From the NCBI GenBank assembly GCA_010672965.1, contig JAAHFN010000007.1:374992-438991 (forward strand): a stretch of 64,000 bases of DNA, written 5' to 3'. Below, piece after piece: positions 1-64,000 of this stretch; the first letter of the stretch is position 1; every line of letters begins with the position of its first letter. The notes beneath the pieces are model-generated. The model was not told the DNA's origin, did no database searches, and saw nothing but the letters and a program-made list of their open reading frames with translations. Position numbers and translations under genes: made by a program. This DNA is from Oscillatoria sp. SIO1A7 (GTDB lineage: Bacteria; Cyanobacteriota; Cyanobacteriia; Cyanobacteriales; Laspinemataceae).

Positions 1-310
1 GCCTGTCTCGGGGATGCGATCGCCCCTACATTATATTACCGGTGAGGTGCTGGGCGAAGCATCCCAATTTTGATGTTTTTGGCGAATAGCATAGCCTGTC
101 TCGGGGATGCGATCGCCCCTACATTATATTACCGGCGAGGTGCTGGGCGAAGCATCCCAATTTTGATGTTTTTGGCGAATAGCATAGCCTGTCTCGGGGA
201 TGCGATCGCCCCTACATTATATTACCGGTGAGGTGCTGGGCGAAGCATCCCAATTTTGATGTTTTTGGCGAATAGCATAGCCTGTCTCGGGGATGCTGTC
301 GCCCCTACGC
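1..310. repeat. 93-bp tandem repeat, three copies plus a partial
   Basis: A unit beginning GCCTGTCTCGGGGATG recurs at 1, 94, 187 and 280, an exact period of 93 bp. Copies 1-3 are almost identical (one visible T/C difference); the fourth stops after about 30 bp and carries GCTGTC in place of GCGATC. The unit contains the pieces GAAGCATCCCAA and GGGGATGCGATCGCCCCTACA, which also occur inside the MITE-like elements elsewhere in the window, so it looks like a tandemly amplified piece of such an element. The array may extend beyond the window edge. Nothing else is seen up to the first gene at 507. Confidence 0.9.
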
Positions 311-506
311 CATAAATCCAAAATCCAAAATCCAAAATGGTGCTATAGCACTGCGCATTAAGGTTAGGATAGTTCTTCGTTCCTGGCTGGGAACTGCCTT
401 ACTTGTGCTGTTGGGGGAAGCCCGCTGCCCGCCCTTGTAAGCTGAAGGCTGACAGCTGACCGCTTACTGCTATACCATAAAATAGACCTCCGTTGGTTCT
501 TGGAAA

Positions 507-2465
507 ATGCTCTGTTGCCTGAATCCCCATTGCCAGAAACCCGATAACCCCGACGGGACAAAGTTATGCCAAAGTTGCGGCAGCCCGCTCGGCCTGCTCA
601 GAAATCACTATCGCCCGATGAGATTGCTATCCAGCGAAGGGGGGTTTGGCCGCACCTATTTGGCCGCAGACCTGGATAAGCTCGACGAAATCTGCGTTAT
701 CAAGCAGCTCGCCCCGCAAGCCCAAGACACTGCCAGCCTCCAGAAGGCAAAGGAGTTATTTGACGAAGAAGCCCGACGGCTGCAAGAACTCGGCCAACAC
801 CCGCAGATTCCAACTCTCTATGCTTATTTCCAGGAAGGCGGACACCTTTATTTGGTGCAGCAATTCATCAAGGGGGAGACTTTGGAGCGGGTGCAGTCGG
901 GAAATTGGAGCGAAAGTCAAATTAGAGAATTGTTAGAGAAACTGCTACCCATCCTCAAGTTTATCCACGAACGCGGGGTGATTCACCGAGATCTTAAACC
1001 GCCGAATATTATCCGTACCCCCGAGGGACAATTCGTTCTAATTGACTTCGGGGCTTCCAAGCAGTTGACGGCAACCGTCTCGGCTCCAGGAAGCACGATC
1101 GGTACTTTTGGCTATGGGGCGATCGAACAGATGCGAGATAGCGAAGCCTATCCGGCCAGCGATTTATTTGGTTTGGGCGCAACTTGCTTTTGTCTGCTGA
1201 CAGGCGCTAGTCCCAATTCTTTGTTTCTCAATAGGGGCTATGACTGGCTGCGCAGTTGGCGGCAGCATTTGAGCCAGCCCATTTCTGAGGAGTTGGAGCG
1301 GGTTTTGGACAAGTTATTGCAAAAGGAGCGAAGCCATAGGTATCGAGAAGCGGCTGAGGTTTTGGGGGATTTGGAGAGAAAGGCAAAGGCGCAGCCTCAA
1401 CCTCAAGCAAAAACCCAGCAAAGGCGCGCTTCGCAACAAAAAAATAGACAAAGTAGCCGCCTTGGTCTATTGGCCAAAATTACAGGGTTAGCTTTAAGCG
1501 TGGCATTAGGAGTTTACGTTCAAATGTTAGGTTATTATAGGTATGGAGTGTTTCCGTTTAACCCACTGGTTTTTATTGTTAACCCCCTTTTGCAAAATAC
1601 CCTAACCGGGCATCCTGAAAGTGTTAATTCTGTAGCAATAAGCCCAGACGGTCAGGCTCTTATTAGTGGCAGTTGGGACAATACCATCAAGATTTGGAAT
1701 CTCAAGACTGGCAAGCTGCAAAATACCCTCACAGGCCATACCACTAATGTTAATTCTGTAGCAATAAGCCCAGACGGTAAGACCCTTGTTAGTGGCAGTT
1801 GGGACAACACCATCAAGACTTGGAATCTGGAGACTGTCACGCCGCAAAGTACCCTCGCCGGGCATACCGGCACTGTTTGGTCTGTAGCAATAAGCCCAGA
1901 CGGTCAGACTCTTGTTAGTGGCAGTTGGGACAAGACCATTAAGATTTGGAATCTGGAGACTGGCACGCTGCAAAATACCCTCACAGGCCATACCACTAAT
2001 GTTAATTCTGTAGCAATAAGCCCAGACGGTAAGACTCTTGTTAGTGGCAGTGTTGACAAAACTATCAAAATTTGGAATCTGGAGACTGGCACGCTGCCAA
2101 ATACCCTCACCGGGCATACTAATACTGTTTTTTCTGTAGCAATAAGCCCAGATGGTAAGACTCTCGTTAGTGGCAGTGCTGACAAGACCATCAAGGTTTG
2201 GAATCTCAAGACTGGCAAATTGCAAAATACCCTCATCGGTCATGCCGACGCTGTTAATTCTGTAGCAATAAGCCCAGACGGCCAGGTTCTTGTTAGTGGC
2301 AGTTGGGACAAGACCATCAAGGTTTGGAATCTCAAGACTGGCAGGCTGCAGAATACCTTAATCGGGCATACCGGCTCTGTTCGTTCTGTAGCAATAAGCC
2401 CGGACGGTCAGACCATTGTTAGTGGCAGTAGGGATAAAACTATCAAGATTTGGCGAATGCCATGA
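507..2465 (+). CDS. Serine/threonine protein kinase with zinc ribbon and WD40 propeller
   Basis: A predicted Hanks-type kinase. The N-terminus holds a four-cysteine zinc-ribbon-like prefix (C4, C9, C21, C24), as in the cyanobacterial 4-Cys kinases. The kinase domain follows with a glycine loop near residues 44-49, the ATP-binding lysine K66, the catalytic HRD at 160-162 and DFG at 180-182, so it should be active. A low-complexity Gln/Lys linker leads to one transmembrane helix at about 319-345. From about residue 362 to the end there are seven 42-residue WD40 repeats, enough for one closed propeller. The repeats are nearly identical at DNA level, which suggests recent amplification or gene conversion. 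By inference the propeller is a sensor or scaffold on the side of the membrane opposite the kinase. The substrate cannot be told. Confidence 0.93.
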   Translation: MLCCLNPHCQKPDNPDGTKLCQSCGSPLGLLRNHYRPMRLLSSEGGFGRTYLAADLDKLDEICVIKQLAPQAQDTASLQKAKELFDEEARRLQELGQHPQIPTLYAYFQEGGHLYLVQQFIKGETLERVQSGNWSESQIRELLEKLLPILKFIHERGVIHRDLKPPNIIRTPEGQFVLIDFGASKQLTATVSAPGSTIGTFGYGAIEQMRDSEAYPASDLFGLGATCFCLLTGASPNSLFLNRGYDWLRSWRQHLSQPISEELERVLDKLLQKERSHRYREAAEVLGDLERKAKAQPQPQAKTQQRRASQQKNRQSSRLGLLAKITGLALSVALGVYVQMLGYYRYGVFPFNPLVFIVNPLLQNTLTGHPESVNSVAISPDGQALISGSWDNTIKIWNLKTGKLQNTLTGHTTNVNSVAISPDGKTLVSGSWDNTIKTWNLETVTPQSTLAGHTGTVWSVAISPDGQTLVSGSWDKTIKIWNLETGTLQNTLTGHTTNVNSVAISPDGKTLVSGSVDKTIKIWNLETGTLPNTLTGHTNTVFSVAISPDGKTLVSGSADKTIKVWNLKTGKLQNTLIGHADAVNSVAISPDGQVLVSGSWDKTIKVWNLKTGRLQNTLIGHTGSVRSVAISPDGQTIVSGSRDKTIKIWRMP

Positions 2466-2565
2466 TCGATTTGGAGTTTGGTTTTAGATTGGGTAAATCG
2501 CCTCCCTGACCCAAGGTATAGCAATCCTCAATCGGTTACGATCGCAACCGTAGCCAGAAACGGTC

Positions 2566-2598
2566 AGAAACCCGGTTTTTTGGAAAAACCGGGTTTCT
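2566..2598. repeat. Perfect 15-bp inverted repeat (GAAACCCGG hairpin family)
   Basis: AGAAACCCGGTTTTT, a 3-nt loop, then its exact reverse complement. The same hairpin recurs, with small changes, at 10245-10277, 10506-10538, 39253-39284 and three times at 40481-40640, always between genes. It is a dispersed REP-like element. Here it lies about 100 bp downstream of the kinase gene and could also act as a two-way transcription terminator. Confidence 0.85.
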
Positions 2599-2712
2599 CA
2601 GGTATCGCGTTTACGATCGCTTTGTTGAAAAACTTGTAGGGGCAATCCCCCCGCGATCGCCCCGGCCGGGTTCACACAAATTATTTAGACGCTCTATATA
2701 ACAGATTTGATT

Positions 2713-3786
2713 ATGAAAGTTCAATCGATCGCTCTAAAATATTTCAAAGCATTTGAAAACAGGGAATTTGATTTCACACATGAGGAAACTGGATTGGCTA
2801 GAGACCTGATACTTATAATAGGGTCTAACGGTTCTGGCAAAACCAGCATTCTCCAGGCAATTTCGGCAACATTAGGGGTTGCAACCGGGAGGTTAAAGAG
2901 ACTTTCTGATTTAGAATGGCCGGGGTTTAACTATGAATTACTCGCCAGCAACTGGGGAAGGGTTGAACCAGAGGTCAGTTTAAAAGTGCAATTTTCTTCT
3001 AAAGAACTTCAAGCAATACGGGAATTCCAGGAAAAGTTGCAGGATCTGGAGCCAGAAACCCCAGAAAACGGGGTTCTCACAGATGGGAAACATATTGTTA
3101 ATCTTAAATGGCGCAATGGAATCGTTGAAGCGGAGAATGCTACGGAACTATTACAATTCAAGGGGCGGCAATATGCCAAACGGCTGCTGCGCTCTGAAGG
3201 ATTTGAGGCGTTCGAGCGAGTTGGGACGGCGCTTTGGTACACGGAGCAAAGAACCTCAACTAGCTTAACCAGTGAAGATCCAGAGCAAAAACTAGAAATT
3301 ACAGACGATATGCTCCGCGATCGCTTATCGAAATTGCGCCAGTTTCATCAGTTTTTTGAAGATGGTAAAATTCAGCAACTTCGTCCCGGACAGAAGGATT
3401 TATATGCTGAAATCGAGAAGGCTTACAAAACCATTTTCCCAAAACGCAGCTTTGAAGGTCCGTTTCCAAGGGAAGGAATTGATGATATCCTGAGCGAACC
3501 TTGGTTTTATCTCTACGATGGCAAAAAACAATATGAGATTTCTGAAATGTCTGGAGGCGAGCGCGCTACTTTTCCAATGCTGATGGACTTTGCTAGTTGG
3601 AATATCCATAACTCTGTTATCTTAATTGACGAACTTGAATTGCACTTACATCCGCCGATGCAACAAGCATTGCTGAGAGCTTTGCCGGATCTAGGGAAGA
3701 ATAATCAATTTATTGTTACGACTCACTCCGATCGCATAGAGCAGCTAATTCCCGAAGCATACATTATTCGACTAGAGGTGCAATAG
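2713..3786 (+). CDS. AAA family ATPase (ABC/SMC-type, RecF-like)
   Basis: A stand-alone ATPase of the AAA_21/OLD-like group that often powers defence or DNA-repair modules. Walker A GSNGSGKT is at residues 37-44, the ABC signature SGGERAT near 280, Walker B ILIDELELH near 302-310 and an H-loop histidine in TTHSD near 338. At about 357 residues the protein is complete. I take the ATG at 2713; an in-frame TTG two codons upstream is the alternative. A second reading frame starts on the last base of its stop codon, which is typical of a two-gene operon, but that partner is broken after 28 codons. The function cannot be named without the partner. Confidence 0.85.
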   Translation: MKVQSIALKYFKAFENREFDFTHEETGLARDLILIIGSNGSGKTSILQAISATLGVATGRLKRLSDLEWPGFNYELLASNWGRVEPEVSLKVQFSSKELQAIREFQEKLQDLEPETPENGVLTDGKHIVNLKWRNGIVEAENATELLQFKGRQYAKRLLRSEGFEAFERVGTALWYTEQRTSTSLTSEDPEQKLEITDDMLRDRLSKLRQFHQFFEDGKIQQLRPGQKDLYAEIEKAYKTIFPKRSFEGPFPREGIDDILSEPWFYLYDGKKQYEISEMSGGERATFPMLMDFASWNIHNSVILIDELELHLHPPMQQALLRALPDLGKNNQFIVTTHSDRIEQLIPEAYIIRLEVQ

Positions 3787-3951
3787 TGAGTATTACGGAC
3801 AAAAATAGAGCAGTTATAGTAAGACCAATTATTTATGAAGATGCACGCAACAATGACCTTTATCCAGAGTGATTTTTACGGATAAAAATCGATCAGTTAT
3901 AGTAAGATTAATTCTTTATGAAGCTGCACGCAACAATGACCTTTATCCGCC
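3786..3951 (+). pseudogene. Remnant of the ATPase partner gene, 5' end duplicated in tandem
   Basis: A GTG at 3786 overlaps the TAG stop of the ATPase gene and opens a frame beginning MSITDKNRAVIVRPIIYED that ends at TGA after 28 codons (3786-3872). From 3869 the same 83-bp stretch is repeated with several changes (MIFTDKNRSVIVRLILYEA...). The second copy runs directly into the long palindrome at 3950. So the start of a translationally coupled second gene survives twice and the rest is missing. The family of the lost protein is not recognisable from so few residues. Confidence 0.6.
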
Positions 3952-4024
3952 GTTCGGGCTGAGCGGAGTCGAAGCCCAATCCGTTGGCGTAGGCTTGGGC
4001 TTCGACTCCGCTCAGCCCGAACGG
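3950..4024. repeat. 29-bp perfect inverted repeat (hairpin element)
   Basis: The arm CCGTTCGGGCTGAGCGG... (3950-3978) is exactly complementary to 3996-4024, leaving a 17-nt loop. It sits at the point where the remnant partner gene of the AAA ATPase loses its homology, so insertion of this palindromic element may have caused or marked the deletion. The rest of the gap to 4339 holds one imperfect copy of the GAAACCCGG hairpin near 4078-4108. A short minus-strand reading frame at 4069-4284 is there too, but I do not trust it as a gene. Confidence 0.8.
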
Positions 4025-4339
4025 ATTTGTTGCATCATACAAAAATGGTATAACTTATTTTTCATTGGCTATATATGAGAAGCCCGGTTTCTTGAAGAAA
4101 CCTGGGTTATGGCTCCGTTTCGTATCGTTTTGCCGATTTGCCGATATTGCCTTTCGGCGTTGCCCGCGAATTCAAACCAATCGGTAAGGCTTTGCGGGGT
4201 AGGGCGTTTGCCTGCTTCGTTACAAAAAATGCAACAAAGAAGGCAGCCTTCTGGCAGTTGAGTATAATATTCGGTGAATCCCATAGCCTTTAGAGGCAGA
4301 GAGTTTTCTGTCTTTTGTCAATTCGCTGCGAGGCAAAGT

Positions 4340-7300
4340 ATGAGTAGATTCGCCAGAACTTGGATGCGCTTCCTGCTGCTAGCGCTCCTAATGTTCGGCA
4401 TAGCATGTGCAGGGGATAGCAGTTCCTCAAGACCGCAGCCTCTGCCAAATGTGGCCCCGCTAGAAGCGCCGCAATTGCCGGACTGGATAGAGCAAATCAG
4501 TCCGCTAGAGGAGGCGGAACCCCTTGCCCAAATTCGCATCCGCTTTAAATATCCGCTGGTTCCGGTGCAGAGTTTGGAGGATACGGAGAATTCCGAAAAC
4601 TCTCCCCTGAAAAAAATTAGCATTTCCCCGCCTTTACCCGGTCGCTTTCGATTGCTGACTCCTCGGATGATTGGCTTCCAAAGCGATCGCGCCCTCCCCA
4701 AGGCCACCAGAATTAAAGTGATTCTCAAATCTGGATTAGAGGATTTAGAAAATCATCGCCTGGACTCGGATTTGGCTTGGACGTTCAATACCGAACCCCT
4801 GAAGCTAACTAATTTACCTTCGATTGACCCAAACATCGATTTAAAACCAGATCTTAATTTTAGTTCTAATGTGGAATTAAATCTGGATTCGATACGCGAT
4901 CGCATCCAGCTAATCCCGGCAGAAGGAGGGGAAAGCATTCCGGTCAGAGTCGCGCAAGAAAACCCATCGGAATATATCTCGTTTCCCGAAGAAAATAAAT
5001 ACGACGAGTCTCGCAATCGCTGGGACTACAGTCTTACCCCGAAACAAGATCTAGCCAAAGCAACGCGCTACCGCTTGCAATTCGACCCCGGCATTCGTCC
5101 GGCCAGGGGGAATATGCCCAGCGACAAAACTTTTAAGACTGAGGTGGCCACTTACCAGCCTTTAAAATTTGAAAGAATAGAGAGCGGCGGCTGGAGTCGG
5201 TTTGTTAATGGCAATCCCCAATTGAAATTCAATAACGGTCTGGTTGCAGAATCAGTTCGGGAAAATATTACTATTACTCCAGAGCCAAAAGAAGGGGCTA
5301 AAGTTCTCTGGGCTACGGATAATTTTAATTCCGTCTATCTCAATCCCGAAGCTTTAGAACCTGCCACTAATTATACTATTGCGATCGCAGCCGACCTGAA
5401 AGACCAGTTTGGCCAAACTTTGGGGCAAGAAATCAGCAAATCTTATCAAACCGGCGACTTGACGGGCAGGATTTCTGGACCTTCTACTTTGGCAATTTTT
5501 CCTGCGGGAACGAATCCAGCCCTAAAGCTGACGGCGGTTAATCTGCCCAAAGCGGAGTACCAAGCCAATTATCGAACGGTGACGCCGCAAGATTTGATTT
5601 CTAGCAGTTCTGCTTATCCAGTGCGATCGCTCAGGAATTTTCTGCTGGCTCCAGAGGATTGGCAAACTTTCTCTTTCGAGTCGGTTAAAAATAAGAAGAC
5701 GGAAATCGAGATTCCTATTGAGGAAAAGTTAGGGGCAAAAACAGGAGCGATCGCCTATGGAATGCAAGCCTTCACTCCCGTACCCTGGAGCAACAATCGA
5801 GAGGAACTACAGCTCCAAAACTTTAGCGGTCTCGCCCAGGTTACAAACTTAGGAGTCTTCGCCCAATGGTTTCCCGACTCCGGCTCGTTGCGCGTCAATC
5901 ATCTCAGCGACGGGGCTCCAGTTCCCTCGGCAAATGTAGAAATTTATCCGATTGAAAACAATCCAACTCAAAACAATAAAAATGCTCCAGAGCCTGCGGC
6001 TTGTTTCGCTGGCAAAACCGATCGCAACGGCACTGTACGGCTGAAAGGTCGCCAGTGGCAGCGATGCAGTAAGGAAAATACTCCTCCCCAGTTGCTGGCG
6101 ATCGTGCGCGAAAATAGCGATTGGACTTTTCTGACAACCCATTCTTCTAGCGGGTCTTATGGCTACAATATCTATTCCACTTGGCCAGACGGACGCCCGC
6201 AATCCCGGGGCAATATTTTCTCCGATCGCCAGCTTTACCAGCGCGGGGAAAAAGCTGCCTTTACTGGGGTCGCTTATTACTTTCAAAATGGAACGCTTCA
6301 AGCGGACGCTGCCAAATCGAGGGGCAAGGGTAGCAAGTATGCAGTAACCTTACGACATCCCGATGGCAACACCACCGATTTAGGCAGTTATACTACTAAC
6401 GAGTTTGCCACCTTTTCCCTAGAAGCTACTATAGAAAAAGAATGGCCGCTAGGTTCCTATTCTATTACTGCGACAAACGAGAAAAACATTACCATCTCGG
6501 GAGGATTTCGGGTTGCGGAGTTTAAGCCGCCTAATTTTCAAGTGGAACTGAGTCTCAATAAAAAATGGGCGGTGCCAGACCAGCGAGTTCAAGCTACGTC
6601 AGAAAGTAACTATCTATTTGGCTCGCCTTTATCCGCAGGAACGGCGCAATATTATGTCAGGCGCTTCCCGGATTCTTTTACGCCGCCGGGGTGGGAAAAA
6701 TTTTCCTTCGGTCGCCAGTGGTTTTGGCCGGAAGTACGCCCGGAGGTCAATAGCCAAGTGCTGCAAGAAGAGATAGATCTCGATAGCAGGGGCAAAAACC
6801 GCCTGAGCGTAAAGGTAGATAAAGACTTGCCCTATGCGATGTCTTACCAGGTGGAAGCGCAAGTCTCGGATATCTCCAATCAGTCGGTGGCTGCTTCCGA
6901 GAGTTTCACAGCTTTGCCAGCAGATAAGCTAATTGGCTTAAAAACTGACTTTGTTGCCGAAGCGGGTAAGAAGTTTTCGGTAGAGGCTATAGTAACCGAC
7001 CCGGAAGGCAAGGTGGTTCCCGGAGAAAAGATAACTATCGAACTGCAAAAGATGGAGTATAAAACCGAGGAGCGGTTCGACCTTGACTGGGTTATGCCCC
7101 AATATGAGTTGGAGTATAAGACCGTCGCTTCGGAATCGGTAACTCCGGGTCGCCGAGCTAAGAGAGTTTCTTTAAAAGCGCCGGAATCTGGTTCTTATCG
7201 CATTCGGGCAAATTTTGTTTATGACCGGGATGCGAACAATAACAAGAATACCGAAGATAGCGATCGCGATAAAACTGCTACGGAATTGCGGATTTGGGTA

Positions 7301-10231
7301 ACTGGAGATGAGGCGGTGCAGTGGGGATTTGGACGCGATCGCAATTATCTAGAAGTAGAGCTAGATAAGGATAGCTATGAAATCGGCGAAACGGCTACGG
7401 CGCTGATTAAATCTCCCTATCCCGAAGCAGAATTGTCTTTTGCGGTAGTTCGGGACAAACCCCTCTATCAAAAGACGATTCAGGTAAAAGGTGGCGCGCC
7501 GCAAGTAAAATTTAAGGTGACGCCAGATATGTTGCCCAATGCAGCGGTGCAAGCAGTTTTAGTCCGCCAAGGCAAACCTCTTGCAGAACTGGAATCGGGA
7601 CTGGAAGAGATAGAACATTTGACGCGGATTGGCTTTGCCCCCTTTAGCACCAGTTTGAAGGAGAAATATTTAACCGTTCAAGTCTCTCCGAGGCTGCCTG
7701 CGGTGGAACCGGGCGGCGAACAAACTGTGGAGTTAGAATTAAAAGACTTTGCGGGCAAGCCGGTGCGAGGACAAGTTTCAGTTATGGTCGTCAATGAAGA
7801 CGTGCTGCAACTGACCGGGTATCGCCCGCCGGATTTGGTGAAAACTGTTTATGCGGGTCAACCTATAGCCACCCTTTTTAGCGATAGCCGACTTAACCTG
7901 CTGCTCGAAGACAATACTAATAAAGATCGCGAAGAAGCAAGGCAAAGGAAAGGGGCAACCCGAGGCGGTCTTGCCAATTACGGAGGTTTTAGTAATGGTC
8001 GCGCAGAGATTCCTCCTGTGGGCGATATTGCCTTACAAGAAAGCTATGACGAAGCGCCCAGCCCACAGGCAGCCCCTGAAGCTCCGAATTCTGGGGGTTC
8101 GGGAACTGCCACAATACGCATTCGCAAAGACTTTCGTCCTTTGGCTTACTATAATGGCTCGGTGAAGACCGACCGTCGGGGGCGAGGCAGCTTTAGCTTT
8201 AAGTTGCCGGATAATCTGACCACTTGGCGAGTTATTGCCGTGGCGGCGAGCGCGGATATGCGATTTGGCAGCGGCGAAAATAGTTTTATCGCCCGAAAAG
8301 CGCTGATGGCGAATCCGCTTTTGCCTCAGTTTGCTCGTCCCGGCGATCGCTTTTCTGCTGGCTTGTCTCTGACTAACAATACTGGCAAAACAGAAGATGT
8401 CGTTATTAATGGCCAACTCAGCGAGAATCTCCAATTTGCCGAAAAATCTGCGATCGCCGAGCAACTGGAACTAAAAGCAGAATCGGGAACTCGCGCCTAT
8501 CGCTTCCCCATCGAAGCCTTGGGGATTGGCGAAGGGAAAGTGCGCTTTGTGGCGCAGATGAAGAAAACTGCCGATGCTTTTGAAGTGCCTTTGTCGGTCA
8601 AGCGCTTCCCAGTGACGGAAAGCGTGGTGGAAAGCGGAACGACTGAGGGGCAAGTGGCGATTCCTCTGAATGTCAATAATAATGTGATGCCGAATGTGGG
8701 CGGATTGCAAGTTGCTCTGGCTTCGACTTTAATCCCGGAAATTACTGCCCCAGCTCGCCAAGTTTTGGACGACGATATTTTGCCTTTCCTAGAACCGAGC
8801 GCCTCTCAGTTGGCGATCGCTGCTTCTTTGCAAATTATCGGCAAAAAATACAGCCAAGCATTTGACGAGTTCAACCCCAGCCAGCAAGCAGCTATTGCTC
8901 TGGATCGCTTGCAAAAACTACAGCAGCCCGATGGCGGTTTTGCTTCTTGGCCGGGAGCGAGGGAATCAGATCCGTTTATGTCTCCTTATGCGGCGGAAAG
9001 TCTGGCCAAAGCCAAAGCCGCCGGATTTGCCGTAGATGCGGATCTGGTCTCGCGCCTTAGCTCTTATTTGCAAGACCTGCTCGAAAATCCCGATCGATAC
9101 GAGTTTTGCAGCGAGAAGCTCTGCCAAAATCGGCTCCGGCTTCGGGCGCTAATGGCTCTGGCAGAACTGGGAGAAAAGCGCCGAGATTTTCTACAAGATA
9201 TCTACGATCGCCGCTCGGAACTGGATTTGGTAGCGCAGGTGAAACTAGCTCGCTATCTGTTTGAGTTTCCCAATTGGCAGCAGCGGGCGCGGGTGCTATT
9301 CGACCAGCTCCAAGAAATTGTCTATGAAACCGGGCGAGCCGCTACGGTGAATTTGCCTTCGAGTTGGTCTTGGCTGAATACGCCTACTGTCGCTCAGGCA
9401 GAAGCATTGCGCTTGTTTGTCGCTCGCGATGCCAAACCGGAAGTTAGCGATCGCCTCTTGCAAGGTCTCTTAAGTCTGCGCCGCGATGGTGTCTGGCAAA
9501 ATAGCTACGCCAACGCCCAAGCTCTCGCCGCTTTGGTTGCTTATAGCGACGCCCAACCAGCGCTGCCCAATTTTACGACGACGGTGCAACTGGGTGAGAA
9601 CACTTTAGATGAAATGAATTTTGCAGGCTATGAAAATCCCAGCCGATTCATTCAAGTAGCAATGGAGCAATTGCCTCGCGGTCAATCTAATTTAACTCTG
9701 GATAAGTCCGGCGAAGGAACTCTGCATTATCTGGTGGAATACGGCTATCGCCTCCTGGGAAATCAGCCCGGTCGCTATAACGGCTTGCGGGTCGATCGCC
9801 AAGTTCGCCCCGCAGGAGAAGAGAAACTTTTGGCAGTGCAAGGGCTTGCTGCTCCCGAAGAACCCCTCACCGTTAATGCGAGGGAAGTCTTCGATATTGG
9901 TTTGGAAATTATTGCCGATCGCCCGGTGGATCGAGTCGTCATCGCCGATCCTTTGCCCGCCGGATTTGAAGCGATCGATACCAGCTTCCAAACCACAACC
10001 AAATCCTTACAAGCTCCCTCGGATAGCTGGCAAATCGGCTACCAAAAAATTTATAAAGATCGCGTGGTAGCTTATGGCGATCGCTTGCCAGCGGGAGTCT
10101 ATAGCTTGCACTATCTTGTCCGTTCCGTTACTCCCGGAACTTATCAATGGCCGGGTGCAGAAGTCTATCTCCAATATGCCCCAGAAGAATTCGGGCGATC
10201 GGCTTCTTCTACTTTAATAGTGCAAGATTAG
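4340..10231 (+). CDS. Large alpha-2-macroglobulin family lipoprotein without thioester
   Basis: A 1963-residue bacterial alpha-2-macroglobulin-like protein, by family a periplasmic protein thought to trap foreign proteases. I choose the ATG at 4340 because GAGG lies six bases upstream and a hydrophobic signal segment ending in a cysteine (LLALLMFGIAC) follows at once; an upstream GTG would bury it. The cysteine suggests lipid anchoring, although the lipobox is not ideal. Long beta-rich macroglobulin-type domains follow, and an alpha-helical toroid-like stretch lies near 1480-1740. Where thioester-type members carry CxEQ, this protein has LPFLEPSASQ (1481-1490), with no cysteine, so covalent trapping is not expected. 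The usual partner gene pbpC (PBP1C) is not next to it. Confidence 0.85.
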   Translation: MSRFARTWMRFLLLALLMFGIACAGDSSSSRPQPLPNVAPLEAPQLPDWIEQISPLEEAEPLAQIRIRFKYPLVPVQSLEDTENSENSPLKKISISPPLPGRFRLLTPRMIGFQSDRALPKATRIKVILKSGLEDLENHRLDSDLAWTFNTEPLKLTNLPSIDPNIDLKPDLNFSSNVELNLDSIRDRIQLIPAEGGESIPVRVAQENPSEYISFPEENKYDESRNRWDYSLTPKQDLAKATRYRLQFDPGIRPARGNMPSDKTFKTEVATYQPLKFERIESGGWSRFVNGNPQLKFNNGLVAESVRENITITPEPKEGAKVLWATDNFNSVYLNPEALEPATNYTIAIAADLKDQFGQTLGQEISKSYQTGDLTGRISGPSTLAIFPAGTNPALKLTAVNLPKAEYQANYRTVTPQDLISSSSAYPVRSLRNFLLAPEDWQTFSFESVKNKKTEIEIPIEEKLGAKTGAIAYGMQAFTPVPWSNNREELQLQNFSGLAQVTNLGVFAQWFPDSGSLRVNHLSDGAPVPSANVEIYPIENNPTQNNKNAPEPAACFAGKTDRNGTVRLKGRQWQRCSKENTPPQLLAIVRENSDWTFLTTHSSSGSYGYNIYSTWPDGRPQSRGNIFSDRQLYQRGEKAAFTGVAYYFQNGTLQADAAKSRGKGSKYAVTLRHPDGNTTDLGSYTTNEFATFSLEATIEKEWPLGSYSITATNEKNITISGGFRVAEFKPPNFQVELSLNKKWAVPDQRVQATSESNYLFGSPLSAGTAQYYVRRFPDSFTPPGWEKFSFGRQWFWPEVRPEVNSQVLQEEIDLDSRGKNRLSVKVDKDLPYAMSYQVEAQVSDISNQSVAASESFTALPADKLIGLKTDFVAEAGKKFSVEAIVTDPEGKVVPGEKITIELQKMEYKTEERFDLDWVMPQYELEYKTVASESVTPGRRAKRVSLKAPESGSYRIRANFVYDRDANNNKNTEDSDRDKTATELRIWVTGDEAVQWGFGRDRNYLEVELDKDSYEIGETATALIKSPYPEAELSFAVVRDKPLYQKTIQVKGGAPQVKFKVTPDMLPNAAVQAVLVRQGKPLAELESGLEEIEHLTRIGFAPFSTSLKEKYLTVQVSPRLPAVEPGGEQTVELELKDFAGKPVRGQVSVMVVNEDVLQLTGYRPPDLVKTVYAGQPIATLFSDSRLNLLLEDNTNKDREEARQRKGATRGGLANYGGFSNGRAEIPPVGDIALQESYDEAPSPQAAPEAPNSGGSGTATIRIRKDFRPLAYYNGSVKTDRRGRGSFSFKLPDNLTTWRVIAVAASADMRFGSGENSFIARKALMANPLLPQFARPGDRFSAGLSLTNNTGKTEDVVINGQLSENLQFAEKSAIAEQLELKAESGTRAYRFPIEALGIGEGKVRFVAQMKKTADAFEVPLSVKRFPVTESVVESGTTEGQVAIPLNVNNNVMPNVGGLQVALASTLIPEITAPARQVLDDDILPFLEPSASQLAIAASLQIIGKKYSQAFDEFNPSQQAAIALDRLQKLQQPDGGFASWPGARESDPFMSPYAAESLAKAKAAGFAVDADLVSRLSSYLQDLLENPDRYEFCSEKLCQNRLRLRALMALAELGEKRRDFLQDIYDRRSELDLVAQVKLARYLFEFPNWQQRARVLFDQLQEIVYETGRAATVNLPSSWSWLNTPTVAQAEALRLFVARDAKPEVSDRLLQGLLSLRRDGVWQNSYANAQALAALVAYSDAQPALPNFTTTVQLGENTLDEMNFAGYENPSRFIQVAMEQLPRGQSNLTLDKSGEGTLHYLVEYGYRLLGNQPGRYNGLRVDRQVRPAGEEKLLAVQGLAAPEEPLTVNAREVFDIGLEIIADRPVDRVVIADPLPAGFEAIDTSFQTTTKSLQAPSDSWQIGYQKIYKDRVVAYGDRLPAGVYSLHYLVRSVTPGTYQWPGAEVYLQYAPEEFGRSASSTLIVQD

Positions 10232-10244
10232 TTACGAGAAACCT

Positions 10245-10277
10245 AGAAAAACGGTTTTTTGGAAAAACCGTTTTTCT
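10245..10277. terminator. 15-bp hairpin just after the macroglobulin gene, probable terminator
   Basis: AGAAAAACGGTTTTT, a TGG loop and the exact reverse complement lie 14 bp past the stop codon of the macroglobulin gene. It is a variant of the dispersed GAAACCCGG hairpin. Position and a T-rich 3' arm make it the likely transcription end, but it lacks a separate T-run. Confidence 0.45.
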
Positions 10278-10282
10278 GGCTG

Positions 10283-10482
10283 CTTTCAAGGGTATGTTTT
10301 TTATGACGCTCTTTAATGAGCGCGATCGGTAGGCGGCATAAGTTTTTGGGGCGAAGCATTCCAAGATTTAATTTTTTACTTAAGAGCAAAGGATATCTAG
10401 GGAATGCTGTCGCCCCTACGCCTTATTTCGAGGGTCGATACTGGCCAAAAAACATCAAATATAAAAAATATACCCTTGAAAG
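10283..10482. mobile_element. MITE-like element, family A (about 200 bp)
   Basis: Bounded by the inverted repeats CTTTCAAGGGTATG and a near copy of its complement (TATACCCTTGAAAG). The interior carries GGGGCGAAGCATTCCAA and GGGAATGCTGTCGCCCCTACG, themselves partly complementary, so the whole element can fold. It contains no reading frame of note. Other family members lie at 11757-11954, 13440-13622, 15118-15300 and 59217-59406. A further GAAACCCGG hairpin follows at 10506-10538. Confidence 0.8.
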
Positions 10483-10505
10483 GTTTCTGGCTCGGGCTGT
10501 ATATG

Positions 10506-10538
10506 AGAAACCCGGTTTTTTGGAAAAACCGGGTTTCT
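10506..10538. repeat. GAAACCCGG hairpin
   Basis: A perfect 15-bp inverted repeat with a TGG loop, identical in sequence to the copy at 2566-2598. It lies between the family A element and the Uma2 gene. Confidence 0.8.
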
Positions 10539-10689
10539 GGCTTCGGGCTCGGGCTCTAATTAATTTTAGATTAGATCTTGGATTGGGTAAAATACAAATC
10601 CGTAGAGATTTGGTATAATTCCGTAGGACGGGCGTCCCGCCTGTCCTTAACCTGCAGGCGATCTTTTGAGGACTAGATGGACTAGAGAT

Positions 10690-11268
10690 ATGAGTAATGC
10701 TGTTTTGGAACCAGTAGCGGAGCCTATTTTAGTTCCTGGCTTGAGTTGGCGAGAATTTAAAGCTATAGAACAACTTCTCGCTCGTCCGGGGATACGGCTT
10801 TCTTTGTTGGCAGGGGTATTAGAAATTAGGAAAATGCCAGGAAGACAGCACGAAGTAATCAAAAAGCGAATTGCTGCTTTGCTCGAAACCTATTTGGAGC
10901 ATAAAGGCTTTGACTTTACGCCAACGGGTTCGATGACTTTGGAGAACGAGGAAGAATCGGTAAAGCGAGAAGCAGACGAATCCTATGAATTAGCAAGCGA
11001 TCGCGATCGTCCTGACTTGGCCATAGAAGTCGCTATTACTAGCGGCGGTATCGATAAGCTTGAAGCTTACAAGCGCCTGGGAATCCCTGAGGTATGGATT
11101 TGGCAAAAGGGCAAGCTATTTTTATTTGGACTAAGAGCCGATGGCTACGAGCGGCTAGAAACTTCTGTATTGCTACCAGAATTGGATCTGGAACTGTTCG
11201 ATCGCTGTTTGAACTATGCCAACCATGCTTTGGCATTACGGGAGTTCCGACTGGGAATAATGCGTTAG
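10690..11268 (+). CDS. Uma2 family endonuclease (DUF820)
   Basis: A member of the Uma2/DUF820 PD-(D/E)xK-like nuclease family, which is greatly expanded in cyanobacteria and of unclear cellular role. The core shows PDLAIEVAITSGGIDKLEAY followed by LGIPEVWIWQKGKLFLF, matching the family's acidic strand and (E)x-W-x...K strand. The ATG at 10690 (MSNAVLEP) is preferred over a TTG eight codons upstream. The protein is 192 residues, the usual size. It differs clearly from the two duplicated Uma2 proteins at 13721 and 15397. Confidence 0.85.
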   Translation: MSNAVLEPVAEPILVPGLSWREFKAIEQLLARPGIRLSLLAGVLEIRKMPGRQHEVIKKRIAALLETYLEHKGFDFTPTGSMTLENEEESVKREADESYELASDRDRPDLAIEVAITSGGIDKLEAYKRLGIPEVWIWQKGKLFLFGLRADGYERLETSVLLPELDLELFDRCLNYANHALALREFRLGIMR

Positions 11269-11298
11269 GATTGCTATAGAAATTAACGAGTAAATCCG

Positions 11299-11751
11299 AT
11301 GAATTGGAATTGGCTAGCAGTGGTTCATCCAATAGCCGGACTGGCGCTAGTGGCGCTGGGGGCAACTGCAGGAATATGGGGATGGCGTTACCGCCAAGCC
11401 AGAGTTGGCAAAAGCGATCGCGATGCAATGGAAACCTTGGCGCTGATGCAGCAGCACCAAAAAATTGGCATTGCCTTCCTCGCTCTGACCTTTCTGGTTT
11501 GGCTGGCCGGTGCGGAGTTTTCTTCTGTGCTAGGGCTGCGGGGCATTATTTCCGGTTCCTCTCACGACCCTTTGGCGCTGCCCTTGCTTGTTTTAATTGC
11601 GACTAGCGCCGCCGCAATACTTTTGTTTCGCGGCCGCAGTTGGGCTGCTCCGGCGCATCTGACCCTGAATGCGATCGCTCTTTCTTTATTGGCACTACAG
11701 CTTCTCTCGGGATTGCGGCTGGCCAAGCTGTTGTTCTATCCCCTAGGCTAG
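11299..11751 (+). CDS. DUF4079 family membrane protein
   Basis: A 150-residue polytopic membrane protein with about four hydrophobic segments (roughly residues 6-28, 57-73, 91-108 and 117-140). Histidines near the first and second segments (VVHPIAG, MQQHQKIG) and in the last third (APAHLTLN) fit the cytochrome b561-like pattern of DUF4079, a family of cyanobacteria and plastids whose function is unknown. It starts 30 bp after the Uma2 stop codon and may share its transcript. A family A MITE begins six bases after the stop. Confidence 0.75.
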   Translation: MNWNWLAVVHPIAGLALVALGATAGIWGWRYRQARVGKSDRDAMETLALMQQHQKIGIAFLALTFLVWLAGAEFSSVLGLRGIISGSSHDPLALPLLVLIATSAAAILLFRGRSWAAPAHLTLNAIALSLLALQLLSGLRLAKLLFYPLG

Positions 11752-11756
11752 GGGTG

Positions 11757-11954
11757 CTTTCAAGGGCATGTTTTTTATAATCCTCTTTTTTGAAGCAATC
11801 GGTAGGCGGCATACGTTTCTGGGGCGAAGCATTCCAATACAAGAGTTTTCTTTAAGAACCAAGTCTGTCTCGGGAATGCTGTCGCCCCTACGCCTTATTT
11901 CGAGGGTCGATCGTGTCCTTACAACATCAAATCTAAAAAACATACCCTTGAAAG
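11757..11954. mobile_element. MITE-like element, family A
   Basis: It starts CTTTCAAGGGCATG and ends ACATACCCTTGAAAG, 198 bp in all, and shares its interior (GGGGCGAAGCATTCCAA..., GGGAATGCTGTCGCCCCTACG) with the copy at 10283. It is inserted right behind the DUF4079 gene. A short heptanucleotide run of the GGTGTAGG type follows near 11963-11990. The gap to dxr holds nothing else that I can see. Confidence 0.8.
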
Positions 11955-12062
11955 GGCTAGGGGTGTGGGCGTGGTGGTAGGGTGTAGGGTGTATCATTTA
12001 TTAATTGCAAGGAGCGTCCCCAAAGAACCTATATTGGATCTGTGGTTAATTATTAAAGAATC

Positions 12063-13256
12063 GTGAAAGCAATTACTCTGCTGGGCTCTACCGGATCTAT
12101 TGGCACCCAAACATTGGCGATCGCAGCACAGTATCCCGAGCAATTTCGGCTAGTGGGTTTGGCGGCGGGGCGCAATATCAAATTATTAGCCCAACAAATA
12201 GAACAGTTTCGGCCGGAAATCGCCGCCACATCCGACGAAAAGCTGCTGCCGGAATTGAAAGCGGCGATCGCTCACCTCGACCCCCAGCCGATTTTGACTG
12301 CAGGACCAGAGGGAATCTGCGACGTAGCGGCATTTGGCGACGCCGAAGCTGTCGTCACCGGCATCGTCGGCTGTGCGGGCTTATTGCCCACCATTGCCGC
12401 TATAAAAGCTGGGAAAGATATCGCCCTGGCCAATAAAGAAACCCTCATTGCTGGGGGGCCGGTAGTCAATCCCCTCATCGAGGAACACAACGTTAAATTG
12501 CTTCCCGCCGATTCCGAGCATTCCGCTATTTTCCAATGCCTGCAAGGAGTTCCCTCCGGCGGCTTGCGGCGGATTATCCTAACTGCATCTGGGGGAGCTT
12601 TTCGCGATTGGCCAGTAGAAAAATTATCCCAAGTTACCGTGGCAGACGCTACCAAGCATCCTAACTGGTCTATGGGACGCAAAATTACTGTAGATTCTGC
12701 CACTTTAATGAATAAAGGGCTCGAAGTTATTGAAGCTCACTATCTTTTTGGAATGGAATACGACAATATTGATATTGTCATTCATCCCCAAAGTATTATT
12801 CACTCTTTAATCGAATTACAAGATACCTCGGTTTTAGCTCAATTGGGTTGGCCTGATATGCGCCTGCCCTTGCTCTATGCCCTATCTTGGCCCGATCGCA
12901 TCTATACCGATTGGCCATCTCTAGACTTAGTAAAAGCTGGCGACTTAACCTTTCGCGAGCCCGATCGCCAAAAATATCCCTGTATGAAACTGGCCTATGC
13001 CGCCGGTCGCGCTGGCGGTTCGATGACTGCAGTATTAAACGCCGCTAACGAGCAGGCCGTGGCCATGTTCTTAGAAGAAAAAATTAGCTTCCTGGACATC
13101 CCCCGGGTCATTGAAACCGCTTGCGAAAAATATCAAGACAACAACCAAGGTTCCCCCTCTCTAGAAGATATTTTGGCGGCGGACAATTGGGCGCGGCAGG
13201 CAGTGGCGGAAGCAGCTCGGGCATTGGACAGCGATCGCTTAGTTGCTCTGCGCTAA
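12063..13256 (+). CDS. dxr: 1-deoxy-D-xylulose 5-phosphate reductoisomerase
   Basis: Catalyses the NADPH-dependent conversion of DXP to 2-C-methyl-D-erythritol 4-phosphate, the committed step of the MEP isoprenoid pathway, in the cytosol. The NADPH loop GSTGSIGTQ opens the protein (residues 8-16). [12 protein letters not shown] and the metal-binding DSEHSAIFQ stretch, the [10 protein letters not shown] block and the C-terminal LNAANEQAV motif are all present. The 397 residues match the family length. The start is a GTG without a convincing Shine-Dalgarno sequence, but conserved sequence begins at once. Nothing suggests an operon: repeats lie on both sides. Confidence 0.96.
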
Positions 13257-13439
13257 AATAAACGTAAGTTTATATATAAGGAGTCTGGCTCCAATGAATA
13301 GTTTTGAATTTTGAGTTTTGAGTTTTGAGTTAAACGCTGCCATACCTCGCGGTTTAACCCACCCCTAACCCCTCCCAGGAGGGGAAGAAGAGGGAATAAA
13401 GGTCGGTTCCCCTCCTGGGAGGGGTTAGGGGCAATCGGC

Positions 13440-13622
13440 GGGTATGTTTTTTAGATTTGATGTTTTTTGGCCACGACCAACCCTCGAAATAAGGCGTAGG
13501 GGCGATAGCATTCCCGAGATATCCTTTGCTATAAACTAAACTTATAACCTGGAATGCTTCGCCCCAGAAATTTATGCCCCTCGCTGGGAACTCCAAAAAG
13601 AAGGATTATAAAAAACATACCC
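13440..13622. mobile_element. MITE-like element, family A (rearranged)
   Basis: GGGTATGTTTTTTAG at the left and TAAAAAACATACCC at the right bound a 183-bp element whose interior is that of family A in the other orientation. It lies in a G/C-rich stretch that also repeats CCCCTCCTGGGAGGGGTTAG and its complement on its left side (13366-13430). The same arrangement is copied at 15008-15300. The rest of the gap between dxr and the Uma2 gene holds an (AGTTTTG)n run at 13310-13330. Confidence 0.75.
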
Positions 13623-13720
13623 CGAGGAAAGGGGGTTAGGGGTGGGTCTTTCCATATAGAGTTGAATCGTAAAATTTGCTTGCGTAAGTTACGATTAGTC
13701 ACTAAAATAGAAAAAATACC

Positions 13721-14401
13721 ATGCAACTAGAAACCAAACCACCTCCAGTCCGCGCGGCCTTCGACCTAGAGCAGCTCGACATTCCGCCGGGAAATACCGT
13801 CCAATTACGCAATATATCCTGGGAGATGTTTGAAAATATCCTAGAAGCCCTAGGAGAAAGTTACGCAGTTAGGCTCGCTTATGACAATGGAATTTTGGAA
13901 TTTAAGATGCCACTACCAAAGCACGAAAGAGGCAAAGAAATTATTGGCGACTTAGTGAAGGCTCTCCTCGAAGAAATGGATATTGAGTTTTTGTCCCTAG
14001 GCTCTACCACTTTCAAGAACAAAAACATGGCACGCGGGATAGAACCAGACCAATGCTTCTATATAAAAAACGAAGCAGTTATCAGGGAACGGACGGACAT
14101 AGACCTAAGCCAAGACCCGCCTCCAGACTTGGCGATCGAGATTGACAATACTAGCGATTCCCGTACTAGATTTAACAATTACCAGGCTTTGGGAGTTCCA
14201 GAATTATGGCGATACGATGGGAAGGTGCTACAGATTAACGTGCTGCAAAAGGGAAAGTACGTTGAGTCTAGCGTCAGCCCAACTTTTCCCAAATTGCCAG
14301 CGATCGCCCAAACTATTGTTCGCCACGTTTTACAGAGCAAAACTGCAGGACGAACTGCAGCCAAAAAAGCATTTATCGCTTGGGTGCGAGAGCAATTGTA
14401 G
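13721..14401 (+). CDS. Uma2 family endonuclease, copy 1 of a duplicate pair
   Basis: A 226-residue Uma2/DUF820 protein. PDLAIEIDNTSDSRTRFNNY and GVPELWRYDGKVLQI supply the acidic and ExW...K elements of the fold. ATG at 13721 is preceded by an A-rich leader. Together with about 300-400 bp of upstream DNA it is a near copy of the gene at 15397. The first 60 or so residues are identical, as is the DNA upstream; after LEFKMPL the two proteins differ in scattered short blocks. This pattern fits duplication followed by partial gene conversion or selection on the central part. Confidence 0.85.
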   Translation: MQLETKPPPVRAAFDLEQLDIPPGNTVQLRNISWEMFENILEALGESYAVRLAYDNGILEFKMPLPKHERGKEIIGDLVKALLEEMDIEFLSLGSTTFKNKNMARGIEPDQCFYIKNEAVIRERTDIDLSQDPPPDLAIEIDNTSDSRTRFNNYQALGVPELWRYDGKVLQINVLQKGKYVESSVSPTFPKLPAIAQTIVRHVLQSKTAGRTAAKKAFIAWVREQL

Positions 14402-14630
14402 CTGTCAGCAGTCAGCGGTCAGCGGTCAGCAATTAGCGGTAGGGACTGTAGGGGCGATTCGCGAATCGCCCCTACTAAGTAGGGTGCCGCACCGCGCACC
14501 AGATTATGCATGTTTCGAGCCCAAAATTTGCTTGCGTAATATCAAATCCGGTTAAAGAGTTATATAGTTAAAATTGTGTGTGACTGTAGGGAGCGGCCCG
14601 GGAACGAAACCCAACTATATAGCAGTAAGC

Positions 14631-15002
14631 AGTCAGCTATCAGCAGTCAGCTATCAGCACAAGCCTTGCCGTTACTAGCCTTGGCGATATTTTAATTGTC
14701 CTAAACTGAGTGCGTAGTGCTATACCAATCATTGTGTTGGGTTTCGTTCCCCGGCCGCTCCCTACAACTTTAAGGCAGACAGTCCAGTAGTCCGCTCGGC
14801 AAGACTAAGCCTCGTTAGTCAGCTATCAGCAGTCAGCTATCAGCACAAGCCTTGCCGTTACTAGCCTTGGCGATATTTTAATTGTCCTAAACTGAGTGCG
14901 TAGTGCTATACCAATCATTGTGTTGGGTTTCGTTCCCCGGCCGCTCCCTACAACTTTAAGGCAGACAGTCCAGTAGTCCGCTCGGCAAGACTAAGCCTCG
15001 TT
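14631..15002. repeat. 186-bp perfect tandem duplication
   Basis: The segment starting AGTCAGCTATCAGCAGTCAG at 14631 is repeated from 14817; both copies run through ...TAAGCCTCGTT. The unit contains CAGTCAGCTATCAG micro-repeats and the GTTCCCCGGCCGCTCCCTAC block, which is also found inverted at 14585-14613. It has no coding potential. Between the first Uma2 stop and 14631 lie a palindrome around TAGGGGCGATTCGCG (14448-14477) and GGGTGCCGCACCGCGCACC, the core of MITE family C. Confidence 0.88.
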
Positions 15003-15117
15003 GTTAATGTAACGCTGCCATACCTCGCGGTTTAACCCACCCCTAACCCCTCCCAGGAGGGGAAGAAGAGGGAATAAGGGTCGGTTCCCCTCCTGGGAGG
15101 GGTTAGGGGCAATCGGC

Positions 15118-15300
15118 GGGTATGTTTTTTAGATTTGATGTTTTTTGGCCACGACCAACCCTCGAAATAAGGCGTAGGGGCGACAGCATTCCCGAGATAT
15201 CCTTTGCTATAAACTAAACTTATAACCTGGAATGCTTCGCCCCAGAAGTTTATGCCCCTCGCTGGGAACTCCAAAAAGAAGGATTATAAAAAACATACCC
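15118..15300. mobile_element. MITE-like element, family A, second copy of the rearranged form
   Basis: Nearly identical to 13440-13622 and also 183 bp long. With its left flank (from about 15008) it belongs to the larger duplication that includes the following Uma2 gene. The offset between the two copies is 1676-1678 bp throughout. Confidence 0.75.
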
Positions 15301-15396
15301 CGAGGAAAGGGTTAGGGGTGGGTCTTTCCATGTAGAGTTCGAGCCCAAAATTTGCTTGCGTAAGTTACGATTAGTTATTAAAATACAAAAAATACC

Positions 15397-16074
15397 ATGC
15401 AACTAGAAACCAAACCACCTCCAGTCCGCGCGGCCTTCGACCTAGAGCAGCTCGACATTCCGCCGGGAAATACCGTCCAGTTACGGAATATCTCCTGGGA
15501 GATGTTTGAAAATATCCTAGAAGCCCTAGGAGAAAGTTACGCAGTTAGGCTCGCTTATGATAATGGAATTTTGGAATTTAAGATGCCACTATCGGGACAT
15601 GAAGACGACAAGGAAATGATTGGCGACTTAGTGAAAGCTCTCCTCGAAGAGCTGGATCTTGAATATAGAACTCTGGGCTCTACCACTTTTAAAAACAAAA
15701 ACATGGCACGCGGGGTCGAGCCAGACCAATGCTTCTATATAGAAAACGAATCGGCTATTAGAGGCAAGCGATCGCTCGACCTAAGCGTAGATCCTCCTCC
15801 AGATTTAGCAATTGAAATTGATAATACTAGCGATTCCCGCACTCGAATAGATAACTATGAAGCTTTGGCAGTGCCCGAACTCTGGCGATACGATGGCAAA
15901 AAGCTTCAGGTCAGCCGGCTGCAAAAGGGAAAGTACGTTGAGTCTGGCCTCAGTACAATTTTTCCCAATCCACAACTAATCGCACAAATTACCCAGTTCG
16001 TCCAAGAGAGCCAAACTCAAGGCAAAGTGGCAGCCAAAAAAGCATTTATCGCTTGGGTGCGAGAGCAATTGTAG
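15397..16074 (+). CDS. Uma2 family endonuclease, copy 2 of a duplicate pair
   Basis: A 225-residue paralogue of the protein at 13721, with the same opening residues and the same C-terminal KKAFIAWVREQL. Differences cluster in the middle (SGHEDDKEM in place of PKHERGKEI, and changes after QLQKGKYVES). The nuclease-core motifs PDLAIEIDNTSDSRTR and VPELWRYDGKKLQV are intact, so it is probably functional. The near-identical 5' regions imply shared regulation or a very recent duplication. Confidence 0.85.
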   Translation: MQLETKPPPVRAAFDLEQLDIPPGNTVQLRNISWEMFENILEALGESYAVRLAYDNGILEFKMPLSGHEDDKEMIGDLVKALLEELDLEYRTLGSTTFKNKNMARGVEPDQCFYIENESAIRGKRSLDLSVDPPPDLAIEIDNTSDSRTRIDNYEALAVPELWRYDGKKLQVSRLQKGKYVESGLSTIFPNPQLIAQITQFVQESQTQGKVAAKKAFIAWVREQL

Positions 16075-16416
16075 CGGTAAGCAGTCAGCGGTCAGCAGTA
16101 GGGTCGTTTCATGTCGCCCGTGCGAAACGGCCGTTCGCCCCCACAACTTTGCTAGAAGTACAAAGCAATGGAGTATAGAAGCTAGGTTATTTTGGGAGTA
16201 GGGGCGATTTCGCGCGAAATCGCCCCTACTGGCTAGGGTTGCTATTTTAGAGATTTTGTGCTAAGGCTAGGCTGTGGTGTTGACCTTGGGGGCTATTATG
16301 GAGCGTCTATTGACTTTGCCCAGGCGATCGCTGCCTTGTTGAAGTCTTTTAGGAGAAGCAATGTTTCCCTACCCCACACCCTACACCCCACACCCTACAC
16401 CCCAAAAACCAAACCC
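16075..16416. other. Gap with 34-bp palindrome and heptanucleotide repeats
   Basis: It holds GGTCAGC micro-repeats, a perfect 34-bp palindrome at 16197-16230 (arm AGTAGGGGCGATTTCGC) and, from 16368 to 16406, tandem CCCTACA/CCCCACA heptamers that reach the leader of the TPR gene. Similar TAGGGGCGA palindromes occur at 14448, 23257 and 30680. An open frame runs in from 16258 upstream of the TPR gene but translates low-complexity repeat, so I exclude it. Confidence 0.7.
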
Positions 16417-17136
16417 ATGAATATTCCCAGAATAATTTCCACAACGATCGCCATTCTAGGAATCTTTGCCGCTCTTGGCGGACTTCCAGAACCAGCGATC
16501 GCCCGGGAACCGTTGCTAATAGCCCAAAAAAACCCCGAGGATTTCCTCAAGCGGGGAGTAGAGAAAACTCGCTCCGGGGACTATCAAGGAGCCCTAGAAG
16601 ATTTTAATGAGGCCCTGCGGCGCGATCGCAACTATGCCCAGGCTTATATGAATCGGGGCAACATCTACTCGGCATATGGCAACCTACCAGCAGCGATCGC
16701 CGACTACACCCAAGTCCTGAGAATCGACCCCAACTCCATAGCCGCCTACATTGGTCGCGCATCTGCCAACTCCGCCATCCGCAACCAACCAGCAGCAATA
16801 GGAGACTACACCCAAGCTCTCAAAATCAATCCCAACTACGTTGAAGCCTACATCGGTAGGGGAGCTGCCTATCTTGTCTCCGAAGACCTATCCAGAGCCC
16901 TCGACGACTTGAACCAAGCCTTACTTCTCGATCCTAACAGTGCCGCCGCCTACTACAACCGAGCTACCGTCCTCGTCGGCCAAGGAAACAACTCCGGAGC
17001 CATCAGAGATTTACAAATAGCAGCAAGGCTTTTTCAGCAACAAGAAAAGCCAAGGTTCTACCAAAATTGCCTCAGTCGCATCCGGCAAATACAGCAAATA
17101 CAGCAAATACAGCAACAGCGACAACCCGAGGAGTAG
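16417..17136 (+). CDS. Secreted TPR repeat protein
   Basis: The ATG at 16417 is chosen because a signal peptide follows directly (MNIPRIISTTIAILGIFAALG, cleavage likely after AIA near residue 28). The mature part has about five tetratricopeptide repeats of 34 residues (from PEDFLKRGVEKTRSGDY to the GQGNNSGAIRDL unit). It ends in a low-complexity QIQQIQQ tail encoded by a CAGCAAATA micro-repeat. It is probably a periplasmic or thylakoid-lumen scaffold; the partner is unknown. Three to four tandem GGGACTTTC units follow the stop codon. Confidence 0.82.
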   Translation: MNIPRIISTTIAILGIFAALGGLPEPAIAREPLLIAQKNPEDFLKRGVEKTRSGDYQGALEDFNEALRRDRNYAQAYMNRGNIYSAYGNLPAAIADYTQVLRIDPNSIAAYIGRASANSAIRNQPAAIGDYTQALKINPNYVEAYIGRGAAYLVSEDLSRALDDLNQALLLDPNSAAAYYNRATVLVGQGNNSGAIRDLQIAARLFQQQEKPRFYQNCLSRIRQIQQIQQIQQQRQPEE

Positions 17137-17224
17137 GGACTTTCGGGACTTTCGGGACTTTCGGGACAAGGGAGAAAGTGAATGGTGAATAGTGAATAAT
17201 TGGCCTTCTTAACTTTTCACTCTT

Positions 17225-17350
17225 AATCGCCTTTCACCCCACACCCCACACCCCACACCCCACACCCCACCCCCCCCCCCCCACACCCCACCCCCCCCCC
17301 CCCCCCCCCCCCTCCCCCCCCCCCCCCCCCCCCCCCCCCTTCCCCCCCCT
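17225..17350. repeat. CCCCACA heptamers grading into long poly-C
   Basis: After five CACCCCA-type heptamers the sequence becomes almost pure C for about 90 bases, broken by a few A and T. Genuine heptanucleotide repeats are common in filamentous cyanobacteria, but a C tract this long is more likely a sequencing or assembly artefact over such an array. The remaining DNA to 17591 shows nothing I can assign. Confidence 0.85.
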
Positions 17351-17591
17351 CGGTACATTAGTTCGCAGCAAATACAAGATTTTTCCCATTTTACACCTAT
17401 ATATGCTCATTCGATAGCATTTATGATCACTCCAAAGCCTTGCAGGTTCTACTGTTTGTTTTTTTTCAGCAGGCCCTACATATTAGAGTAGATTGAAGCA
17501 GATTGGAGGCTATCTTTTTTCAAATATGACTGCTAAGTGCTACTTCTCTGCTCCGAAAGCTCTCTGCACCGAAACTCTTCCGTTTGCTTGC

Positions 17592-19085
17592 TCAAAAATA
17601 GAGCTTGCTTAGCTCGTCAAGACCAATCTCGTTATCGAAATCCTCTTTGCAAAAATAGGCATGGATAGGCAGCCGTTCGGGGGCTGGCTCTGTCGGCCGT
17701 GCAGCAATAATTTTTTCGAGCTGGGTCAAATAGCCTTCTGCAGTTCGGTCCCAAGTGTAGCGGCTTAAAACCCGCTTTTGTCCCTGCTTGGCAAACTTAT
17801 CCCACTCATCGCTGTTACAGAGAACTCGCTCTAATCCTCGGGCTATATCGGCGGGGTCGGCGGGATCGACCAAAACCCCATATTCCTCATTGCCCTCGCT
17901 GAGGCTCTCGCTAGGTCCGCCATTCTTAGTTACTACCACCGGCAAGCCCGCTGCTGCTGCTTCCAAAGGAGCTAGACCAAAAGGTTCGTAAAGAGCGGTC
18001 AGGGCAAACACCGATCGACGACTTGCCAATAAACGATAGGTTGCTGCCAGATAAGCTTGTGAGCCAACAGAAAAAGCGCTAACTTTGCCCCACAAATTGT
18101 TTTCTTTCACCACATCCCGGATTCCTGCCAAAACCTCTTGTTCGCTGGGGCGAGCGTCGGCATCGTTTCGCAAAGGATCCTCTAATCCTCCAGTAATCAT
18201 TACCAAGTTGGCGCAGGACTGCAGTTTTTCGCTATAGGCAAATGCTTCTACGAGACCGAGATGGTTTTTTTTCAGATCTAAGCGGCTTGCGGCGACGATC
18301 GCCGGTAACTCGCCTCGACCCACAGCCAGATCTCGGAACAAGCATTCCTGGACATGTTCGTATGCTATCATCTCATTATCAGAATAGCCGTTAGAACTAA
18401 ATACCGCCAGGTTACTCCCCGGTGGAATCACGGCAAAACGGCTATTGTCTTCTACATTCACTGCTCCCCGATAGGCTCGATGGCCGTATTGTTTGAAGCG
18501 TTCTTGTCGGGTACTGGTGATATTGAGCGCCGAGCGATTCATACTCAGCCGCTCGGCCATGATGCGGCATCCAAAATTGTATTGCTCGTCGATTTCCCCT
18601 AAATTTCCCCGGGTGACTTCCAGTTTGTCCATCTTTTGGGCACCGAGAGAATGGCCCGTAAAGGTGAAAGGGATACCAGTTTTGTCTTCAATCAGAACAG
18701 CGCTAAGCCCTCCATCGCCATAGTGAGCGGTCATAGCGTCTGGGAAGCTACCCTCATCCCGATAGAACTGGAGAATATTCGGCACCCAGTCGCTTACTAG
18801 ATGAGGCCATAGCAACTCTTTGCGGAGGAATCTTTCGGGTCCTGCTGGCAAGCGAATAATGCGGAGATTGCGGACGCCAAGGTAGCGATCGAGTCGTTCG
18901 GCAAATTCCGGCCAATCTGGGTCGATAATCTGGCGAGTTAGAATATCTACCTTGTGACCTTGTGCTGCCATTGCTACAGCAACCTGCTTGACATAAACCA
19001 ATTGGCCGCCAAAGTCAGGATGGTAGGTCCAATAACTATCCTTCGAGTCAAAGTTGCCTTGGGGGTTGAGAAATCCAATATGCAT
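17592..19085 (-). CDS. Glycosyltransferase family 4, sucrose-phosphate-synthase-like
   Basis: A cytosolic GT-B fold transferase. The N-terminal FGGQLVYVKQVAVAMA and TGHSLGAQK are the sucrose-synthase/SPS-type donor and acceptor signatures, IVAASRLDLKKNHLGLVEAF opens the C-terminal Rossmann domain, and EPFGLAPLEAAAAGLPVV is the E-x7-E donor-binding motif. I start at the ATG of MHIGFLNPQG (497 residues); a 35-codon upstream extension has no family-like sequence. No HAD-type phosphatase domain is fused to it. Sucrose-phosphate synthesis, an osmolyte route in cyanobacteria, is the best guess, but other UDP- or ADP-sugar acceptors are possible. It stands alone, divergent from the DUF4346-like gene. 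Confidence 0.85.
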   Translation of the reverse strand: MHIGFLNPQGNFDSKDSYWTYHPDFGGQLVYVKQVAVAMAAQGHKVDILTRQIIDPDWPEFAERLDRYLGVRNLRIIRLPAGPERFLRKELLWPHLVSDWVPNILQFYRDEGSFPDAMTAHYGDGGLSAVLIEDKTGIPFTFTGHSLGAQKMDKLEVTRGNLGEIDEQYNFGCRIMAERLSMNRSALNITSTRQERFKQYGHRAYRGAVNVEDNSRFAVIPPGSNLAVFSSNGYSDNEMIAYEHVQECLFRDLAVGRGELPAIVAASRLDLKKNHLGLVEAFAYSEKLQSCANLVMITGGLEDPLRNDADARPSEQEVLAGIRDVVKENNLWGKVSAFSVGSQAYLAATYRLLASRRSVFALTALYEPFGLAPLEAAAAGLPVVVTKNGGPSESLSEGNEEYGVLVDPADPADIARGLERVLCNSDEWDKFAKQGQKRVLSRYTWDRTAEGYLTQLEKIIAARPTEPAPERLPIHAYFCKEDFDNEIGLDELSKLYF

Positions 19086-19236
19086 GATTCGATTGTATCG
19101 CACTGGAATTGTCCAGCAGGTGTGGGAAGTGCCCGAAAATTTCCGCGCATTGCGCTCTTTAGATGCTATCCATTGATTCAGAGGCATCAATCAATTCTAC
19201 ACTAGATAAAAGTACCCTAGTTCTCGGTCAGTTACT

Positions 19237-19671
19237 ATGCTTGTCGAGACTCTCTATCGTTGCTTAGCAGAATTAATCACGGCTCAGATGAATCCCAATC
19301 TAAAAAATATTCAAGCTATTGATGAAAAATTGTCCCAGCGTCATCTTGACCTTGACCCTGGCGGCTATTTCATTATTTATCTAGACCGAGCGTCAGGCTT
19401 AATTTGTGCCAAGCATTTTAGCAATGCTATAGACGATCGCGGTTTGGCTGTCGATCCCGAAACCGGCCAAGTGATTCCCGCACGAAGCAAGGTGGAACGC
19501 AAGCCAGAGAAGCTTTTTAGCGCCAGAACGGCTAAGGAGCTGTGCGTAAAAATATTTGAGGAAACTCAGCCTTGCCCGACGACCACGCTAGATCATGCTG
19601 CCTATCTAGGGCGAGAGTTTGTCCGAGCTGAAATAGCTCTAGTCAATGGCCAAGAATACATCCAAGACTAA
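19237..19671 (+). CDS. Conserved cyanobacterial protein, DUF4346-like
   Basis: A 144-residue soluble protein. Its core DPGGYFIIYLDRASGLICAKHFSN followed by DPETGQVIP resembles the cyanobacterial DUF4346 family, whose function is unknown. The C-terminal half (LDHAAYLGREFVRAEIALVNG) is the other conserved block. It has no signal peptide or membrane segment. It is divergent from the glycosyltransferase with about 150 bp between the two starts. The family call is from memory of the pattern and is only moderately secure. Confidence 0.6.
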   Translation: MLVETLYRCLAELITAQMNPNLKNIQAIDEKLSQRHLDLDPGGYFIIYLDRASGLICAKHFSNAIDDRGLAVDPETGQVIPARSKVERKPEKLFSARTAKELCVKIFEETQPCPTTTLDHAAYLGREFVRAEIALVNGQEYIQD

Positions 19672-20022
19672 TATATAGAGCCCGAGAGCGTTTAGCGCTC
19701 AGCCTTCAGCCCGAGAGCGTTGCCCTCAGCTCGTGCTTTCGCGTTGGGCTTAGCCCAACAGCTCTTAGCTCTCAGCTTTTAGCAATAAATTATTAGCATT
19801 AGCAATAATTTATTGTTAGTAGCTTGCCGGTCTATAGGTAGCCGAGGCACCAATACACCGACAGGCCGTTTCGCTCTTACAGATGAAACCGAAGCCCCTT
19901 TGGGCAGGAGAATCACGATCGTTGCTTACGACTTAACGCCGATCTCCGAGAGCTTTTTATCGCCTTGCCCGTTCTAGGTAGCCGATCTAGCTCCTGCTGA
20001 CTGCTGGTCCGCCTAACGCTTT
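19672..20022. other. Gap with degenerate repeats and a 12-bp hairpin
   Basis: It contains imperfect copies of GAGCGTT(T/G)...CTCAGC, then a perfect 12-bp inverted repeat CAATAAATTATT (19783-19794 with 19804-19815, 9-nt loop). That hairpin could terminate the convergent genes on either side. Nothing coding is seen. Confidence 0.5.
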
Positions 20023-20733
20023 TTATCGCTGATACCAATAGTAGGTTGCCATCGGAATAGCGGTAGCCAGAATCAGAAGTACGACAACAATAACGGTAGC
20101 AGTTCCCGTTTTAGTCTCTTCGGCAGATGTAAAGGTGCCTTCTACCTGAATGTTATCGGTAATTTCGGGAGGACCTGGGTCTGGTTTTCCCGATAGTACC
20201 GTAACTAGGCGATCGGTGGCATCCAACATGGCCTGATTGTACTTATCCCCTTGCCGTAGGGGTGCCTGTAAGGTCTCAGCCACGACGCTTTCGGCAATGT
20301 CGTCGGTTAAGAGGGACTTTACGCCCTCCCCAGTACGGATGGCAGCGTTATTGGTGACATTATCCAAAACCAGGACAATCTGATTTTCCCCTGCCTCGGG
20401 GGTGGGAAACCACTTTTCAAATAGCTTGTCGGTAAAGCTTTGTGCTGTTTCCCCGTAGTCGAGCCGATGGATGGCGACTAAGCGCACCTCCCAGCCGGTT
20501 TCTCGGGCAAGATTCTTTGTCTTTTTGGCGATCGCACCTTCGCTAATGCGACTTAGAATCTCGGCTGTATCGACTACCCAAGTATTGCTGCCCGCCGAGA
20601 GACTGGGCATCTGATAGACCCCAGTGGCTCCCGCCGGTGCCGCTACCAAAAAGGTATTGCACCAGAGCAACATCCCCACTGTTATACCAAGGAGGAAAGG
20701 CCATTCCCGGATCCCTTTGAATAGCTCTCTCAT
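20023..20733 (-). CDS. psb32: Photosystem II repair protein Psb32 (TPM domain)
   Basis: A 236-residue protein with an N-terminal signal or anchor (FLLGITVGMLLWCNTFLVAA), a TPM domain of about residues 45-195 and a C-terminal transmembrane helix (VIVVVLLILATAIPMATYYW). WVVDTAEILSRISEGAIAKK and the GENQIVLVLDNVTNNAAIRTGEGV stretch are typical of TPM proteins. The single-TPM, two-membrane-segment layout is that of cyanobacterial Psb32, which protects and helps repair photosystem II at the thylakoid. Gly/Ser-rich secreted TPM proteins are the alternative, but there is no such tail. Upstream lie G-rich GGGACAT repeats that could affect its promoter. Confidence 0.75.
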   Translation of the reverse strand: MRELFKGIREWPFLLGITVGMLLWCNTFLVAAPAGATGVYQMPSLSAGSNTWVVDTAEILSRISEGAIAKKTKNLARETGWEVRLVAIHRLDYGETAQSFTDKLFEKWFPTPEAGENQIVLVLDNVTNNAAIRTGEGVKSLLTDDIAESVVAETLQAPLRQGDKYNQAMLDATDRLVTVLSGKPDPGPPEITDNIQVEGTFTSAEETKTGTATVIVVVLLILATAIPMATYYWYQR

Positions 20734-20778
20734 CTACTATTTCCTGAAATTTGATTGCTTATAGTCTCAAAATATACC

Positions 20779-21140
20779 AGGGAATGGGCATGGGGCATCG
20801 GGCATTGGGGCATCGGGCATGGGGCATCGGGCATCGGGCATTGGGCATCGGGCATCGGGAATTGGGCATCGGACATGGGGACATGGGGCATCGGACATGG
20901 GGACATGGGGACATGGGGACATGGGGACATGGGGACATGGGGACCGCAAAAAACAAGCTCAGGACAGGCTATGGGGACATGGGGACATGGGAACCGGGAG
21001 AACAGATAAATAAGAAGAGGGCGGTACTTTCGGTCTCCCGATGCCCGATGCCATCCCGATGCCATCTCCCTTGCCCTTTTACAGGCCCTTTAAAAGACCC
21101 ATGCCCCATGCCCCATGCCCCATGCCCAATTCCCGATGCC
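20779..21140. repeat. GGGCAT(C/T) and GGGACAT microsatellite-like arrays
   Basis: From 20783 to 20992 the sequence is built of GGGCATC/GGGCATT and then GGGACAT heptamers (at least eight in tandem at 20875-20945 and two more at 20970-20990). From about 21037 to 21145 the complementary forms CCCGATGCC and CCCATGC appear. Both arms could pair over a distance. The many reading frames found here are translations of this repeat and not genes. The next 280 bp before the SDR gene show a few more AATGCCC units and nothing else. Confidence 0.9.
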
Positions 21141-21420
21141 CATGTTAAGTTTTGCTTCTTTTGCTTGACTGTAGGGCTGGATTTGTTTAAAAAACAGAAC
21201 GCACTCTCTGACAAATAGGACGCAAATTTTAGGCTTGAAAAATAGGGTCTGGTGCTAGTCTGTCAAGGTATTTTTGAAAGTTAAGCGATTCGCAACTTTT
21301 CGGCTCAATGCCCAATGCGAACATGCCCAATGCCCAAATTATTTGACTACTAGGTGCGCGTCCTACAAATAGAGTCCGTGCGTAAATCCTGACAAAATTA
21401 CTTGGGAGATACGAGCTGTT

Positions 21421-22242
21421 ATGAAGATTGCGATCGTAGGCTGTGGCTATGTGGGTAAGGCGATCGCCCGCCGCTGGAGTCAAGACGGTCATTGGGTTAC
21501 AGCGACTACCACCAGACCGGAACGGATTGCGGAACTAAAGGAAGTGGCAGGGGATGCAGTCGCGATGAGAGGTGATGATGTCGAGGCTATGCGAAACCTG
21601 CTTCAAGACCAAGAGGCGGTTTTGGTTAGCGTTGGCGATCGCACCCGCACTCAATATAAGGAAACATACCTGGGTACTGCTGCGAATCTGGTTGCGACTT
21701 TACCGCAAGCGCCAGCATTAAAACAGATAATTTATACCAGTAGTTGCTCGGTGTATGGGGATAAAAAAGGCGAATGGGTGGATGAGGAGTCTCCCGTAGC
21801 CCCAGCCAGCGACAAAACCCAGACTCTCTGGGATACCGAGCAAGCTTTGTTACGGGTATCTAGTCCAGAACTGCGGGTTTGCATCCTGCGCTTGGGAGGC
21901 ATTTATGGCCCGGGTAGAGAAATAGTCAAGATTTTCCGCAATGTTGCAGGCAAGACTCGTCCCGGCACTGGGGCAGAACCAACCAATTGGATTCACCTGG
22001 ACGATATTATAGGTGCCTTGGAGTTTGTGCGATTGAAGCGATCGCAAGGTATCTACAATCTGGTGCATGATGTTTCCCTGACTAGCCGCGAACTCTTAGA
22101 CGGTTTGTGCGAACGACACGGTTTGGCCAAAGTCTCCTGGGATCGATCTGCGCCGTCAACCCGTTCCTATAATGCTCGGGTGTCCAACCAAAAAATAAGG
22201 GAGGCGGGTTACCAGCTAATTCATCCGGAAACTATGCTCTAA
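21421..22242 (+). CDS. NAD(P)-binding SDR / NAD-dependent epimerase (YeeZ-like)
   Basis: An extended or atypical short-chain dehydrogenase. The Rossmann motif IAIVGCGYVGKAIARRW opens the protein, and YTSSCSVYGDKKGEWVDE with downstream LRLGGIYGPGRE are the usual sugar-epimerase blocks. The YxxxK catalytic lysine is not evident after VYG, as in atypical SDR members such as E. coli YeeZ. Length 273 fits that group. The substrate is unknown. The ATG at 21421 follows GGGAGATACGAG, a usable ribosome-binding site. Confidence 0.85.
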   Translation: MKIAIVGCGYVGKAIARRWSQDGHWVTATTTRPERIAELKEVAGDAVAMRGDDVEAMRNLLQDQEAVLVSVGDRTRTQYKETYLGTAANLVATLPQAPALKQIIYTSSCSVYGDKKGEWVDEESPVAPASDKTQTLWDTEQALLRVSSPELRVCILRLGGIYGPGREIVKIFRNVAGKTRPGTGAEPTNWIHLDDIIGALEFVRLKRSQGIYNLVHDVSLTSRELLDGLCERHGLAKVSWDRSAPSTRSYNARVSNQKIREAGYQLIHPETML

Positions 22243-22502
22243 GCATTGAATTAAACTGATTCTGTTTTTTGAAGGTTTGCTCTGCAAAAGTTATTGCCAA
22301 ATTTAAAATAAAAAGAGCGAGCCTCGATATATAGGGTGCTAGCCCTACTGGGTTACTCCAGTAAGGTATATGATATTATGAGAAATCCGATAACAGTAAA
22401 TAGCGGGTCTGCGACCTTTCAAGGAAGCTACTCTGACTCAAGGAAATTAGGGGCGATCGCTTTTAAAATCTTGTTAGACAGGCAAAACCGATTGGAAATT
22501 GT
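22243..22502 (+). promoter_or_regulatory. AT-rich leader with small hairpin before the PG-binding gene
   Basis: A 260-bp stretch. At 22347-22367 CTACTGGGTTACTCCAGTAAG can form a 7-bp stem, followed by an AT-rich TATATGATATTATGAG that may hold a -10 element. I see no known riboswitch. Assignment to the downstream gene is inference. Confidence 0.3.
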
Positions 22503-23114
22503 ATGGACTCTCTAGCTTATATTCATCTAGTCGAAGCTTACGATCGGCCCTTGGAGCCAGCTCCATTGCTCGACTTTAAGCGGCCAAAATTCAACGGAAA
22601 AACGCTAGTTTCTGGTATATCCGTTGCCCTGGTAGCATCCTTCCTAGGAGTTGCTGCCCCCGCAAGAGCCTTTCTCAAAGTTGGTAAAAGCGGCCCTGAA
22701 GTCGAGCGGGTGCAACAACGATTGGGGGAATTGGGCTACTTTAAGGGCCCTTCAACAGGTTACTATGGCCAGATTACCCGCAAAGCGGTTAAGGATTTTC
22801 AACTTAATAACAACTTGAAGGATGATGGCATTGTTGGGCCACAAACTCAAGTTGCTTTACAGGAGGTCTATCCCAAACCAGCAGAGCCGGATACTCAGCC
22901 TATTGTTAAGATTGGTCGTAATGGGCCAACTGTTTACCGGGTACAGCGACAGCTAAGCTCCTTGCGGTACTACAACTACCGAAAAATGGACGGCATATTT
23001 GACGAGGAGACTAAACAAGCGGTTATTGATTTCCAGAAAGCCAACAATCTTAAAGCAGATGGAATCGTAGGGCGCAAGACTCACGAAGCACTGGCGAACC
23101 AGACGGGCTTGTAA
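22503..23114 (+). CDS. Peptidoglycan-binding protein with two PG_binding_1 domains
   Basis: A short cytosolic N-terminus precedes a transmembrane or signal segment near residues 34-58 (LVSGISVALVASFLGVAAPARA, with an AxA-type end). Two PG_binding_1 repeats follow: VGKSGPEVERVQQRLGELGYF...DGIVGPQTQVAL and IGRNGPTVYRVQRQLSSLRYY...DGIVGRKTHEAL. No hydrolase domain is attached, so it probably only binds the wall. At 203 residues it is a common cyanobacterial type. A clear terminator follows at 23146. Confidence 0.88.
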   Translation: MDSLAYIHLVEAYDRPLEPAPLLDFKRPKFNGKTLVSGISVALVASFLGVAAPARAFLKVGKSGPEVERVQQRLGELGYFKGPSTGYYGQITRKAVKDFQLNNNLKDDGIVGPQTQVALQEVYPKPAEPDTQPIVKIGRNGPTVYRVQRQLSSLRYYNYRKMDGIFDEETKQAVIDFQKANNLKADGIVGRKTHEALANQTGL

Positions 23115-23145
23115 GCTAAAATATTTTTCTCGATATTTAATAGTT

Positions 23146-23170
23146 CCCACCTTTTAGGGGTGGGTTTTTT
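23146..23170 (+). terminator. Rho-independent terminator
   Basis: CCCACC pairs with GGTGGG across a 7-nt loop and is followed at once by six T residues. It lies 32 bp past the stop codon of the peptidoglycan-binding gene. Confidence 0.85.
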
Positions 23171-23323
23171 CGTTAGGGACAAGGCCGAGGATTAGGATAG
23201 TTCAAACCCACGTTCCGCAGCGATCGTTCGGCAATAGGCTGTTGGCGCACAGTTTGTAGGGGCGATCGCGCGAAATCGCCCCTACCGCTCTCCTGCTGAC
23301 CGCTTACGGCTATATCGCTTTTA

Positions 23324-23653
23324 TCAAAAGCTAGATTCTATCAGTTCGTTATAAAGATCGCTAATTCCTTGGTGCAGGGCGGGAACGTAATTTTCTATAA
23401 CGAATGAGTCCGAAGTATTGTCCGGCGGATCGTCTATTTCTAAGCGATCTGTTCCCACTCGCAGTTTTTCGCCGAGATTGTGTTGGCCGCACCATTTGCC
23501 AATGGTGTGGGCGATGAAAAATAATTCGCTATTCGGAATTTCTGCTAAGTTTTTGTCGAGTTGAGGCAAGTCTCGCCAAGCTGCAGGTAAGAATAGGTCT
23601 GGGTTGTCTTCCAGCCATCGACAAAAAACGATTATAACTGTATTAGGCTCCAT
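23324..23653 (-). CDS. Conserved hypothetical protein, 109 residues
   Basis: A small acidic soluble protein beginning MEPNTVIIVFCRWLEDNPD; no family is recognised. Highly structured sequence (LPQLDKNLAEIPNSELFFIAHTIGKWC) and normal codon use support it as a gene. The frame continues 53 codons upstream into heptanucleotide repeats, so I start at the ATG at 23653. It ends close to the PG-binding gene in convergent orientation. Confidence 0.6.
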   Translation of the reverse strand: MEPNTVIIVFCRWLEDNPDLFLPAAWRDLPQLDKNLAEIPNSELFFIAHTIGKWCGQHNLGEKLRVGTDRLEIDDPPDNTSDSFVIENYVPALHQGISDLYNELIESSF

Positions 23654-24015
23654 AGGCGTAGGCGGGCGTAGGCGTAAGTTAGGGTGTGGGTTGTGGGGTG
23701 TGGGGTGTGGGGAAAATTGATACTTTTTTAAGCGGAGCGCAAGCTGTCGCCGGAAAGTCTTACAGGGACGGAGGTTTCGAGGTTCTAGAGCTAACGATAC
23801 CACATATGTCACTAATTGGCGTGAAAAAGCCTCAAAATCAACACCCTAGTGCCGCTGCACGGAAGTCAAAAGTCAAAAGTCTCAAGGTAATAATGCCTTT
23901 GTACTCTGGCTCTTTGACCCGATCGGGCGCTCTGGATTATTTCTGCCACGCTGCACTAGGCGTAAGTCCTGTCTAATATAGCACTGTGATTTTTTGATTT
24001 GAGCGACTTAATCCA
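23654..24015. repeat. Gap with heptamer repeats and a dispersed 100-bp repeat
   Basis: GGTGTGGG-type heptamers occupy 23677-23711. From 23865 to 23962 AAAAGTC units, CTCAAGGTAATAATGCCTTT, ATCGGGCGCTCTGGATTATT and a CACGCTGCACTA block are seen. The same series is present at 30535-30668, so this is a dispersed non-coding repeat. No gene is supported. Confidence 0.7.
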
Positions 24016-26139
24016 TTACTCGGCAACACCACTAATGCTATTAGCTTCGGTCAACAAATCGCGAACGGCTTCTTTATCGGATTGGGTGAGCAATCTGTGT
24101 TTAATAGGATAAAAATCGTATTCGCTCGCCTTACCACGATGCCTCAAAATCTCTATGGCCTTCTTAACCGCTTTATAACCAATTTGAATGCCGGATTGGT
24201 CTATGATAGATTTCAGTGGGTTAGCAGGATCGAGTAACATTTGCGCTTTGTCGCCGGATAAATCTAAAATGCCGAAAATAGCAATGCGATCGCTCCATCC
24301 GAGTTCTCTGACAGCGCCAATAGCGAGTTCTGTTGCCATGTTAGAGCCTCCCCACAGTATATTGATTTGGGGATTTTCTCGCAGCATTTGCACCACCTTA
24401 GACCGTTCCTCGGGCAAGGCAGCATCCGTAGAAGCCACTTCATTCCACTGGAGCTTGGAATTCTCTAAAGCTTGCAAAAAACCTTGGAGGTTGGGATAAT
24501 AGCGATCGTAAGCTGCCCCATCTACCAAACCGACATTGACTTCGCCATCGGGCAAATTAGTCCGAGCCCACTGAGACAGATAAGCTCCAGAATCATAGCC
24601 CATTTTCAAACTATCGGTGTTGTAGCAGGCAAAAACCAACCCGCGAGCTAGATTGCGATCGAAACAAAAATCGACAGTAATGACAACCATACCCGCATCG
24701 CTAGCTGCTCGAATCGCGGGAATGGAGTTGACCGGATCTTCTGGAACGAGTAAAATCGCATCGAGACCCAAATCTATGGCCTCGCGAATGGTTTTAGCTT
24801 CGTTCTCTACCCCTGGTTCCGAAGGAATGCCCCAAATTTCTACCCGTCGATTGGCCGCCCGCCGCATGCCCAGCTTGTAAGCCTCAAAAATGCTTTCTCG
24901 CTCCATAGGTTTAATCAAGCCAATTTTCAAACGGGGCAACCTATCGGGCATTATTTTATCTTCCCAATTAGAACTTAAGATAGCATCTTGCCAGTTTTGC
25001 GATCGCTTGACTTGATCTACTCCCCAAAAAATTGCTCCCTGCAAGTCCGCACGCAAAATATTAGCTTCTCTAAGGTTTGCTTGGAGTCCCAGATCCGCGA
25101 AGCGCAAAGAACTGTTTTGCAGGTTAGCTTTGTAAAGATCTGCTCCATCTAAGTGGGCTCGGTTAAAATTGGCTCCTTCTAGATCTGCTCGATAAAGATT
25201 GGCGTTTTTTAAGTCAGCCCAAATTGCCTTTGCATTGGCGAGTATCGCTCTTGAAAGTTGGGTTTCTTGTAAAAAAGCCTTGTTAAGGTTGCTGTTAGTA
25301 AGGACTGCTTCCTCCAAACTGGCTCCTTCTAAATTCGCGTAACCCAAGTTGGCTCCCTTCAGGTTGGCACCATTTAGATTAGCTCCTTTCAGATTAGCTC
25401 CCTCTAAGTTCGCCCCTGCAAGATTGCTTTCTTGCAAATTTGCTCCTTGTAAGTTCGCATTTGCTAAATTAGCTCCTTCTAAATTAGAATGGGAGAAATC
25501 AATACCGCTCAAGACAAATAGAGGTGGCCATGCTTGCCAGCTATCTGCAGTTATATCGAATTGATAGCAATGATTCAAATCGATGCCTTCCATTTCTGCA
25601 TTTGGAGCCTTGAGTCCCGGGTTATTAGCGCATAATTTATTCAACCTTTCCAATGCCTTTATACGTCCTTCGCTGTACTCCTGCCCCACTCGTTTGATAA
25701 TAATCTCCCTAGCTCTTTCAATTTCTTGTTGCCTTCTATGAGGAATAGTAACCAAATAGGAAGCCACGGCAAATAGCAAAGCTGCTTGGCTGAGCAAAGC
25801 TGCTAGTTTTATAAGCGATAGGCTTTCTAACCAACGGGCAAAATGTCCTATTTTTTTATCTAAAATAGATGCCGGCTTGACCAATACTTGCTTTATGATA
25901 GAAGCTTTTCGAGCTAAAACGTGAGCTTCTAGTTGTCGGCGATAGTCTTCTCGGGAGGCGTTCAGGTTATCGGCTTCTCGTTCTATTGCCTCCTCTCGCA
26001 GTTTGAGGTCAGTAATAGCAAGAACGCGCTCGAAACTCCGCTTTATTTCCTTAGAAAAAGTCGGAGCATCCAAGCTACGGGGTCGATCGGGACTTTGCTC
26101 TAGCTCTTTCAATTTGTTATCTTGTTTTTGAAATGTCAT
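24016..26139 (-). CDS. Fusion: membrane-anchored pentapeptide repeats plus periplasmic sugar-binding-type domain
   Basis: A 707-residue protein of unusual make-up. Residues 1-105 are charged and helical. One transmembrane helix lies at about 108-132. From about 210 to 385 there are pentapeptide repeats of the A(N/D)LxxA type forming a right-handed beta-helix. From about 400 to 690 a type I periplasmic-binding-protein domain (Peripla_BP_4 / ribose-binding type) starts KIGLIKPMERESIFEAYKLG and includes GLDAILLVPEDPVNSIPAI, ITVDFCFDRNLARG and ILWGGSNMATELAIGAV. No permease or kinase domain is seen. It lies 47 bp downstream of another binding-protein gene in the same direction, so the two probably form an operon. 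A ligand-sensing role is inference. Confidence 0.85.
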   Translation of the reverse strand: MTFQKQDNKLKELEQSPDRPRSLDAPTFSKEIKRSFERVLAITDLKLREEAIEREADNLNASREDYRRQLEAHVLARKASIIKQVLVKPASILDKKIGHFARWLESLSLIKLAALLSQAALLFAVASYLVTIPHRRQQEIERAREIIIKRVGQEYSEGRIKALERLNKLCANNPGLKAPNAEMEGIDLNHCYQFDITADSWQAWPPLFVLSGIDFSHSNLEGANLANANLQGANLQESNLAGANLEGANLKGANLNGANLKGANLGYANLEGASLEEAVLTNSNLNKAFLQETQLSRAILANAKAIWADLKNANLYRADLEGANFNRAHLDGADLYKANLQNSSLRFADLGLQANLREANILRADLQGAIFWGVDQVKRSQNWQDAILSSNWEDKIMPDRLPRLKIGLIKPMERESIFEAYKLGMRRAANRRVEIWGIPSEPGVENEAKTIREAIDLGLDAILLVPEDPVNSIPAIRAASDAGMVVITVDFCFDRNLARGLVFACYNTDSLKMGYDSGAYLSQWARTNLPDGEVNVGLVDGAAYDRYYPNLQGFLQALENSKLQWNEVASTDAALPEERSKVVQMLRENPQINILWGGSNMATELAIGAVRELGWSDRIAIFGILDLSGDKAQMLLDPANPLKSIIDQSGIQIGYKAVKKAIEILRHRGKASEYDFYPIKHRLLTQSDKEAVRDLLTEANSISGVAE

Positions 26140-26186
26140 ATTTTTATGCTACCCTGTTATCAATATTTTTGTTCCCTTCCGAATGC

Positions 26187-27452
26187 TTATTCTATCATCC
26201 TCTCTAAAGTATCTATATCCAAAATTAAAAAGCCAGATGGAGTGATATAGCTGACTATGACCAAATTCGAGCCTTGATAGCCATTGCGGGTGAAATCGAT
26301 TTCTATTCCGCCTAAATTAAACCTAGAATTAGCAACTTGTTGCATAAAATTTTCTCTATTTATTTTGCCTGTAATGTCGTTTAAAATTTTTAATACCATC
26401 CGACCGACAATATACCCTTCTAGGGAAACGTAACCGAAATTTTCTTTGAGTTTTTCTGCTGCTTCTCGCACGATGGGTAGTTGGGAGTCGAGTAGAGGAA
26501 CTACTTGAGTCATAATAATTTTATCGGTTGCGCCGTATTCTTCTAAATCTAGTTTAAAGTCGTCAGCCCCCGTAAAAGACAGGGCAGAAATTATCCAGGT
26601 CTCGCCGTTTTCCCGAGATGCCTTGGCAAAACGAGCGATATTGCTGTAAGAACCGGCGGTAACTACTAACCTGCATCGATCGCCCGTTTTTTCTTCCCAG
26701 TCTTTCAGAGAGTCGTAGCCCGGTTTTACATAAGGGGTATTGCGAGTATAGACCCCCACTGGACCTATGTTGTTGCGCGGGGGGCGATCGCCGATCGTGT
26801 TGAGAATGCGATCGTAAGTTTCTAGAATCGATGGATCGGCCTCCGCACGCTCCATTACCTGTTTCAATCCTGACAATCCTGCCATTCCATAACTGTCGTT
26901 TTGAACGTAGGCGCAGATTTCTCGCGGCGTTAAGCCAGCCCTTAATGCCAAATCCATCGTAGCCGCAATTTCTTGGACGTAACTGGCTCTATAGTTTACT
27001 ATCGACCCTTTTCCCTGCCGCAAAACTTCTGCCCCTGTAAAAAAACCAACGGCGGGAATCTTGCTTTTTGCTAGCAGAGGTAGGGTTGCTTTTGCTGTTG
27101 GCGTGCCCACATTACCAATAGCAAGAAAAATCCTTTCTGCGATCGCCTCTTTCGCAGCTTGGATAGCAGTTGCCGGTTCGTAATAATCGTTTTTAAAAAC
27201 GAGTTTTATTTTCTTTCCCTTAACTGTTTCGTCTTTTAAAGCTGCTTCTAAACCGGCCTTCATGCCATTTCCTAATGCTTCTTCCTGTCCTTCAAGAGCG
27301 AGGATAGAAGCCAGCTTAATGCTACCTTTATTTCTTACTTCACCGTTACTTTGGATCGTGACTGGCTTGCAGGCAACAAAGACCCCTGAAATAATAGCCA
27401 AGCACACAGATAAAATTTTTGTAAAAAAGTTGCTCTGGTTATTGTACTTCAT
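26187..27452 (-). CDS. ABC-transporter-type substrate-binding lipoprotein (Peripla_BP_6)
   Basis: A 421-residue lipoprotein: the signal segment ends in SGVFVACK, an acceptable lipobox. The rest reads as a branched-chain-amino-acid-type binding protein (IKLASILALEGQEEALGNGMKAGLEAAL near the start, IGNVGTPTAKATLPLLAKSKIPAVGFFTGAEVL, LEGYIVGRMVLKIL near the end). No ABC permease or ATPase gene is nearby. It is the first gene of a two-gene unit with the pentapeptide fusion, so it may be a receptor component instead of a transporter part. Confidence 0.82.
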   Translation of the reverse strand: MKYNNQSNFFTKILSVCLAIISGVFVACKPVTIQSNGEVRNKGSIKLASILALEGQEEALGNGMKAGLEAALKDETVKGKKIKLVFKNDYYEPATAIQAAKEAIAERIFLAIGNVGTPTAKATLPLLAKSKIPAVGFFTGAEVLRQGKGSIVNYRASYVQEIAATMDLALRAGLTPREICAYVQNDSYGMAGLSGLKQVMERAEADPSILETYDRILNTIGDRPPRNNIGPVGVYTRNTPYVKPGYDSLKDWEEKTGDRCRLVVTAGSYSNIARFAKASRENGETWIISALSFTGADDFKLDLEEYGATDKIIMTQVVPLLDSQLPIVREAAEKLKENFGYVSLEGYIVGRMVLKILNDITGKINRENFMQQVANSRFNLGGIEIDFTRNGYQGSNLVIVSYITPSGFLILDIDTLERMIE

Positions 27453-27539
27453 AGTTAATATTTAGTCTTTAATAGTTATATTATATCAAATCCGGTTAAT
27501 TAACCTAAAATAGAGTAAGTAGTCTATATGACAGCTCTC

Positions 27540-27668
27540 ATGCCGCGACGGATCGAGATCGAACCCACCTAAGTCCTGAAGAACTGGCAGCCTGCTATCG
27601 GAGTGCCAAAAACGGTATTGAACCCAGTCACTATCAAGTTATTTGGCTGTTAACAACAGGTAAAACAA
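27540..27668 (+). pseudogene. Degenerate IS630-type transposase N-terminus
   Basis: From the ATG at 27540 the reading begins MPRRIEIEP. One missing base shifts the frame, after which HLSPEELAACYRSAKNGIEP and SHYQVIWLLTTGKTTW follow to a stop. This is the helix-turn-helix start of cyanobacterial IS630-family transposases. The remaining element is not recognisable; the DNA to 27866 may hold further decayed fragments. Confidence 0.6.
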
Positions 27669-27866
27669 CGTGGTAAGTAGCCGAAATTAATGGTTACAGT
27701 CTATCGCTATAACTTATAAGGGGCTAAAATACTCGGAGACCAACGACAACATAATAGTTAACGTAGGTCCTTACTTGAGTAAAACTCGAAGCTGCTGTTA
27801 GGAGCGCTCGTCTGACGACCGATTCATCCCCAAAGAGGATGGGAAGATTTGCGTCAACTAGATGTC

Positions 27867-27953
27867 AAGACTTACGCATAGATACTATTTGTAGCGTGCC
27901 GCACCGCGCACCAAACGCTATATATATAATTAAATCGAATTTGCGTAAGTCCT
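27867..27953. mobile_element. MITE-like element, family C
   Basis: The ends AAGACTTACGCA and TGCGTAAGTCCT form near-perfect inverted repeats 87 bp apart. Inside lies TAGCGTGCCGCACCGCGCACC, the family core. Sister copies with the same ends lie at 33195-33286 (92 bp, different interior) and 37479-37569 (91 bp). Confidence 0.7.
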
Positions 27954-28565
27954 GGATATGTATCGCCGTCGTCCGCGTCCCGAACATATAGAAAGCAACC
28001 TCCTTGAACTTGAGGCTTGGAAAAAAACTAGCCCAGAAGGTAGGAGAGATCCTATGAATAAGACGCTCGAAGGAGCGGTTGTGTGAAAAATTTTTGCTTT
28101 TACCGAACAAGATTGTTCTAAATTTTGGCCTAAAAACACCCTTTGATCCTTACCAGGAGGGAGATTGCAGACGATCGAACGCCCGTTATAAACAAATAGC
28201 GCGACTTTGCTTGGACGATCCTCTCGTATCTAGTTCTATCTAATTCATGCTAAGCTAAGTAAATTAGCATGAATTAGCAGCTTTATAGAGATACGGCAAT
28301 ATTATTGGGGCAAAAAGCTGCTACATATCCTGTCTTCGCGCCCGGTTTTAAGCCACTAAGAGCCAGTCCGGCGAAGGTCAAAAACCTCCGCCGGACTGGC
28401 TGGCATACAGGACTATGCTTTTTGTTCCGATTAAGCGGGGGTTACAGCAGGTCCAAACCCTGCGGCACTCCCAGGGTAGCGATCGCCCTTCACTCATCAG
28501 AAAGGCGATCGTAAATTTCAATTAGCAGCTAAGTTTAGCAATTATAAGGAAGCTTTTAGGCAACC
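27954..28565. other. Non-coding stretch downstream of psaJ, with two hairpins
   Basis: A 14-bp perfect inverted repeat CTAATTCATGCTAA (28240-28253 with 28264-28277, 10-nt loop) and a 12-bp one GCCAGTCCGGCG (28362-28373 with 28389-28400) are present. A 41-codon frame from 27959 (MYRRRPRPEHIES...) has no recognisable family. I see no complete gene here. The hairpins may mark decayed mobile elements. Confidence 0.5.
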
Positions 28566-28694
28566 TTATTGGAGTGGGTGAAACAGCAGGTCTGGGAAAA
28601 AGCGGTTGAACTCAATCAGAATTCCAGCGGTAATAGTCATCCAAACAGTGGCGATGACAGGTGCGCTCGAAAGATATTTCTTTAAACCGTCCAT
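28566..28694 (-). CDS. psaJ: Photosystem I subunit IX, PsaJ
   Basis: A 42-residue hydrophobic protein starting [20 protein letters not shown] and ending [12 protein letters not shown], which is the PsaJ pattern: one transmembrane helix in thylakoid photosystem I next to PsaF. It lies 141 bp downstream of psaF in the same direction, the standard cyanobacterial psaFJ order. CACTTTGTTTTGGAGAATAAG just upstream of the ATG provides a GGAG ribosome-binding site. Confidence 0.95.
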
Positions 28695-28835
28695 GACTTA
28701 TTCTCCAAAACAAAGTGAGGGATATTTTCGATTTCAGGCGAGCCATTAGTAGTTGGCTAAAATCTCTAATGGCTCCTGGCTAATGGCAATTACTCGCCAG
28801 GGCGATCGCGCTTTTTTGAGCGATCGCTCTTGGAA

Positions 28836-29315
28836 CTAGCGAGGAGAAACAGTAATCTCGTTGTCTTTGGCAAACATAGCGCCGCTGGCAATTTGTCCAA
28901 AAGCTCCCAACGGCCATGTTGCGCCGCCCAAAGAACATTTGATTGCCAAAGGAACGTCGATAATAATTTCTTTGTCCTCGGGGTTTTTCCCTGCTTGAGC
29001 CGCTTGCAGATAGGAACGTCCAGCCCAGCCAATCCAACCGGCAATATACAGAAACAGGATGCTGGGGATTAGAAACTCGCCAGCATGGGCCAGGTTACCA
29101 TCGACAATTAAATGTGGCAGACCTTCCTCGCCGCACAGCAGGGCAGAATAGCTCTCGAATCGGGCTTTCGCTTGGGGAGTGTCCGCCGCCTGAGCGCGCT
29201 GTACGAATGCGGGATTCTCCCCACAAGGGGTGAGATTTGAATAGTCAGCGGAGGCCGAGGGGGCAAAGCTGAACCAGAGGCAAACAGCCAGAATCAGCGC
29301 AAACAATCGTGCCAT
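28836..29315 (-). CDS. psaF: Photosystem I reaction centre subunit III, PsaF
   Basis: A 159-residue precursor. The signal peptide ([23 protein letters not shown]) directs it to the lumen; the mature protein starts [18 protein letters not shown] cysteine pair (CGENP and [16 protein letters not shown]), the [22 protein letters not shown] membrane helix and the conserved [22 protein letters not shown] block are all typical. It is a thylakoid photosystem I subunit involved in docking of plastocyanin or cytochrome c6. First gene of psaFJ, divergent from tsaD. Confidence 0.97.
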
Positions 29316-29381
29316 AGAATTGTTACCTTTTGTAACGAAACAATAAGTTTTTTGTACAACACCAACAAATGAAATGCGATT

Positions 29382-29416
29382 CGGGTAGCTCCTTCATTTG
29401 CAGAGGGAGCTACCCG
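29382..29416 (-). promoter_or_regulatory. 11-bp inverted repeat in the psaF-tsaD promoter region
   Basis: CGGGTAGCTCC (29382-29392) and GGAGCTACCCG (29406-29416) are exact complements around a 13-nt loop, about 65 bp upstream of the psaF start and about 70 bp upstream of tsaD. No T-run follows on either strand, so it is more likely a regulator site or a leader hairpin than a terminator. Confidence 0.45.
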
Positions 29417-29484
29417 TGGTGAGTTAGCCCAATAAATCTTAAGCTACTACAAAGTAGGGAACTATCAAATCAGATTACCAGCCA

Positions 29485-30525
29485 ATGGCAACAGTTTTAG
29501 CAATCGAAACCAGTTGTGACGAAACATCCGCAGCGATTGTTAAGAATCGTGAAGTTTTAAGTAATGTGGTGGTTTCGCAAATAGCAACTCATCGCCCCTA
29601 TGGTGGAGTGGTCCCTGAGATTGCTTCCCGTCGCCATTTGGAAACAATAAATGAAGCGATCGCCCTAGCTATTGCAGAAGCTGGGCTAGAGTGGCCCCAG
29701 ATAGACGGTATCGCCGCTACCTGCGCCCCGGGTTTAGTAGGCGCTCTCCTAGTAGGATTGACAGCGGCTAAAACCCTAGCCATGTTTTACCAAAAGCCTT
29801 TTTTAGGGGTTCACCACTTAGAGGGCCATATTTACGCATCCTATCTTACAGAACCGGATTTAAAGCCACCTTTTTTATGCCTGCTCGTTTCTGGAGGCCA
29901 TACGAGCTTAATCCATGTCAAAGATTGCGGTATATACGAGACCCTTGGCCAAACTCGGGATGATGCTGCCGGCGAAGCCTTTGATAAAGTGGCGAGATTG
30001 TTGAAGCTGGGCTATCCCGGCGGGCCAGTTATAGATAAGCTGGCTAAAGAAGGCGATCCAAAGGCTTTTCCCCTGCCCGAGGGGAATATTTCTCTCCCAG
30101 AAGGGGGCTATCATCCTTACGACTCTAGCTTTAGCGGTTTAAAAACAGCGGTGATGAGACTGGTAAAAAAATTGGAGAGAGAAACCGGGGAATTGCCACA
30201 GAAAGATATTGCTGCCAGTTTTCAGGAAACTGTGGCTAGAGGGCTGACCAAACGAGCGATCGCCTGTGCCCTAAATTATGGCCTAAGCACTATTGTTATT
30301 GGTGGAGGCGTTGCCGCTAATAGTAGCTTGCGGCAGCATCTAAAGGAAGCAGCGAAAAAGCGCAATTTACAGGTCCTTTTCCCACCTCTCAGGTTCTGTA
30401 CCGATAATGCGGCCATGATTGCCTGCGCTGCAGCAGACCATCTGAGCCGAGGCCATCGTTCCCCCTTAACTCTTGGGGCAACCTCGCGGATGGCGATCGC
30501 TAGCGTCATGGATCTTTATATATAG
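29485..30525 (+). CDS. tsaD: tRNA N6-adenosine threonylcarbamoyltransferase
   Basis: Universal TsaD/Kae1 enzyme that transfers the threonylcarbamoyl group to A37 of ANN-decoding tRNAs, acting with TsaB and Tsa[19 protein letters not shown] opens the ASKHA fold; the metal-binding HHLEGH lies at about 110-115; [19 protein letters not shown], the glycine-rich [10 protein letters not shown] and [14 protein letters not shown] follow, with [10 protein letters not shown] near the C-terminus. 346 residues is the normal length. It stands alone. Confidence 0.97.
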
Positions 30526-30533
30526 CGCGGAAG

Positions 30534-30668
30534 TCAAAAGTCAAAATTCAAAAGTCAAAAGTCAAAAGTCAAAAGTCAAAAGTCAAAAGCCTCAAGGTAA
30601 TAATGCCTTTTTACCCTGGCTCCTGGCCAGATCGGGCGCTTTGGATTATTTCTGCCGCGCTGCACTAC
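30534..30668. repeat. AAAAGTC short tandem repeat plus dispersed repeat
   Basis: About seven AAAAGTC heptamers (30535-30590) lead into CTCAAGGTAATAATGCCTTT and ATCGGGCGCTTTGGATTATT, matching 23865-23962. It begins right behind tsaD. Confidence 0.85.
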
Positions 30669-30679
30669 GCATATCTTAA

Positions 30680-30709
30680 TGTAGGGGCGTTTCGCGAAAC
30701 GCCCCTACA
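30680..30709. repeat. 30-bp perfect palindrome
   Basis: Arm TGTAGGGGCGTTTCG followed directly by its complement. It belongs to the TAGGGGCGa palindrome group seen also at 14448, 16197 and 23257. Confidence 0.85.
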
Positions 30710-30790
30710 TACCCATCGCCCTGAGATCCGGAAGCCTGCTTATTTCACATTGACTACAATTAAGCTAATGCTAAGAAGGATAAATTTATT

Positions 30791-31075
30791 ATGAATATAT
30801 CCCTAACTCCAGAGCTGGAAAAACTTGTGAACGAAAAGGTAAAAAACGGCCAATATAGCTCTGCTAACGAGGTTATAGGCGCTGGGTTGCGACTGCTGGA
30901 AGAACGCGATCGCCTTAACCAAGCCAGTCTGGCCGAGTTGAAGGCGAAAATTCGCTCTGGCATAGAGGCTAGCGATCGCGGTGAAGTCGTAGATGGCGAA
31001 ACCGTCTTTGCCGAACTGGAAGAGGATGTTCGCCGAATTGAAGTGGAAATGCTGCAAAAAAAGGAAGCTAGCTAA
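30791..31075 (+). CDS. ParD-type antitoxin (ribbon-helix-helix), toxin partner missing
   Basis: A 94-residue ParD/CopG-like antitoxin: MNISLTPELEKLVNEKVKNGQYSSANEVI is the DNA-binding ribbon-helix-helix, and GLRLLEERDRLNQASLAELKAKI leads into the toxin-binding tail. The usual ParE toxin gene should follow directly, but downstream lies a frameshifted AbrB-like gene on the other strand. The antitoxin is therefore an orphan, perhaps left after loss of the toxin. It starts after AAGGATAAATTTATT, a good AAGGA site. Confidence 0.82.
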   Translation: MNISLTPELEKLVNEKVKNGQYSSANEVIGAGLRLLEERDRLNQASLAELKAKIRSGIEASDRGEVVDGETVFAELEEDVRRIEVEMLQKKEAS

Positions 31076-31085
31076 TGGGTCGTAT

Positions 31086-31356
31086 CTAGTGAGTTAGCGA
31101 TCGTGAGGTTTGTATCAAATCATTTGCTCCCTTTGATATGGCAATCTCCATTTCTTCTATTGTTGCTTTGCCGATCCCAGGACGATGTAAAATTCCTGCT
31201 AATTCTTCTACAGAAACCTTAAGCGGAATGATTTTAACTTGACCTTCTTCGTCGATCGCTCTTCCTAATTTTACTACCGCTGCTCAGTTTGAGGTAGTCC
31301 ATGATTTCTTGGGGAATGGTAATTTGTCCTGTTTCGGAGACTGTTGTATTTAACAT
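31086..31356 (-). pseudogene. AbrB/MazE-type antitoxin, broken by one frameshift
   Basis: From the ATG at 31356 the minus strand reads MLNTTVSETGQITIPQEIMD and LKLSSGSKI, the start of an AbrB/SpoVT swapped-hairpin domain. After about 31285 the frame slips; the continuation AIDEEGQVKIIPLKVSVEEL, then AGILHRPGIGKATIEEMEIA and a tail to TAG at 31086 is intact in another frame. The length of 271 bases fits a single indel. It may be a real mutation or a sequencing error. No PIN-domain toxin is next to it. Confidence 0.7.
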
Positions 31357-31383
31357 CACGATTATTTTGGATTGTGCTTACTC

Positions 31384-31505
31384 TATAGCGGTTCTCAAAT
31401 TGATGTGAGGTGTCTGGGGGATGCAATATCCCAGTGCCGAAATTGCCGTTTGGAGCTAAGAGATAGTCAAGGGGGATGCTGTCGCCCCTAAGTTTTCGTT
31501 CAAAA
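31384..31505. mobile_element. MITE-like element, family B (right end unclear)
   Basis: It begins TATAGCGGTTCTCAAATTGA, the inverted-repeat end of family B, and contains GGGGGATGCTGTCGCCCCTA. The opposite end is degraded near hisH. Better copies lie at 32228-32377 and 32974-33113. Confidence 0.6.
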
Positions 31506-31523
31506 AATAATAGATCTGAGAGG

Positions 31524-32162
31524 CTAAGCGATCGCCTTTTGTCTTTCCAATTGATTGACAAAATTGGCTAACATCTGCAATCCAGCTTCGGATGATTTTT
31601 CCGGGTGAAATTGAACCGCTACAAGATTATCCCGAGCGATCGCAGCGGTGACGGTCTGACTGCCGTGGGTTGCTGTGGCCGCTCGCACCTCCGGGTCAAT
31701 CGGATCTACATAATAAGAATGAACAAAATAAGCCCAAGGTTCTGTTGGAATATTGTTCCACAAGGTTAGATTGGGCTGAGTAAAAGCTATCTGGTTCCAG
31801 CCCATGTGGGGAATGGTCAGATCCGGTTCTGATTTAAACCGGCGCACTACCCCAGGAATAACCCCTAAACCAGCTTCCTTTCCTTCTTCGCTACTCTCAA
31901 ACAGTATTTGCAAGCCCAGACAAATCCCCAGAAACGGCTTGCCAGAAGCTATAGCCTCTTTCACTGGTTCTACCAAATCGCGCGATCGCAAATGTTGAAT
32001 TGCTGGATCGAACGAGCCTACCCCGGGTAAAACCACCCCATCTGCTTCTGCGATCGCAGAGGGAGAATCTGTTATCTTTGGCCGCGCCCCAGCATTCTCC
32101 AATCCCTTGCAGACGGAATGCAGATTTCCCATATCATAGTCTATTACAGCAATTACAGACAT
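31524..32162 (-). CDS. hisH: Imidazole glycerol phosphate synthase, glutamine amidotransferase subunit
   Basis: HisH releases ammonia from glutamine and passes it to HisF in histidine biosynthesis. IAVIDYDMGNLHSVCKGLE opens the protein; the nucleophile is C81 in GICLGLQ, and the rest of the triad is H186 and E188 in QFHPEKS. The ATG at 32162 (MSVIAVIDYD) is preferred over one 11 codons upstream because AGGGG lies just before it and homology starts there. 212 residues is normal. hisF is not adjacent, as is common in cyanobacteria. Confidence 0.95.
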   Translation of the reverse strand: MSVIAVIDYDMGNLHSVCKGLENAGARPKITDSPSAIAEADGVVLPGVGSFDPAIQHLRSRDLVEPVKEAIASGKPFLGICLGLQILFESSEEGKEAGLGVIPGVVRRFKSEPDLTIPHMGWNQIAFTQPNLTLWNNIPTEPWAYFVHSYYVDPIDPEVRAATATHGSQTVTAAIARDNLVAVQFHPEKSSEAGLQMLANFVNQLERQKAIA

Positions 32163-32227
32163 AGCCCCTACCCTTGACATTCTTAGGTTTTCCATGTTTA
32201 TTCGTATTGTAGTTCGTCAAGCGCCAA

Positions 32228-32377
32228 TATAGCGTTTCTCAAATAAGTGTAATGAATGAAACGTAGGGGCGACAGCATCCCCGTAACTATCTCTTAGCTC
32301 CAAACGGTAATTCCCGTACTCTTGTTGCTTCGCCAACTTCGCCGAGGCAACCTCACATCAATTTGAGAACCGCTATA
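32228..32377. mobile_element. MITE-like element, family B (150 bp)
   Basis: Ends TATAGCGTTTCTCAAATAAG and TTTGAGAACCGCTATA are inverted repeats. The interior has TAGGGGCGACAGCATCCCC and CTTCGCC motifs shared with family A, suggesting common descent of the cores with different ends. Confidence 0.75.
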
Positions 32378-32391
32378 AGCCCCAATTGTTT

Positions 32392-32898
32392 ATGGCCAAG
32401 AAAATTCTCCTGACATCTTTTGACATATGGATGTCCCATCAAAAGTCCAATGCTTCTGACGATTTATTGGTACTCTCGCAAGATTCCTTCAACGGCTCTG
32501 TGTCTTTGCTCCGCAAGCTGCCAGTCTATTATCACCTGGCTCCTTACTTGGCGATCGCTAAAATTCAAGAAATCCGCCCCGATGTCGTTATCTGCTGCGG
32601 CATGGCCGAAGGACGCCAGAAATTAGCCGTGGAATCTCAGGCCAGCAGCGGCGCGGACGTAATTAAAACTTCAGTAGATTTGCAGCAATTAGTTGCGGGA
32701 TTAGCCACCACTGAGATTAGCCATGATGCCGGTAAGTTTGTCTGCGAAGCAATTTATTATTCTGTTTTAAAATATCTGGACTATTGCCAACTACCCGTTA
32801 GCTGTATTTTTGTCCATGTCCCGGTGCTAACTCCCGATAATTCGCCATCTATCGTTGCTGACTTTGTGGCGATCGTCCGCAGGCTGGCAGAGCAGTAG
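32392..32898 (+). CDS. Pyroglutamyl-peptidase I-like protein (peptidase C15)
   Basis: A 168-residue cytosolic cysteine-peptidase homologue, shorter than classic Pcp (about 215). It starts KKILLTSFDIW where Pcp has the KVLVTGFEPF strand. The catalytic triad positions appear kept: Glu in CGMAEGR, Cys in AGKFVCEAIYY, and His in FVHVPVL. It would remove N-terminal pyroglutamate if active; the short length leaves the substrate open. The ATG at 32392 is chosen over a TTG two codons earlier. Confidence 0.78.
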   Translation: MAKKILLTSFDIWMSHQKSNASDDLLVLSQDSFNGSVSLLRKLPVYYHLAPYLAIAKIQEIRPDVVICCGMAEGRQKLAVESQASSGADVIKTSVDLQQLVAGLATTEISHDAGKFVCEAIYYSVLKYLDYCQLPVSCIFVHVPVLTPDNSPSIVADFVAIVRRLAEQ

Positions 32899-32973
32899 AG
32901 GAGATGGGGTATCGAGTATCGACCCGGGGCGTAGGGGGCGTAGGGGCGACAGCATTCCCGAGACAGCTTGTGC

Positions 32974-33113
32974 TATAGCGTTTCTCAAATAAGTGTAATA
33001 AACGATAAGGTAGGGGCGACAGCATCCCCCTTGGCCATTTTTGCTGTATAACGGAAATTTCGGTATTGGGATGCTTCGCCCAGAAACCTTACATCAATTT
33101 GAGAACAGCTATA
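32974..33113. mobile_element. MITE-like element, family B (140 bp)
   Basis: TATAGCGTTTCTCAAATAAG at the left and TTTGAGAACAGCTATA at the right; interior TAGGGGCGACAGCATCCCC and GGGATGCTTCGCCC. It follows the peptidase gene by about 75 bp. A partial family A interior lies just beyond (33130-33195). Confidence 0.75.
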
Positions 33114-33194
33114 TTAAAGAAAAATTATGGTATTGGAATGCTTCGCCCCAAAAACCTCTGCTACCCACCGGCAACTCCAAAAAGGGGAATTATA

Positions 33195-33286
33195 ATAGGA
33201 CTTACGCAAAATACCCAAATATAGTGTTTTGTAGGGGCAATCCCCCCGCTATCGCCCTGTCCATAGAGTTAATGCGTAAGTCCTAT
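33195..33286. mobile_element. MITE-like element, family C (92 bp)
   Basis: Perfect 14-bp terminal inverted repeats ATAGGACTTACGCA / TGCGTAAGTCCTAT. The interior has GTAGGGGCAATCCCCCCGC. CCCCTGCC-type repeats follow at 33300-33385. The rest of the gap to the ATP-grasp gene holds nothing certain. Confidence 0.75.
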
Positions 33287-33597
33287 ATAAAAAAACTCTT
33301 GCCCCCGGTCCCCATGTTCCCATGTCCCCTGCCCCCTGCCCCGAAAGCCCCCCTGCCCCCTGCCCCCTGCCCCCTGCTTCCTACTGCCCTGCCTCTTCAC
33401 AAGTCCCTTCTTAAAAAAAATATAAGGAATGGGGACACAACTGGTATTCCTCGTTACAGTTATGGAATCGTGGCAGCGGATATACCTAGCGATTAGCGGT
33501 GCAGTCCGGCGAGATACAAGCCTCCTATGCTGCTGCGATCGCCGCACTGCCTCGCGAGAATCGCCCGGAAAGTTGAAAAAGCAAAACAGCAGATAGC

Positions 33598-35031
33598 GTG
33601 AAATTCGATACTTACGACCCAGGGGAATTCTACGACGAACTCTTCAGCGCCAAGGGTGCATCCCGCCCAGAGGCAGCCCTGCTGATAGAGCAAATTAATT
33701 CTCTGGACCCAGGAGAGCTAGAGCGGCGACAGCAGGTAGCCCAAAATGCCCTCTTGAAGTTGGGAGCAACCTTTAGCGTATATAGCGATAGTCAAGGAAC
33801 CGAACGGATTATTCCTTTTGATATCGTCCCTAGAATAGTCTCCGCCGAAGAGTGGGAATGGCTAGAAAAAGGGCTAAAACAGCGCATCTATGCTCTGAAT
33901 CTATTTATCGCCGATATTTACGGCGATCGCAAAATTATCAAAGATGGCGTTATCCCGCCAGACTTGCTGAAGTCCGCCAAGGGCTTTTTAGAACCATGTC
34001 TGGGACTCAAGCCACCAGCAGGAGTATGGTGTCACATCACCGGAACCGATTTAGTCCGCGACAAAGATGGTCGTTGGTACGTTCTCGAAGATAATCTCCG
34101 CTGTCCCTCCGGCATCTCCTATGTTTTAGAAAACCGGCGGGTAATGAAGTCTTCTTTCCCAGAACTATTTGGGAAAATGAGCATTAAACCAGTGGACGAC
34201 TACCCCAGCCATCTCCTAGAAACTCTCCTAAACCTCGCACCGCCTAATTTACCAGACCCAACTGTAGTCGTCTTGACCCCGGGGATTTATAACTCGGCCT
34301 ACTTCGAGCATTCTTTTCTAGCCCAACAGATGGGAGTGCAATTGGTAGAAGGTCGCGACTTGGTAGTGGTCGATGGTTACTTGCAAATGCGCACCACCAA
34401 AGGATTGCAAAGAGTGGATGTAGTTTATAGGCGCATCGACGATGACTTTATGGATCCGTTGGCTTTCCGCCCGGACTCCATGTTGGGAGTTCCTGGATTT
34501 ATGGAAGTCTATAAATCTGGTAGAGTTGCGATCGCCAATGCTCTGGGAACCGGAGTCGCCGACGATAAGGTTATCTACGCCTACGTTCCCCAGATAATTC
34601 GCTACTATCTCGGCGAAGACCAAATCTTACCCAATGTCCCCACTTATTTATGTTGGGACGAAAAACAGCGCGATTATGTGCTGGGCAATCTGGATAAATT
34701 AGTAGTAAAATCAGCTAATGAATCCGGCGGCTACGGGATGTTAGTCGGCACCCACTCAACTAGCGAAGAAAGAGCAGAATTTGCCGAACGAATTCAAGCC
34801 AGTCCGCGCAACTATATCGCCCAGCCTACCCTGTGCCTATCGAGGGTTCCTACTATCTTGGAAAATGAGTTTGAGGGCTGCCATGTCGATTTGCGGCCTT
34901 ATGTCCTCTATGGCGAGGATATCTACGTCCATCCCGGGGGCTTGACCCGCGTGGCGCTGAAACGAGGATCTTTAGTAGTTAACTCTTCCCAAGGGGGCGG
35001 GAGTAAAGATACCTGGGTAGTAGCCGGGTAG
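33598..35031 (+). CDS. Circularly permuted ATP-grasp protein (type 2)
   Basis: A 477-residue member of the circularly permuted ATP-grasp family, predicted peptide or amide ligases that sit beside alpha-E proteins and Anbu peptidases. Typical blocks are [65 protein letters not shown] and the C-terminal [29 protein letters not shown] region, each seen here in order. The GTG at 33598 starts the conserved part. The alpha-E gene follows after 111 bp. Confidence 0.9.
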
Positions 35032-35142
35032 CAAGCGTGAGTTTGTTTTATTCCTCTGATGGGTTATATTTTAAAGTATCCATACAAAAAACGCTCGATA
35101 CAATAAACGCTCGATACAATAAACGCAATAAGTAAAAAATAA

Positions 35143-36153
35143 ATGCTAAGTCGCGTTGCCGATTCAATTTACTGGCTAAACCGCTATGTCGAACGAGCGG
35201 AAAATGTTGCCCGATTTGTGGAAACAAATATTAATCTAATTCTCGACTCCCCTAGCGGATTACAGCAGCAGTGGGAACCATTGGTTTTAACCACTGGCGA
35301 TGGGCCGATATTTGAGGAACGCTATGGAGAAGCAACAGCGGATTGCGTGATTAAGTTTCTCAGCTTCGATCGCGAATATCCCAATTCTATTCTATCCTGC
35401 TTGTGTTCTGCTAGGGAAAATGCGCGCTCTGTCCGAGAAATAATTTCCTCGGAAATGTGGGAGCAAATCAATGCTTTTTATATGATGGTAAAAGAAGCAA
35501 CCGAAAGACAGTCTCTGTCGCAAATGCACGAATTTTTCACGGAAGTGAAAATGGCTTCCCATCTTTTTGCTGGAGTGATGGATGCTACGATGAGCCACAA
35601 TGAAGGCTGGCATTTCGGTCAAATTGGCAGGTTGCTAGAGCGAGCAGACAAAACAAGTCGCATTCTGGATGTGAAGTATTATATTTTGCTACCTTCGGTG
35701 GAGGATGTGGGGACTACCCTGGATGAATTGCAATGGATAGCCCTGCTGAAGTCTGCGAGTGCTTACGAGATGTATCGCAAGCGGAGCCAACATAGAATTA
35801 CTCCAGAAGGAGTGGCAGATTTTTTGATTCTAGATAGAGAGTTTTCTCGTTCGATTCAGTTTTGTCTGCTAGAGGCAGAGCGATCGCTCCATCAAATTAC
35901 CGGCACCCCGCCAGGAACTTGGCAAAATCCCGTGGAGCGCGCTTTAGGCCGCTTGCGATCGGAGTTAGGCTATCTAACCATCGAAGAAATTATGCAAAAG
36001 GGCTTGCATGAATTTCTCAATGACCTGCAAGAACAGATCAATGGTGTTGGTAATAATATTTTTGAAAACTTCTTTGCACTAAAACCTATTCAAGAGCCAT
36101 ACTCATTTATGACCCAGACATTAGGAACGAGCGTTCAAACTTCAGCAATTTAA
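35143..36153 (+). CDS. Alpha-E domain protein
   Basis: An all-helical 336-residue protein of the alpha-E family, the constant partner of circularly permuted ATP-grasp enzymes. MLSRVADSIYWLNRYVERAENVARF is the family's opening block, and GQIGRLLERADKTSRILDVKYY with the later LDREFSRSIQFCL and LGRLRSEL stretches are also typical. It probably works with the upstream ligase in making or tagging a peptide; the product is unknown. The two genes are likely co-transcribed. Confidence 0.9.
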   Translation: MLSRVADSIYWLNRYVERAENVARFVETNINLILDSPSGLQQQWEPLVLTTGDGPIFEERYGEATADCVIKFLSFDREYPNSILSCLCSARENARSVREIISSEMWEQINAFYMMVKEATERQSLSQMHEFFTEVKMASHLFAGVMDATMSHNEGWHFGQIGRLLERADKTSRILDVKYYILLPSVEDVGTTLDELQWIALLKSASAYEMYRKRSQHRITPEGVADFLILDREFSRSIQFCLLEAERSLHQITGTPPGTWQNPVERALGRLRSELGYLTIEEIMQKGLHEFLNDLQEQINGVGNNIFENFFALKPIQEPYSFMTQTLGTSVQTSAI

Positions 36154-36267
36154 TATAAAATAGGTTATTTGTAGGGGCGGTGCCCCCGTGCCCGCCCCGT
36201 GCCCGCTAAAAGCTGACTGCCGATCTCTGACCGCTGACCGCTGATAGCTTACTGCTAAAAGCTAATA

Positions 36268-37035
36268 TTAATCTATAAAAATATCCTCTTGAGCTTCTTC
36301 CTGGTAATACTCCCACTCAATATCGGGCATGCGATTGAAGGCTTGCTTTACGGAAACTTCCCACAATTTGCGAATCTTGGCCAGATAGGGGTCTCCCAGC
36401 CGCAGGCGCAATTGATGGCGAAGCATAAAAGAATCTTTCTCGTACATTACCAAATCAATCGGCGGTCCTACTGAAATGTTAGACTTCATAGTTGAGTCTA
36501 TAGAAAGCAGGGCGCATTTTGCCGCAGCCTCCAAGGAAGTATCGAAAGTTAGGGTACGGTCTAAAATTGGCTTTCCGTATTTGGTTTCCCCAATTTGCAA
36601 GAAAGTTGTATCCTGGGAAGCTTGAATGCAATTACCTTGGTTGTAAATAAGATAAAGTCCCGGTTGTTCCCCTTTAATTTGGCCTCCTAAAAGAATAGAG
36701 CATTGAAAATCAATAGAATCCCGCTCTAACCACTTGCGATCCTCTTCCTGAATCTGCCGTATTTTACTGCCGATATAGCGAGCAACTTCATAGAGAGTGG
36801 GAAGCTGGTGGAGATTGAGATCCTCTTTATTTTTAATCTCTTTTTCCAGCCAGGTAGTAACGGCTTGGGTCATAGATAGATTGCCTGAAGAACACAGCAG
36901 CAATACCCTATCTCCCGGCAAGGAAAAGTCAAACAGTTTTTGGTAGGTAGAAATATAGTCAACTCCTGCATTGGTGCGAGAGTCTGAGGCCAAAACTAAA
37001 CCGGAACGGGTGATAATCCCAAGACAATACGTCAT
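36268..37035 (-). CDS. Anbu-type proteasome-like peptidase
   Basis: A 255-residue Ntn-hydrolase of the Anbu (ancestral beta subunit) group. After Met removal Thr2 becomes the N-terminal nucleophile; D18 (in LASDSR) and K33 (in STYQK) fit the catalytic Asp17/Lys33 positions. GDRVLLLCSSGNLSMTQAVT and QCSILLGGQIKG are family blocks. It is convergent with the ATP-grasp/alpha-E pair 114 bp away, the association known for Anbu. The transglutaminase-like gene that often completes the group is not present here. Confidence 0.88.
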   Translation of the reverse strand: MTYCLGIITRSGLVLASDSRTNAGVDYISTYQKLFDFSLPGDRVLLLCSSGNLSMTQAVTTWLEKEIKNKEDLNLHQLPTLYEVARYIGSKIRQIQEEDRKWLERDSIDFQCSILLGGQIKGEQPGLYLIYNQGNCIQASQDTTFLQIGETKYGKPILDRTLTFDTSLEAAAKCALLSIDSTMKSNISVGPPIDLVMYEKDSFMLRHQLRLRLGDPYLAKIRKLWEVSVKQAFNRMPDIEWEYYQEEAQEDIFID

Positions 37036-37256
37036 AAAAGCGAGATCGCATCCAAACTATTAAAAAGATCGTGAGGCAAGGACTTCCCCCTTTGCTGGCC
37101 AGGGGTTTTGCCATGCCAATGCAAGCATACATTCTTTTATATATAATTTGTCAATCGTATTACCTATCCTTACCGGATTTGGTCTGAGTTGCAAAACATA
37201 AAAATACATACGGATTGGAGCTGTGCGATCGCGCTCCTATTGCTTAAAGATTCAGA

Positions 37257-37285
37257 TTGGACCTCGTTCCAAGATTGCCTATACC
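37257..37285 (+). promoter_or_regulatory. Sigma-70-type promoter for the candidate small RNA
   Basis: TTGGAC (37257-37262) and TATACC (37280-37285) are 17 bp apart, a standard -35/-10 pair. Transcription would begin near 37292, just before the conserved hairpin. Confidence 0.5.
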
Positions 37286-37291
37286 TGATAA

Positions 37292-37419
37292 GGGCCAACT
37301 GATTGAGGGGAAACAACCCCTAGCGGAAAACTTATATAGCATCGATAATAGATAAGAGTGAAAGTGTTTTAGATTTTTTCACCCTTATCCCTCCTTGCAT
37401 CCCGTGGAGGGATTTTTTT
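37292..37419 (+). ncRNA. Candidate Yfr2-family small RNA
   Basis: The intergenic stretch between the Anbu gene and the pentapeptide gene carries TGAGGGGAAACAACCCCT, a short hairpin exposing GGAAACA, with a second GGAAAAC copy just after. Loop-exposed GGAAAC motifs are the mark of the cyanobacterial Yfr2 (Cyano-1) RNAs. The region ends in a strong rho-independent terminator, ATCCCTCC (37387-37394) with GGAGGGAT (37406-37413) and seven T residues, and starts after a good promoter. No plus-strand gene explains that terminator. Family membership is from memory of the motif; the 128-nt length is an estimate. Confidence 0.55.
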
Positions 37420-37478
37420 CGTCCTCAATTCTTTTTACTCCCAACCCTTCACCTCTACCGAACAGTCCCTATTACTTG

Positions 37479-37569
37479 AGGACTTATGCAAAGACTCTGT
37501 ATGTAGGGTGCCGCACCGCGTACCAAGCGCTAAATATACTTTGAAATCTGGAAAGAAAGCGTAAGTCCT
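37479..37569. mobile_element. MITE-like element, family C (91 bp)
   Basis: Ends AGGACTTATGCA and GCGTAAGTCCT; core TAGGGTGCCGCACCGCGTACC. It lies five bases behind the stop codon of the pentapeptide gene. Confidence 0.7.
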
Positions 37570-37573
37570 ATAC

Positions 37574-39112
37574 TTAATCATGTTGTTTGCCATCGGGCAT
37601 AATCGCTCCGGCGAGCTTAGCCTGTTTGTCCCCTTCCCCCAGATATGCACCATTAAGATTAGCGCCGTTGAGGTTAGCGCGGCTTAAATTGGCCCCTTCT
37701 AAATTTGCCCCATTAAAATCAGCGGCGGTCAAATTGGCTCCACTCAACTGCGCCAAGGATAGGTCTGTGGAACAGAGATTGGCACCTTCGAGGTTGGCAC
37801 CAGCAAGATTGAGGGCGGCAAAATTCACTCCACTGAGATTTAATCCTGCTAGATTGGCTCCCCGCAAGTTGACATTGCGAAGGAAAGCAGTTCTCAAATT
37901 CACTTGGTTGAGATAAGCTCCTTCTAGATTGGCCGCTTCCAGATTAACTCGATCCAAATTAGCTCCAGTTAAATTGGCCATTCTTAAGTCTGCCCCGCTT
38001 AAGTCAGCTCCACTTAAATCAGTGCCGCTCAGATTGGCTCCAGCAAGAGCGGCTCCAGATAAATCTGCTTCAGTGAGACTGACCCCCATAAGATTCGCTC
38101 TAGTAAAGTCTAATTGTGGAGCGAGTTCGGAAATATTATTTCTTACCAGATTAACCCCAGTAAAATTACCCAATCCTTGTTGATATTGCCCGATCGCCTC
38201 TCCACCCTGCAACAGTAAAGGTTGATTTTCTGCTGGACTTTCAGAAATAGCTTTCTCGCTTCCTAAGTTTGTCGAGAGATCCTCTGCTATATCCGAGAGG
38301 CTTTCTAGATATGACTCCCCAGAAGTTGCTAGCGAATATTCCGAAGACAATGTTTCTTGCCGATCTGTCTGTTCGGTCTGTTCGGAAACTGGTTCGGTAA
38401 CTCGTTTGCCAGGTTCGACAACTGGTTTGGCAACTGGTTTGGCAACTGGTTCGGTAATCTGTTCGGCAGTCTGTTCTGGATTATCCTCAGCAATATTTTC
38501 GGTCTGCTGCGAGGCAAGATTTTGGATTTGCTGTTTGATGTCGAGGAGCCAGTTAGCTAATTCCAGGCGCAGATTGACTACTTCCGCCAATGCTTCGGGG
38601 GGGAGCGATCGCTCGTCTATCTGTCGCATCACCTCCCCTAGAGCCTGATACAAACTTTCCAATTGTCTTAGACAAAGCGATTGGTTGTTAACTTCATATC
38701 TAAGGGCATCGAGCTGCTCTTTCAATGGCGCTACCGATCGATCCAAAGCGCTCAGGTGACCTTGCAGCTTCTCCATTGCTAGGACGAGACCCTCCATATA
38801 TTGCTGGGTTTGGTTATTTTCGGCATTCTCATTTAGCCTCGCAATTCCCGCTGTCAAATTCTCGAATTGATTGGCGATCGCACTTTGGATTTCTCCAAGA
38901 CGACTATCAATACCAGCAATAGCGCTAACAATCCGTTCTTGATTCAGCTCGTGCAACCGTTGCCGGTTAATCAAGTTGAGCCAGACAGAGAGAAACAGCA
39001 GCACTCCAGCATAGACGAGCTGACTAAATGCTAGGGCGGCGACGGTGCCAGCTACTGCCCCAGCAAGGGATATATATTCGACAATTTTGAGCCAATCGCG
39101 ATTTTTTTTCAT
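37574..39112 (-). CDS. Membrane-anchored pentapeptide-repeat protein
   Basis: A 512-residue protein. Starting at ATG 39112 (AGAGG five bases upstream) it has two close hydrophobic segments at about 10-50 (ISLAGAVAGTVAALAFSQL and YAGVLLFLSVWL), then a long helical, probably coiled-coil stretch to about 210 and an acidic/Pro-Val linker with EPVAKPV repeats. About 30 pentapeptide repeats of the A(N/D)LxxA type fill the last 170 residues. An ATG 19 codons upstream is possible. The layout (membrane, coil, beta-helix) resembles the first half of the fusion at 24016. The function is unknown. Confidence 0.8.
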   Translation of the reverse strand: MKKNRDWLKIVEYISLAGAVAGTVAALAFSQLVYAGVLLFLSVWLNLINRQRLHELNQERIVSAIAGIDSRLGEIQSAIANQFENLTAGIARLNENAENNQTQQYMEGLVLAMEKLQGHLSALDRSVAPLKEQLDALRYEVNNQSLCLRQLESLYQALGEVMRQIDERSLPPEALAEVVNLRLELANWLLDIKQQIQNLASQQTENIAEDNPEQTAEQITEPVAKPVAKPVVEPGKRVTEPVSEQTEQTDRQETLSSEYSLATSGESYLESLSDIAEDLSTNLGSEKAISESPAENQPLLLQGGEAIGQYQQGLGNFTGVNLVRNNISELAPQLDFTRANLMGVSLTEADLSGAALAGANLSGTDLSGADLSGADLRMANLTGANLDRVNLEAANLEGAYLNQVNLRTAFLRNVNLRGANLAGLNLSGVNFAALNLAGANLEGANLCSTDLSLAQLSGANLTAADFNGANLEGANLSRANLNGANLNGAYLGEGDKQAKLAGAIMPDGKQHD

Positions 39113-39252
39113 GGGGGCCTCTAGTCCTTGCTTGGACTTTTTAAGCGATCGTATCGCACTCTCGGCCAAAAGAAATTAGGGTGTAGGGTGTAGGGTGTAG
39201 GGTGTGGGCGGGAGAAAGGGGAGGGACAAGGCAGACTTGGCAGACAAGACCA

Positions 39253-39284
39253 AGAAACCGGGTTTTTTAAAAAACCCGGTTTCT
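39253..39284. repeat. 32-bp perfect palindrome (GAAACCCGG family)
   Basis: AGAAACCGGGTTTTTT followed directly by its complement. It is flanked by CCCTACA-type heptamers at 39178-39207 and 39295-39327. It lies between the pentapeptide gene and the coiled-coil gene and may insulate the two transcripts. Confidence 0.8.
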
Positions 39285-39335
39285 AAAAGTTTTCCCCTAC
39301 ACCCTACACCCTATGCCCTACACCCTTCTCGATTA

Positions 39336-40448
39336 TTATTTCCCCTTCTGTACGTTCTTGGCTTGTTCTGTCGCGATATCTTTCATAGCATTAAAAGCTT
39401 TCTCATTGGAAGCACCTTCGATCGCCTTGACAGCCAGATCTTGAACCTGTTTCAGAGCAGAGTCTAGTTGTTTCGACAAACTTTGGATTCGATCTTCCTG
39501 GGTTTGAATCGTTTCGTCGAGGGATTGGATGCGGAGTTCGTAGTTACGCTTTTGTCCCTCTAATTCTTTAGCACGCAAATCGCCCTTGACTTTCGCTTGA
39601 TAATTGCCGATATTGCGGCCATTATCCTTGCCATTCTTAGTATTATTTTCCAGCTCTTGCGGGAAAGCTTCTACCTTGGCTTTTGCTTGCGCATATTCTT
39701 GTTCTCGGTCTGCGATCGCCTTTTCTCGTTCCTCCCACTCCTTCTCCTGTTCTTGGCGAGTTTCCTCTAGCTCCTTATAAAGATTGCTCTTGTTTTGCTC
39801 GTACTGCTCAGTATCCAAGTTACGCTCTAGTTCCAAGCTATAGCTATATTCTTCCCCATCGCGATCGCTCGTCTTGTTACTGGTCTCGTTCCGCTCCTTA
39901 ATTTCGCGATCGTGATTCTCTCGTTCCTTCTGCCAACTCTTCTTTAGCTCCTGGATTTCCTGCTCCAAAACCTCTTGACGCCGCTCGGTTTCTTCCTGGA
40001 AAGACTTGGCACTTTCTTCGTAAGACTCAATCAGCGTATCCAAAGTCTCTTCTGCAACCTCAATCTCGTGCAGCTCTTGCAGTTCCTCGATTTCCTTAGT
40101 CACGGACTCCTGCAGTTCCTTCAGAGAAGTAGCCTCTGCAGTCAGTTGTTCCGACAAATCGCTCGCCGCCGTACCAAAGCCCATTTGTAGTTGAGCTAAA
40201 CTATCTATCGTCCGAGCAATTTTGCGTTGAGCTGTTGGGGTTGCATTCATAGTTTCCTTTTCCTTCGCTACAGGCTGTTTTTCTTGGGCGGGTTTTTGCT
40301 TCGGTGGGGAGGGAGGTACTGCTTCTTGTCCCTTGCTAAGCTGCTTGACTTGTGACTCCAGAGCCTTTTTTTCCTTCTCTAATTCTTTAAAAGCCTCTAC
40401 AATTTCGGCCTTGGTACTTTTAGAAGTAATTTTTTTTGCTGCTGCCAT
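39336..40448 (-). CDS. Coiled-coil protein, unknown family (paralogue 1)
   Basis: A 370-residue, highly charged protein from the ATG at 40448 (GAGGAG eight bases upstream). The N-terminal 35 residues (TKAEIVEAFKELEKEKKALE) and a Pro/Lys-rich linker precede a block TIDSLAQLQMGFGTAASDLSEQLTAEATSLKELQ and then nearly continuous Glu/Lys/Arg/Gln coiled coil. The C-terminus QLDSALKQVQDLAVKAIEGAS closely matches the neighbour at 40661. It has no enzyme motif, signal peptide or membrane helix. It could be a filament or scaffold protein. Last gene of the row divergent from the XRE regulator. The upstream part of the open frame is only hairpin repeat. Confidence 0.78.
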   Translation of the reverse strand: MAAAKKITSKSTKAEIVEAFKELEKEKKALESQVKQLSKGQEAVPPSPPKQKPAQEKQPVAKEKETMNATPTAQRKIARTIDSLAQLQMGFGTAASDLSEQLTAEATSLKELQESVTKEIEELQELHEIEVAEETLDTLIESYEESAKSFQEETERRQEVLEQEIQELKKSWQKERENHDREIKERNETSNKTSDRDGEEYSYSLELERNLDTEQYEQNKSNLYKELEETRQEQEKEWEEREKAIADREQEYAQAKAKVEAFPQELENNTKNGKDNGRNIGNYQAKVKGDLRAKELEGQKRNYELRIQSLDETIQTQEDRIQSLSKQLDSALKQVQDLAVKAIEGASNEKAFNAMKDIATEQAKNVQKGK

Positions 40449-40480
40449 CGATTCGCTCCTCGCTGACTGTAAATTTTCTG

Positions 40481-40650
40481 AGAAACCCGGTTTTTTGGAA
40501 AAACCGGGTTTCTGGCTCCGGTTGGTATATGAGAAACTTAGAAACCCGGTTTTTTGGAAAAACCGGGTTTCTGGCTCCGGTTGGTATATGAGAAACTTAG
40601 AAACCCGGTTTTTTGGAAAAACCGGGTTTCTGGCTCCGGTTGGGTTTCTG
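40481..40650. repeat. 59-bp tandem repeat carrying GAAACCCGG hairpins
   Basis: Three copies start at 40482, 40541 and 40600, each with AGAAACCCGGTTTTTT-GG and its complement, then CTGGCTCCGGTTGGTATATG. The array fills the gap between the two coiled-coil genes. Confidence 0.9.
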
Positions 40651-40660
40651 GCTCCGGTTA

Positions 40661-41656
40661 TTAGTTGCTGGCACGACCGTTGCCAGAACTTTGAAATGCC
40701 CTCATCGCTAAATCTTGTGCTTGCCTCATAGCCTCTTGGAGCTGAGCATTCAATCCGGCTATCTGTTGGTTTTGTCGTTCTATCTTTGACTCCAGAGCTT
40801 GAACTTGCAAATCGTAACCCTGTTGGGTCGATTCCCACTCTTTTTCCAACAAATCTGATTTTACTTTAGCTTCCCGTTCCGCTTCTTTAATTGCTTCGTC
40901 CTTAGCCTTCATATAGGCTTGTTTTATTTCGTCCTCGAAGCCAGCGATTTTTTGCTGGTACTGTTCCAGCTCTGCTTGGCGATCGCTTAGGAATTTTTCC
41001 CGAACTGCCCAATCCTTTTCCTTTTCCTTTTTCAGCTCTTGCAGTTCTCGCTCTTGTTGTCGCTTCGCTTCTTCATACTCATCCGTTTCCACCTGGCGCA
41101 GGCGTTGGAGTTCATAATCGTAGTCCGCAGATTCCCCTTGGCGTTCTTTCGCGAGCAATGCACTTGCCTCTTGGGCTGCTTCCTCAAAGTCCCGATCCTC
41201 TTTTTGCCAAATCTTGCGGTTTTGGGCTATTTCCTTTTCTATCGCCTCTCGCTGGCCAGAAGCATTATTTTCTAGAGATTGTAGCTTTTCTTGGTGTTCT
41301 TGAGTTAAAATATCTAGGGCGTCGGCCACTAGGCGAATTTGCCGCAATTCTTGCAAGCTATCACCTTCAATTGCGATCGCCCGCTTCAGCTCGTCTAGTT
41401 TAGAAGATTCTGTAGCCAACCTTTCCGACAAGCTATTGATAATACTGCCAAAATCCAACTGCAGGTCTGCCATACCCTTGACGATACTATCTATCGTATA
41501 GGTAGAAGCCACCTCTACTAGCTGTTTATTCTTAGCCTTCTCTGCTTCCTCCTCCTTAGTCGCTACCTTAGAGTCGCTCTTTTTCTTCTCCGCAAGAAGT
41601 TTGGCAAAAGCCGCCATAATTTGCTCTTTATTGTCTTTTGGCACCGCTTGGCTCAT
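40661..41656 (-). CDS. Coiled-coil protein, unknown family (paralogue 2)
   Basis: A 331-residue relative of the protein at 39336: the N-terminal KEQIMAAFAKLLAEKKKSDS corresponds to its TKAEIVEAF... stretch. TIDSIVKGMADLQLDFGSII and LSERLATESSKLDELKRAI match the same block, and QLQEAMRQAQDLAMRAFQSS matches its end. The remainder is long Glu/Lys/Gln coiled coil. ATG 41656 follows AAGGAGACAACC. The two genes probably arose by duplication and may form a hetero-oligomer. No known function. Confidence 0.8.
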   Translation of the reverse strand: MSQAVPKDNKEQIMAAFAKLLAEKKKSDSKVATKEEEAEKAKNKQLVEVASTYTIDSIVKGMADLQLDFGSIINSLSERLATESSKLDELKRAIAIEGDSLQELRQIRLVADALDILTQEHQEKLQSLENNASGQREAIEKEIAQNRKIWQKEDRDFEEAAQEASALLAKERQGESADYDYELQRLRQVETDEYEEAKRQQERELQELKKEKEKDWAVREKFLSDRQAELEQYQQKIAGFEDEIKQAYMKAKDEAIKEAEREAKVKSDLLEKEWESTQQGYDLQVQALESKIERQNQQIAGLNAQLQEAMRQAQDLAMRAFQSSGNGRASN

Positions 41657-41722
41657 GGTTGTCTCCTTTATTTATTATTTAATTTATTTTAGGAGCGAGC
41701 TTTTGCCCGCCCCCACCTCTCC

Positions 41723-42034
41723 CTAGAAGGATCGGCAATTGCTATCGGCGAGAACTTGAAGAATACGGGCGCAGCGATCGCATCGATTTCCCTGCCAGCA
41801 ATAGCATTCATCCACCATCCCAATCAGCAGGTCTCTCATCTGCTGGTTTTGTTCCAACAGTGCTTGATAGTTCCGTTCTACAGAAGCCACAACTACCCCC
41901 AGATGGCGAAAGTCTGCACCCATAATTTCTAAATCGTTCAAGCTGTCCGTGCGAATTTCCGCGATCGCAGCGAGATTCCCCCTCAAGCGCTTTTCCCAAA
42001 CTGCCTCGGGGCAGCATTTGGCGAGTTTATTCAT
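41723..42034 (-). CDS. Small Cys-rich hypothetical protein
   Basis: A 103-residue protein (MNKLAKCCPEAVWEKRLRGN) with a helical middle and a cysteine cluster near the C-terminus (CYCWQGNRCDRCARIL...SNC). The spacing CxC-x5-CxxC suggests metal binding. The frame runs further upstream only through heptanucleotide repeats, so ATG 42034 is taken. It lies 66 bp upstream of the coiled-coil gene at 40661 in the same direction, probably in one transcript. No family recognised. Confidence 0.65.
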   Translation of the reverse strand: MNKLAKCCPEAVWEKRLRGNLAAIAEIRTDSLNDLEIMGADFRHLGVVVASVERNYQALLEQNQQMRDLLIGMVDECYCWQGNRCDRCARILQVLADSNCRSF

Positions 42035-42049
42035 TTTAGCTTCTTTTTT

Positions 42050-42253
42050 AGTTAGGGTGTAGGGTGTGGGGTGTAGGGTGTGGGGTTTAAGGGAAAGTGA
42101 ATAGTGAATAGTGAATAGTGCCATCCACGCCATCCACCTGTCTTCACTTATTATTCCCTACACCCCACACCCCACACCCTACACCCTAAAATCAATCCAC
42201 CCGTCTTCACTTATGATTTCCTACACCCCACACCCCACACCCCACACCCTAAA
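42050..42253. repeat. Heptanucleotide arrays (GGTGTAG / CCCCACA)
   Basis: GGGTGTAGG-type units at 42053-42085, three GTGAATA units near 42100-42118, and CCCTACA/CCCCACA units at 42160-42195 and 42224-42253, with AAATCA(A/C)TCCACC...CTTCACTTAT blocks repeated twice. The opposite orientations at the two ends allow a long-range hairpin. They separate two genes of the unknown operon. Confidence 0.85.
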
Positions 42254-42254
42254 A

Positions 42255-42935
42255 TCACACCGCCTCTGGCATCCGAGCCAGATCGTTCTCATCCCCAGGT
42301 AGCGCTAACTCCCCATTAGATTCGAGCCCATTAGCATAAGCTGCCATCACGCTTGCAATTTCATGGGGCGGTAGATTATCCAAACAAATCATCTGCCGCG
42401 TGCCATCGAGATCCATCATTCGACTCAAATTACTAGGATCTGCCAACACTGCTGCTGCCTGTTCCACCATTCCCCAATCATCTCGCTCTACCCAATCCCA
42501 TTCCAGACTGTAATAATTAATGGGTTTAAGGACGCCATTCTCATCAGTTTTTTGACCGGAATGCTTCGCGAACTCGGGGATAAAAATACCCTCCGCCGGC
42601 TCGATGCCTCGCGACTGCACCGAAGCAACCAAACGGTTAAAATCTCGCAAGCTGCGACCCTTGACATAAGTAACCATCACCACGTTTTGGGGCAAATCCC
42701 CGGCTTCGGCTACAAACCACAACTGGCCCCAAAGAGTATTTTGAGTTTGGCCGAGACTCCCGAAAAACTTGCTAAATTTCAGAATAGTCATAGCCAATTT
42801 CGAGCCATATTCCTTATCCCCTATAGTCCACTTTCCCGACTGACAGTTATTCCTGGCTGCCAAAGGTAATTCCGGAACTACAATCGCGTTTTTGGGTTTG
42901 CTGCCAAATACAGAAATTGTTGCCTTCTTAGACAT
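42255..42935 (-). CDS. Hypothetical protein, 226 residues
   Basis: A soluble protein starting MSKKATISVFGSKPKNAIVV. Blocks such as LAMTILKFSKFFGSLGQTQN, LWGQLWFVAEAGDLPQNVVM and VTYVKGRSLRDFNRLVASVQ have the look of an alpha/beta fold, and the acidic C-terminus (GDENDLARMPEAV) is probably flexible. The GTLWGQLWF-like core could be an OB-type strand set but I cannot name a family. Second gene of the row divergent from the XRE regulator, with 156 bp before it. Confidence 0.7.
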   Translation of the reverse strand: MSKKATISVFGSKPKNAIVVPELPLAARNNCQSGKWTIGDKEYGSKLAMTILKFSKFFGSLGQTQNTLWGQLWFVAEAGDLPQNVVMVTYVKGRSLRDFNRLVASVQSRGIEPAEGIFIPEFAKHSGQKTDENGVLKPINYYSLEWDWVERDDWGMVEQAAAVLADPSNLSRMMDLDGTRQMICLDNLPPHEIASVMAAYANGLESNGELALPGDENDLARMPEAV

Positions 42936-43091
42936 TTTTAGGACTCCTTGCTATTTGTAAGTTTGGTAAAATTTCAAAATTAGCGAACGAGAGCATTTCA
43001 CTTTTGTCACAGCCCAGAGGGCTTTGGTTGTGTAGCCGCGCCTTTAGGCGTTAGGCGGCTGGATGCGAAATTGAAATGCTCCCTTAGCGGA

Positions 43092-43469
43092 TTAGCGAAC
43101 TAAATGCCGGTTGGTTTTCTGCATCGGTTCTGGATATTTGTAGTCCTTGCCCCGAGCTGGGTTTTGTTGGCCATTCTCCCCAGGCTTTTCCCAGACGTAG
43201 ATTTCAACTGGCTTCGAGGTCTCCTTTTTTGACTGCACCGAGACATTTTTTGCCACTTCTTGGCTTGCGACTTCTCGACTGCTGCGCAGGGCTGACAGCA
43301 GATGTTCTAAAATTTCCAAGTGGGTGGGGGTAAAATGGATGCTGAAGCCTTGCCCGTCGCGAGCATAACCCGGGCAAACTAAGGAGGCCCCACCTCGGTC
43401 GTCTTTGGCCACATAAAGCCAGTCCTCGTCTTCTACCTTGTAGTGAGTGTCAGTCCAAGTCTTCAGCAT
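43092..43469 (-). CDS. Hypothetical protein, first gene divergent from the XRE regulator
   Basis: A 125-residue protein from ATG 43469 (MLKTWTDTHYKVEDEDWLYV); an ATG four codons upstream is possible. The N-terminal half is ordered (YVAKDDRGGASLVCPGYARDG and the FSIHFTPTHLEILEHLLSAL stretch); the second half is polar and probably disordered. The family is not recognised. It lies directly behind the three operator-like repeats, so it should be controlled by the regulator on the other strand. Confidence 0.7.
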   Translation of the reverse strand: MLKTWTDTHYKVEDEDWLYVAKDDRGGASLVCPGYARDGQGFSIHFTPTHLEILEHLLSALRSSREVASQEVAKNVSVQSKKETSKPVEIYVWEKPGENGQQNPARGKDYKYPEPMQKTNRHLVR

Positions 43470-43489
43470 GGTCCCTCCCATTACCTTTG

Positions 43490-43568
43490 GTTGACTTTTT
43501 ATTCAACTAAACTCATCATAGCAAGGGTTGAAATTTTCGTCAACCCTTTTGTTGACTTTTTTTTCAAA
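43490..43568. promoter_or_regulatory. Three GTTGA-N8-TCAAC operator sites
   Basis: In the 136-bp divergent promoter region three inverted repeats share one form: GTTGA at 43490 with TCAAC at 43503; GGGTTGA at 43525 with TCAACCC at 43540; GTTGA at 43551 with TCAAA at 43564. All have exactly eight bases between the half sites. Centres are 37 and 24 bp apart. The middle site is longest and perfect over seven base pairs. They are the natural targets of the XRE protein encoded 38 bp further on. Confidence 0.8.
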
Positions 43569-43605
43569 CACAGCTACAATGCAGACATAGTGGGAGAAAC
43601 AGACA

Positions 43606-43944
43606 ATGGAGCTGACATTTGGAACGGTAATAAGACAGGCCCGCAAGGATAAGGGGTACAGCCAGCGGCAGCTTGCCAAGCTGCTTAATGTGGACTTCAC
43701 CTACCTGTCGAAACTAGAAAACGACCGGGCCGACTATGCCCCCAAGGAGGACGTGATTCGTTCCTTGGCCCGGGAACTGGACTTAGACGAAGAAGAGTCG
43801 ATCGTGCTGGCAGGACGCCTCCCCCAACAGTACGAAGCTTTTCTGAAACAAAACTATAAGGAGGTGCCGGCCCTGTTCCGGCGCTTGCAGGAGAATCCCG
43901 ATTTTGCCCAAAAAGTCTTTGAGTCGCTAAGCGAGGGGGAGTAA
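43606..43944 (+). CDS. XRE-family HTH transcriptional regulator
   Basis: A 112-residue regulator with a HTH_3 domain at residues 5-60 (IRQARKDKGYSQRQLAKLLN, then DFTYLSKLENDRADYAP) and a helical C-terminus. GGGAG lies nine bases before the ATG. Its stop codon overlaps the start of the ImmA/IrrE gene (TAATG), so the two are translated together. In such pairs the peptidase cleaves the repressor upon a signal, as with ImmR/ImmA. It probably represses itself and the divergent operon through the sites at 43490-43568. Confidence 0.92.
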   Translation: MELTFGTVIRQARKDKGYSQRQLAKLLNVDFTYLSKLENDRADYAPKEDVIRSLARELDLDEEESIVLAGRLPQQYEAFLKQNYKEVPALFRRLQENPDFAQKVFESLSEGE

Positions 43945-44600
43945 TGGCGAGGGTCTTCAAGGAGTATCGCTACTATACCAAGGAGGAAATAGAATATCGG
44001 GCCAATAATATTCTCAGGCGGATGCATCGGCGCGGTTCTCAATTTGCACCAAGCTGGCCTTTTGATGCCAGCTTGGTGGCTGACTTTTTAGATTTGGGTG
44101 TGGTGTGGGACTATATTCCCCCAGACGAGTACGGGCATATTGCCGCCCGAATTCTGCCCCTCCAGCAGCAAATCGAGATTAATGAGGCAATTTTGGACAA
44201 GCCTCAAGGATTTCAAGAATCGACTTTAGCCCATGAAATCGGCCATTGGGTGCTTCATGTTAACCAAGAAGTGGCGGAAGGTTCTGCCGAAGCTTCCGAG
44301 GAAGATTTGTTTGTTTGTCGAGGCAAGACAAATCTGCCTCAATTAGAATCAATTGAATGGCAAGCTCAGTATTTTGCGAGCTGTCTGCTAATGCCCCGGC
44401 ACGTTCTGGAAGAGAAAAGTCAAGAGCGGGATTTGACGCGGTGGCGGCATTTATATGAAATCCGAGAAGAGCTGGGAGTGAGTATCTCGAATCTGGTGAA
44501 TCGCCTGCAAGATTTGAAGTGGATTATAATTCCCCAAGGCACTCGGCAAATTTATCCCGGCGAAGCGGTAGTTAATGGTGAGATGCGATTGTTTGGCTAA
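43944..44600 (+). CDS. ImmA/IrrE family metallo-endopeptidase
   Basis: A 218-residue zinc peptidase of the COG2856 type. The HEIGH motif (H97-E98...H101) in TLAHEIGHWVLH is intact, and the later acidic residues (AQYFASCLLMPRHVL) follow the family pattern. The C-terminal part (HLYEIREELGVSISNLVNRLQDL) is the usual small helical end. Coupled to the XRE repressor gene with a 1-bp overlap, it should inactivate that repressor when induced. The signal is not known; DNA damage is typical for related pairs. Confidence 0.9.
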   Translation: MARVFKEYRYYTKEEIEYRANNILRRMHRRGSQFAPSWPFDASLVADFLDLGVVWDYIPPDEYGHIAARILPLQQQIEINEAILDKPQGFQESTLAHEIGHWVLHVNQEVAEGSAEASEEDLFVCRGKTNLPQLESIEWQAQYFASCLLMPRHVLEEKSQERDLTRWRHLYEIREELGVSISNLVNRLQDLKWIIIPQGTRQIYPGEAVVNGEMRLFG

Positions 44601-44757
44601 TTGATTTTGGATTTTGGATTGCCTAAAGCACTATCCCTAACTGGGCGATCGCTCTTTTATCCCAGGCGATCGCCTCTACGCGATCGCTACTGCCCCGTTG
44701 CCAAAATCAAGAGGTATGCTAGGGAAAAGCACTCCCGGTTGCAAAAAATAAAAATAC

Positions 44758-44970
44758 ATGAAAACTAAAACCTTTACAGCGATCGTTTACCAAGAAGACG
44801 ATATGTATGTAGCTGAATGCACCGAAGTCGGCACGGTTGACCAAGGTGCAACTATAGAAGAGGCAGTGGCAAATCTTAAGGAAGCGACAAGACTCTATCT
44901 CGAAGAATGTCCCTTAGCCGACGAGATAACTCCAAGATTTGTCACCAATATAGAGGTTAGTTATGCCTAA
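44758..44970 (+). CDS. hicB: HicB-type antitoxin
   Basis: A 70-residue single-domain HicB protein: FTAIVYQEDDMYVAECTEVG followed by GATIEEAVANLKEATRLYLEE, the typical partial RNase-H-like fold. No DNA-binding extension is present. Its 3' end overlaps the toxin gene by 8 bp. The order antitoxin first is the reverse of classical hicAB but is frequent in cyanobacteria. Confidence 0.88.
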   Translation: MKTKTFTAIVYQEDDMYVAECTEVGTVDQGATIEEAVANLKEATRLYLEECPLADEITPRFVTNIEVSYA

Positions 44971-45190
44971 ATTACCACTAATCTCAAGCAAAAAGGCAAT
45001 TCGCAGCCTAGAGCGTTTGGGTTTTTATCAAGCAAGGCAAACAGGCAGCCACGTTATTCTCAAAAAAACCTTGCCCGATGGAGAAATTGTTTGCGTTGTA
45101 CCCATGCACGATGAATTAAAAATTGGTACTCTTAGCGGTGTGATTAAACAAGCTAAGGTTACCCAGGACGAGTTTATAGCCAATTTATAA
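44963..45190 (+). CDS. hicA: HicA-type mRNA interferase toxin
   Basis: A 75-residue dsRBD-like toxin. SSKKAIRSLERLGFYQARQT is followed by GSHVIL with the catalytic histidine, then VVPMHDELKIGTLSGVIKQA. It should cleave mRNA when freed from HicB. A second HicBA pair lies at 47336-47783. Confidence 0.9.
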   Translation: MPKLPLISSKKAIRSLERLGFYQARQTGSHVILKKTLPDGEIVCVVPMHDELKIGTLSGVIKQAKVTQDEFIANL

Positions 45191-45324
45191 TGGCTATGCT
45201 TTAGCTGTTTAAGCAGAGCGATCGCTTCTAGTGTTATTAATTGGAGCGATCGCTTTTTGGGTAATAGGGGTTAGCCCCGGACTTTCTTCCAAATTGTCGA
45301 GCCCAATGAATGAGGCATAGAATT

Positions 45325-45717
45325 ATGAGTTTGCTTCCACAAGACACGAACCTGGGAAAATTAGAAATACTAGAAGTTTACGAATATTACGACGTGCCTT
45401 ATCTATTTGCCTGTCAAAATAAATCGGGACAGATTTTTCTGGCATCTTGGGCAAACCAAACCAGGGAATTCGGCACTTGGCTTTACGTTCCCATGTCTGC
45501 CAGTCGATTTGCAGGGCTTAGAGCCGGTCGGGTAGATTTGCGAGATGCTTATCTGACTTCCGAAGATGGTTTTGTTTATGAAGTGACTATACCCTGCGAC
45601 GATAGCGGAGATACCACGGTAACGATTTCTTGCGACAAGCTAAACGAAAATTGGCTGCCGATGCCTGGGGAGTTTCTAGATTTGAGCGAGGTGGAAGCAG
45701 TCATATCGAGCTTCTGA
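45325..45717 (+). CDS. DUF6575-like protein
   Basis: A 130-residue protein beginning MSLLPQDTNLGKLEILEVYEYYDVPYLFAC, a pattern I associate with DUF6575, which is common in defence islands but has no assigned role. The remainder (ASWANQTREFGTWLYVPMSA, LRAGRVDLRDAYLTSEDGFV) is a compact beta-rich domain. The ATG at 45325 is preferred over one five codons upstream. It stands between HicBA and the DNA methyltransferase. Confidence 0.6.
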   Translation: MSLLPQDTNLGKLEILEVYEYYDVPYLFACQNKSGQIFLASWANQTREFGTWLYVPMSASRFAGLRAGRVDLRDAYLTSEDGFVYEVTIPCDDSGDTTVTISCDKLNENWLPMPGEFLDLSEVEAVISSF

Positions 45718-45767
45718 ATCTTGCCGATTGTAGCGTGCGATCGCTCTTAAGTAGTCCTAATTTTAAT

Positions 45768-47156
45768 TCACTTCCTTAGTTCTACTATTGCTTCATAGAG
45801 CTTTTGAGACTTTTTCGCTTTGCCTACCCGAACGTCAGAGCGAATAATGCTATTGCCAACGCGGGTCGCACGGGGGATCTCGATTCTGACTAATTCGAGA
45901 CCCACAGATTCAGCTATTTTGCCAAAATATTGGTCGGTGGGTATCGAGACTCCTTGCAGGATGCTGTTGCCCACTACTACTAAGGCAGTGCCACCGGGCT
46001 TTAGCAGATTGACTATGCCCTTAGCTAATCTGTAGCAATCGTTAAAATAGGAAGCTGCATAGTTTGCCCAGCCACTACCGCCATAGATACCCTTTTCGGG
46101 ATTAAGCCCTCGTATAGTTTCTAAGCGATCGCCTAGATCCGTGTTTGGCAAAGCAAATTCTAAGTCGATGCGCTCTTGTCCTCGAACTGTTTGCCAAAAT
46201 TTGCCAAAATTTGCTGTTTCTAAGTGTTTGAGATCTTGAGGCTTCTGCGCAAATCCCAGCCAGTACAATTGCGGTCTGGTATTGCGATTGTAATGATAAT
46301 TATTCAAGTAGGGGGGTGAGGTCACGATAGAATCTACCGATTCGGGCTCTAAATAAGACGAGTAACGGAAAAAAGAATCCTGGATTATCTTGTGTTTTTG
46401 CCAAGAATCTCGATCGCAATCTAATCTAGGCTGGCGATCGCCATTCATACCCACCTCGCTCAACTGCTCCCGATACCAGGCAATGTCTTCTGCCATTTCC
46501 CTGAGTTTTCCTATAATTGCTTCTTCTACAGGGAAGTCGAGTATTTCTGCTTTGCCAGCCGTTACCCGCCTGCTCAAACTGGGTTCGTAAGAGTAATTCG
46601 AGTAGAGTACCATTGTCGAGGCAAAGGCGAGTCTAAATAGGTCTTTCAAGCGCGGATTGTCAATAGTTTGGATAAAATCCAGAGCGATCGCGACTTTGTG
46701 GAGTACCCGAGGGCTGTAAAATTCGGAGCGGGTTTTGAATCCTTTGGGGGATTGACTCTTGGGGAGATAGTTCGATGATATTTTATCGGCGTAGAATCTC
46801 TGGAAGTTGGCAATCTCGCCTTGCAAAGCTTCCAGAGGAATTTGATAAGCGCTGACTTTGACCCGAGAAGCCAGGGCAGCATAAGGGTTGATTTCAAAAC
46901 CAATGGCATTATCGCCATGCAGAACTGTTTCTACCAGAGCAGTCCCCACCCCACAAAAGGGATCTAAAATGGTATGGCGATTCTCGCCCCCACTTAGATT
47001 CAAAGCATCTCTAACAAAACTGCTGGCAAAACCGGCAATCCAAGGCACCCAGCGGTGAATGGGTAGAGTTTTGTTGCTGGCAAAGGCTGGGTCGTCGAAC
47101 GCCGAACCCCGCTTTTCCAGTAATAATTTTTGCCCAGGGTTTGGTTGAGGTTTCAT
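45768..47156 (-). CDS. DNA methyltransferase with SPPY motif
   Basis: A 462-residue amino-methyltransferase (N4-cytosine or N6-adenine type). The AdoMet motif is LDPFCGVGTALVETVLHGDNA, and the catalytic TSPPYLNNYHYNRNTRPQ lies in the second half, a permuted order with motif I first as in TRM11-like enzymes. ATG 47156 (MKPQPNPGQK) is taken; 29 more codons are open upstream. No classical restriction gene is next to it, but the pPIWI-RE cassette begins 1.26 kb away in divergent orientation. A self-marking role for that system is conceivable. Confidence 0.82.
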   Translation of the reverse strand: MKPQPNPGQKLLLEKRGSAFDDPAFASNKTLPIHRWVPWIAGFASSFVRDALNLSGGENRHTILDPFCGVGTALVETVLHGDNAIGFEINPYAALASRVKVSAYQIPLEALQGEIANFQRFYADKISSNYLPKSQSPKGFKTRSEFYSPRVLHKVAIALDFIQTIDNPRLKDLFRLAFASTMVLYSNYSYEPSLSRRVTAGKAEILDFPVEEAIIGKLREMAEDIAWYREQLSEVGMNGDRQPRLDCDRDSWQKHKIIQDSFFRYSSYLEPESVDSIVTSPPYLNNYHYNRNTRPQLYWLGFAQKPQDLKHLETANFGKFWQTVRGQERIDLEFALPNTDLGDRLETIRGLNPEKGIYGGSGWANYAASYFNDCYRLAKGIVNLLKPGGTALVVVGNSILQGVSIPTDQYFGKIAESVGLELVRIEIPRATRVGNSIIRSDVRVGKAKKSQKLYEAIVELRK

Positions 47157-47335
47157 TTTTCTGCACTTATGATGTTTGCGGGAAAGGCGGGAGTAGATCG
47201 CCCAAAACAGCCTCCCGACTTCTTGATCAAGAGTAGCATCCAAAAGTTATTCTAATCCTTCCCTAACTGAGCGATCGCTCTTTTATCCCAGGCTACGCGA
47301 TCGCTTAGTATCCCCGAGGCGATCGCCTTGCCAAT

Positions 47336-47563
47336 TCATTCGTCAACCTCGAACAAAGAGCGAGGTAAACCAGACTGACGAATTATAGATTGCAAAGTAC
47401 CAATTTTTAATTCTTTGTAGTTAGGAACTGGAATAGTTACAGTTGAGTCCTCGGTACGCAATTGCATCATAATGTGACTGCCGCGCACCCTCACTTCAAC
47501 AAAACCATGTTGCTCCAAAATTTTACAAACCTCCTTGGCAGAGAAAACCCTTAACTTACCCAA
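47336..47563 (-). CDS. hicA: HicA-type mRNA interferase toxin, second copy
   Basis: A 75-residue HicA with SAKEVCKILEQHGFVEVRVR, the catalytic GSHIMM and VTIPVPNYKELKIGTLQSII. It overlaps the upstream hicB by 8 bp, as the other pair does, but the sequences are clearly different, so the pairs were acquired separately. Confidence 0.9.
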   Translation of the reverse strand: MGKLRVFSAKEVCKILEQHGFVEVRVRGSHIMMQLRTEDSTVTIPVPNYKELKIGTLQSIIRQSGLPRSLFEVDE

Positions 47564-47783
47564 CTTTTATCTCCAATGGCTCTACAAAAACTTCATTATT
47601 TAACCGACGCTCAATTTCTGAAGTATCGGCTGTCTCAAAAAAAAGTTCTAGCGCTTCAATTAAATTAGATCGCGCTTCTTCCAGCGTGTCGCCTTGACTG
47701 GCCAGATCGAGTTCGGGACATAAAGACCAATATCCGTCACCTTCTCGTTGAATAATTGCAGTAATTTTTTTAATGTGTTTCAT
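47556..47783 (-). CDS. hicB: HicB-type antitoxin, second copy
   Basis: A 75-residue HicB (ITAIIQREGDGYWSLCPELD, then GDTLEEARSNLIEALELFFE). ATG 47783 is chosen because the family pattern starts there; 41 more codons upstream have no similarity. It forms the antitoxin-first HicBA operon on the minus strand. Confidence 0.88.
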   Translation of the reverse strand: MKHIKKITAIIQREGDGYWSLCPELDLASQGDTLEEARSNLIEALELFFETADTSEIERRLNNEVFVEPLEIKVG

Positions 47784-47889
47784 GTTGTGTAAGCTAAAAA
47801 TATATATTGTCGTTTTTCTCAGTAAATATTGCCATAACTTAAAAGCTACCATAGCATTATATGACTTGTTCCCATTGCTGTAGTTCCTC

Positions 47890-48078
47890 TTATGGTAGGG
47901 TTTCAAAGAATGCGTAACCGAGTTTTCCGCTGAGAATTACGGGGGTACGAGGTTGTTTTTTGTCTTTGCTATTTTCCTTAGTTAAGCCCAAACGGAAGTA
48001 GTGAATTAAGTCATAAATTTCTGCTAGCTTATCTTCTGGTATCTCTTCTAGTTCTTGTACGATCTTCTGGATTAACAT
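47890..48078 (-). CDS. DUF2281-like small protein
   Basis: A 62-residue protein: MLIQKIVQELEEIPEDKLAEIYDLIHYFRLGL is the helix pair of DUF2281 and related small antitoxin-like proteins. ATG 48078 follows GAGGATTT, a reasonable ribosome-binding site. No toxin of the PIN or RelE type is adjacent, so its role is unsettled. Confidence 0.65.
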   Translation of the reverse strand: MLIQKIVQELEEIPEDKLAEIYDLIHYFRLGLTKENSKDKKQPRTPVILSGKLGYAFFETLP

Positions 48079-48411
48079 AAATCCTCCAGTGTTGAATGCC
48101 TCAATACCATTGTTAATTTTGGATATTGGATTTTTAATTCTATGTCCTTGCTAGGTATAAGGCGCTTGGCGATCGCCCGTTTTTTCACGGTCGATGAAAG
48201 TCTGAATCGCTTTCCTTACCCAGCAATTTTAAAAACGGTATAATTCGATTTTAGCATTAAAGCGAGAAACGGAGCGCTACTCCTACTTAGAAAGCCGTTA
48301 GGGTAGTCTGCCGCAGGCGATCGCCTAGCTAGATAGGGTAGTGTTGACGAAAAGGCCAACTTAGTTATATACTATCGGAGAAGCGATCGAGGTAAAGTCC
48401 AGGAAAAATTG
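48079..48411. other. Divergent region upstream of the pPIWI-RE cassette
   Basis: It has an AT-rich stretch and two HIP1-like sites. No terminator, operator repeat or RNA element was recognised. The promoter of the cassette must lie here; AGGAAAAATTG just before 48412 is the ribosome-binding site. Confidence 0.4.
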
Positions 48412-49524
48412 ATGACTGCAAGCGATAGCAAACCGACTGTATCGGATAGCGAGCTGACTCTACACCTGATTGCCACAGGTGTCGTTAAACTCTACGAAGC
48501 TGTTAAAAATGGCAAAGCCCCAAGCCTTCCTTACCCAGTCGAACTCCAGCGAGGACTAGATCGATTGGTCTTGGTCTGCTTGGGTCGCAAGGAAAAACCA
48601 CCCCAGGGCGTTCCAGATTTGCTTTCTTGGTGTCGCCGACCTTTAGCCGAATGGCCTTTGGAACTGCCAGAAGATGCAGGAACGGGAGACAAGTTGCTGG
48701 ACGGTCAGAGTCCTACTGGCATTTGCGATGAATGGGCGATCGCCAGTTCTGACGTTGAAGCGGAACTCACCCAGAACAAGCTGTTAATAAATGTTATGGA
48801 AGTCTGTAGGCCAGCAAAAGCCCCCGACTCCTACGTCGCATTCCGGCGTTTGCTTATTAGCGAACCCGTACTCACCGCATTTGATTTACTAAAACGCTGT
48901 AACGATCCGCTCTTAGAACGGCTCGACAAACAAATCCATGATGCCTACGAGCTTGCTCCTCAATCTTGTGCTTTGGAGGGTCAGTTTCACTGCTGCTCCC
49001 CCTGCGGCAATATCATGCTCCGTACTGTCAAAGGAGAATTGATTTGCGCGGAAGAGCGCTGTCGCGTCAAAGGTGTGGCAAAAGCAGGGCGTCAGATTGC
49101 CCAAAAAGAAGAGGTTTTCTGGCTAAAGCGAGGATTGCGACGCTTTATTGCCGCACCGGGTCTAGCCGAGCTAAGGTTAGAAGAGAAACTGAAAAAATTA
49201 GGATTGGAAGTGGAACTATGGCCTAATTTTGATAGCTACGACTTGCGGATTGTGTTTGCGGACGGAGAGGCTTGGGCGATTGATGTCAAAGATTGGGCAA
49301 ATCCATTTTTGCTGGCGCGGAAGCTGTCACAGAAGGTAAGCCAGCAAGAGCCTCTGATTCCATCTAATCCACCCTGGAGCAAAGCTTACTTTGTTTTTCC
49401 CGACGATCGCCGCCAGCAGCGTACCGATTATCTAAGAGCCTTTAAGCATAATTGTAATCTGCCCAAGGTTATTAAGGCAAAGTTTGAGAAAGACTTCATT
49501 AAAGATGTCAAAAGAAAGCTGTAG
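48412..49524 (+). CDS. pPIWI-RE-associated PD-(D/E)xK restriction-type endonuclease
   Basis: A 370-residue protein and first gene of the pPIWI-RE cassette. A zinc-ribbon-like unit is formed by C195-x2-C198 and C212-x4-C217. The C-terminal domain has ELRLEEKLKKLGLEVELWPN, D277 in YDLRIVF and D291-V292-K293 in WAIDVKDW, that is, the D-(D/E)xK core of REase-fold nucleases. This is the nuclease that accompanies pPIWI-RE proteins in the cassette described by Burroughs, Iyer and Aravind. The N-terminal half (about 180 residues) is not recognised. It is 12 bp from the helicase gene. The true start is ATG 48412, with AGGAA upstream. Confidence 0.82.
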   Translation: MTASDSKPTVSDSELTLHLIATGVVKLYEAVKNGKAPSLPYPVELQRGLDRLVLVCLGRKEKPPQGVPDLLSWCRRPLAEWPLELPEDAGTGDKLLDGQSPTGICDEWAIASSDVEAELTQNKLLINVMEVCRPAKAPDSYVAFRRLLISEPVLTAFDLLKRCNDPLLERLDKQIHDAYELAPQSCALEGQFHCCSPCGNIMLRTVKGELICAEERCRVKGVAKAGRQIAQKEEVFWLKRGLRRFIAAPGLAELRLEEKLKKLGLEVELWPNFDSYDLRIVFADGEAWAIDVKDWANPFLLARKLSQKVSQQEPLIPSNPPWSKAYFVFPDDRRQQRTDYLRAFKHNCNLPKVIKAKFEKDFIKDVKRKL

Positions 49525-49536
49525 AGAGAAAAGTAG

Positions 49537-52500
49537 ATGCGCGATACAAGTTCTTGGCGAGAACGGCTAAGCAATGCTCTGTGGAAAGTATGGCCGTCAG
49601 AAACAGATTTAAACAAAACAACATTTTGCGATGTCGAGCTGGGTCTTTATCTTTTATCTCAGCTAGCACCAGAAGCACCGGCAAAATCTCTGTGGGTGCT
49701 GTTGACCGGCTACCAGTTTCCGGTGACAGAAGCACAGAACTGGAGCGAAGAGCAGCGACATATGCTGGGTAATGCCCGCCATATTCTGACCCAGTTTAGA
49801 AGCGAATACAGTTGGGAGAAAGCGATTCGGCGCTATAGACAAATCAACGAGCTGGAGGTGCTTCGAGGCTACGATATAGATGAGAAACTAGAACATTTTT
49901 CTGCCCGGGAAGTTAGCATCTGCTCGGAACGGGAGGAGATTTACGCAGATACTCTGAGCAAACCCCTAAAACATAGAAGAAAGACGATAAAATGGGCTGA
50001 GGCGGGAAGCTATGAATGCCCAGACGGCAAATATCGAAGAACCGTTCGCATTCCTGAAGAACTGGTACTCCCGCTGCCAAAGGGTCACAATCTGGAGGGG
50101 AAAACTCAGAGAGAGGCGATCGCCGTTAGCTGGGAAGATCTAATGGAAACCGCACGCTGGATGGACAGTTTATCCGGCGATCGCTGGGAGCAGCGCCTAT
50201 CCAGAGTGCGCCTAGAGCTGTTTGACCCAGATAATGACAGCCTCGCCCCTGCGGAGACCCTGACCTTGGATGGATTAATGCACCTAATCGGCATGGTTTC
50301 TTCTGGGAAATCGACTTTGATGGACATTTTGGCAGTTTGGGCAGCAAAGCAAAAACTCCATGTAACCATAGTTGTTGGAGATGTCGTCGGAGCGCTCAAC
50401 AGAGCTAAATTATTTGCGCGATTGGGTATCTCCGTCGCTCCTATTTTAGGTGCTTCAAATCGGGAGCGCCACACCAATCGCCTGCATAGAACCCTGACTG
50501 CCGAGGAACCTTTGGCTCAACTAGAGCAGGAACACATTGGCTTCCAGTGGTTGAGTACCGCCTGTCCCCTCAGCGAACTGCGTAGCGATGTCAGCGTACC
50601 CTTTAAGATGGGCAAGCAGCCCTGCCTGAATCTGACGGCGATCGCCGATTCAGATGAGGAAAATAGCGATGGAGCAAATAAAAGCAAAACCCCCAAAACT
50701 TATGCCTGTCCTATTTATAGTGCTTGCCCATTTCACCAGGCACAGCGGGATTTAGTGGATGCTTCTATTTGGATTGCCACCCCAGCCAGTTTGGTTTATC
50801 CCCGCGTGGCACCGCAAATAAATTCCGAATACATCCGTTTTGCGGAGTTGGTTTATCGTCACAGCAATTTGGTAATTGTCGATGAAACCGACCAAGTACA
50901 GGTGCAGCTTGATAGCCTCTTCTGTCCCAGTCAGAAGTTATTCGGGAGTGGAGGGGATAGCTGGTTGGGTCAAATCCAGCAACAAGTGGTGCAGCAGCTC
51001 AATCAACAGGGACGCGGCCAACTTGCCGATACCGATGTTAATAGCTGGTGCCAAGCCCACGGTATGCTTCAAATGGCGATGAACCGTATCTATGCTCTTA
51101 TCTTCAAACAAGAGCCAGCACTGGATCCTTGGATTAAGCAAGAGCAATACTTTACCGATTGGCTCATTCTGTCCAAGCTGGCTATAAAACTCAGCGGCGC
51201 TCCTAAAGATAGTCGCGACAACCATTCGGGCTATCGCAAGCTAATGGGATTGTTTGAAAGCTATATAGACGATCCCCTGGGCAATAGAAGTAAATCTCGT
51301 CTGAGCGAACTAACTCAGCAAGCAATTCTCAAAGATACTAATGATAATTTGTTAGGCGAGGATCTCAAGCAATGGATTGTAGAAAATAAGCAGGCAGATG
51401 TAAGTCTGACGGAAGAACAGCTAAAAGAGGTAATATTACAGTTAGCATTTGCTTTGCTAGTGGCAGTTTTACAAAGCCTCATCAACCAATTGTTGCGCGA
51501 CTGGAAATACGTCGAGTCTCCTCTTAGGCTGGAAGGCCAGAGTTCCATGCTGTTCCATAGCCCGCCAAGGGACTATGAGGCCATTATTCCAGCAGCACCA
51601 ATGGGCAACGTGCTGGGCTTCCAGTATCTAAAATCTAGCGACAGCAAAGGAGGAGACTTGCGCTTTTTCAAGTGTATGGGTGTCGGTCGCTGGCTGTTGT
51701 TGCACCTGCACGAACTATTTGCTGCCGAAGGAATTGTTGGACCTCATGTTTTGTTGCTTTCCGGTACTAGCTGGGCGGGTACGTCGCCAGGGTATCACGT
51801 CCAAGTGCCAGTGGCGGGAGTGCTGCGTTCTCCCGAGGAAGAATTAAAGGCCATCGAGGATAGCACTTTTGAATTTAATCCTTTCTACGACAAAGAGGGA
51901 CGGCCGATTAGCGTTTCTGGTGCGGGACAAAGGCGCGTTGCGGCGCTCAAGGAAATACTCGATAAATTGGCAAAACCGGGCGGTTTAGGAGGAGATAGTA
52001 GGTTGGAACGGGAGCGAGACGAGCTTCCCGAGAGTCGCCAGCGTATCTTGTTGCTGGTCGGCAGTTACGACCAAGCAAAGGTGGCTCAAGAACACCTAGA
52101 AAACTTGCGCCCCGACTGGCGAGGCCAGACTGTCCGTCTGGTTCCAGACGATGACGAGTTTGAAAGTCAATGGCTGGGCAACGAGTCAAGCCTACAACGG
52201 GGAATCGTACATAAATTTGCCAGCACGGGAGCTTGGATTCTGATTGCCCCGTTGATGGCTATCGAGCGGGGGCATAATATTCTCAACGAGGAGAATAAGG
52301 CGGCAATTGGCGCGGCTTATTTTCTGGTTCGCCCTCATCCGCGACCCGATGACATCAGCTATGCGATTCATTCTATCGCTCGCTGGGCGATCGCCAATTA
52401 CGCCAATACGGCATTGCTGGCCAGCAAGTGCGAAGCCGGGTTGCCAACAATTGACGGAGCTGGGAATTCTTTCCGGGATCGGGCTTACCGACGCTGGCGC

Positions 52501-52869
52501 TATCTTCTCAGCCTGCCCATGATTTATAGTACCCTACCCAACAAAGATACCAACAGCGATCTGAAGGCAGTAAGCTGGAATCAGCTCGTTTCTATCTGGC
52601 AGGTCATCGGGCGATTGATACGCGGAGGAAGCCCAGCTAATGTAGTATTCTGCGACGCTGCTTTTGCACGCCGTACTGCCTTCCAAGAAGATCGGGGCGA
52701 CGAGCCACAAACCAGTCTTTTGGTTAGTATCAAACAACTGTTAAGTCCTTATTTCGCGACCGACTCTGAGAGTTGTATTACCGAGCGAGAAAGGGAATTA
52801 GTTAGGGCGCTTTATGGCCCGTTTTACTCTGCGATTAAAGATATAGGAGGCATTGATGAGGAGGTATGA
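49537..52869 (+). CDS. pPIWI-RE-associated DinG-like helicase
   Basis: A 1110-residue superfamily 2 helicase. Walker A has K258 in GMVSSGKST, motif II is D449-E450-T451-D452, and motif VI is Q1022-VIGRLIRGG with R1026 and R1029. Four cysteines, C343, C363, C391 and C397 (the last pair spaced C-x5-C), lie between motifs Ia and II, where DinG and XPD bind a 4Fe-4S cluster. The first 230 residues are unassigned. It is the middle gene of the cassette and overlaps the PIWI gene by 14 bp, so the products are probably made in fixed ratio. Substrate by inference: DNA or R-loop duplex at the PIWI target. Confidence 0.85.
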   Translation: MRDTSSWRERLSNALWKVWPSETDLNKTTFCDVELGLYLLSQLAPEAPAKSLWVLLTGYQFPVTEAQNWSEEQRHMLGNARHILTQFRSEYSWEKAIRRYRQINELEVLRGYDIDEKLEHFSAREVSICSEREEIYADTLSKPLKHRRKTIKWAEAGSYECPDGKYRRTVRIPEELVLPLPKGHNLEGKTQREAIAVSWEDLMETARWMDSLSGDRWEQRLSRVRLELFDPDNDSLAPAETLTLDGLMHLIGMVSSGKSTLMDILAVWAAKQKLHVTIVVGDVVGALNRAKLFARLGISVAPILGASNRERHTNRLHRTLTAEEPLAQLEQEHIGFQWLSTACPLSELRSDVSVPFKMGKQPCLNLTAIADSDEENSDGANKSKTPKTYACPIYSACPFHQAQRDLVDASIWIATPASLVYPRVAPQINSEYIRFAELVYRHSNLVIVDETDQVQVQLDSLFCPSQKLFGSGGDSWLGQIQQQVVQQLNQQGRGQLADTDVNSWCQAHGMLQMAMNRIYALIFKQEPALDPWIKQEQYFTDWLILSKLAIKLSGAPKDSRDNHSGYRKLMGLFESYIDDPLGNRSKSRLSELTQQAILKDTNDNLLGEDLKQWIVENKQADVSLTEEQLKEVILQLAFALLVAVLQSLINQLLRDWKYVESPLRLEGQSSMLFHSPPRDYEAIIPAAPMGNVLGFQYLKSSDSKGGDLRFFKCMGVGRWLLLHLHELFAAEGIVGPHVLLLSGTSWAGTSPGYHVQVPVAGVLRSPEEELKAIEDSTFEFNPFYDKEGRPISVSGAGQRRVAALKEILDKLAKPGGLGGDSRLERERDELPESRQRILLLVGSYDQAKVAQEHLENLRPDWRGQTVRLVPDDDEFESQWLGNESSLQRGIVHKFASTGAWILIAPLMAIERGHNILNEENKAAIGAAYFLVRPHPRPDDISYAIHSIARWAIANYANTALLASKCEAGLPTIDGAGNSFRDRAYRRWRYLLSLPMIYSTLPNKDTNSDLKAVSWNQLVSIWQVIGRLIRGGSPANVVFCDAAFARRTAFQEDRGDEPQTSLLVSIKQLLSPYFATDSESCITERERELVRALYGPFYSAIKDIGGIDEEV

Positions 52870-55540
52870 CCAATTGCGCACTCTGTCTTTCCGGCTGGTT
52901 TCCGGTAAGGAGATGGAGGAAAAAACTTTCTACGTTCTCAAGTTTCCAGAGCAATGGAAGTCAGAACTAAGAAACCTACAGGCCAAGCTAAACGGGCGAA
53001 ACCCCGAGAAAACTAGCGTGCCCATCGGCTCCTTGAACAAGGCCATGCGGGCGCTAGTTCCAGACCTAATTTACATTGCTCCCAATGCTGCTCGAAGTGG
53101 CGATTGCCCTTGGCTCTACAGCGATACGCCTGTCAATCCAGAGGCGCTGCATTTGATTATTTGCGCTTGGGCAAAAGTTCAGTTCTCCAAAGCTTCCGAG
53201 CAAAAGCGAAGCGAACTCCTGGGGGAACTGAAGGTTGAGGACTTGTGTTGGCAGCCAACTAAGCTGAATTTGTCGCAATGGACTACAGCCGCTAATGGCA
53301 CGGCCAAACTAGGGGGCGACGGTTACAACAATAGTTTTATTTTGGTTCCCCATATTTTGGCGGCCAAGTTCTCTCAAGATAATCAAGATAATACGCCCCT
53401 CGAATTTGGCTCAGAACCCCCCCTGCGCTTTCGCCGCGCGCCGCTCTCGATTGGAACCCACGGAGCAGAGTTAGTTTCTTGGGTTCCAATCAAACATGAG
53501 GACTGGTATTGGTCGGTGGTGATTACCTTCACCCTTCAAACCGTGCCTTTCCAAGACTTTCCGGTGCTGCACTGCGACCTCAGCGTCCGACGGTGGGCAA
53601 GCAAGCCAATTCGTTTTCTGCCCGGGGACAGAGAAACCAGCGTCTATCTGCTGACAAGCGTACCGTGGTTGGAGGAGCTGCACAACTCAAATAGCTTTCA
53701 GGTAGCGCCTATAACATCGGAGCGAGTGCCAGCATCAGAGCGAAAAGATGGAGAACCAGATTACCGTGCGATCTGGGGTAGTAATTTAGCAGCGTTACTG
53801 GATTGCCTCCAGCCTAAAAATCCGTTTCCTACTCCAGAGGAAATAAAGGAAAATCCACTATCGGCGCTTAACTTCAGCGACAGTCCTAATGCAGGGCTCG
53901 TTTACCGAAATGGTATCAAGCCAGAGCATGGTGTCGGTCCGGGTCTTGGCCCTCAAGATCGTCGCAATCTGGTAGAACAGATTGCGAAAGTGTTGGCACC
54001 GGATTGGCAATTTGTGGAAATGCCAGAAAGGGTTGACTTCGATAAATATTTGCCAACAACAATAGATTTGCCAAAACCAAAAAACGATTGGAAGCCAAAC
54101 GCCGATCGGCAAGAGAAACTCGAAGAGATGCAGTTGGTACTCCGCCGAGGCGTTAAAAATGCTATTGGCGATCGCCTGAAGGTAGAAGTCTGGTATCAAA
54201 GCGAATCAGCCCGAGATAATTTGATTGCAGCAGTTCGGTATTGTCTGGGAGTCCCGGAAGCGGCAGAGTTTCCCTACAAGTTTGACGACTTGGATCTAGC
54301 CCTAAACGTAAGCGCTAATCGCTTGGGGGCTCTTGGCGATGAGTTGAAACTAGATTCCGGAATTAAACAAAAAAAGGAACAACGGCGTCAGGCCATTGTC
54401 CGGCGCGGGGACGAAGTGAGAGAAAAGGCCGGCTTGGCATCAGTGGCGACAGTAGCCTTTGTTGAACTGCATGGTGCCGAACATTTTGGCCGTAATAAGG
54501 ATCCAAAGCAAGCTCTGCGACGAGGATTCGCCCAGGTCGGACGCCTAACGCAATTTATTACTGTGGATAATAAGAAACTCGTCCACAGGGGTATCAACGG
54601 ATTCCTAGATTTGTTGCGTCAGTTGGGCGTGCAAGCGGAACCGCTGAAGATAGCCATCCAACCTCCCGATGATAAACAAAAGAGCAAGCTGAATTTGGTA
54701 GAAAATAAAAAACAGAGTTTGCCCGAGAAGATCAACTATGTTGGCCTCTGGTTGATTAAGTTTAATTCGTCCACCAGTGCTGATGGTAGCACTCAGCGGG
54801 TGCCGGTAATGGTACATATGGCATCGGATACAACTGAAATTAAGGCGATCGCTCTTGGTTTTGATAGCTGGCTACCCTACAGAGAAGCGCTGCTCCGTAT
54901 TGCTGGAGAAGAAGTTCGGGGAGTTGCCAAGCTAGAAAAGGCTATGCCCTTTATCAAGGAACGACTGAGACGTTTTCCTAAAGATACGCTTCTACTCTGC
55001 CATGCTCAGAATCTGCGAAGGGCTTGGCCTTGGCTGCAAAATGGGCTTATTTCACCAGACGAAATCCGTTTCGGTAAAGAAAGCCCGTTGTCTGCGAAAA
55101 AGTTCAAGGGACTTCGAATTGTGCGCGTTCGCGATAGTCAGAGCAAGGAAACACCGGAGTGGTATGCTCAACAAGAGGAAAAACATGGGTTTACCGATGG
55201 AATTTTCCAAATGGGCGAACGAGTTTTTGCTAGTACCTACAATACGCCCAAGCAGTTTAAAAAGCAAAGTGTCAATCAATCTAAAGCAGCACCTTGGACA
55301 ACAAATAGAGGCAAGACTTACGACGCATCGCCGGAAGTACCTTACTGGAATCCGGGTATAGTAGAACTCACTGTAGCCTATACCCAGCCAGAGGATGAAA
55401 TCTGGCCTTGGGCGGCACTGACACATGAGTTGCGGCATATTGCGCTCCAGTATGACGAACCGCTTAAGTTACCTCTAGTGCTTCATCTCGCAAAGGAAAT
55501 GCAGGAGTATGTATCGCTTCTGGAGGTAGAGGAAGAATAA
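52856..55540 (+). CDS. pPIWI-RE protein (prokaryotic PIWI with conserved R and E)
   Basis: An 894-residue protein of the pPIWI-RE family, an Argonaute-related group. AGGAGG lies five bases before ATG 52856. The N-terminal 450 residues correspond to the family's own region; the RNase-H-like PIWI domain fills roughly residues 620-880 (HMASDTTEIKAIALGFDSWL, then LLLCHAQNLRRAWPWLQNG). Candidates for the family-defining residues are R757/R759 in RIVRVRDSQ and E858 in LTHELRHIALQYDEP. The metal-chelating DDE/H set of slicing Argonautes is not evident, so cleavage likely comes from the partner nuclease. The role is predicted defence against plasmids or phages. Confidence 0.85.
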   Translation: MRRYDQLRTLSFRLVSGKEMEEKTFYVLKFPEQWKSELRNLQAKLNGRNPEKTSVPIGSLNKAMRALVPDLIYIAPNAARSGDCPWLYSDTPVNPEALHLIICAWAKVQFSKASEQKRSELLGELKVEDLCWQPTKLNLSQWTTAANGTAKLGGDGYNNSFILVPHILAAKFSQDNQDNTPLEFGSEPPLRFRRAPLSIGTHGAELVSWVPIKHEDWYWSVVITFTLQTVPFQDFPVLHCDLSVRRWASKPIRFLPGDRETSVYLLTSVPWLEELHNSNSFQVAPITSERVPASERKDGEPDYRAIWGSNLAALLDCLQPKNPFPTPEEIKENPLSALNFSDSPNAGLVYRNGIKPEHGVGPGLGPQDRRNLVEQIAKVLAPDWQFVEMPERVDFDKYLPTTIDLPKPKNDWKPNADRQEKLEEMQLVLRRGVKNAIGDRLKVEVWYQSESARDNLIAAVRYCLGVPEAAEFPYKFDDLDLALNVSANRLGALGDELKLDSGIKQKKEQRRQAIVRRGDEVREKAGLASVATVAFVELHGAEHFGRNKDPKQALRRGFAQVGRLTQFITVDNKKLVHRGINGFLDLLRQLGVQAEPLKIAIQPPDDKQKSKLNLVENKKQSLPEKINYVGLWLIKFNSSTSADGSTQRVPVMVHMASDTTEIKAIALGFDSWLPYREALLRIAGEEVRGVAKLEKAMPFIKERLRRFPKDTLLLCHAQNLRRAWPWLQNGLISPDEIRFGKESPLSAKKFKGLRIVRVRDSQSKETPEWYAQQEEKHGFTDGIFQMGERVFASTYNTPKQFKKQSVNQSKAAPWTTNRGKTYDASPEVPYWNPGIVELTVAYTQPEDEIWPWAALTHELRHIALQYDEPLKLPLVLHLAKEMQEYVSLLEVEEE

Positions 55541-55573
55541 ATCATCTATTTAGGATCTAATCTTCCTCAGAAG

Positions 55574-55935
55574 AGCGATCGCTCTTTTACTCCCATAAAG
55601 CGATCGCTATTGTATTTTTCGATAGGCGATCGCTCTTTTATTCCCAGAAAGCGATCGCTCTTTTATTCCCAGAAAGCGATCGCTCTTTTATTCCCAGAAA
55701 GCGATCGCTCTTTTATTCCCAGAAAGCGATCGCTCTTTTATTCCCAGAAAGCGATCGCTCCTTTATCCCAGAAAGGCGAAAGGCGATCGCTGTTTTATTT
55801 TCCGACAGGCGATCGCTGTTTTATTTTCCGACAGGCGATCGCTCTTTTCCTCACCAGAAGGCGATCGCTCTTTTCCTCACCAGAAGGCGATCGCTATTGT
55901 ATTTTTCGATAGGCGATCGCTTTTTTCTTCCCAGA
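55574..55935. repeat. Tandem HIP1 array with 25-bp unit
   Basis: GCGATCGCTCTTTTATTCCC followed by AGAAA repeats with an exact 25-bp period from 55626 to 55775 (six units), and shorter runs of 25-28 bp variants (GACAG, CACCAGAAG, CGATAG joints) lie on either side: about 13 HIP1 sites in 360 bp. It is not a CRISPR array, because the interval between HIP1 sites does not vary like spacers. The gap to 56054 has nothing else. Further single units occur at 56655 and 56680-56715. Confidence 0.92.
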
Positions 55936-56054
55936 AAGCGATCTCCCTTTTTGCCTAGAAGCCCCTGCTGCTGTTGCCACACTAGCACCCTACTTGCCAA
56001 GCAACGAAAAAAACGCTAACATGATTTATGTCAAAAGGCCCTTGAGGTAACAAG

Positions 56055-56345
56055 ATGCTAGATCTAGCCAAAGATGTCGAATCCCTCACTAACTTCAAGC
56101 GCAATACCGCCTCCTACTTAGAGCGAATTAAGGAAAGCAGGCGTCCGCTCGTTCTTACAGTTGACGGTAAAGCCGAAGTCGTAGTCCAGGATGCCGAGTC
56201 ATACCAAAAATTACTGGAATTAGTCGATAGCATAGAGGCGATAGAGGGCATTCAGGCCGGTTTAAATGCAGTGCGAGAAGGACGCATTTTTCCAGCCAAG
56301 CAATCATTAAAAGAACTGAAACAAAAGCATGGAATATCGAGTTGA
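56055..56345 (+). CDS. Phd/YefM-family antitoxin
   Basis: A 96-residue antitoxin with SLTNFKRNTASYLERIKESR, VLTVDGKAEVVVQDAESYQK and a helical toxin-binding tail. The start follows TTGAGGTAACAAG with a GAGG site. The 3' end overlaps the ParE toxin gene by 17 bp. The pair is a type II toxin-antitoxin system at the right edge of the defence region. Confidence 0.9.
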   Translation: MLDLAKDVESLTNFKRNTASYLERIKESRRPLVLTVDGKAEVVVQDAESYQKLLELVDSIEAIEGIQAGLNAVREGRIFPAKQSLKELKQKHGISS

Positions 56346-56640
56346 AATTACCGATGTGGCTTTGGCAGAAGTCGAAGATGCTTATCTGTGGATAATTGAG
56401 CAAGTTTCCGCTGAAAGTGCCGAAAAGTGGATTGATGGTCTCACGGAGGCGATTGAATCCCTCAACAAAAGCCCAAGTCGATGTTCCTTCGCGCCAGAAA
56501 ACGAGGTTTTCCCCGAAGAAATACGACAACTATTATATGGAAAGGGGCGTGGAACGTATCGCATAATTTTTACGGTTTCAGAACCAATTGTTCGCATTTT
56601 GCACGTTCGTCATGCTCTTCGTCAGTCCCTAGAGCCATAA
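56329..56640 (+). CDS. RelE/ParE-family toxin
   Basis: A 103-residue toxin: YRVEITDVALAEVEDAYLWI, SAEKWIDGLTEAIESLNKSP and GTYRIIFTVSEPIVRILHVRHA are the family blocks. ParE members poison gyrase while RelE members cut mRNA; the sequence does not decide which. It overlaps its antitoxin gene. Confidence 0.88.
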   Translation: MEYRVEITDVALAEVEDAYLWIIEQVSAESAEKWIDGLTEAIESLNKSPSRCSFAPENEVFPEEIRQLLYGKGRGTYRIIFTVSEPIVRILHVRHALRQSLEP

Positions 56641-56893
56641 CAATACGGAAAAAGGCGATCGCCCTCCCAATCCCCCAAACAGCGATCGCTCTTTTCCTCA
56701 CCAGAAAGCGATCGCATTTTATGGCTGATTTCTTTTACTACCCCATCCCACGAATCCCTAGCCTAGACCCCTCAATCTTTATCCAAGCCGATTGGGAAGC
56801 TGCCACTCTGCCATTTTAGGGACCGCTTTAATCTGGTGGAGCGAGCTAAAATCTTCATAAATGCCATGACATTGGTCTGGGAGAAAGAAAATA

Positions 56894-58138
56894 ATGTTGA
56901 AAAAGTCTTGGTTGGTAACGGTAAGCTTGGCTGTTTTGGTGGGGGCGATCGCGGCGAACGCAAAAACAGTCTTGGCATTCTGCGGTTTTTTCGTCGCTAA
57001 AGTAGATGCCGAGATGTTTAACAATCGCTCGGAAGTAGCGATCGCCCACCACAACAACCGCACCACTTACAGCCTCGCTTTCGACTACAAAGGCGAGCCC
57101 AAAGACTTTGCCCTAGTTTTGCCCGTCCCCGTAGTCCTAAAAAAAGAAAACGTGCGGACAATCGAAGCCAATCTTTTTGAGCGGCTCGAAGATTTCACCG
57201 CTCCTCGTCTAGTACGCTACCAATCGGTATCCTTAAGGGGCTCGGTCAATCAAATTCCGGAAACAGCACAAGCGCCGGTCCCATCTTCAGCCCCAGTACA
57301 AGTTTTGGAGCGCTTCACCGTCGGCGAGTACGACGTAGTTATTCTTAGCGCCAGCGAGTCTAATGCCTTGGAAACCTGGCTGCGCCAAAATGAATATAAA
57401 ATTCCGAGAGGTGCTGCCGGCTATTTTCGCCCTTATATCGAGCGGGAACTTTACTTTTTTGTAGTGCGGGTTAATTTAGAAGAACGAGAAAAGCTCGGTT
57501 TCCAGGATTTGCGACCGATTCAGTTTGCAGTTAGCGATTCTGCTGTCGAGAGGCGATGCGCTGCGGGCGGGCTCCCCCAAGGCGAATGCTCGGAGATTAT
57601 GCTGCCCTTTCAACTCGGCAAGATTAACTCCGAAGGCGAGCAAAGCGTTATTGTCTATTTTCTGAGCGATCGCGGTCGCACGGAAGCCAAAAATTATACT
57701 AATGTAATGATTCCCAGCAACTTCAACGTCCCTGCAGAGATTGAATCTCAATTTGGGCAATTCTATAAAGGCTTGCTCCAGGCGACCATCAAAGCTACGG
57801 GTCGAGAAACTGTTGTAACCGAATATGCCTGGGATACCGCTTCTTGCGATCCTTGCAGCACAACTCCTTTGAATCCACAAGAGCTAAAAGAGTTGGGCAT
57901 GAACCGCAATACGGCATTTATTACTCGAATGTATATGCAATATACTAAAGAAACCTATAATAAGGATTTAATTTTTCGCTTAACAGAGGACAAGCGGACT
58001 TATCAAGGGCGCTATATACTGACGCCGAAGGAAGCTCTATATTCCAAAGACATTAGCGGGGCTGAGGTAAGAGCGCCCTACGGCAAGTTGCTATCTAATT
58101 TTTCTCTGACTGCTTTGTTTGAAGAAAACCAGCAATAG
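56894..58138 (+). CDS. DUF2330 secreted protein
   Basis: A 414-residue exported protein. Signal peptide LVTVSLAVLVGAIAANAKTVLA, then CGFFVAKVDAEMFNNRSEVAI, and the DFALVLPVPVVLKKENVRTI block, which define DUF2330 in cyanobacteria and other bacteria. A cysteine pair (CDPCSTTPLN) lies near residue 315. A C-terminal membrane helix, present in some members, is absent. The function is unknown. Short repeats flank the gene on both sides, including GGTGTAGG units after 58150. Confidence 0.85.
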   Translation: MLKKSWLVTVSLAVLVGAIAANAKTVLAFCGFFVAKVDAEMFNNRSEVAIAHHNNRTTYSLAFDYKGEPKDFALVLPVPVVLKKENVRTIEANLFERLEDFTAPRLVRYQSVSLRGSVNQIPETAQAPVPSSAPVQVLERFTVGEYDVVILSASESNALETWLRQNEYKIPRGAAGYFRPYIERELYFFVVRVNLEEREKLGFQDLRPIQFAVSDSAVERRCAAGGLPQGECSEIMLPFQLGKINSEGEQSVIVYFLSDRGRTEAKNYTNVMIPSNFNVPAEIESQFGQFYKGLLQATIKATGRETVVTEYAWDTASCDPCSTTPLNPQELKELGMNRNTAFITRMYMQYTKETYNKDLIFRLTEDKRTYQGRYILTPKEALYSKDISGAEVRAPYGKLLSNFSLTALFEENQQ

Positions 58139-58374
58139 GAATTAGGCATTGGGCATTGGGCAGGGTGTAGGGTGTAGGGTAGGGTGTTAACTCTGGGGGT
58201 CTTCCCATAGTTTTTGTGAGTGACGGGGATAGTCACGGCTACAACCCGAAACCTTATAAATGTAGGACTTTCCGGCTCCCGAGAGCGACCGGGAAAATTG
58301 CAGCAATTTTCCCGACACCCCACACCCGACACCCCACACCCGCTTGTGTAGGACTTAGGGTGTGGAAAGGGTGG

Positions 58375-59142
58375 TTACTGCGCTTTAAATACTTCCTTTT
58401 TGAACCATTCGACGATTTTTCTAAAACTTTCGTTAGAAACGACTCCGGTTAATACCCAATGGCGGACTACAAAACCTAAATAAATTCCCCCGCCGAGTAC
58501 AATCCAAAAGAGAAGGGGGGAACTTTTCTCTAATCCGCTGGGCAAGTTCATGCCAAAAGCGCAGGCGATCGCAGTCAAGGGAAAGAATATAGCAGCCAGG
58601 ATATTAAGCCGATAGCTGAGATTGGCTTGCTCTTCAGATTTTTTGGCAATCTTGAAGTCCAGAGCATTCTTGGCAGTTAGATAAGTTAAGTCTAAAGTGC
58701 GATCTATCTCGTAAGCCCAATCCCGCAAATCGATAATATCCTGGTCGTTAGGAATTCCTTCTCTAGCGGATTGCAAAGCCGCGTGTAAGTTTCTAGTGGC
58801 TACTTGTAGGGGAGCCATTTGCTCGATAATTTCAAAAATATCCCGAGCTGTTTCGGCGCTTTGGTACAATGATCCCAACTTCTCTTCGGCAACTTGGTAT
58901 TCTTTGAGATGCCTGTTGATAGGGTCTAAGCCAACTCCGCCTAGAGAGCATTTCCAACTACCGTTGGGGTTGCGCCAAAACAATACCCCCTCTCGCTGGC
59001 GATCGCCTGTTTTTGGCGCACGATGCAGCACCAACAGCAGGTGCCCCTCCGCCACCATTGCCCGCTGTTTGCCGAAACTTTTCTGCCCCAATCTATTTTC
59101 GATAGGTTTTGGCAAAGTCCAGGTATAAGGTATTTTTAGCAT
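58375..59142 (-). CDS. CorA-like membrane protein with GMN motif
   Basis: A 255-residue protein. A helical region (about 75-190, RHLKEYQVAEEKLGSLYQSA onward) leads to two C-terminal membrane helices; between them lies AFGMNLPSGLE, the GMN signature of CorA-type magnesium channels. The N-terminal domain is short and the loop after GMN lacks the usual acidic MPE, so it is a divergent relative. A divalent-cation transport role is likely but not certain. It stands alone. Confidence 0.72.
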   Translation of the reverse strand: MLKIPYTWTLPKPIENRLGQKSFGKQRAMVAEGHLLLVLHRAPKTGDRQREGVLFWRNPNGSWKCSLGGVGLDPINRHLKEYQVAEEKLGSLYQSAETARDIFEIIEQMAPLQVATRNLHAALQSAREGIPNDQDIIDLRDWAYEIDRTLDLTYLTAKNALDFKIAKKSEEQANLSYRLNILAAIFFPLTAIACAFGMNLPSGLEKSSPLLFWIVLGGGIYLGFVVRHWVLTGVVSNESFRKIVEWFKKEVFKAQ

Positions 59143-59216
59143 AGGCGTTTTAATTATATAAAATTACCCTCTAATTGGGGTAAGCTATTGCGTGGGGAGA
59201 GGGGGGAGAGGGGGGG

Positions 59217-59406
59217 CTTACAAGGGTATGTTTTTAATAATCTTCCTGGCAGGAGCGCGGTCGGTGGGCTGCATAGGTTTATGGGGCCCGCGCATTCCAA
59301 TACAATCATCTTCTTTAGAAGCATAAGCTATCTCGGGAATGCTGTCGCCCCTACGCCCCGGGTCGATACACAATAATGTCAAATCTAAAAAACATACCCT
59401 TGAAAG
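59217..59406. mobile_element. MITE-like element, family A (190 bp)
   Basis: Starts CTTACAAGGGTATG, ends ACATACCCTTGAAAG; interior GGGAATGCTGTCGCCCCTACG as in the other copies. Flanked by GAGAGGGGG units and, at 59449-59490, by four tandem CCCACACTT nonamers. Confidence 0.78.
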
Positions 59407-59531
59407 GGAGAGGGGGGAGAGTGGGGAGAGGGGGAGAGTTTTGCTTAGTTCCCACACTTCCCACACTTCCCACACTTCCCACACTTCTCTCTCTTTGCCG
59501 ACACCGCCCCAAGCGTTACGCCCCAGTTGAT

Positions 59532-60056
59532 TTAAAATCTAATCCCTATCCCTCCTTGCAAAGAGACTGCAGTTTTATCTTCATCGCGATAAGCATCAAA
59601 AGCAATAATGGCGTTTCCAAATACTACTAATTCGCTATTGGGGATGGAGTAGTCCAGACCGGGCTGAATCGCAAAACTGCTGCGATCGCCCACCGGCGTA
59701 TTGTCCCCCGTCACAAAAGATCCGCCAGCACCCAGATAAACATCCGCATCCCAAGTAATGGGGATATCGTAGGAAACTGTGGGCACAAAAGCGCTGCCGT
59801 CTCCCCCAATTAAACCTTGAGCGCGAAGAGATACGGGCAATCTCAGGAATTTGTACCGCGCCGCCAATAGCACGCTATTTTCGCTATCTTGCAGATTGGT
59901 TTCCGTCAGGCCGAAGGAGCCGCCAATACCAATATAAGATCCGTAGGCGGCTTGTGCCTTTGCTGGGCTTCCGGTTAGAGCAATAGCACCGGCAACAACC
60001 ACGCTACCCAGTGCTATAGCCCTAAGTCCCGACCATAAATTGTTCGAGTGTTGCAT
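59532..60056 (-). CDS. Outer-membrane beta-barrel-like protein
   Basis: A 174-residue precursor from ATG 60056. The signal peptide SGLRAIALGSVVVAGAIALT ends at SPAKAQA. The mature part alternates polar and hydrophobic residues in about eight strands (YGSYIGIGGSFGLTE..., VSLQGGIGIRF) and ends in phenylalanine, as outer-membrane barrels do. An OmpA/OmpW-like small barrel is likely; the ligand is unknown. AGGGG lies just before the start. hslO lies upstream on the same strand, 97 bp away. Confidence 0.8.
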   Translation of the reverse strand: MQHSNNLWSGLRAIALGSVVVAGAIALTGSPAKAQAAYGSYIGIGGSFGLTETNLQDSENSVLLAARYKFLRLPVSLRAQGLIGGDGSAFVPTVSYDIPITWDADVYLGAGGSFVTGDNTPVGDRSSFAIQPGLDYSIPNSELVVFGNAIIAFDAYRDEDKTAVSLQGGIGIRF

Positions 60057-60153
60057 TCCCCTGCTCCTATTTAAGACATAACCTTTCAGGCTTCTTCTCA
60101 GGTTAGCGCGAACCCGAACAAAACCTCTTGCAGGGAAACATGGGGCCATCCCA

Positions 60154-61053
60154 TTAATTTGACTCGGCTCGCAACTCAGAAATAAGCTCTGCCAGTTGCT
60201 CCGAGTTGGCTTGATAAACCTCCGAGCAGAATTGACAAATAGCCTCAGCCCCATTATCGGTTTCGATCATATCTTCGAGTTCTTCTTCGCCTAGTATTTT
60301 CAAAGCTCCCAGCATTCGCTCCCAGGAACAATCGCAATTAAAGCGCAGCATAAGTCTCTCTGGGAAAATGCTCAAGCCCATGTCTCCCATAAGGTCTTCA
60401 AAAATATCCGACAAAGTTTTGCCCGATCGCAGCAAAGTCGTAAAGCTTTCCAGAGCGCTAGTACGAGATTCTAAAGTCTCTACCAAAGCATCGTCCCTAG
60501 CGGCTTTAGGCATAACTTGCAAAAGCAAACCCCCGGCTGCCTCTACTCCCTGCTCCCCGACAAAAACCCCCACAACCAAGGCTGAGGGCGTCTGTTCCGA
60601 GCTAGCCAGATAATATGCAATGTCTTCGCCAATTTCCCCAGAAACGAGTTCGACGGTACTGGAGTATGGGTAGCCGTAGCCAACATCCCGAACTACATAA
60701 AGATAGCCTTCCTTACCTATAGCTTTTCCCACATCCAGCTTGCCTTGGGGATTGGGAAGAAGTTCTACATGTGGATTTTCTACATATCCTCGTACCGTCC
60801 CGTCCAAACCGGCATCTACCAGAAGTCCTCCCAGAGCCCCATTCCCTTTAACCCGAATGTTCGTTCGCGACCCGGGTCGCTTCATGCTAGATGCCAGGAG
60901 AAGCCCCGATGACATAGCACGTCCCAAAGCTGCGGTAGCCACATTGGAAAGCTTGTGCCGCTCTCTTGCTTCTTCCGTTAGGCGAGTAGTAATAGCTCCC
61001 ACTGCCCGAATGCCGCCGTCAGCAGCCGTTGCTCTTATTAACCTATCCGCCAT
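60154..61053 (-). CDS. hslO: Redox-regulated chaperone Hsp33
   Basis: A 299-residue cytosolic holdase activated by oxidation. The N-terminal ADRLIRATAADGGIRAVGAI and the GLLLASSMKRPG...NGALGGLLVDAG region are family blocks; the C-terminal zinc centre CDC (in FNCDCSW) and CQFC (in EAICQFCSEVY) supply the four redox-active cysteines. ATG 61053 begins the homology; the 53 codons open upstream do not belong. Likely single-gene or leading the barrel gene. Confidence 0.96.
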   Translation of the reverse strand: MADRLIRATAADGGIRAVGAITTRLTEEARERHKLSNVATAALGRAMSSGLLLASSMKRPGSRTNIRVKGNGALGGLLVDAGLDGTVRGYVENPHVELLPNPQGKLDVGKAIGKEGYLYVVRDVGYGYPYSSTVELVSGEIGEDIAYYLASSEQTPSALVVGVFVGEQGVEAAGGLLLQVMPKAARDDALVETLESRTSALESFTTLLRSGKTLSDIFEDLMGDMGLSIFPERLMLRFNCDCSWERMLGALKILGEEELEDMIETDNGAEAICQFCSEVYQANSEQLAELISELRAESN

Positions 61054-61712
61054 ACCAAAACCATTACATTTCTTAATCTTGCAGCTTAGCATAATTGAGG
61101 ACAAACTGCGATAATCCACATATAGCGCTTTTGGCAGAGGCGATCGCCTATATATGGCAGTAAAGTTAGATCCAGCTTGTCTTTCCTTAGTATGTGGTGC
61201 GCGGTGCGGCACCCTACAAAAGCATCGCCCCGGGCTTGGGAGCCAAAAAGCACCATTTATATAGCATTACATAGTAAGGTTAGGACGGTTACAAAATGCC
61301 ACAGCTTAAGAAAGGCAAGGCTTTGGCCGATAGCTGAGAGCTGATAGCTGACCGCTTACTGCTATACCAAGCGATCGCCTTCCAGTTGTTGGAAGCGAGA
61401 CTGCAACCAGGCCAAAATTGCTTGAATCTTAGAATTAATCTGGGATAGCGTAGCCATATTCGGGATAGAGCTAAGGGATTTCCAAATAAATATTTCTCCC
61501 TTCCCCGTAGGACGGGCGTCCCGCCCGTCCTACGAATTGGATAATTTATTTCTTGGAATTCCCTAAAGTATTTGCAAATTTAGAATTTTCTAGCAGGCCG
61601 CCATTTTTTGTATCGCTCAATACATATTCGGGGATCGATATCTGCTCTACCTAGGTTAGAGCAAATCCGGAAATTCCGGTGCATCTCTATAGAGCTAGGC
61701 TCCGAACTGCAA
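61054..61712. other. Gap with dispersed repeat fragments
   Basis: GGTGCGCGGTGCGGCACCCTAC (core of MITE family C) lies near 61195. A 13-bp inverted repeat CGTAGGACGGGCG (61506-61518 with 61522-61534) also occurs near 10619. Sequence from 61608 to 61712 is open in frame with the phosphotransferase gene but I do not include it. No promoter was fixed. Confidence 0.5.
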
Positions 61713-62732
61713 ATGTCCAATGCCCAAATCCATAAGTCAGGGACGACTAACCTAACCTTTCCAGCCATCTACTCGACCCTCGCCTGCGATGCCTTAGCAT
61801 CCAGACTGTTGCCGCACTACGAGATAGAGGTAGTAGCGGGCTGTCAATTTTGGCACCGAGGTCTCAGCGATATTTATCTGGTGGAAACCCAAGCAAAACC
61901 TTATATTTTGAGAGTGTCCCACCACCATTGGCGCTCTAAATCAGAAATAGATTTTGAACTAGAACTGCTAGATTTTTTGCGCCAGAATCAGATTCCCGTT
62001 GCCTATCCCCTGCCAACAAAAGCCGGTGAATTGTCGGTGGAAATCAACGCTCCAGAGGGAAAGCGTTATGCGGCTTTGTTTCCCTACGCCCCAGGAGAAG
62101 TTCCCTTGGGAGATTTGAACGCCAGCCAAAGCCACAAGCTGGGGAAAACCCTGGCCAAACTTCATCAAGTCGCTCAAGATTTTCGCTCTAGCTCCGATCG
62201 CCAAGCGCTAACTTTGGAATACTTGCTGGATGATTCTTGGCATCAAATTGCTCCCTGGTTGCAACAGAAAGAAAGCGATCGCATTTATTTGGCAGAAACA
62301 ATAGCCCTAATTAAAGATAGCCTTCGCGACCTCCCCTGCGAACCTCCCTACTGGGGCATTTGTTGGGGCGACCCGCACAGCGGTAATACCCATTTCACCG
62401 CCGATAACCAAATCACTTTATTCGACTTCGACCAATGCGGCTACGGTTGGCGAATCTTCGATATTGCAAAGTTTTGGCAAGTCTCCCTGCGCACGGGTAT
62501 GCCTCGCCAAGTTAGAGAAACCTTTCTGGCTGGATATCAAGAGTTAGCAAAAATTAAGGATTTTGAATTACAAGCATTACAAGCTTTAACCCAAGCAGCT
62601 CATATCTGGATGTGGGCGATTAGTCTCAATAGTGCTATGATCTACGATCGCAGCCGTTTAGACGATTATTTTTTTAGAAGGCGAATCGAGCATTTAAGAC
62701 TATTAAATACCCAGGATTGGCAATTATTTTAG
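61713..62732 (+). CDS. APH/ChoK-family phosphotransferase
   Basis: A 339-residue kinase-like protein. The nucleotide-binding lobe has IYLVETQAKPYILRVSHHHW, and the catalytic lobe has the Brenner motif CWGDPHSGNTHF and the metal-binding LFDFDQCGYGWRIFD. This is the HxDxxxxN ... D pattern of aminoglycoside phosphotransferase-like and homoserine-kinase-II-like enzymes, here with GDPHSGN. The natural substrate is unknown; antibiotic resistance should not be assumed. ATG 61713 is a choice; 35 more codons are open upstream. Confidence 0.82.
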   Translation: MSNAQIHKSGTTNLTFPAIYSTLACDALASRLLPHYEIEVVAGCQFWHRGLSDIYLVETQAKPYILRVSHHHWRSKSEIDFELELLDFLRQNQIPVAYPLPTKAGELSVEINAPEGKRYAALFPYAPGEVPLGDLNASQSHKLGKTLAKLHQVAQDFRSSSDRQALTLEYLLDDSWHQIAPWLQQKESDRIYLAETIALIKDSLRDLPCEPPYWGICWGDPHSGNTHFTADNQITLFDFDQCGYGWRIFDIAKFWQVSLRTGMPRQVRETFLAGYQELAKIKDFELQALQALTQAAHIWMWAISLNSAMIYDRSRLDDYFFRRRIEHLRLLNTQDWQLF

Positions 62733-63242
62733 TTAGACAAAACCTTCGCCAAAAGAGCAAAGGTTTAAAAGTCGTATTCCTTGCGAATACGATCTGAGAC
62801 AATCTACGATTCTGATAGGTTAAAACCAAAAAAAAATTAGTGAGGTTCCCAGTCAAAGTTTAGGTAAGTGCCGCTTGGCGGAATTCAAAATGCAAAGGGC
62901 AAAAGTATTTTGCCTCAAAGCTTCTTGGGAATGCGCGAATTTTTAATGAAAGAATTTTGAATTTTGAAGGCATTAGGGACCTATCGCCCTCCGTCGGCCA
63001 GGAGAGCGAGCGCATACAAAGTCAAGCAAGTCGTTGTAGAATGTACAAAAAGCAAGGAGGTGCTACACCCAGTTTCCTCCCTGGTGCAAATAGCCGCGTT
63101 GGCGCGATCGCTCCTCAGCGACGCGCATTCGTTGCGGAGCGATTGCCCGCGATCGCCCGCGAGCGTGCGCGGAAGCTCGGGCTCTGAGCGACAGGGCTAG
63201 TTCGTCGCCCCCGCTCCCCGACTTCCAGGCTAATTATGGCCA
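62733..63242. other. Gap before the structured RNA
   Basis: No reliable gene. Two overlapping open frames at 62957-63200 lack codon bias and family likeness. The GC-rich stretch 63090-63180 carries CGATCGC and GCGAGCG repeats. Confidence 0.4.
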
Positions 63243-63424
63243 GTGGTGAAAACTAAGGTGAATTTCTCCCAAGGGAACCCACCCACTCCCGCGAAACGTT
63301 GCCCAGTCAGCGGTTTCTGGAGTGGGCTTCCCCCAGGCGCTGCTATTGGAGTAAGCCAAAGGACTACTTGCCCAGAGTCCAAAGCTTACCCCTAACAGCC
63401 TGGTTTTTGAGGGAGAAATTTTTT
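63243..63424 (+). ncRNA. ssaA: Candidate 6S RNA
   Basis: AATTTCTCCC (63261-63270) pairs perfectly with GGGAGAAATT (63411-63420), and the stem continues with GGGAACC and GGTTTTT; four T residues follow. Inside, a hairpin GGACT/AGTCC and then CCCTAACAGCCTGG on the 3' side, with GCCCAGTCAGCGG on the 5' side, follow the layout of 6S RNA, where a closing stem, a central bubble with an ACAGCCUG-type 3' side and a neighbouring small hairpin are typical. A TAATTA at 63231 could be the -10 box, giving about 182 nt, close to the known 185-nt cyanobacterial 6Sa. 6S RNA binds RNA polymerase. Fold done by eye; alternative pairings exist. Confidence 0.5.
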
Positions 63425-63428
63425 GAGT

Positions 63429-63465
63429 GCAAACACCTCCTTGCTAAGGTTTGCTTTTGTTTTTT
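63429..63465 (+). terminator. Hairpin plus T-run
   Basis: GCAAAC (63429-63434) pairs with GTTTGC (63449-63454), followed by TTTTGTTTTTT. It lies four bases beyond the candidate 6S RNA and could be its actual terminator. A second hairpin, AGGGTCGCGG with CCGTGGCCCT (63471-63494), and CTTTT follow at once. Confidence 0.7.
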
Positions 63466-63498
63466 GTAAAAGGGTCGCGGTGAGCCGTGGCCCTCTTT

Positions 63499-64000
63499 TA
63501 TGCCCCTCTAGAGAGGCACAATGCCATCTTAGCACTGTTTTGCTGGAATTTCAACATTTGAGGCAGAAATTTTTTGGAATTGCCGCACTTTTTGCAGTTT
63601 CTGCACTGTTGTATTGCTAAAAGTATCGTCTTAGGTGAGTTCTGGCAAAGAATTTCCCGCTCCCCCGGCCTGTCGGAAAGGCACAGGGGGTGGGGTGTGG
63701 GGTGTGGGGCCGCCAAGGGACCTTGCGCAGAAATAAAGTGCCAGTCATGCAGTCGGATTCTGCAACCACCGTTCGGGCGATCGCGGAGTCGTTGGCGTAG
63801 GCGTTGGCGTAGCCTGCCCTCTGGGGCATAGCCTGCGCGCACTCCCTTGAGCCCACCTCGCCGGAACTGGTGGGCTCAAGGGAGTGCGGGAGGTGGATGC
63901 CCGTCTGCTGGCAAAACGCAGCAAAATGCAACGGCGATCGCATTCTTCAGCGCGATCGCCGTTGGTTGATTTGGGGAACGAAGTGGTGTTGCGAGAGTTC
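63499..64000. other. Repeat-rich end of the window
   Basis: It holds a short GGTGTGGGG array at 63688-63708, a GTTGGCGTAGGC duplication near 63791-63812 and a 19-bp perfect inverted repeat (63838-63856 with 63870-63888, 13-nt loop). HIP1 sites follow at 63935 and 63950. No gene could be supported; short frames here are repeat translations. Confidence 0.5.

Follow-up and report, generated by a model that had tools for sequence, protein, structure and literature searches.

Burroughs, Iyer and Aravind predicted the three-gene pPIWI-RE system in 2013 and also inferred its role in defence (PMC3702460); no functional test, and no experiment on defence by any three-gene pPIWI-RE system, was found in the literature searched. 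PsPIWI-RE of Pseudomonas stutzeri, the only PIWI-RE protein for which biochemical work was found there, is catalytically active, possesses two catalytic Asp residues and is reported to co-occur with DinG; according to the available text of that study, a PIWI-RE protein can bind guides of either RNA or DNA and cleaves ssDNA when both Asp are present (PMC10991935). The DdmDE/ApsAB systems, in the portions of their descriptions available, comprise an Argonaute-like protein with a presumed role in target recognition, an SF2 helicase and a PD-(D/E)XK nuclease. Type IV-A CRISPR-Cas with CasDinG employs a guided complex and a DinG helicase, and another nuclease perhaps degrades the target (PMC11981726).

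The window, the whole 64,000-nucleotide stretch of Oscillatoria sp. SIO1A7 DNA that was analysed, contains a cassette of three intact genes at 48412-55540, all on the + strand, with frames open from start to stop according to ORF calling (Table 1). Genes 1 and 2 are separated by 12 bp (49525-49536), and gene 3, if started at ATG 52856, shares 14 bp with the end of gene 2. The initial annotation, made from the sequence alone, had described this tight packing in one direction exactly to the base; its assignment of the pPIWI-RE family, domain set and gene order is borne out by Pfam and PADLOC profiles, by relatives and, for proteins 1 and 3, by predicted structures. The Pfam matches in all three proteins are far above the curated cut-offs. 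Judged from profile matches with E from 5e-20 to 5e-238, the cassette is the complete triad of Burroughs, Iyer and Aravind (Y + REase; Z-helicase; X + MID + RNaseH). It is a new, plain member of the known system (Ppr in PADLOC), with which it shares domains, order, packing and the R and E residues. The profile matches in all three proteins, together with purifying selection, indicate that the cassette is more than a chance arrangement; omega against the Hormoscilla copy is about 0.20 for the PIWI, 0.14 for the helicase and 0.13 for the RE protein, values that are rough because dS (about 1.5-1.6) is near saturation. The promoter candidate upstream of gene 1 has 10 of the 12 consensus bases, and the region contains 13 such sites, as against 9.1 +/- 2.9 in shuffles.

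Table 1. Features of the pPIWI-RE cassette (window coordinates)
Feature	Position	Strand	Remarks
Sigma-70-like promoter candidate	48344-48373	+	TTGACG-18-TATACT; weak evidence
Gene 1 ORF	48409-49524	+	371 aa from TTG; 370 aa from ATG 48412
Gene 1, PprRE	48412-49524	+	Y domain, zinc ribbon, PD-(D/E)XK nuclease; Pfam, PADLOC PprRE 3.3e-72
Y domain (pPIWI_RE_Y)	48460-48876	+	Pfam E 1.9e-38
Zinc-ribbon cysteines	48994-49062	+	C195, C198, C212, C217 (370-aa numbering); conservation
REase domain	49159-49518	+	Pfam E 2.4e-33
Gene 2 ORF	49537-52869	+	1110 aa, ATG start
Gene 2, PprDinG	49537-52869	+	Z domain and SF2 (DinG/XPD-like) helicase; pPIWI_RE_Z 3.3e-43, PADLOC PprDinG 5.2e-238
Helicase motif I (Walker A)	50290-50316	+	GMVSSGKST, residues 252-260; G252, G257, K258 invariant 9/9
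Four-cysteine region	50563-50727	+	C343, C363, C391, C397; all invariant in 9/9 helicases
Helicase motif II	50878-50901	+	VDETDQVQ; D449, E450 invariant 9/9
Helicase motif VI	52600-52623	+	QVIGRLIR; R1026, R1029 both invariant 9/9
Gene 3 ribosome-binding site	52845-52850	+	AGGAGG within gene 2 end, just 5' of ATG 52856; sequence reading
Gene 3 ORF	52853-55540	+	895 aa from TTG; 894 aa from ATG 52856
Gene 3, pPIWI-RE protein	52856-55540	+	894 aa; Pfam, PADLOC PprPIWI 3.3e-147
X domain (N-terminal lobe)	52916-54121	+	pPIWI_RE_X 1.5e-76
MID domain	54350-54643	+	Pfam E 5e-20; pocket K551, R555, Q566, R588
RNase H/PIWI domain	54737-55513	+	RNaseH_pPIWI_RE E 2.3e-51; R757, E837 present

The pPIWI-RE protein carries the feature that sets this locus apart from the characterised P. 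stutzeri protein. No acidic residue is present in its β-1 strand (627-636), and the β-4 Asp is replaced by His716, so that the acids are lost in both strands and neither catalytic Asp of PsPIWI-RE is found. The survey covered the 88 of 98 loci with a full-length ORF (≥ 800 aa), leaving out L023, L026, L029, L051, L053, L059, L061, L064, L081 and L114. The acidic pair is absent from 77 of these 88 PIWIs, and 56 have the β-4 His. Eleven have acidic residues in both strands when any D/E in the whole β-1 strand is counted, a rule adopted because the Argonaute Asp position may correspond to W632 and not to N627; Asp at both single columns, with N627 as the β-1 column, occurs in one. Loss of the acids is shared across phyla, and the share of catalytically dead PIWIs may not hold family-wide, since the relatives were collected with a helicase profile close to that of the window. 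The MID pocket residues K551, R555, Q566 and R588 are conserved in 79, 87, 80 and 81 of the 88, respectively. Within a set of 38 proteins, R754 is invariant and R757 and E837 are nearly so, with the E present in 82 of the 88; which of R754 and R757 is the conserved 'R' of the PIWI domain is a matter of judgement from spacing.

A profile search and a structural comparison with Argonautes had both been proposed in the initial annotation as checks on the 894-residue protein. The former clearly matched the pPIWI_RE X, MID and RNaseH domains, and the predicted structure (model mb4c959097d8f, pLDDT 88.6, pTM 0.90) has an Argonaute fold. Foldseek returned 102 PDB chains at E ≤ 1e-3, and the 50 rows listed are all Argonaute/PIWI entries or complexes with one. 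The best comparison with long prokaryotic Argonautes is that with T. thermophilus Ago, in which 516 residues from the range 2-888 align at Z 15.7; identity is about 8-15% in the rows listed, and the window protein differs in having another N-terminal domain family (X). It has no match to PF02171 (Pfam Piwi) at E up to 0.1. The host genome likewise yielded no PF02171 match, in a search whose control matched in 1 of 14 genomes, and a sequence search for solved relatives found none for the protein or its profile. The family is described as having an added helical element behind the first three β strands of its RNase H fold; in the model, helices 675-683 and 693-705 lie between strands 662-666 and 711-716.

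The PprRE protein retains a complete putative active site, E253, D277, D291 and K293, assigned by the PD-(D/E)XK pattern. These residues are conserved in 92, 86, 89 and 88 of 92 RE proteins, and all four in 86; one further match, in L113, was left out for its low score and falls inside the helicase ORF. Six proteins (L075, L085, L116, L117, L121 and L126) lack part of the site, so the REase does not do the cutting in every system. Y-domain Arg145 is Arg in 92/92, and the zinc-ribbon cysteines C195, C198, C212 and C217 are present in 92, 91, 88 and 88, respectively. Some REase proteins described in PMC3702460 have an N-terminal HTH, which the window protein does not. A fold search with the model of the protein (ma26c3dacce21, mean pLDDT 91.5) placed DdmD entries in 13 of the top 17 rows, with 180-207 residues aligned and Z 7.3-8.7. 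A resemblance of the modelled protein to the DdmD nuclease region (about 200 residues, Z about 8) is suggestive, and sequence searches did not back it: HMMER against the DdmD chains of the PDB gave no match, no DdmD model is among the PADLOC matches, and a search for solved relatives of the protein or its profile found none. The D277..DVK293 pattern can be compared with D..DVK of the ApsA nuclease, as given in the available description of the latter. Helicase and nuclease are parts of one polypeptide in DdmD/ApsA, whereas here they are encoded by two genes, the nuclease first.

The 'DinG-like' label given to gene 2 in the initial annotation is supported, with a qualification. It rests on the PprDinG and Z profiles, the helicase motifs and a weak match to the type IV CRISPR DinG profile (0.0032; three of nine members match, the best at 1.9e-6), but none of the general Pfam helicase models passes its cut-off for this protein. 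Matches of the helicase profile to solved structures below E 0.01 are P-loop stretches of RecA and reverse gyrase. The four invariant cysteines probably hold an iron-sulphur cluster. The likeness to type IV-A CRISPR-Cas, which has no Argonaute, lies in the weak helicase match and in the pairing of a guided complex, as proposed here, with a DinG helicase.

The absence of the acidic pair, with the MID pocket and the REase site kept, leads to the prediction that the PIWI protein recruits and the REase cuts. In the reading that we consider moderately probable, the MID pocket would hold either a short guide or an RNA-DNA hybrid, and the PIWI protein would recognise invading, transcribed or replicating DNA. 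Unable to cut, it would recruit the ATP-driven iron-sulphur SF2 helicase, which would open the DNA for cutting by the PD-(D/E)XK nuclease, and the system would then work much like DdmDE/ApsAB. An intact cassette whose PIWI has lost both acids makes it possible to test which subunit does the cutting. Counted against this reading are the activity of PsPIWI-RE and its deletion phenotype, which is not one of defence, the 11 PIWIs that keep acids, the six incomplete REase sites, the sub-threshold Pfam helicase matches and the lack of a guide source in the window. In a Caldilineales DinG-like protein, a C-terminal Ago-like RNase H domain is present (PMC11981726); their joining indicates that a helicase and an Ago-like domain can act as one, and our guess is that this fusion is a pPIWI-RE relative.

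The PIWI protein could also work without stored guides, detecting R-loops of invader transcription or replication directly before the helicase unwinds and the REase cuts, as in the model of Burroughs et al. (PMC3702460). In favour of this, cleavage by PsPIWI-RE was confined, in the available account, to mixed RNA/DNA guide-target pairs (PMC10991935), an Rfam search of the window gave no match at the gathering threshold, and the five recurring actinobacterial neighbour families that were modelled are absent from 18 non-actinobacterial loci. The strongly conserved MID pocket, however, points to a strand fixed at its 5' end, and the extra nuclease of actinobacterial relatives could make guides; we regard such direct sensing as unlikely. 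It is very improbable that the cassette is a non-functional remnant of a mobile element. The window PIWI has no catalytic residues and broken copies occur in cyanobacteria (L023, L026, L029), but in the window all frames are intact, the nuclease and helicase motifs are kept and omega is well below 1 for all three genes; PIWI proteins that have lost the acids are, moreover, found across phyla.

All three genes were matched in 92 of the 98 loci examined, and the order RE-helicase-PIWI on one strand was found in 91 of these, the exception being L113. One survey of relatives kept the best 80 of 280, and the tree took 47 of the 98 helicases. Triads are present in 12 of 386 genomes of the host phylum and 4 of 14 in the host family, and nine plasmid records carry relatives. 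This patchy, mobile distribution, which includes the degraded copies, was also counted in favour of a guided recruiting PIWI. It weighs against housekeeping in replication stress or chromosome segregation, as do two distant copies in one genome, and we consider a housekeeping role quite improbable. That role would accord with the work of DinG helicases on R-loops in replication (PMC3702460) and with P. stutzeri, where the phenotype of the PIWI-RE deletion in the available report, lower ciprofloxacin survival and filaments, is not one of defence (PMC10991935). The second triad of the host genome is intact and distant from that of the window; its REase protein has an extra N-terminal stretch that reads like an HTH, for which a Pfam search found no HTH. 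A contig search with the PIWI protein alone gave no match. Phage origin was rejected, as a tblastn search of 50,697 phage records with the PIWI protein found no match and none of the 75 pattern matches obtained by scanning viral contigs with the helicase profile was confirmed as a relative.

No neighbour within 7 kb of the window cassette falls in a recurring neighbour cluster (blastp 1e-6, 60% overlap). An XRE + IrrE pair (43606-44600) is not called part of the system, since its likeness to the pair beside the Amazonocrinis cassette is weak (2.3e-6 and 6.9e-4); the upstream methylase (45768-47243) was set aside because it does not recur. A 72%-identical relative of the downstream gene occurs in another genome (G229); beside that relative only a 30-bp repeat aligned, so that an empty site could not be defined.

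In Actinomycetota, a gene for a Cas4/AddB-like nuclease precedes the triad in 58 of 62 loci, and in none of the 18 elsewhere; no report in the literature searched for pPIWI-RE describes this fourth gene. All 58 lie on the helicase strand and end <1800 bp upstream of the helicase ORF; any overlap with the REase gene is uncertain, since it depends on starts taken from the longest ORFs. The gene provides a handle on guide making. It is conceivable, though doubtful, that the triads correspond to DdmDE/ApsAB with the functions split between genes: a guide-loaded, cutting-dead Argonaute would pass the target to the helicase and a nuclease lobe of the DdmD type, chiefly as a defence against plasmids. 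The Cas4/AddB-like iron-sulphur nuclease encoded directly before the REase gene in Actinomycetota would then make guides or process ends, and a methylase or kinase would mark self versus foreign. A relationship to DdmD would join pPIWI-RE to the anti-plasmid systems. A DNA methylase is found nearby in about half of the Actinomycetota loci, and a kinase about as often.

The cassette is an intact three-gene pPIWI-RE system (triad), with the order REase–helicase–PIWI. Re-reading of the sequence returned the reading frames, the 12-bp gap and the 14-bp overlap at the positions reported in the initial annotation, and its pPIWI-RE family call, made from motifs and gene order, is backed by Pfam and PADLOC profile matches for all three genes. 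Gene 1 contains Y and REase domains, gene 2 a Z domain and gene 3 X, MID and RNaseH domains, each above the curated Pfam cut-off; the PADLOC assignments are PprRE, PprDinG and PprPIWI, and NCBIfam yielded zero matches for the three proteins at E 0.1. The cassette corresponds to the three-gene island that Burroughs, Iyer and Aravind described in 2013, judging from the available part of their paper (PMC3702460). The finding is sound: the triad is new and intact, while its kind is already known and its function is predicted. The window corresponds to G000:C150:374992-438991 in a genome of 9.08 Mb and 182 contigs. The GC content of the cassette (0.496, versus 0.479 for the window) does not mark it as a recent arrival.

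The PIWI protein as modelled by AlphaFold (pLDDT 88.6, pTM 0.90) aligns with Thermus thermophilus Ago over 516 residues (Z 15.7, rmsd 5.9), from model residue 2 to 888; the alignment thus includes the N-terminal lobe, at least in part. In the accessible text of the 2013 paper, this lobe could not be related to known Argonaute domains (PMC3702460). Strand 627–636 contains zero acidic residues, and His716 occupies the expected β-4 Asp position. Among 88 full-length PIWI proteins, the β-4 residue is His in 56, and acidic residues are present in both strands in 11, by the widest count. The last-helix histidine H857 is kept in 81 of the 88, and the MID residues K551, R555, Q566 and R588 are conserved in 79, 87, 80 and 81, respectively; from their spacing, we take these four to be equivalents of the Argonaute 5′-phosphate pocket. 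The four PD-(D/E)XK residues of gene 1 are retained together in 86 of 92 REase proteins (one or more are missing in loci L075, L085, L116, L117, L121 and L126), and the Y-domain Arg in 92/92. The helicase motifs and four cysteines of gene 2 are invariant in all nine aligned helicases.

The simplest reading, and a somewhat probable one, is that the PIWI protein would hold the guide or hybrid and act as a recruiter, and the cutting step would be performed by the REase protein. The studied Pseudomonas stutzeri protein, PsPIWI-RE, differs in possessing both Asp residues; according to the sections available, it cleaves ssDNA when guided by RNA and RNA when guided by DNA, and a change of either Asp abolished DNA cutting in the results, or 'significantly reduced' it in the abstract (PMC10991935).

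For the modelled REase protein (pLDDT 91.5), Foldseek gave no strong match; the best was DdmD of L. casei (4.4e-3). In a second structure comparison, the top row was Upx (Z 9.4), with the nuclease core alone covered, and DdmD entries made up 13 of the 17 top rows; those with a species in the title come from V. cholerae or L. casei. The DdmD entries align over 180 to 207 residues (rmsd 4.4–5.3, Z 7.3–8.7), mostly placing model residues 115–370 onto chain residues 920–1188; the remaining 37 rows cover 86 to 154 residues. The comparison tool cautions that queries lacking a true relative often show a best Z of 7 to 8, so the fold likeness is best regarded as a lead. Sequence profiles gave no link between the window triad proteins and DdmD. 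In ApsA, which is related to DdmD, the helicase motifs are GFGKS, DELH, SAT and QAVGRVER and the nuclease site is D..DVK, and the Argonaute-like partner of ApsA requires a MID-pocket lysine; judging from the available text, this pair and the window triad have a like feature set, with separate genes in the window (PMC11096173). DdmD and DdmE are named here after that paper and PDB titles; the text seen of a review reverses them (PMC12904381).

The species-genome collection was scanned with the helicase profile, and the best 80 of 280 relatives comprise 62 from Actinomycetota, 11 from Cyanobacteriota, five from Chloroflexota and one each from Bacillota and Bacteroidota. In 58 of the 62 actinobacterial loci, and in none of the 18 others, the REase gene is immediately preceded by a same-strand gene for a PDDEXK_1-type PD-(D/E)XK protein. 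This type is AddB/Cas4-like. By longest-ORF starts, the fourth gene overlaps the REase gene in most cases; its protein has Pfam E values of 9.1e-27 and 1.1e-24 in two examples, and the D, ExK and CxxCxxxxxC pattern is conserved in 26/26 sequences aligned to at least 95%. The gene is missing from four loci: L064 starts inside the helicase, the REase match of L113 falls within the helicase ORF, and a separate branch of the helicase tree is formed by L093 and L096. An HTH-N6 DNA methylase accompanies 31 of the 62 loci, a Ser/Thr kinase 30 and both 25. Many of the loci are from Streptomyces, and shared synteny raises the counts for the nuclease, methylase and kinase alike, but five named families are represented for the nuclease. 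The accessible part of the 2013 paper describes a strict triad order and notes the lack of an associated methylase gene (PMC3702460), and no mention of the fourth gene was found in the portions available of the PIWI-RE literature. In a joint reading, which is tentative and rather unlikely, the triad would be a split DdmD and the fourth gene of Actinomycetota would make the guides. Two recurring families without Pfam matches adjoin another triad group, mostly of Streptomyces (13 and 12 of the 62 loci).

Named relatives suggest that the phylum is Cyanobacteriota. Matches to the RNaseH_pPIWI_RE profile occur in 12 of the 386 genomes from the phylum and four of the 14 from the family, this genome being included in both counts. 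The genome hosts two distant triad versions: the second, also intact, encodes a 460-aa REase protein with an extra N-terminal stretch, an 1195-aa helicase (about 31% identical to that of the window) and an 899-aa PIWI protein. Within the family, genome G393 carries a window-type triad (56–69% identity) and G395 a second-type triad (50–62%). The best 40 tblastx pieces between the window and the G393 stretch all lie inside the cassette; with the comparison capped at 40, weaker similarity in the flanks may have gone unseen. In a 47-row helicase tree (support by SH-aLRT alone), which has long branches and unsure placement for several other rows, the window helicase clusters with Hormoscilla, Amazonocrinis, Calothrix and Mastigocoleus (100), followed by other cyanobacteria (95) and Chloroflexota (99). 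Nine plasmid records contain PIWI relatives, seven from Nostoc, Calothrix and Aulosira; none were found in phage records or confirmed viral contigs. Between two Nostoc plasmid loci (L017 and L040), dS is 0.19 for PIWI, far below the neighbouring helicase (0.61) and REase (0.56), a difference suggestive of recombination inside the cassette.

The identified cassette neighbours are all ordinary genes. The Amazonocrinis cassette (L048) has, 285 bp away, a pair weakly similar to the XRE and IrrE-like pair of the window.

Features of the window, the second triad and actinobacterial loci (L, surveyed locus; G000, this genome)
Feature	Position	Strand	Remarks
XRE regulator and IrrE-like peptidase	window 43606-44600		upstream of cassette; CapP-like, PADLOC 1.5e-17
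Lone N6/N4 DNA methylase	window 45768-47243	opposite to cassette	upstream of cassette; Pfam/PADLOC
25-bp tandem repeat	window 55563-55951		directly 3′ of PIWI gene; 15 copies
Phd/YefM antitoxin and ParE toxin pair	window 56055-56640		downstream of cassette
DUF2330 gene			downstream of cassette
Two similar nearby genes	window 13721-14401; 15397-16074		
Second triad	G000:C13:14866-22130 (L021 6621-14179)		
Fourth gene, examples	L068 7106-8836; L088 7097-8848		
Methylase/kinase neighbours, examples among others	L089 3290-5416; L100 5367-6857		
Families without Pfam matches	L066 6184-7059; 3461-5845		

The tandem repeat contains the HIP1 word GCGATCGC, which is counted 117 times in the window versus 0.8 expected. 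The two similar nearby genes belong to one protein family, their likeness being in the first part.
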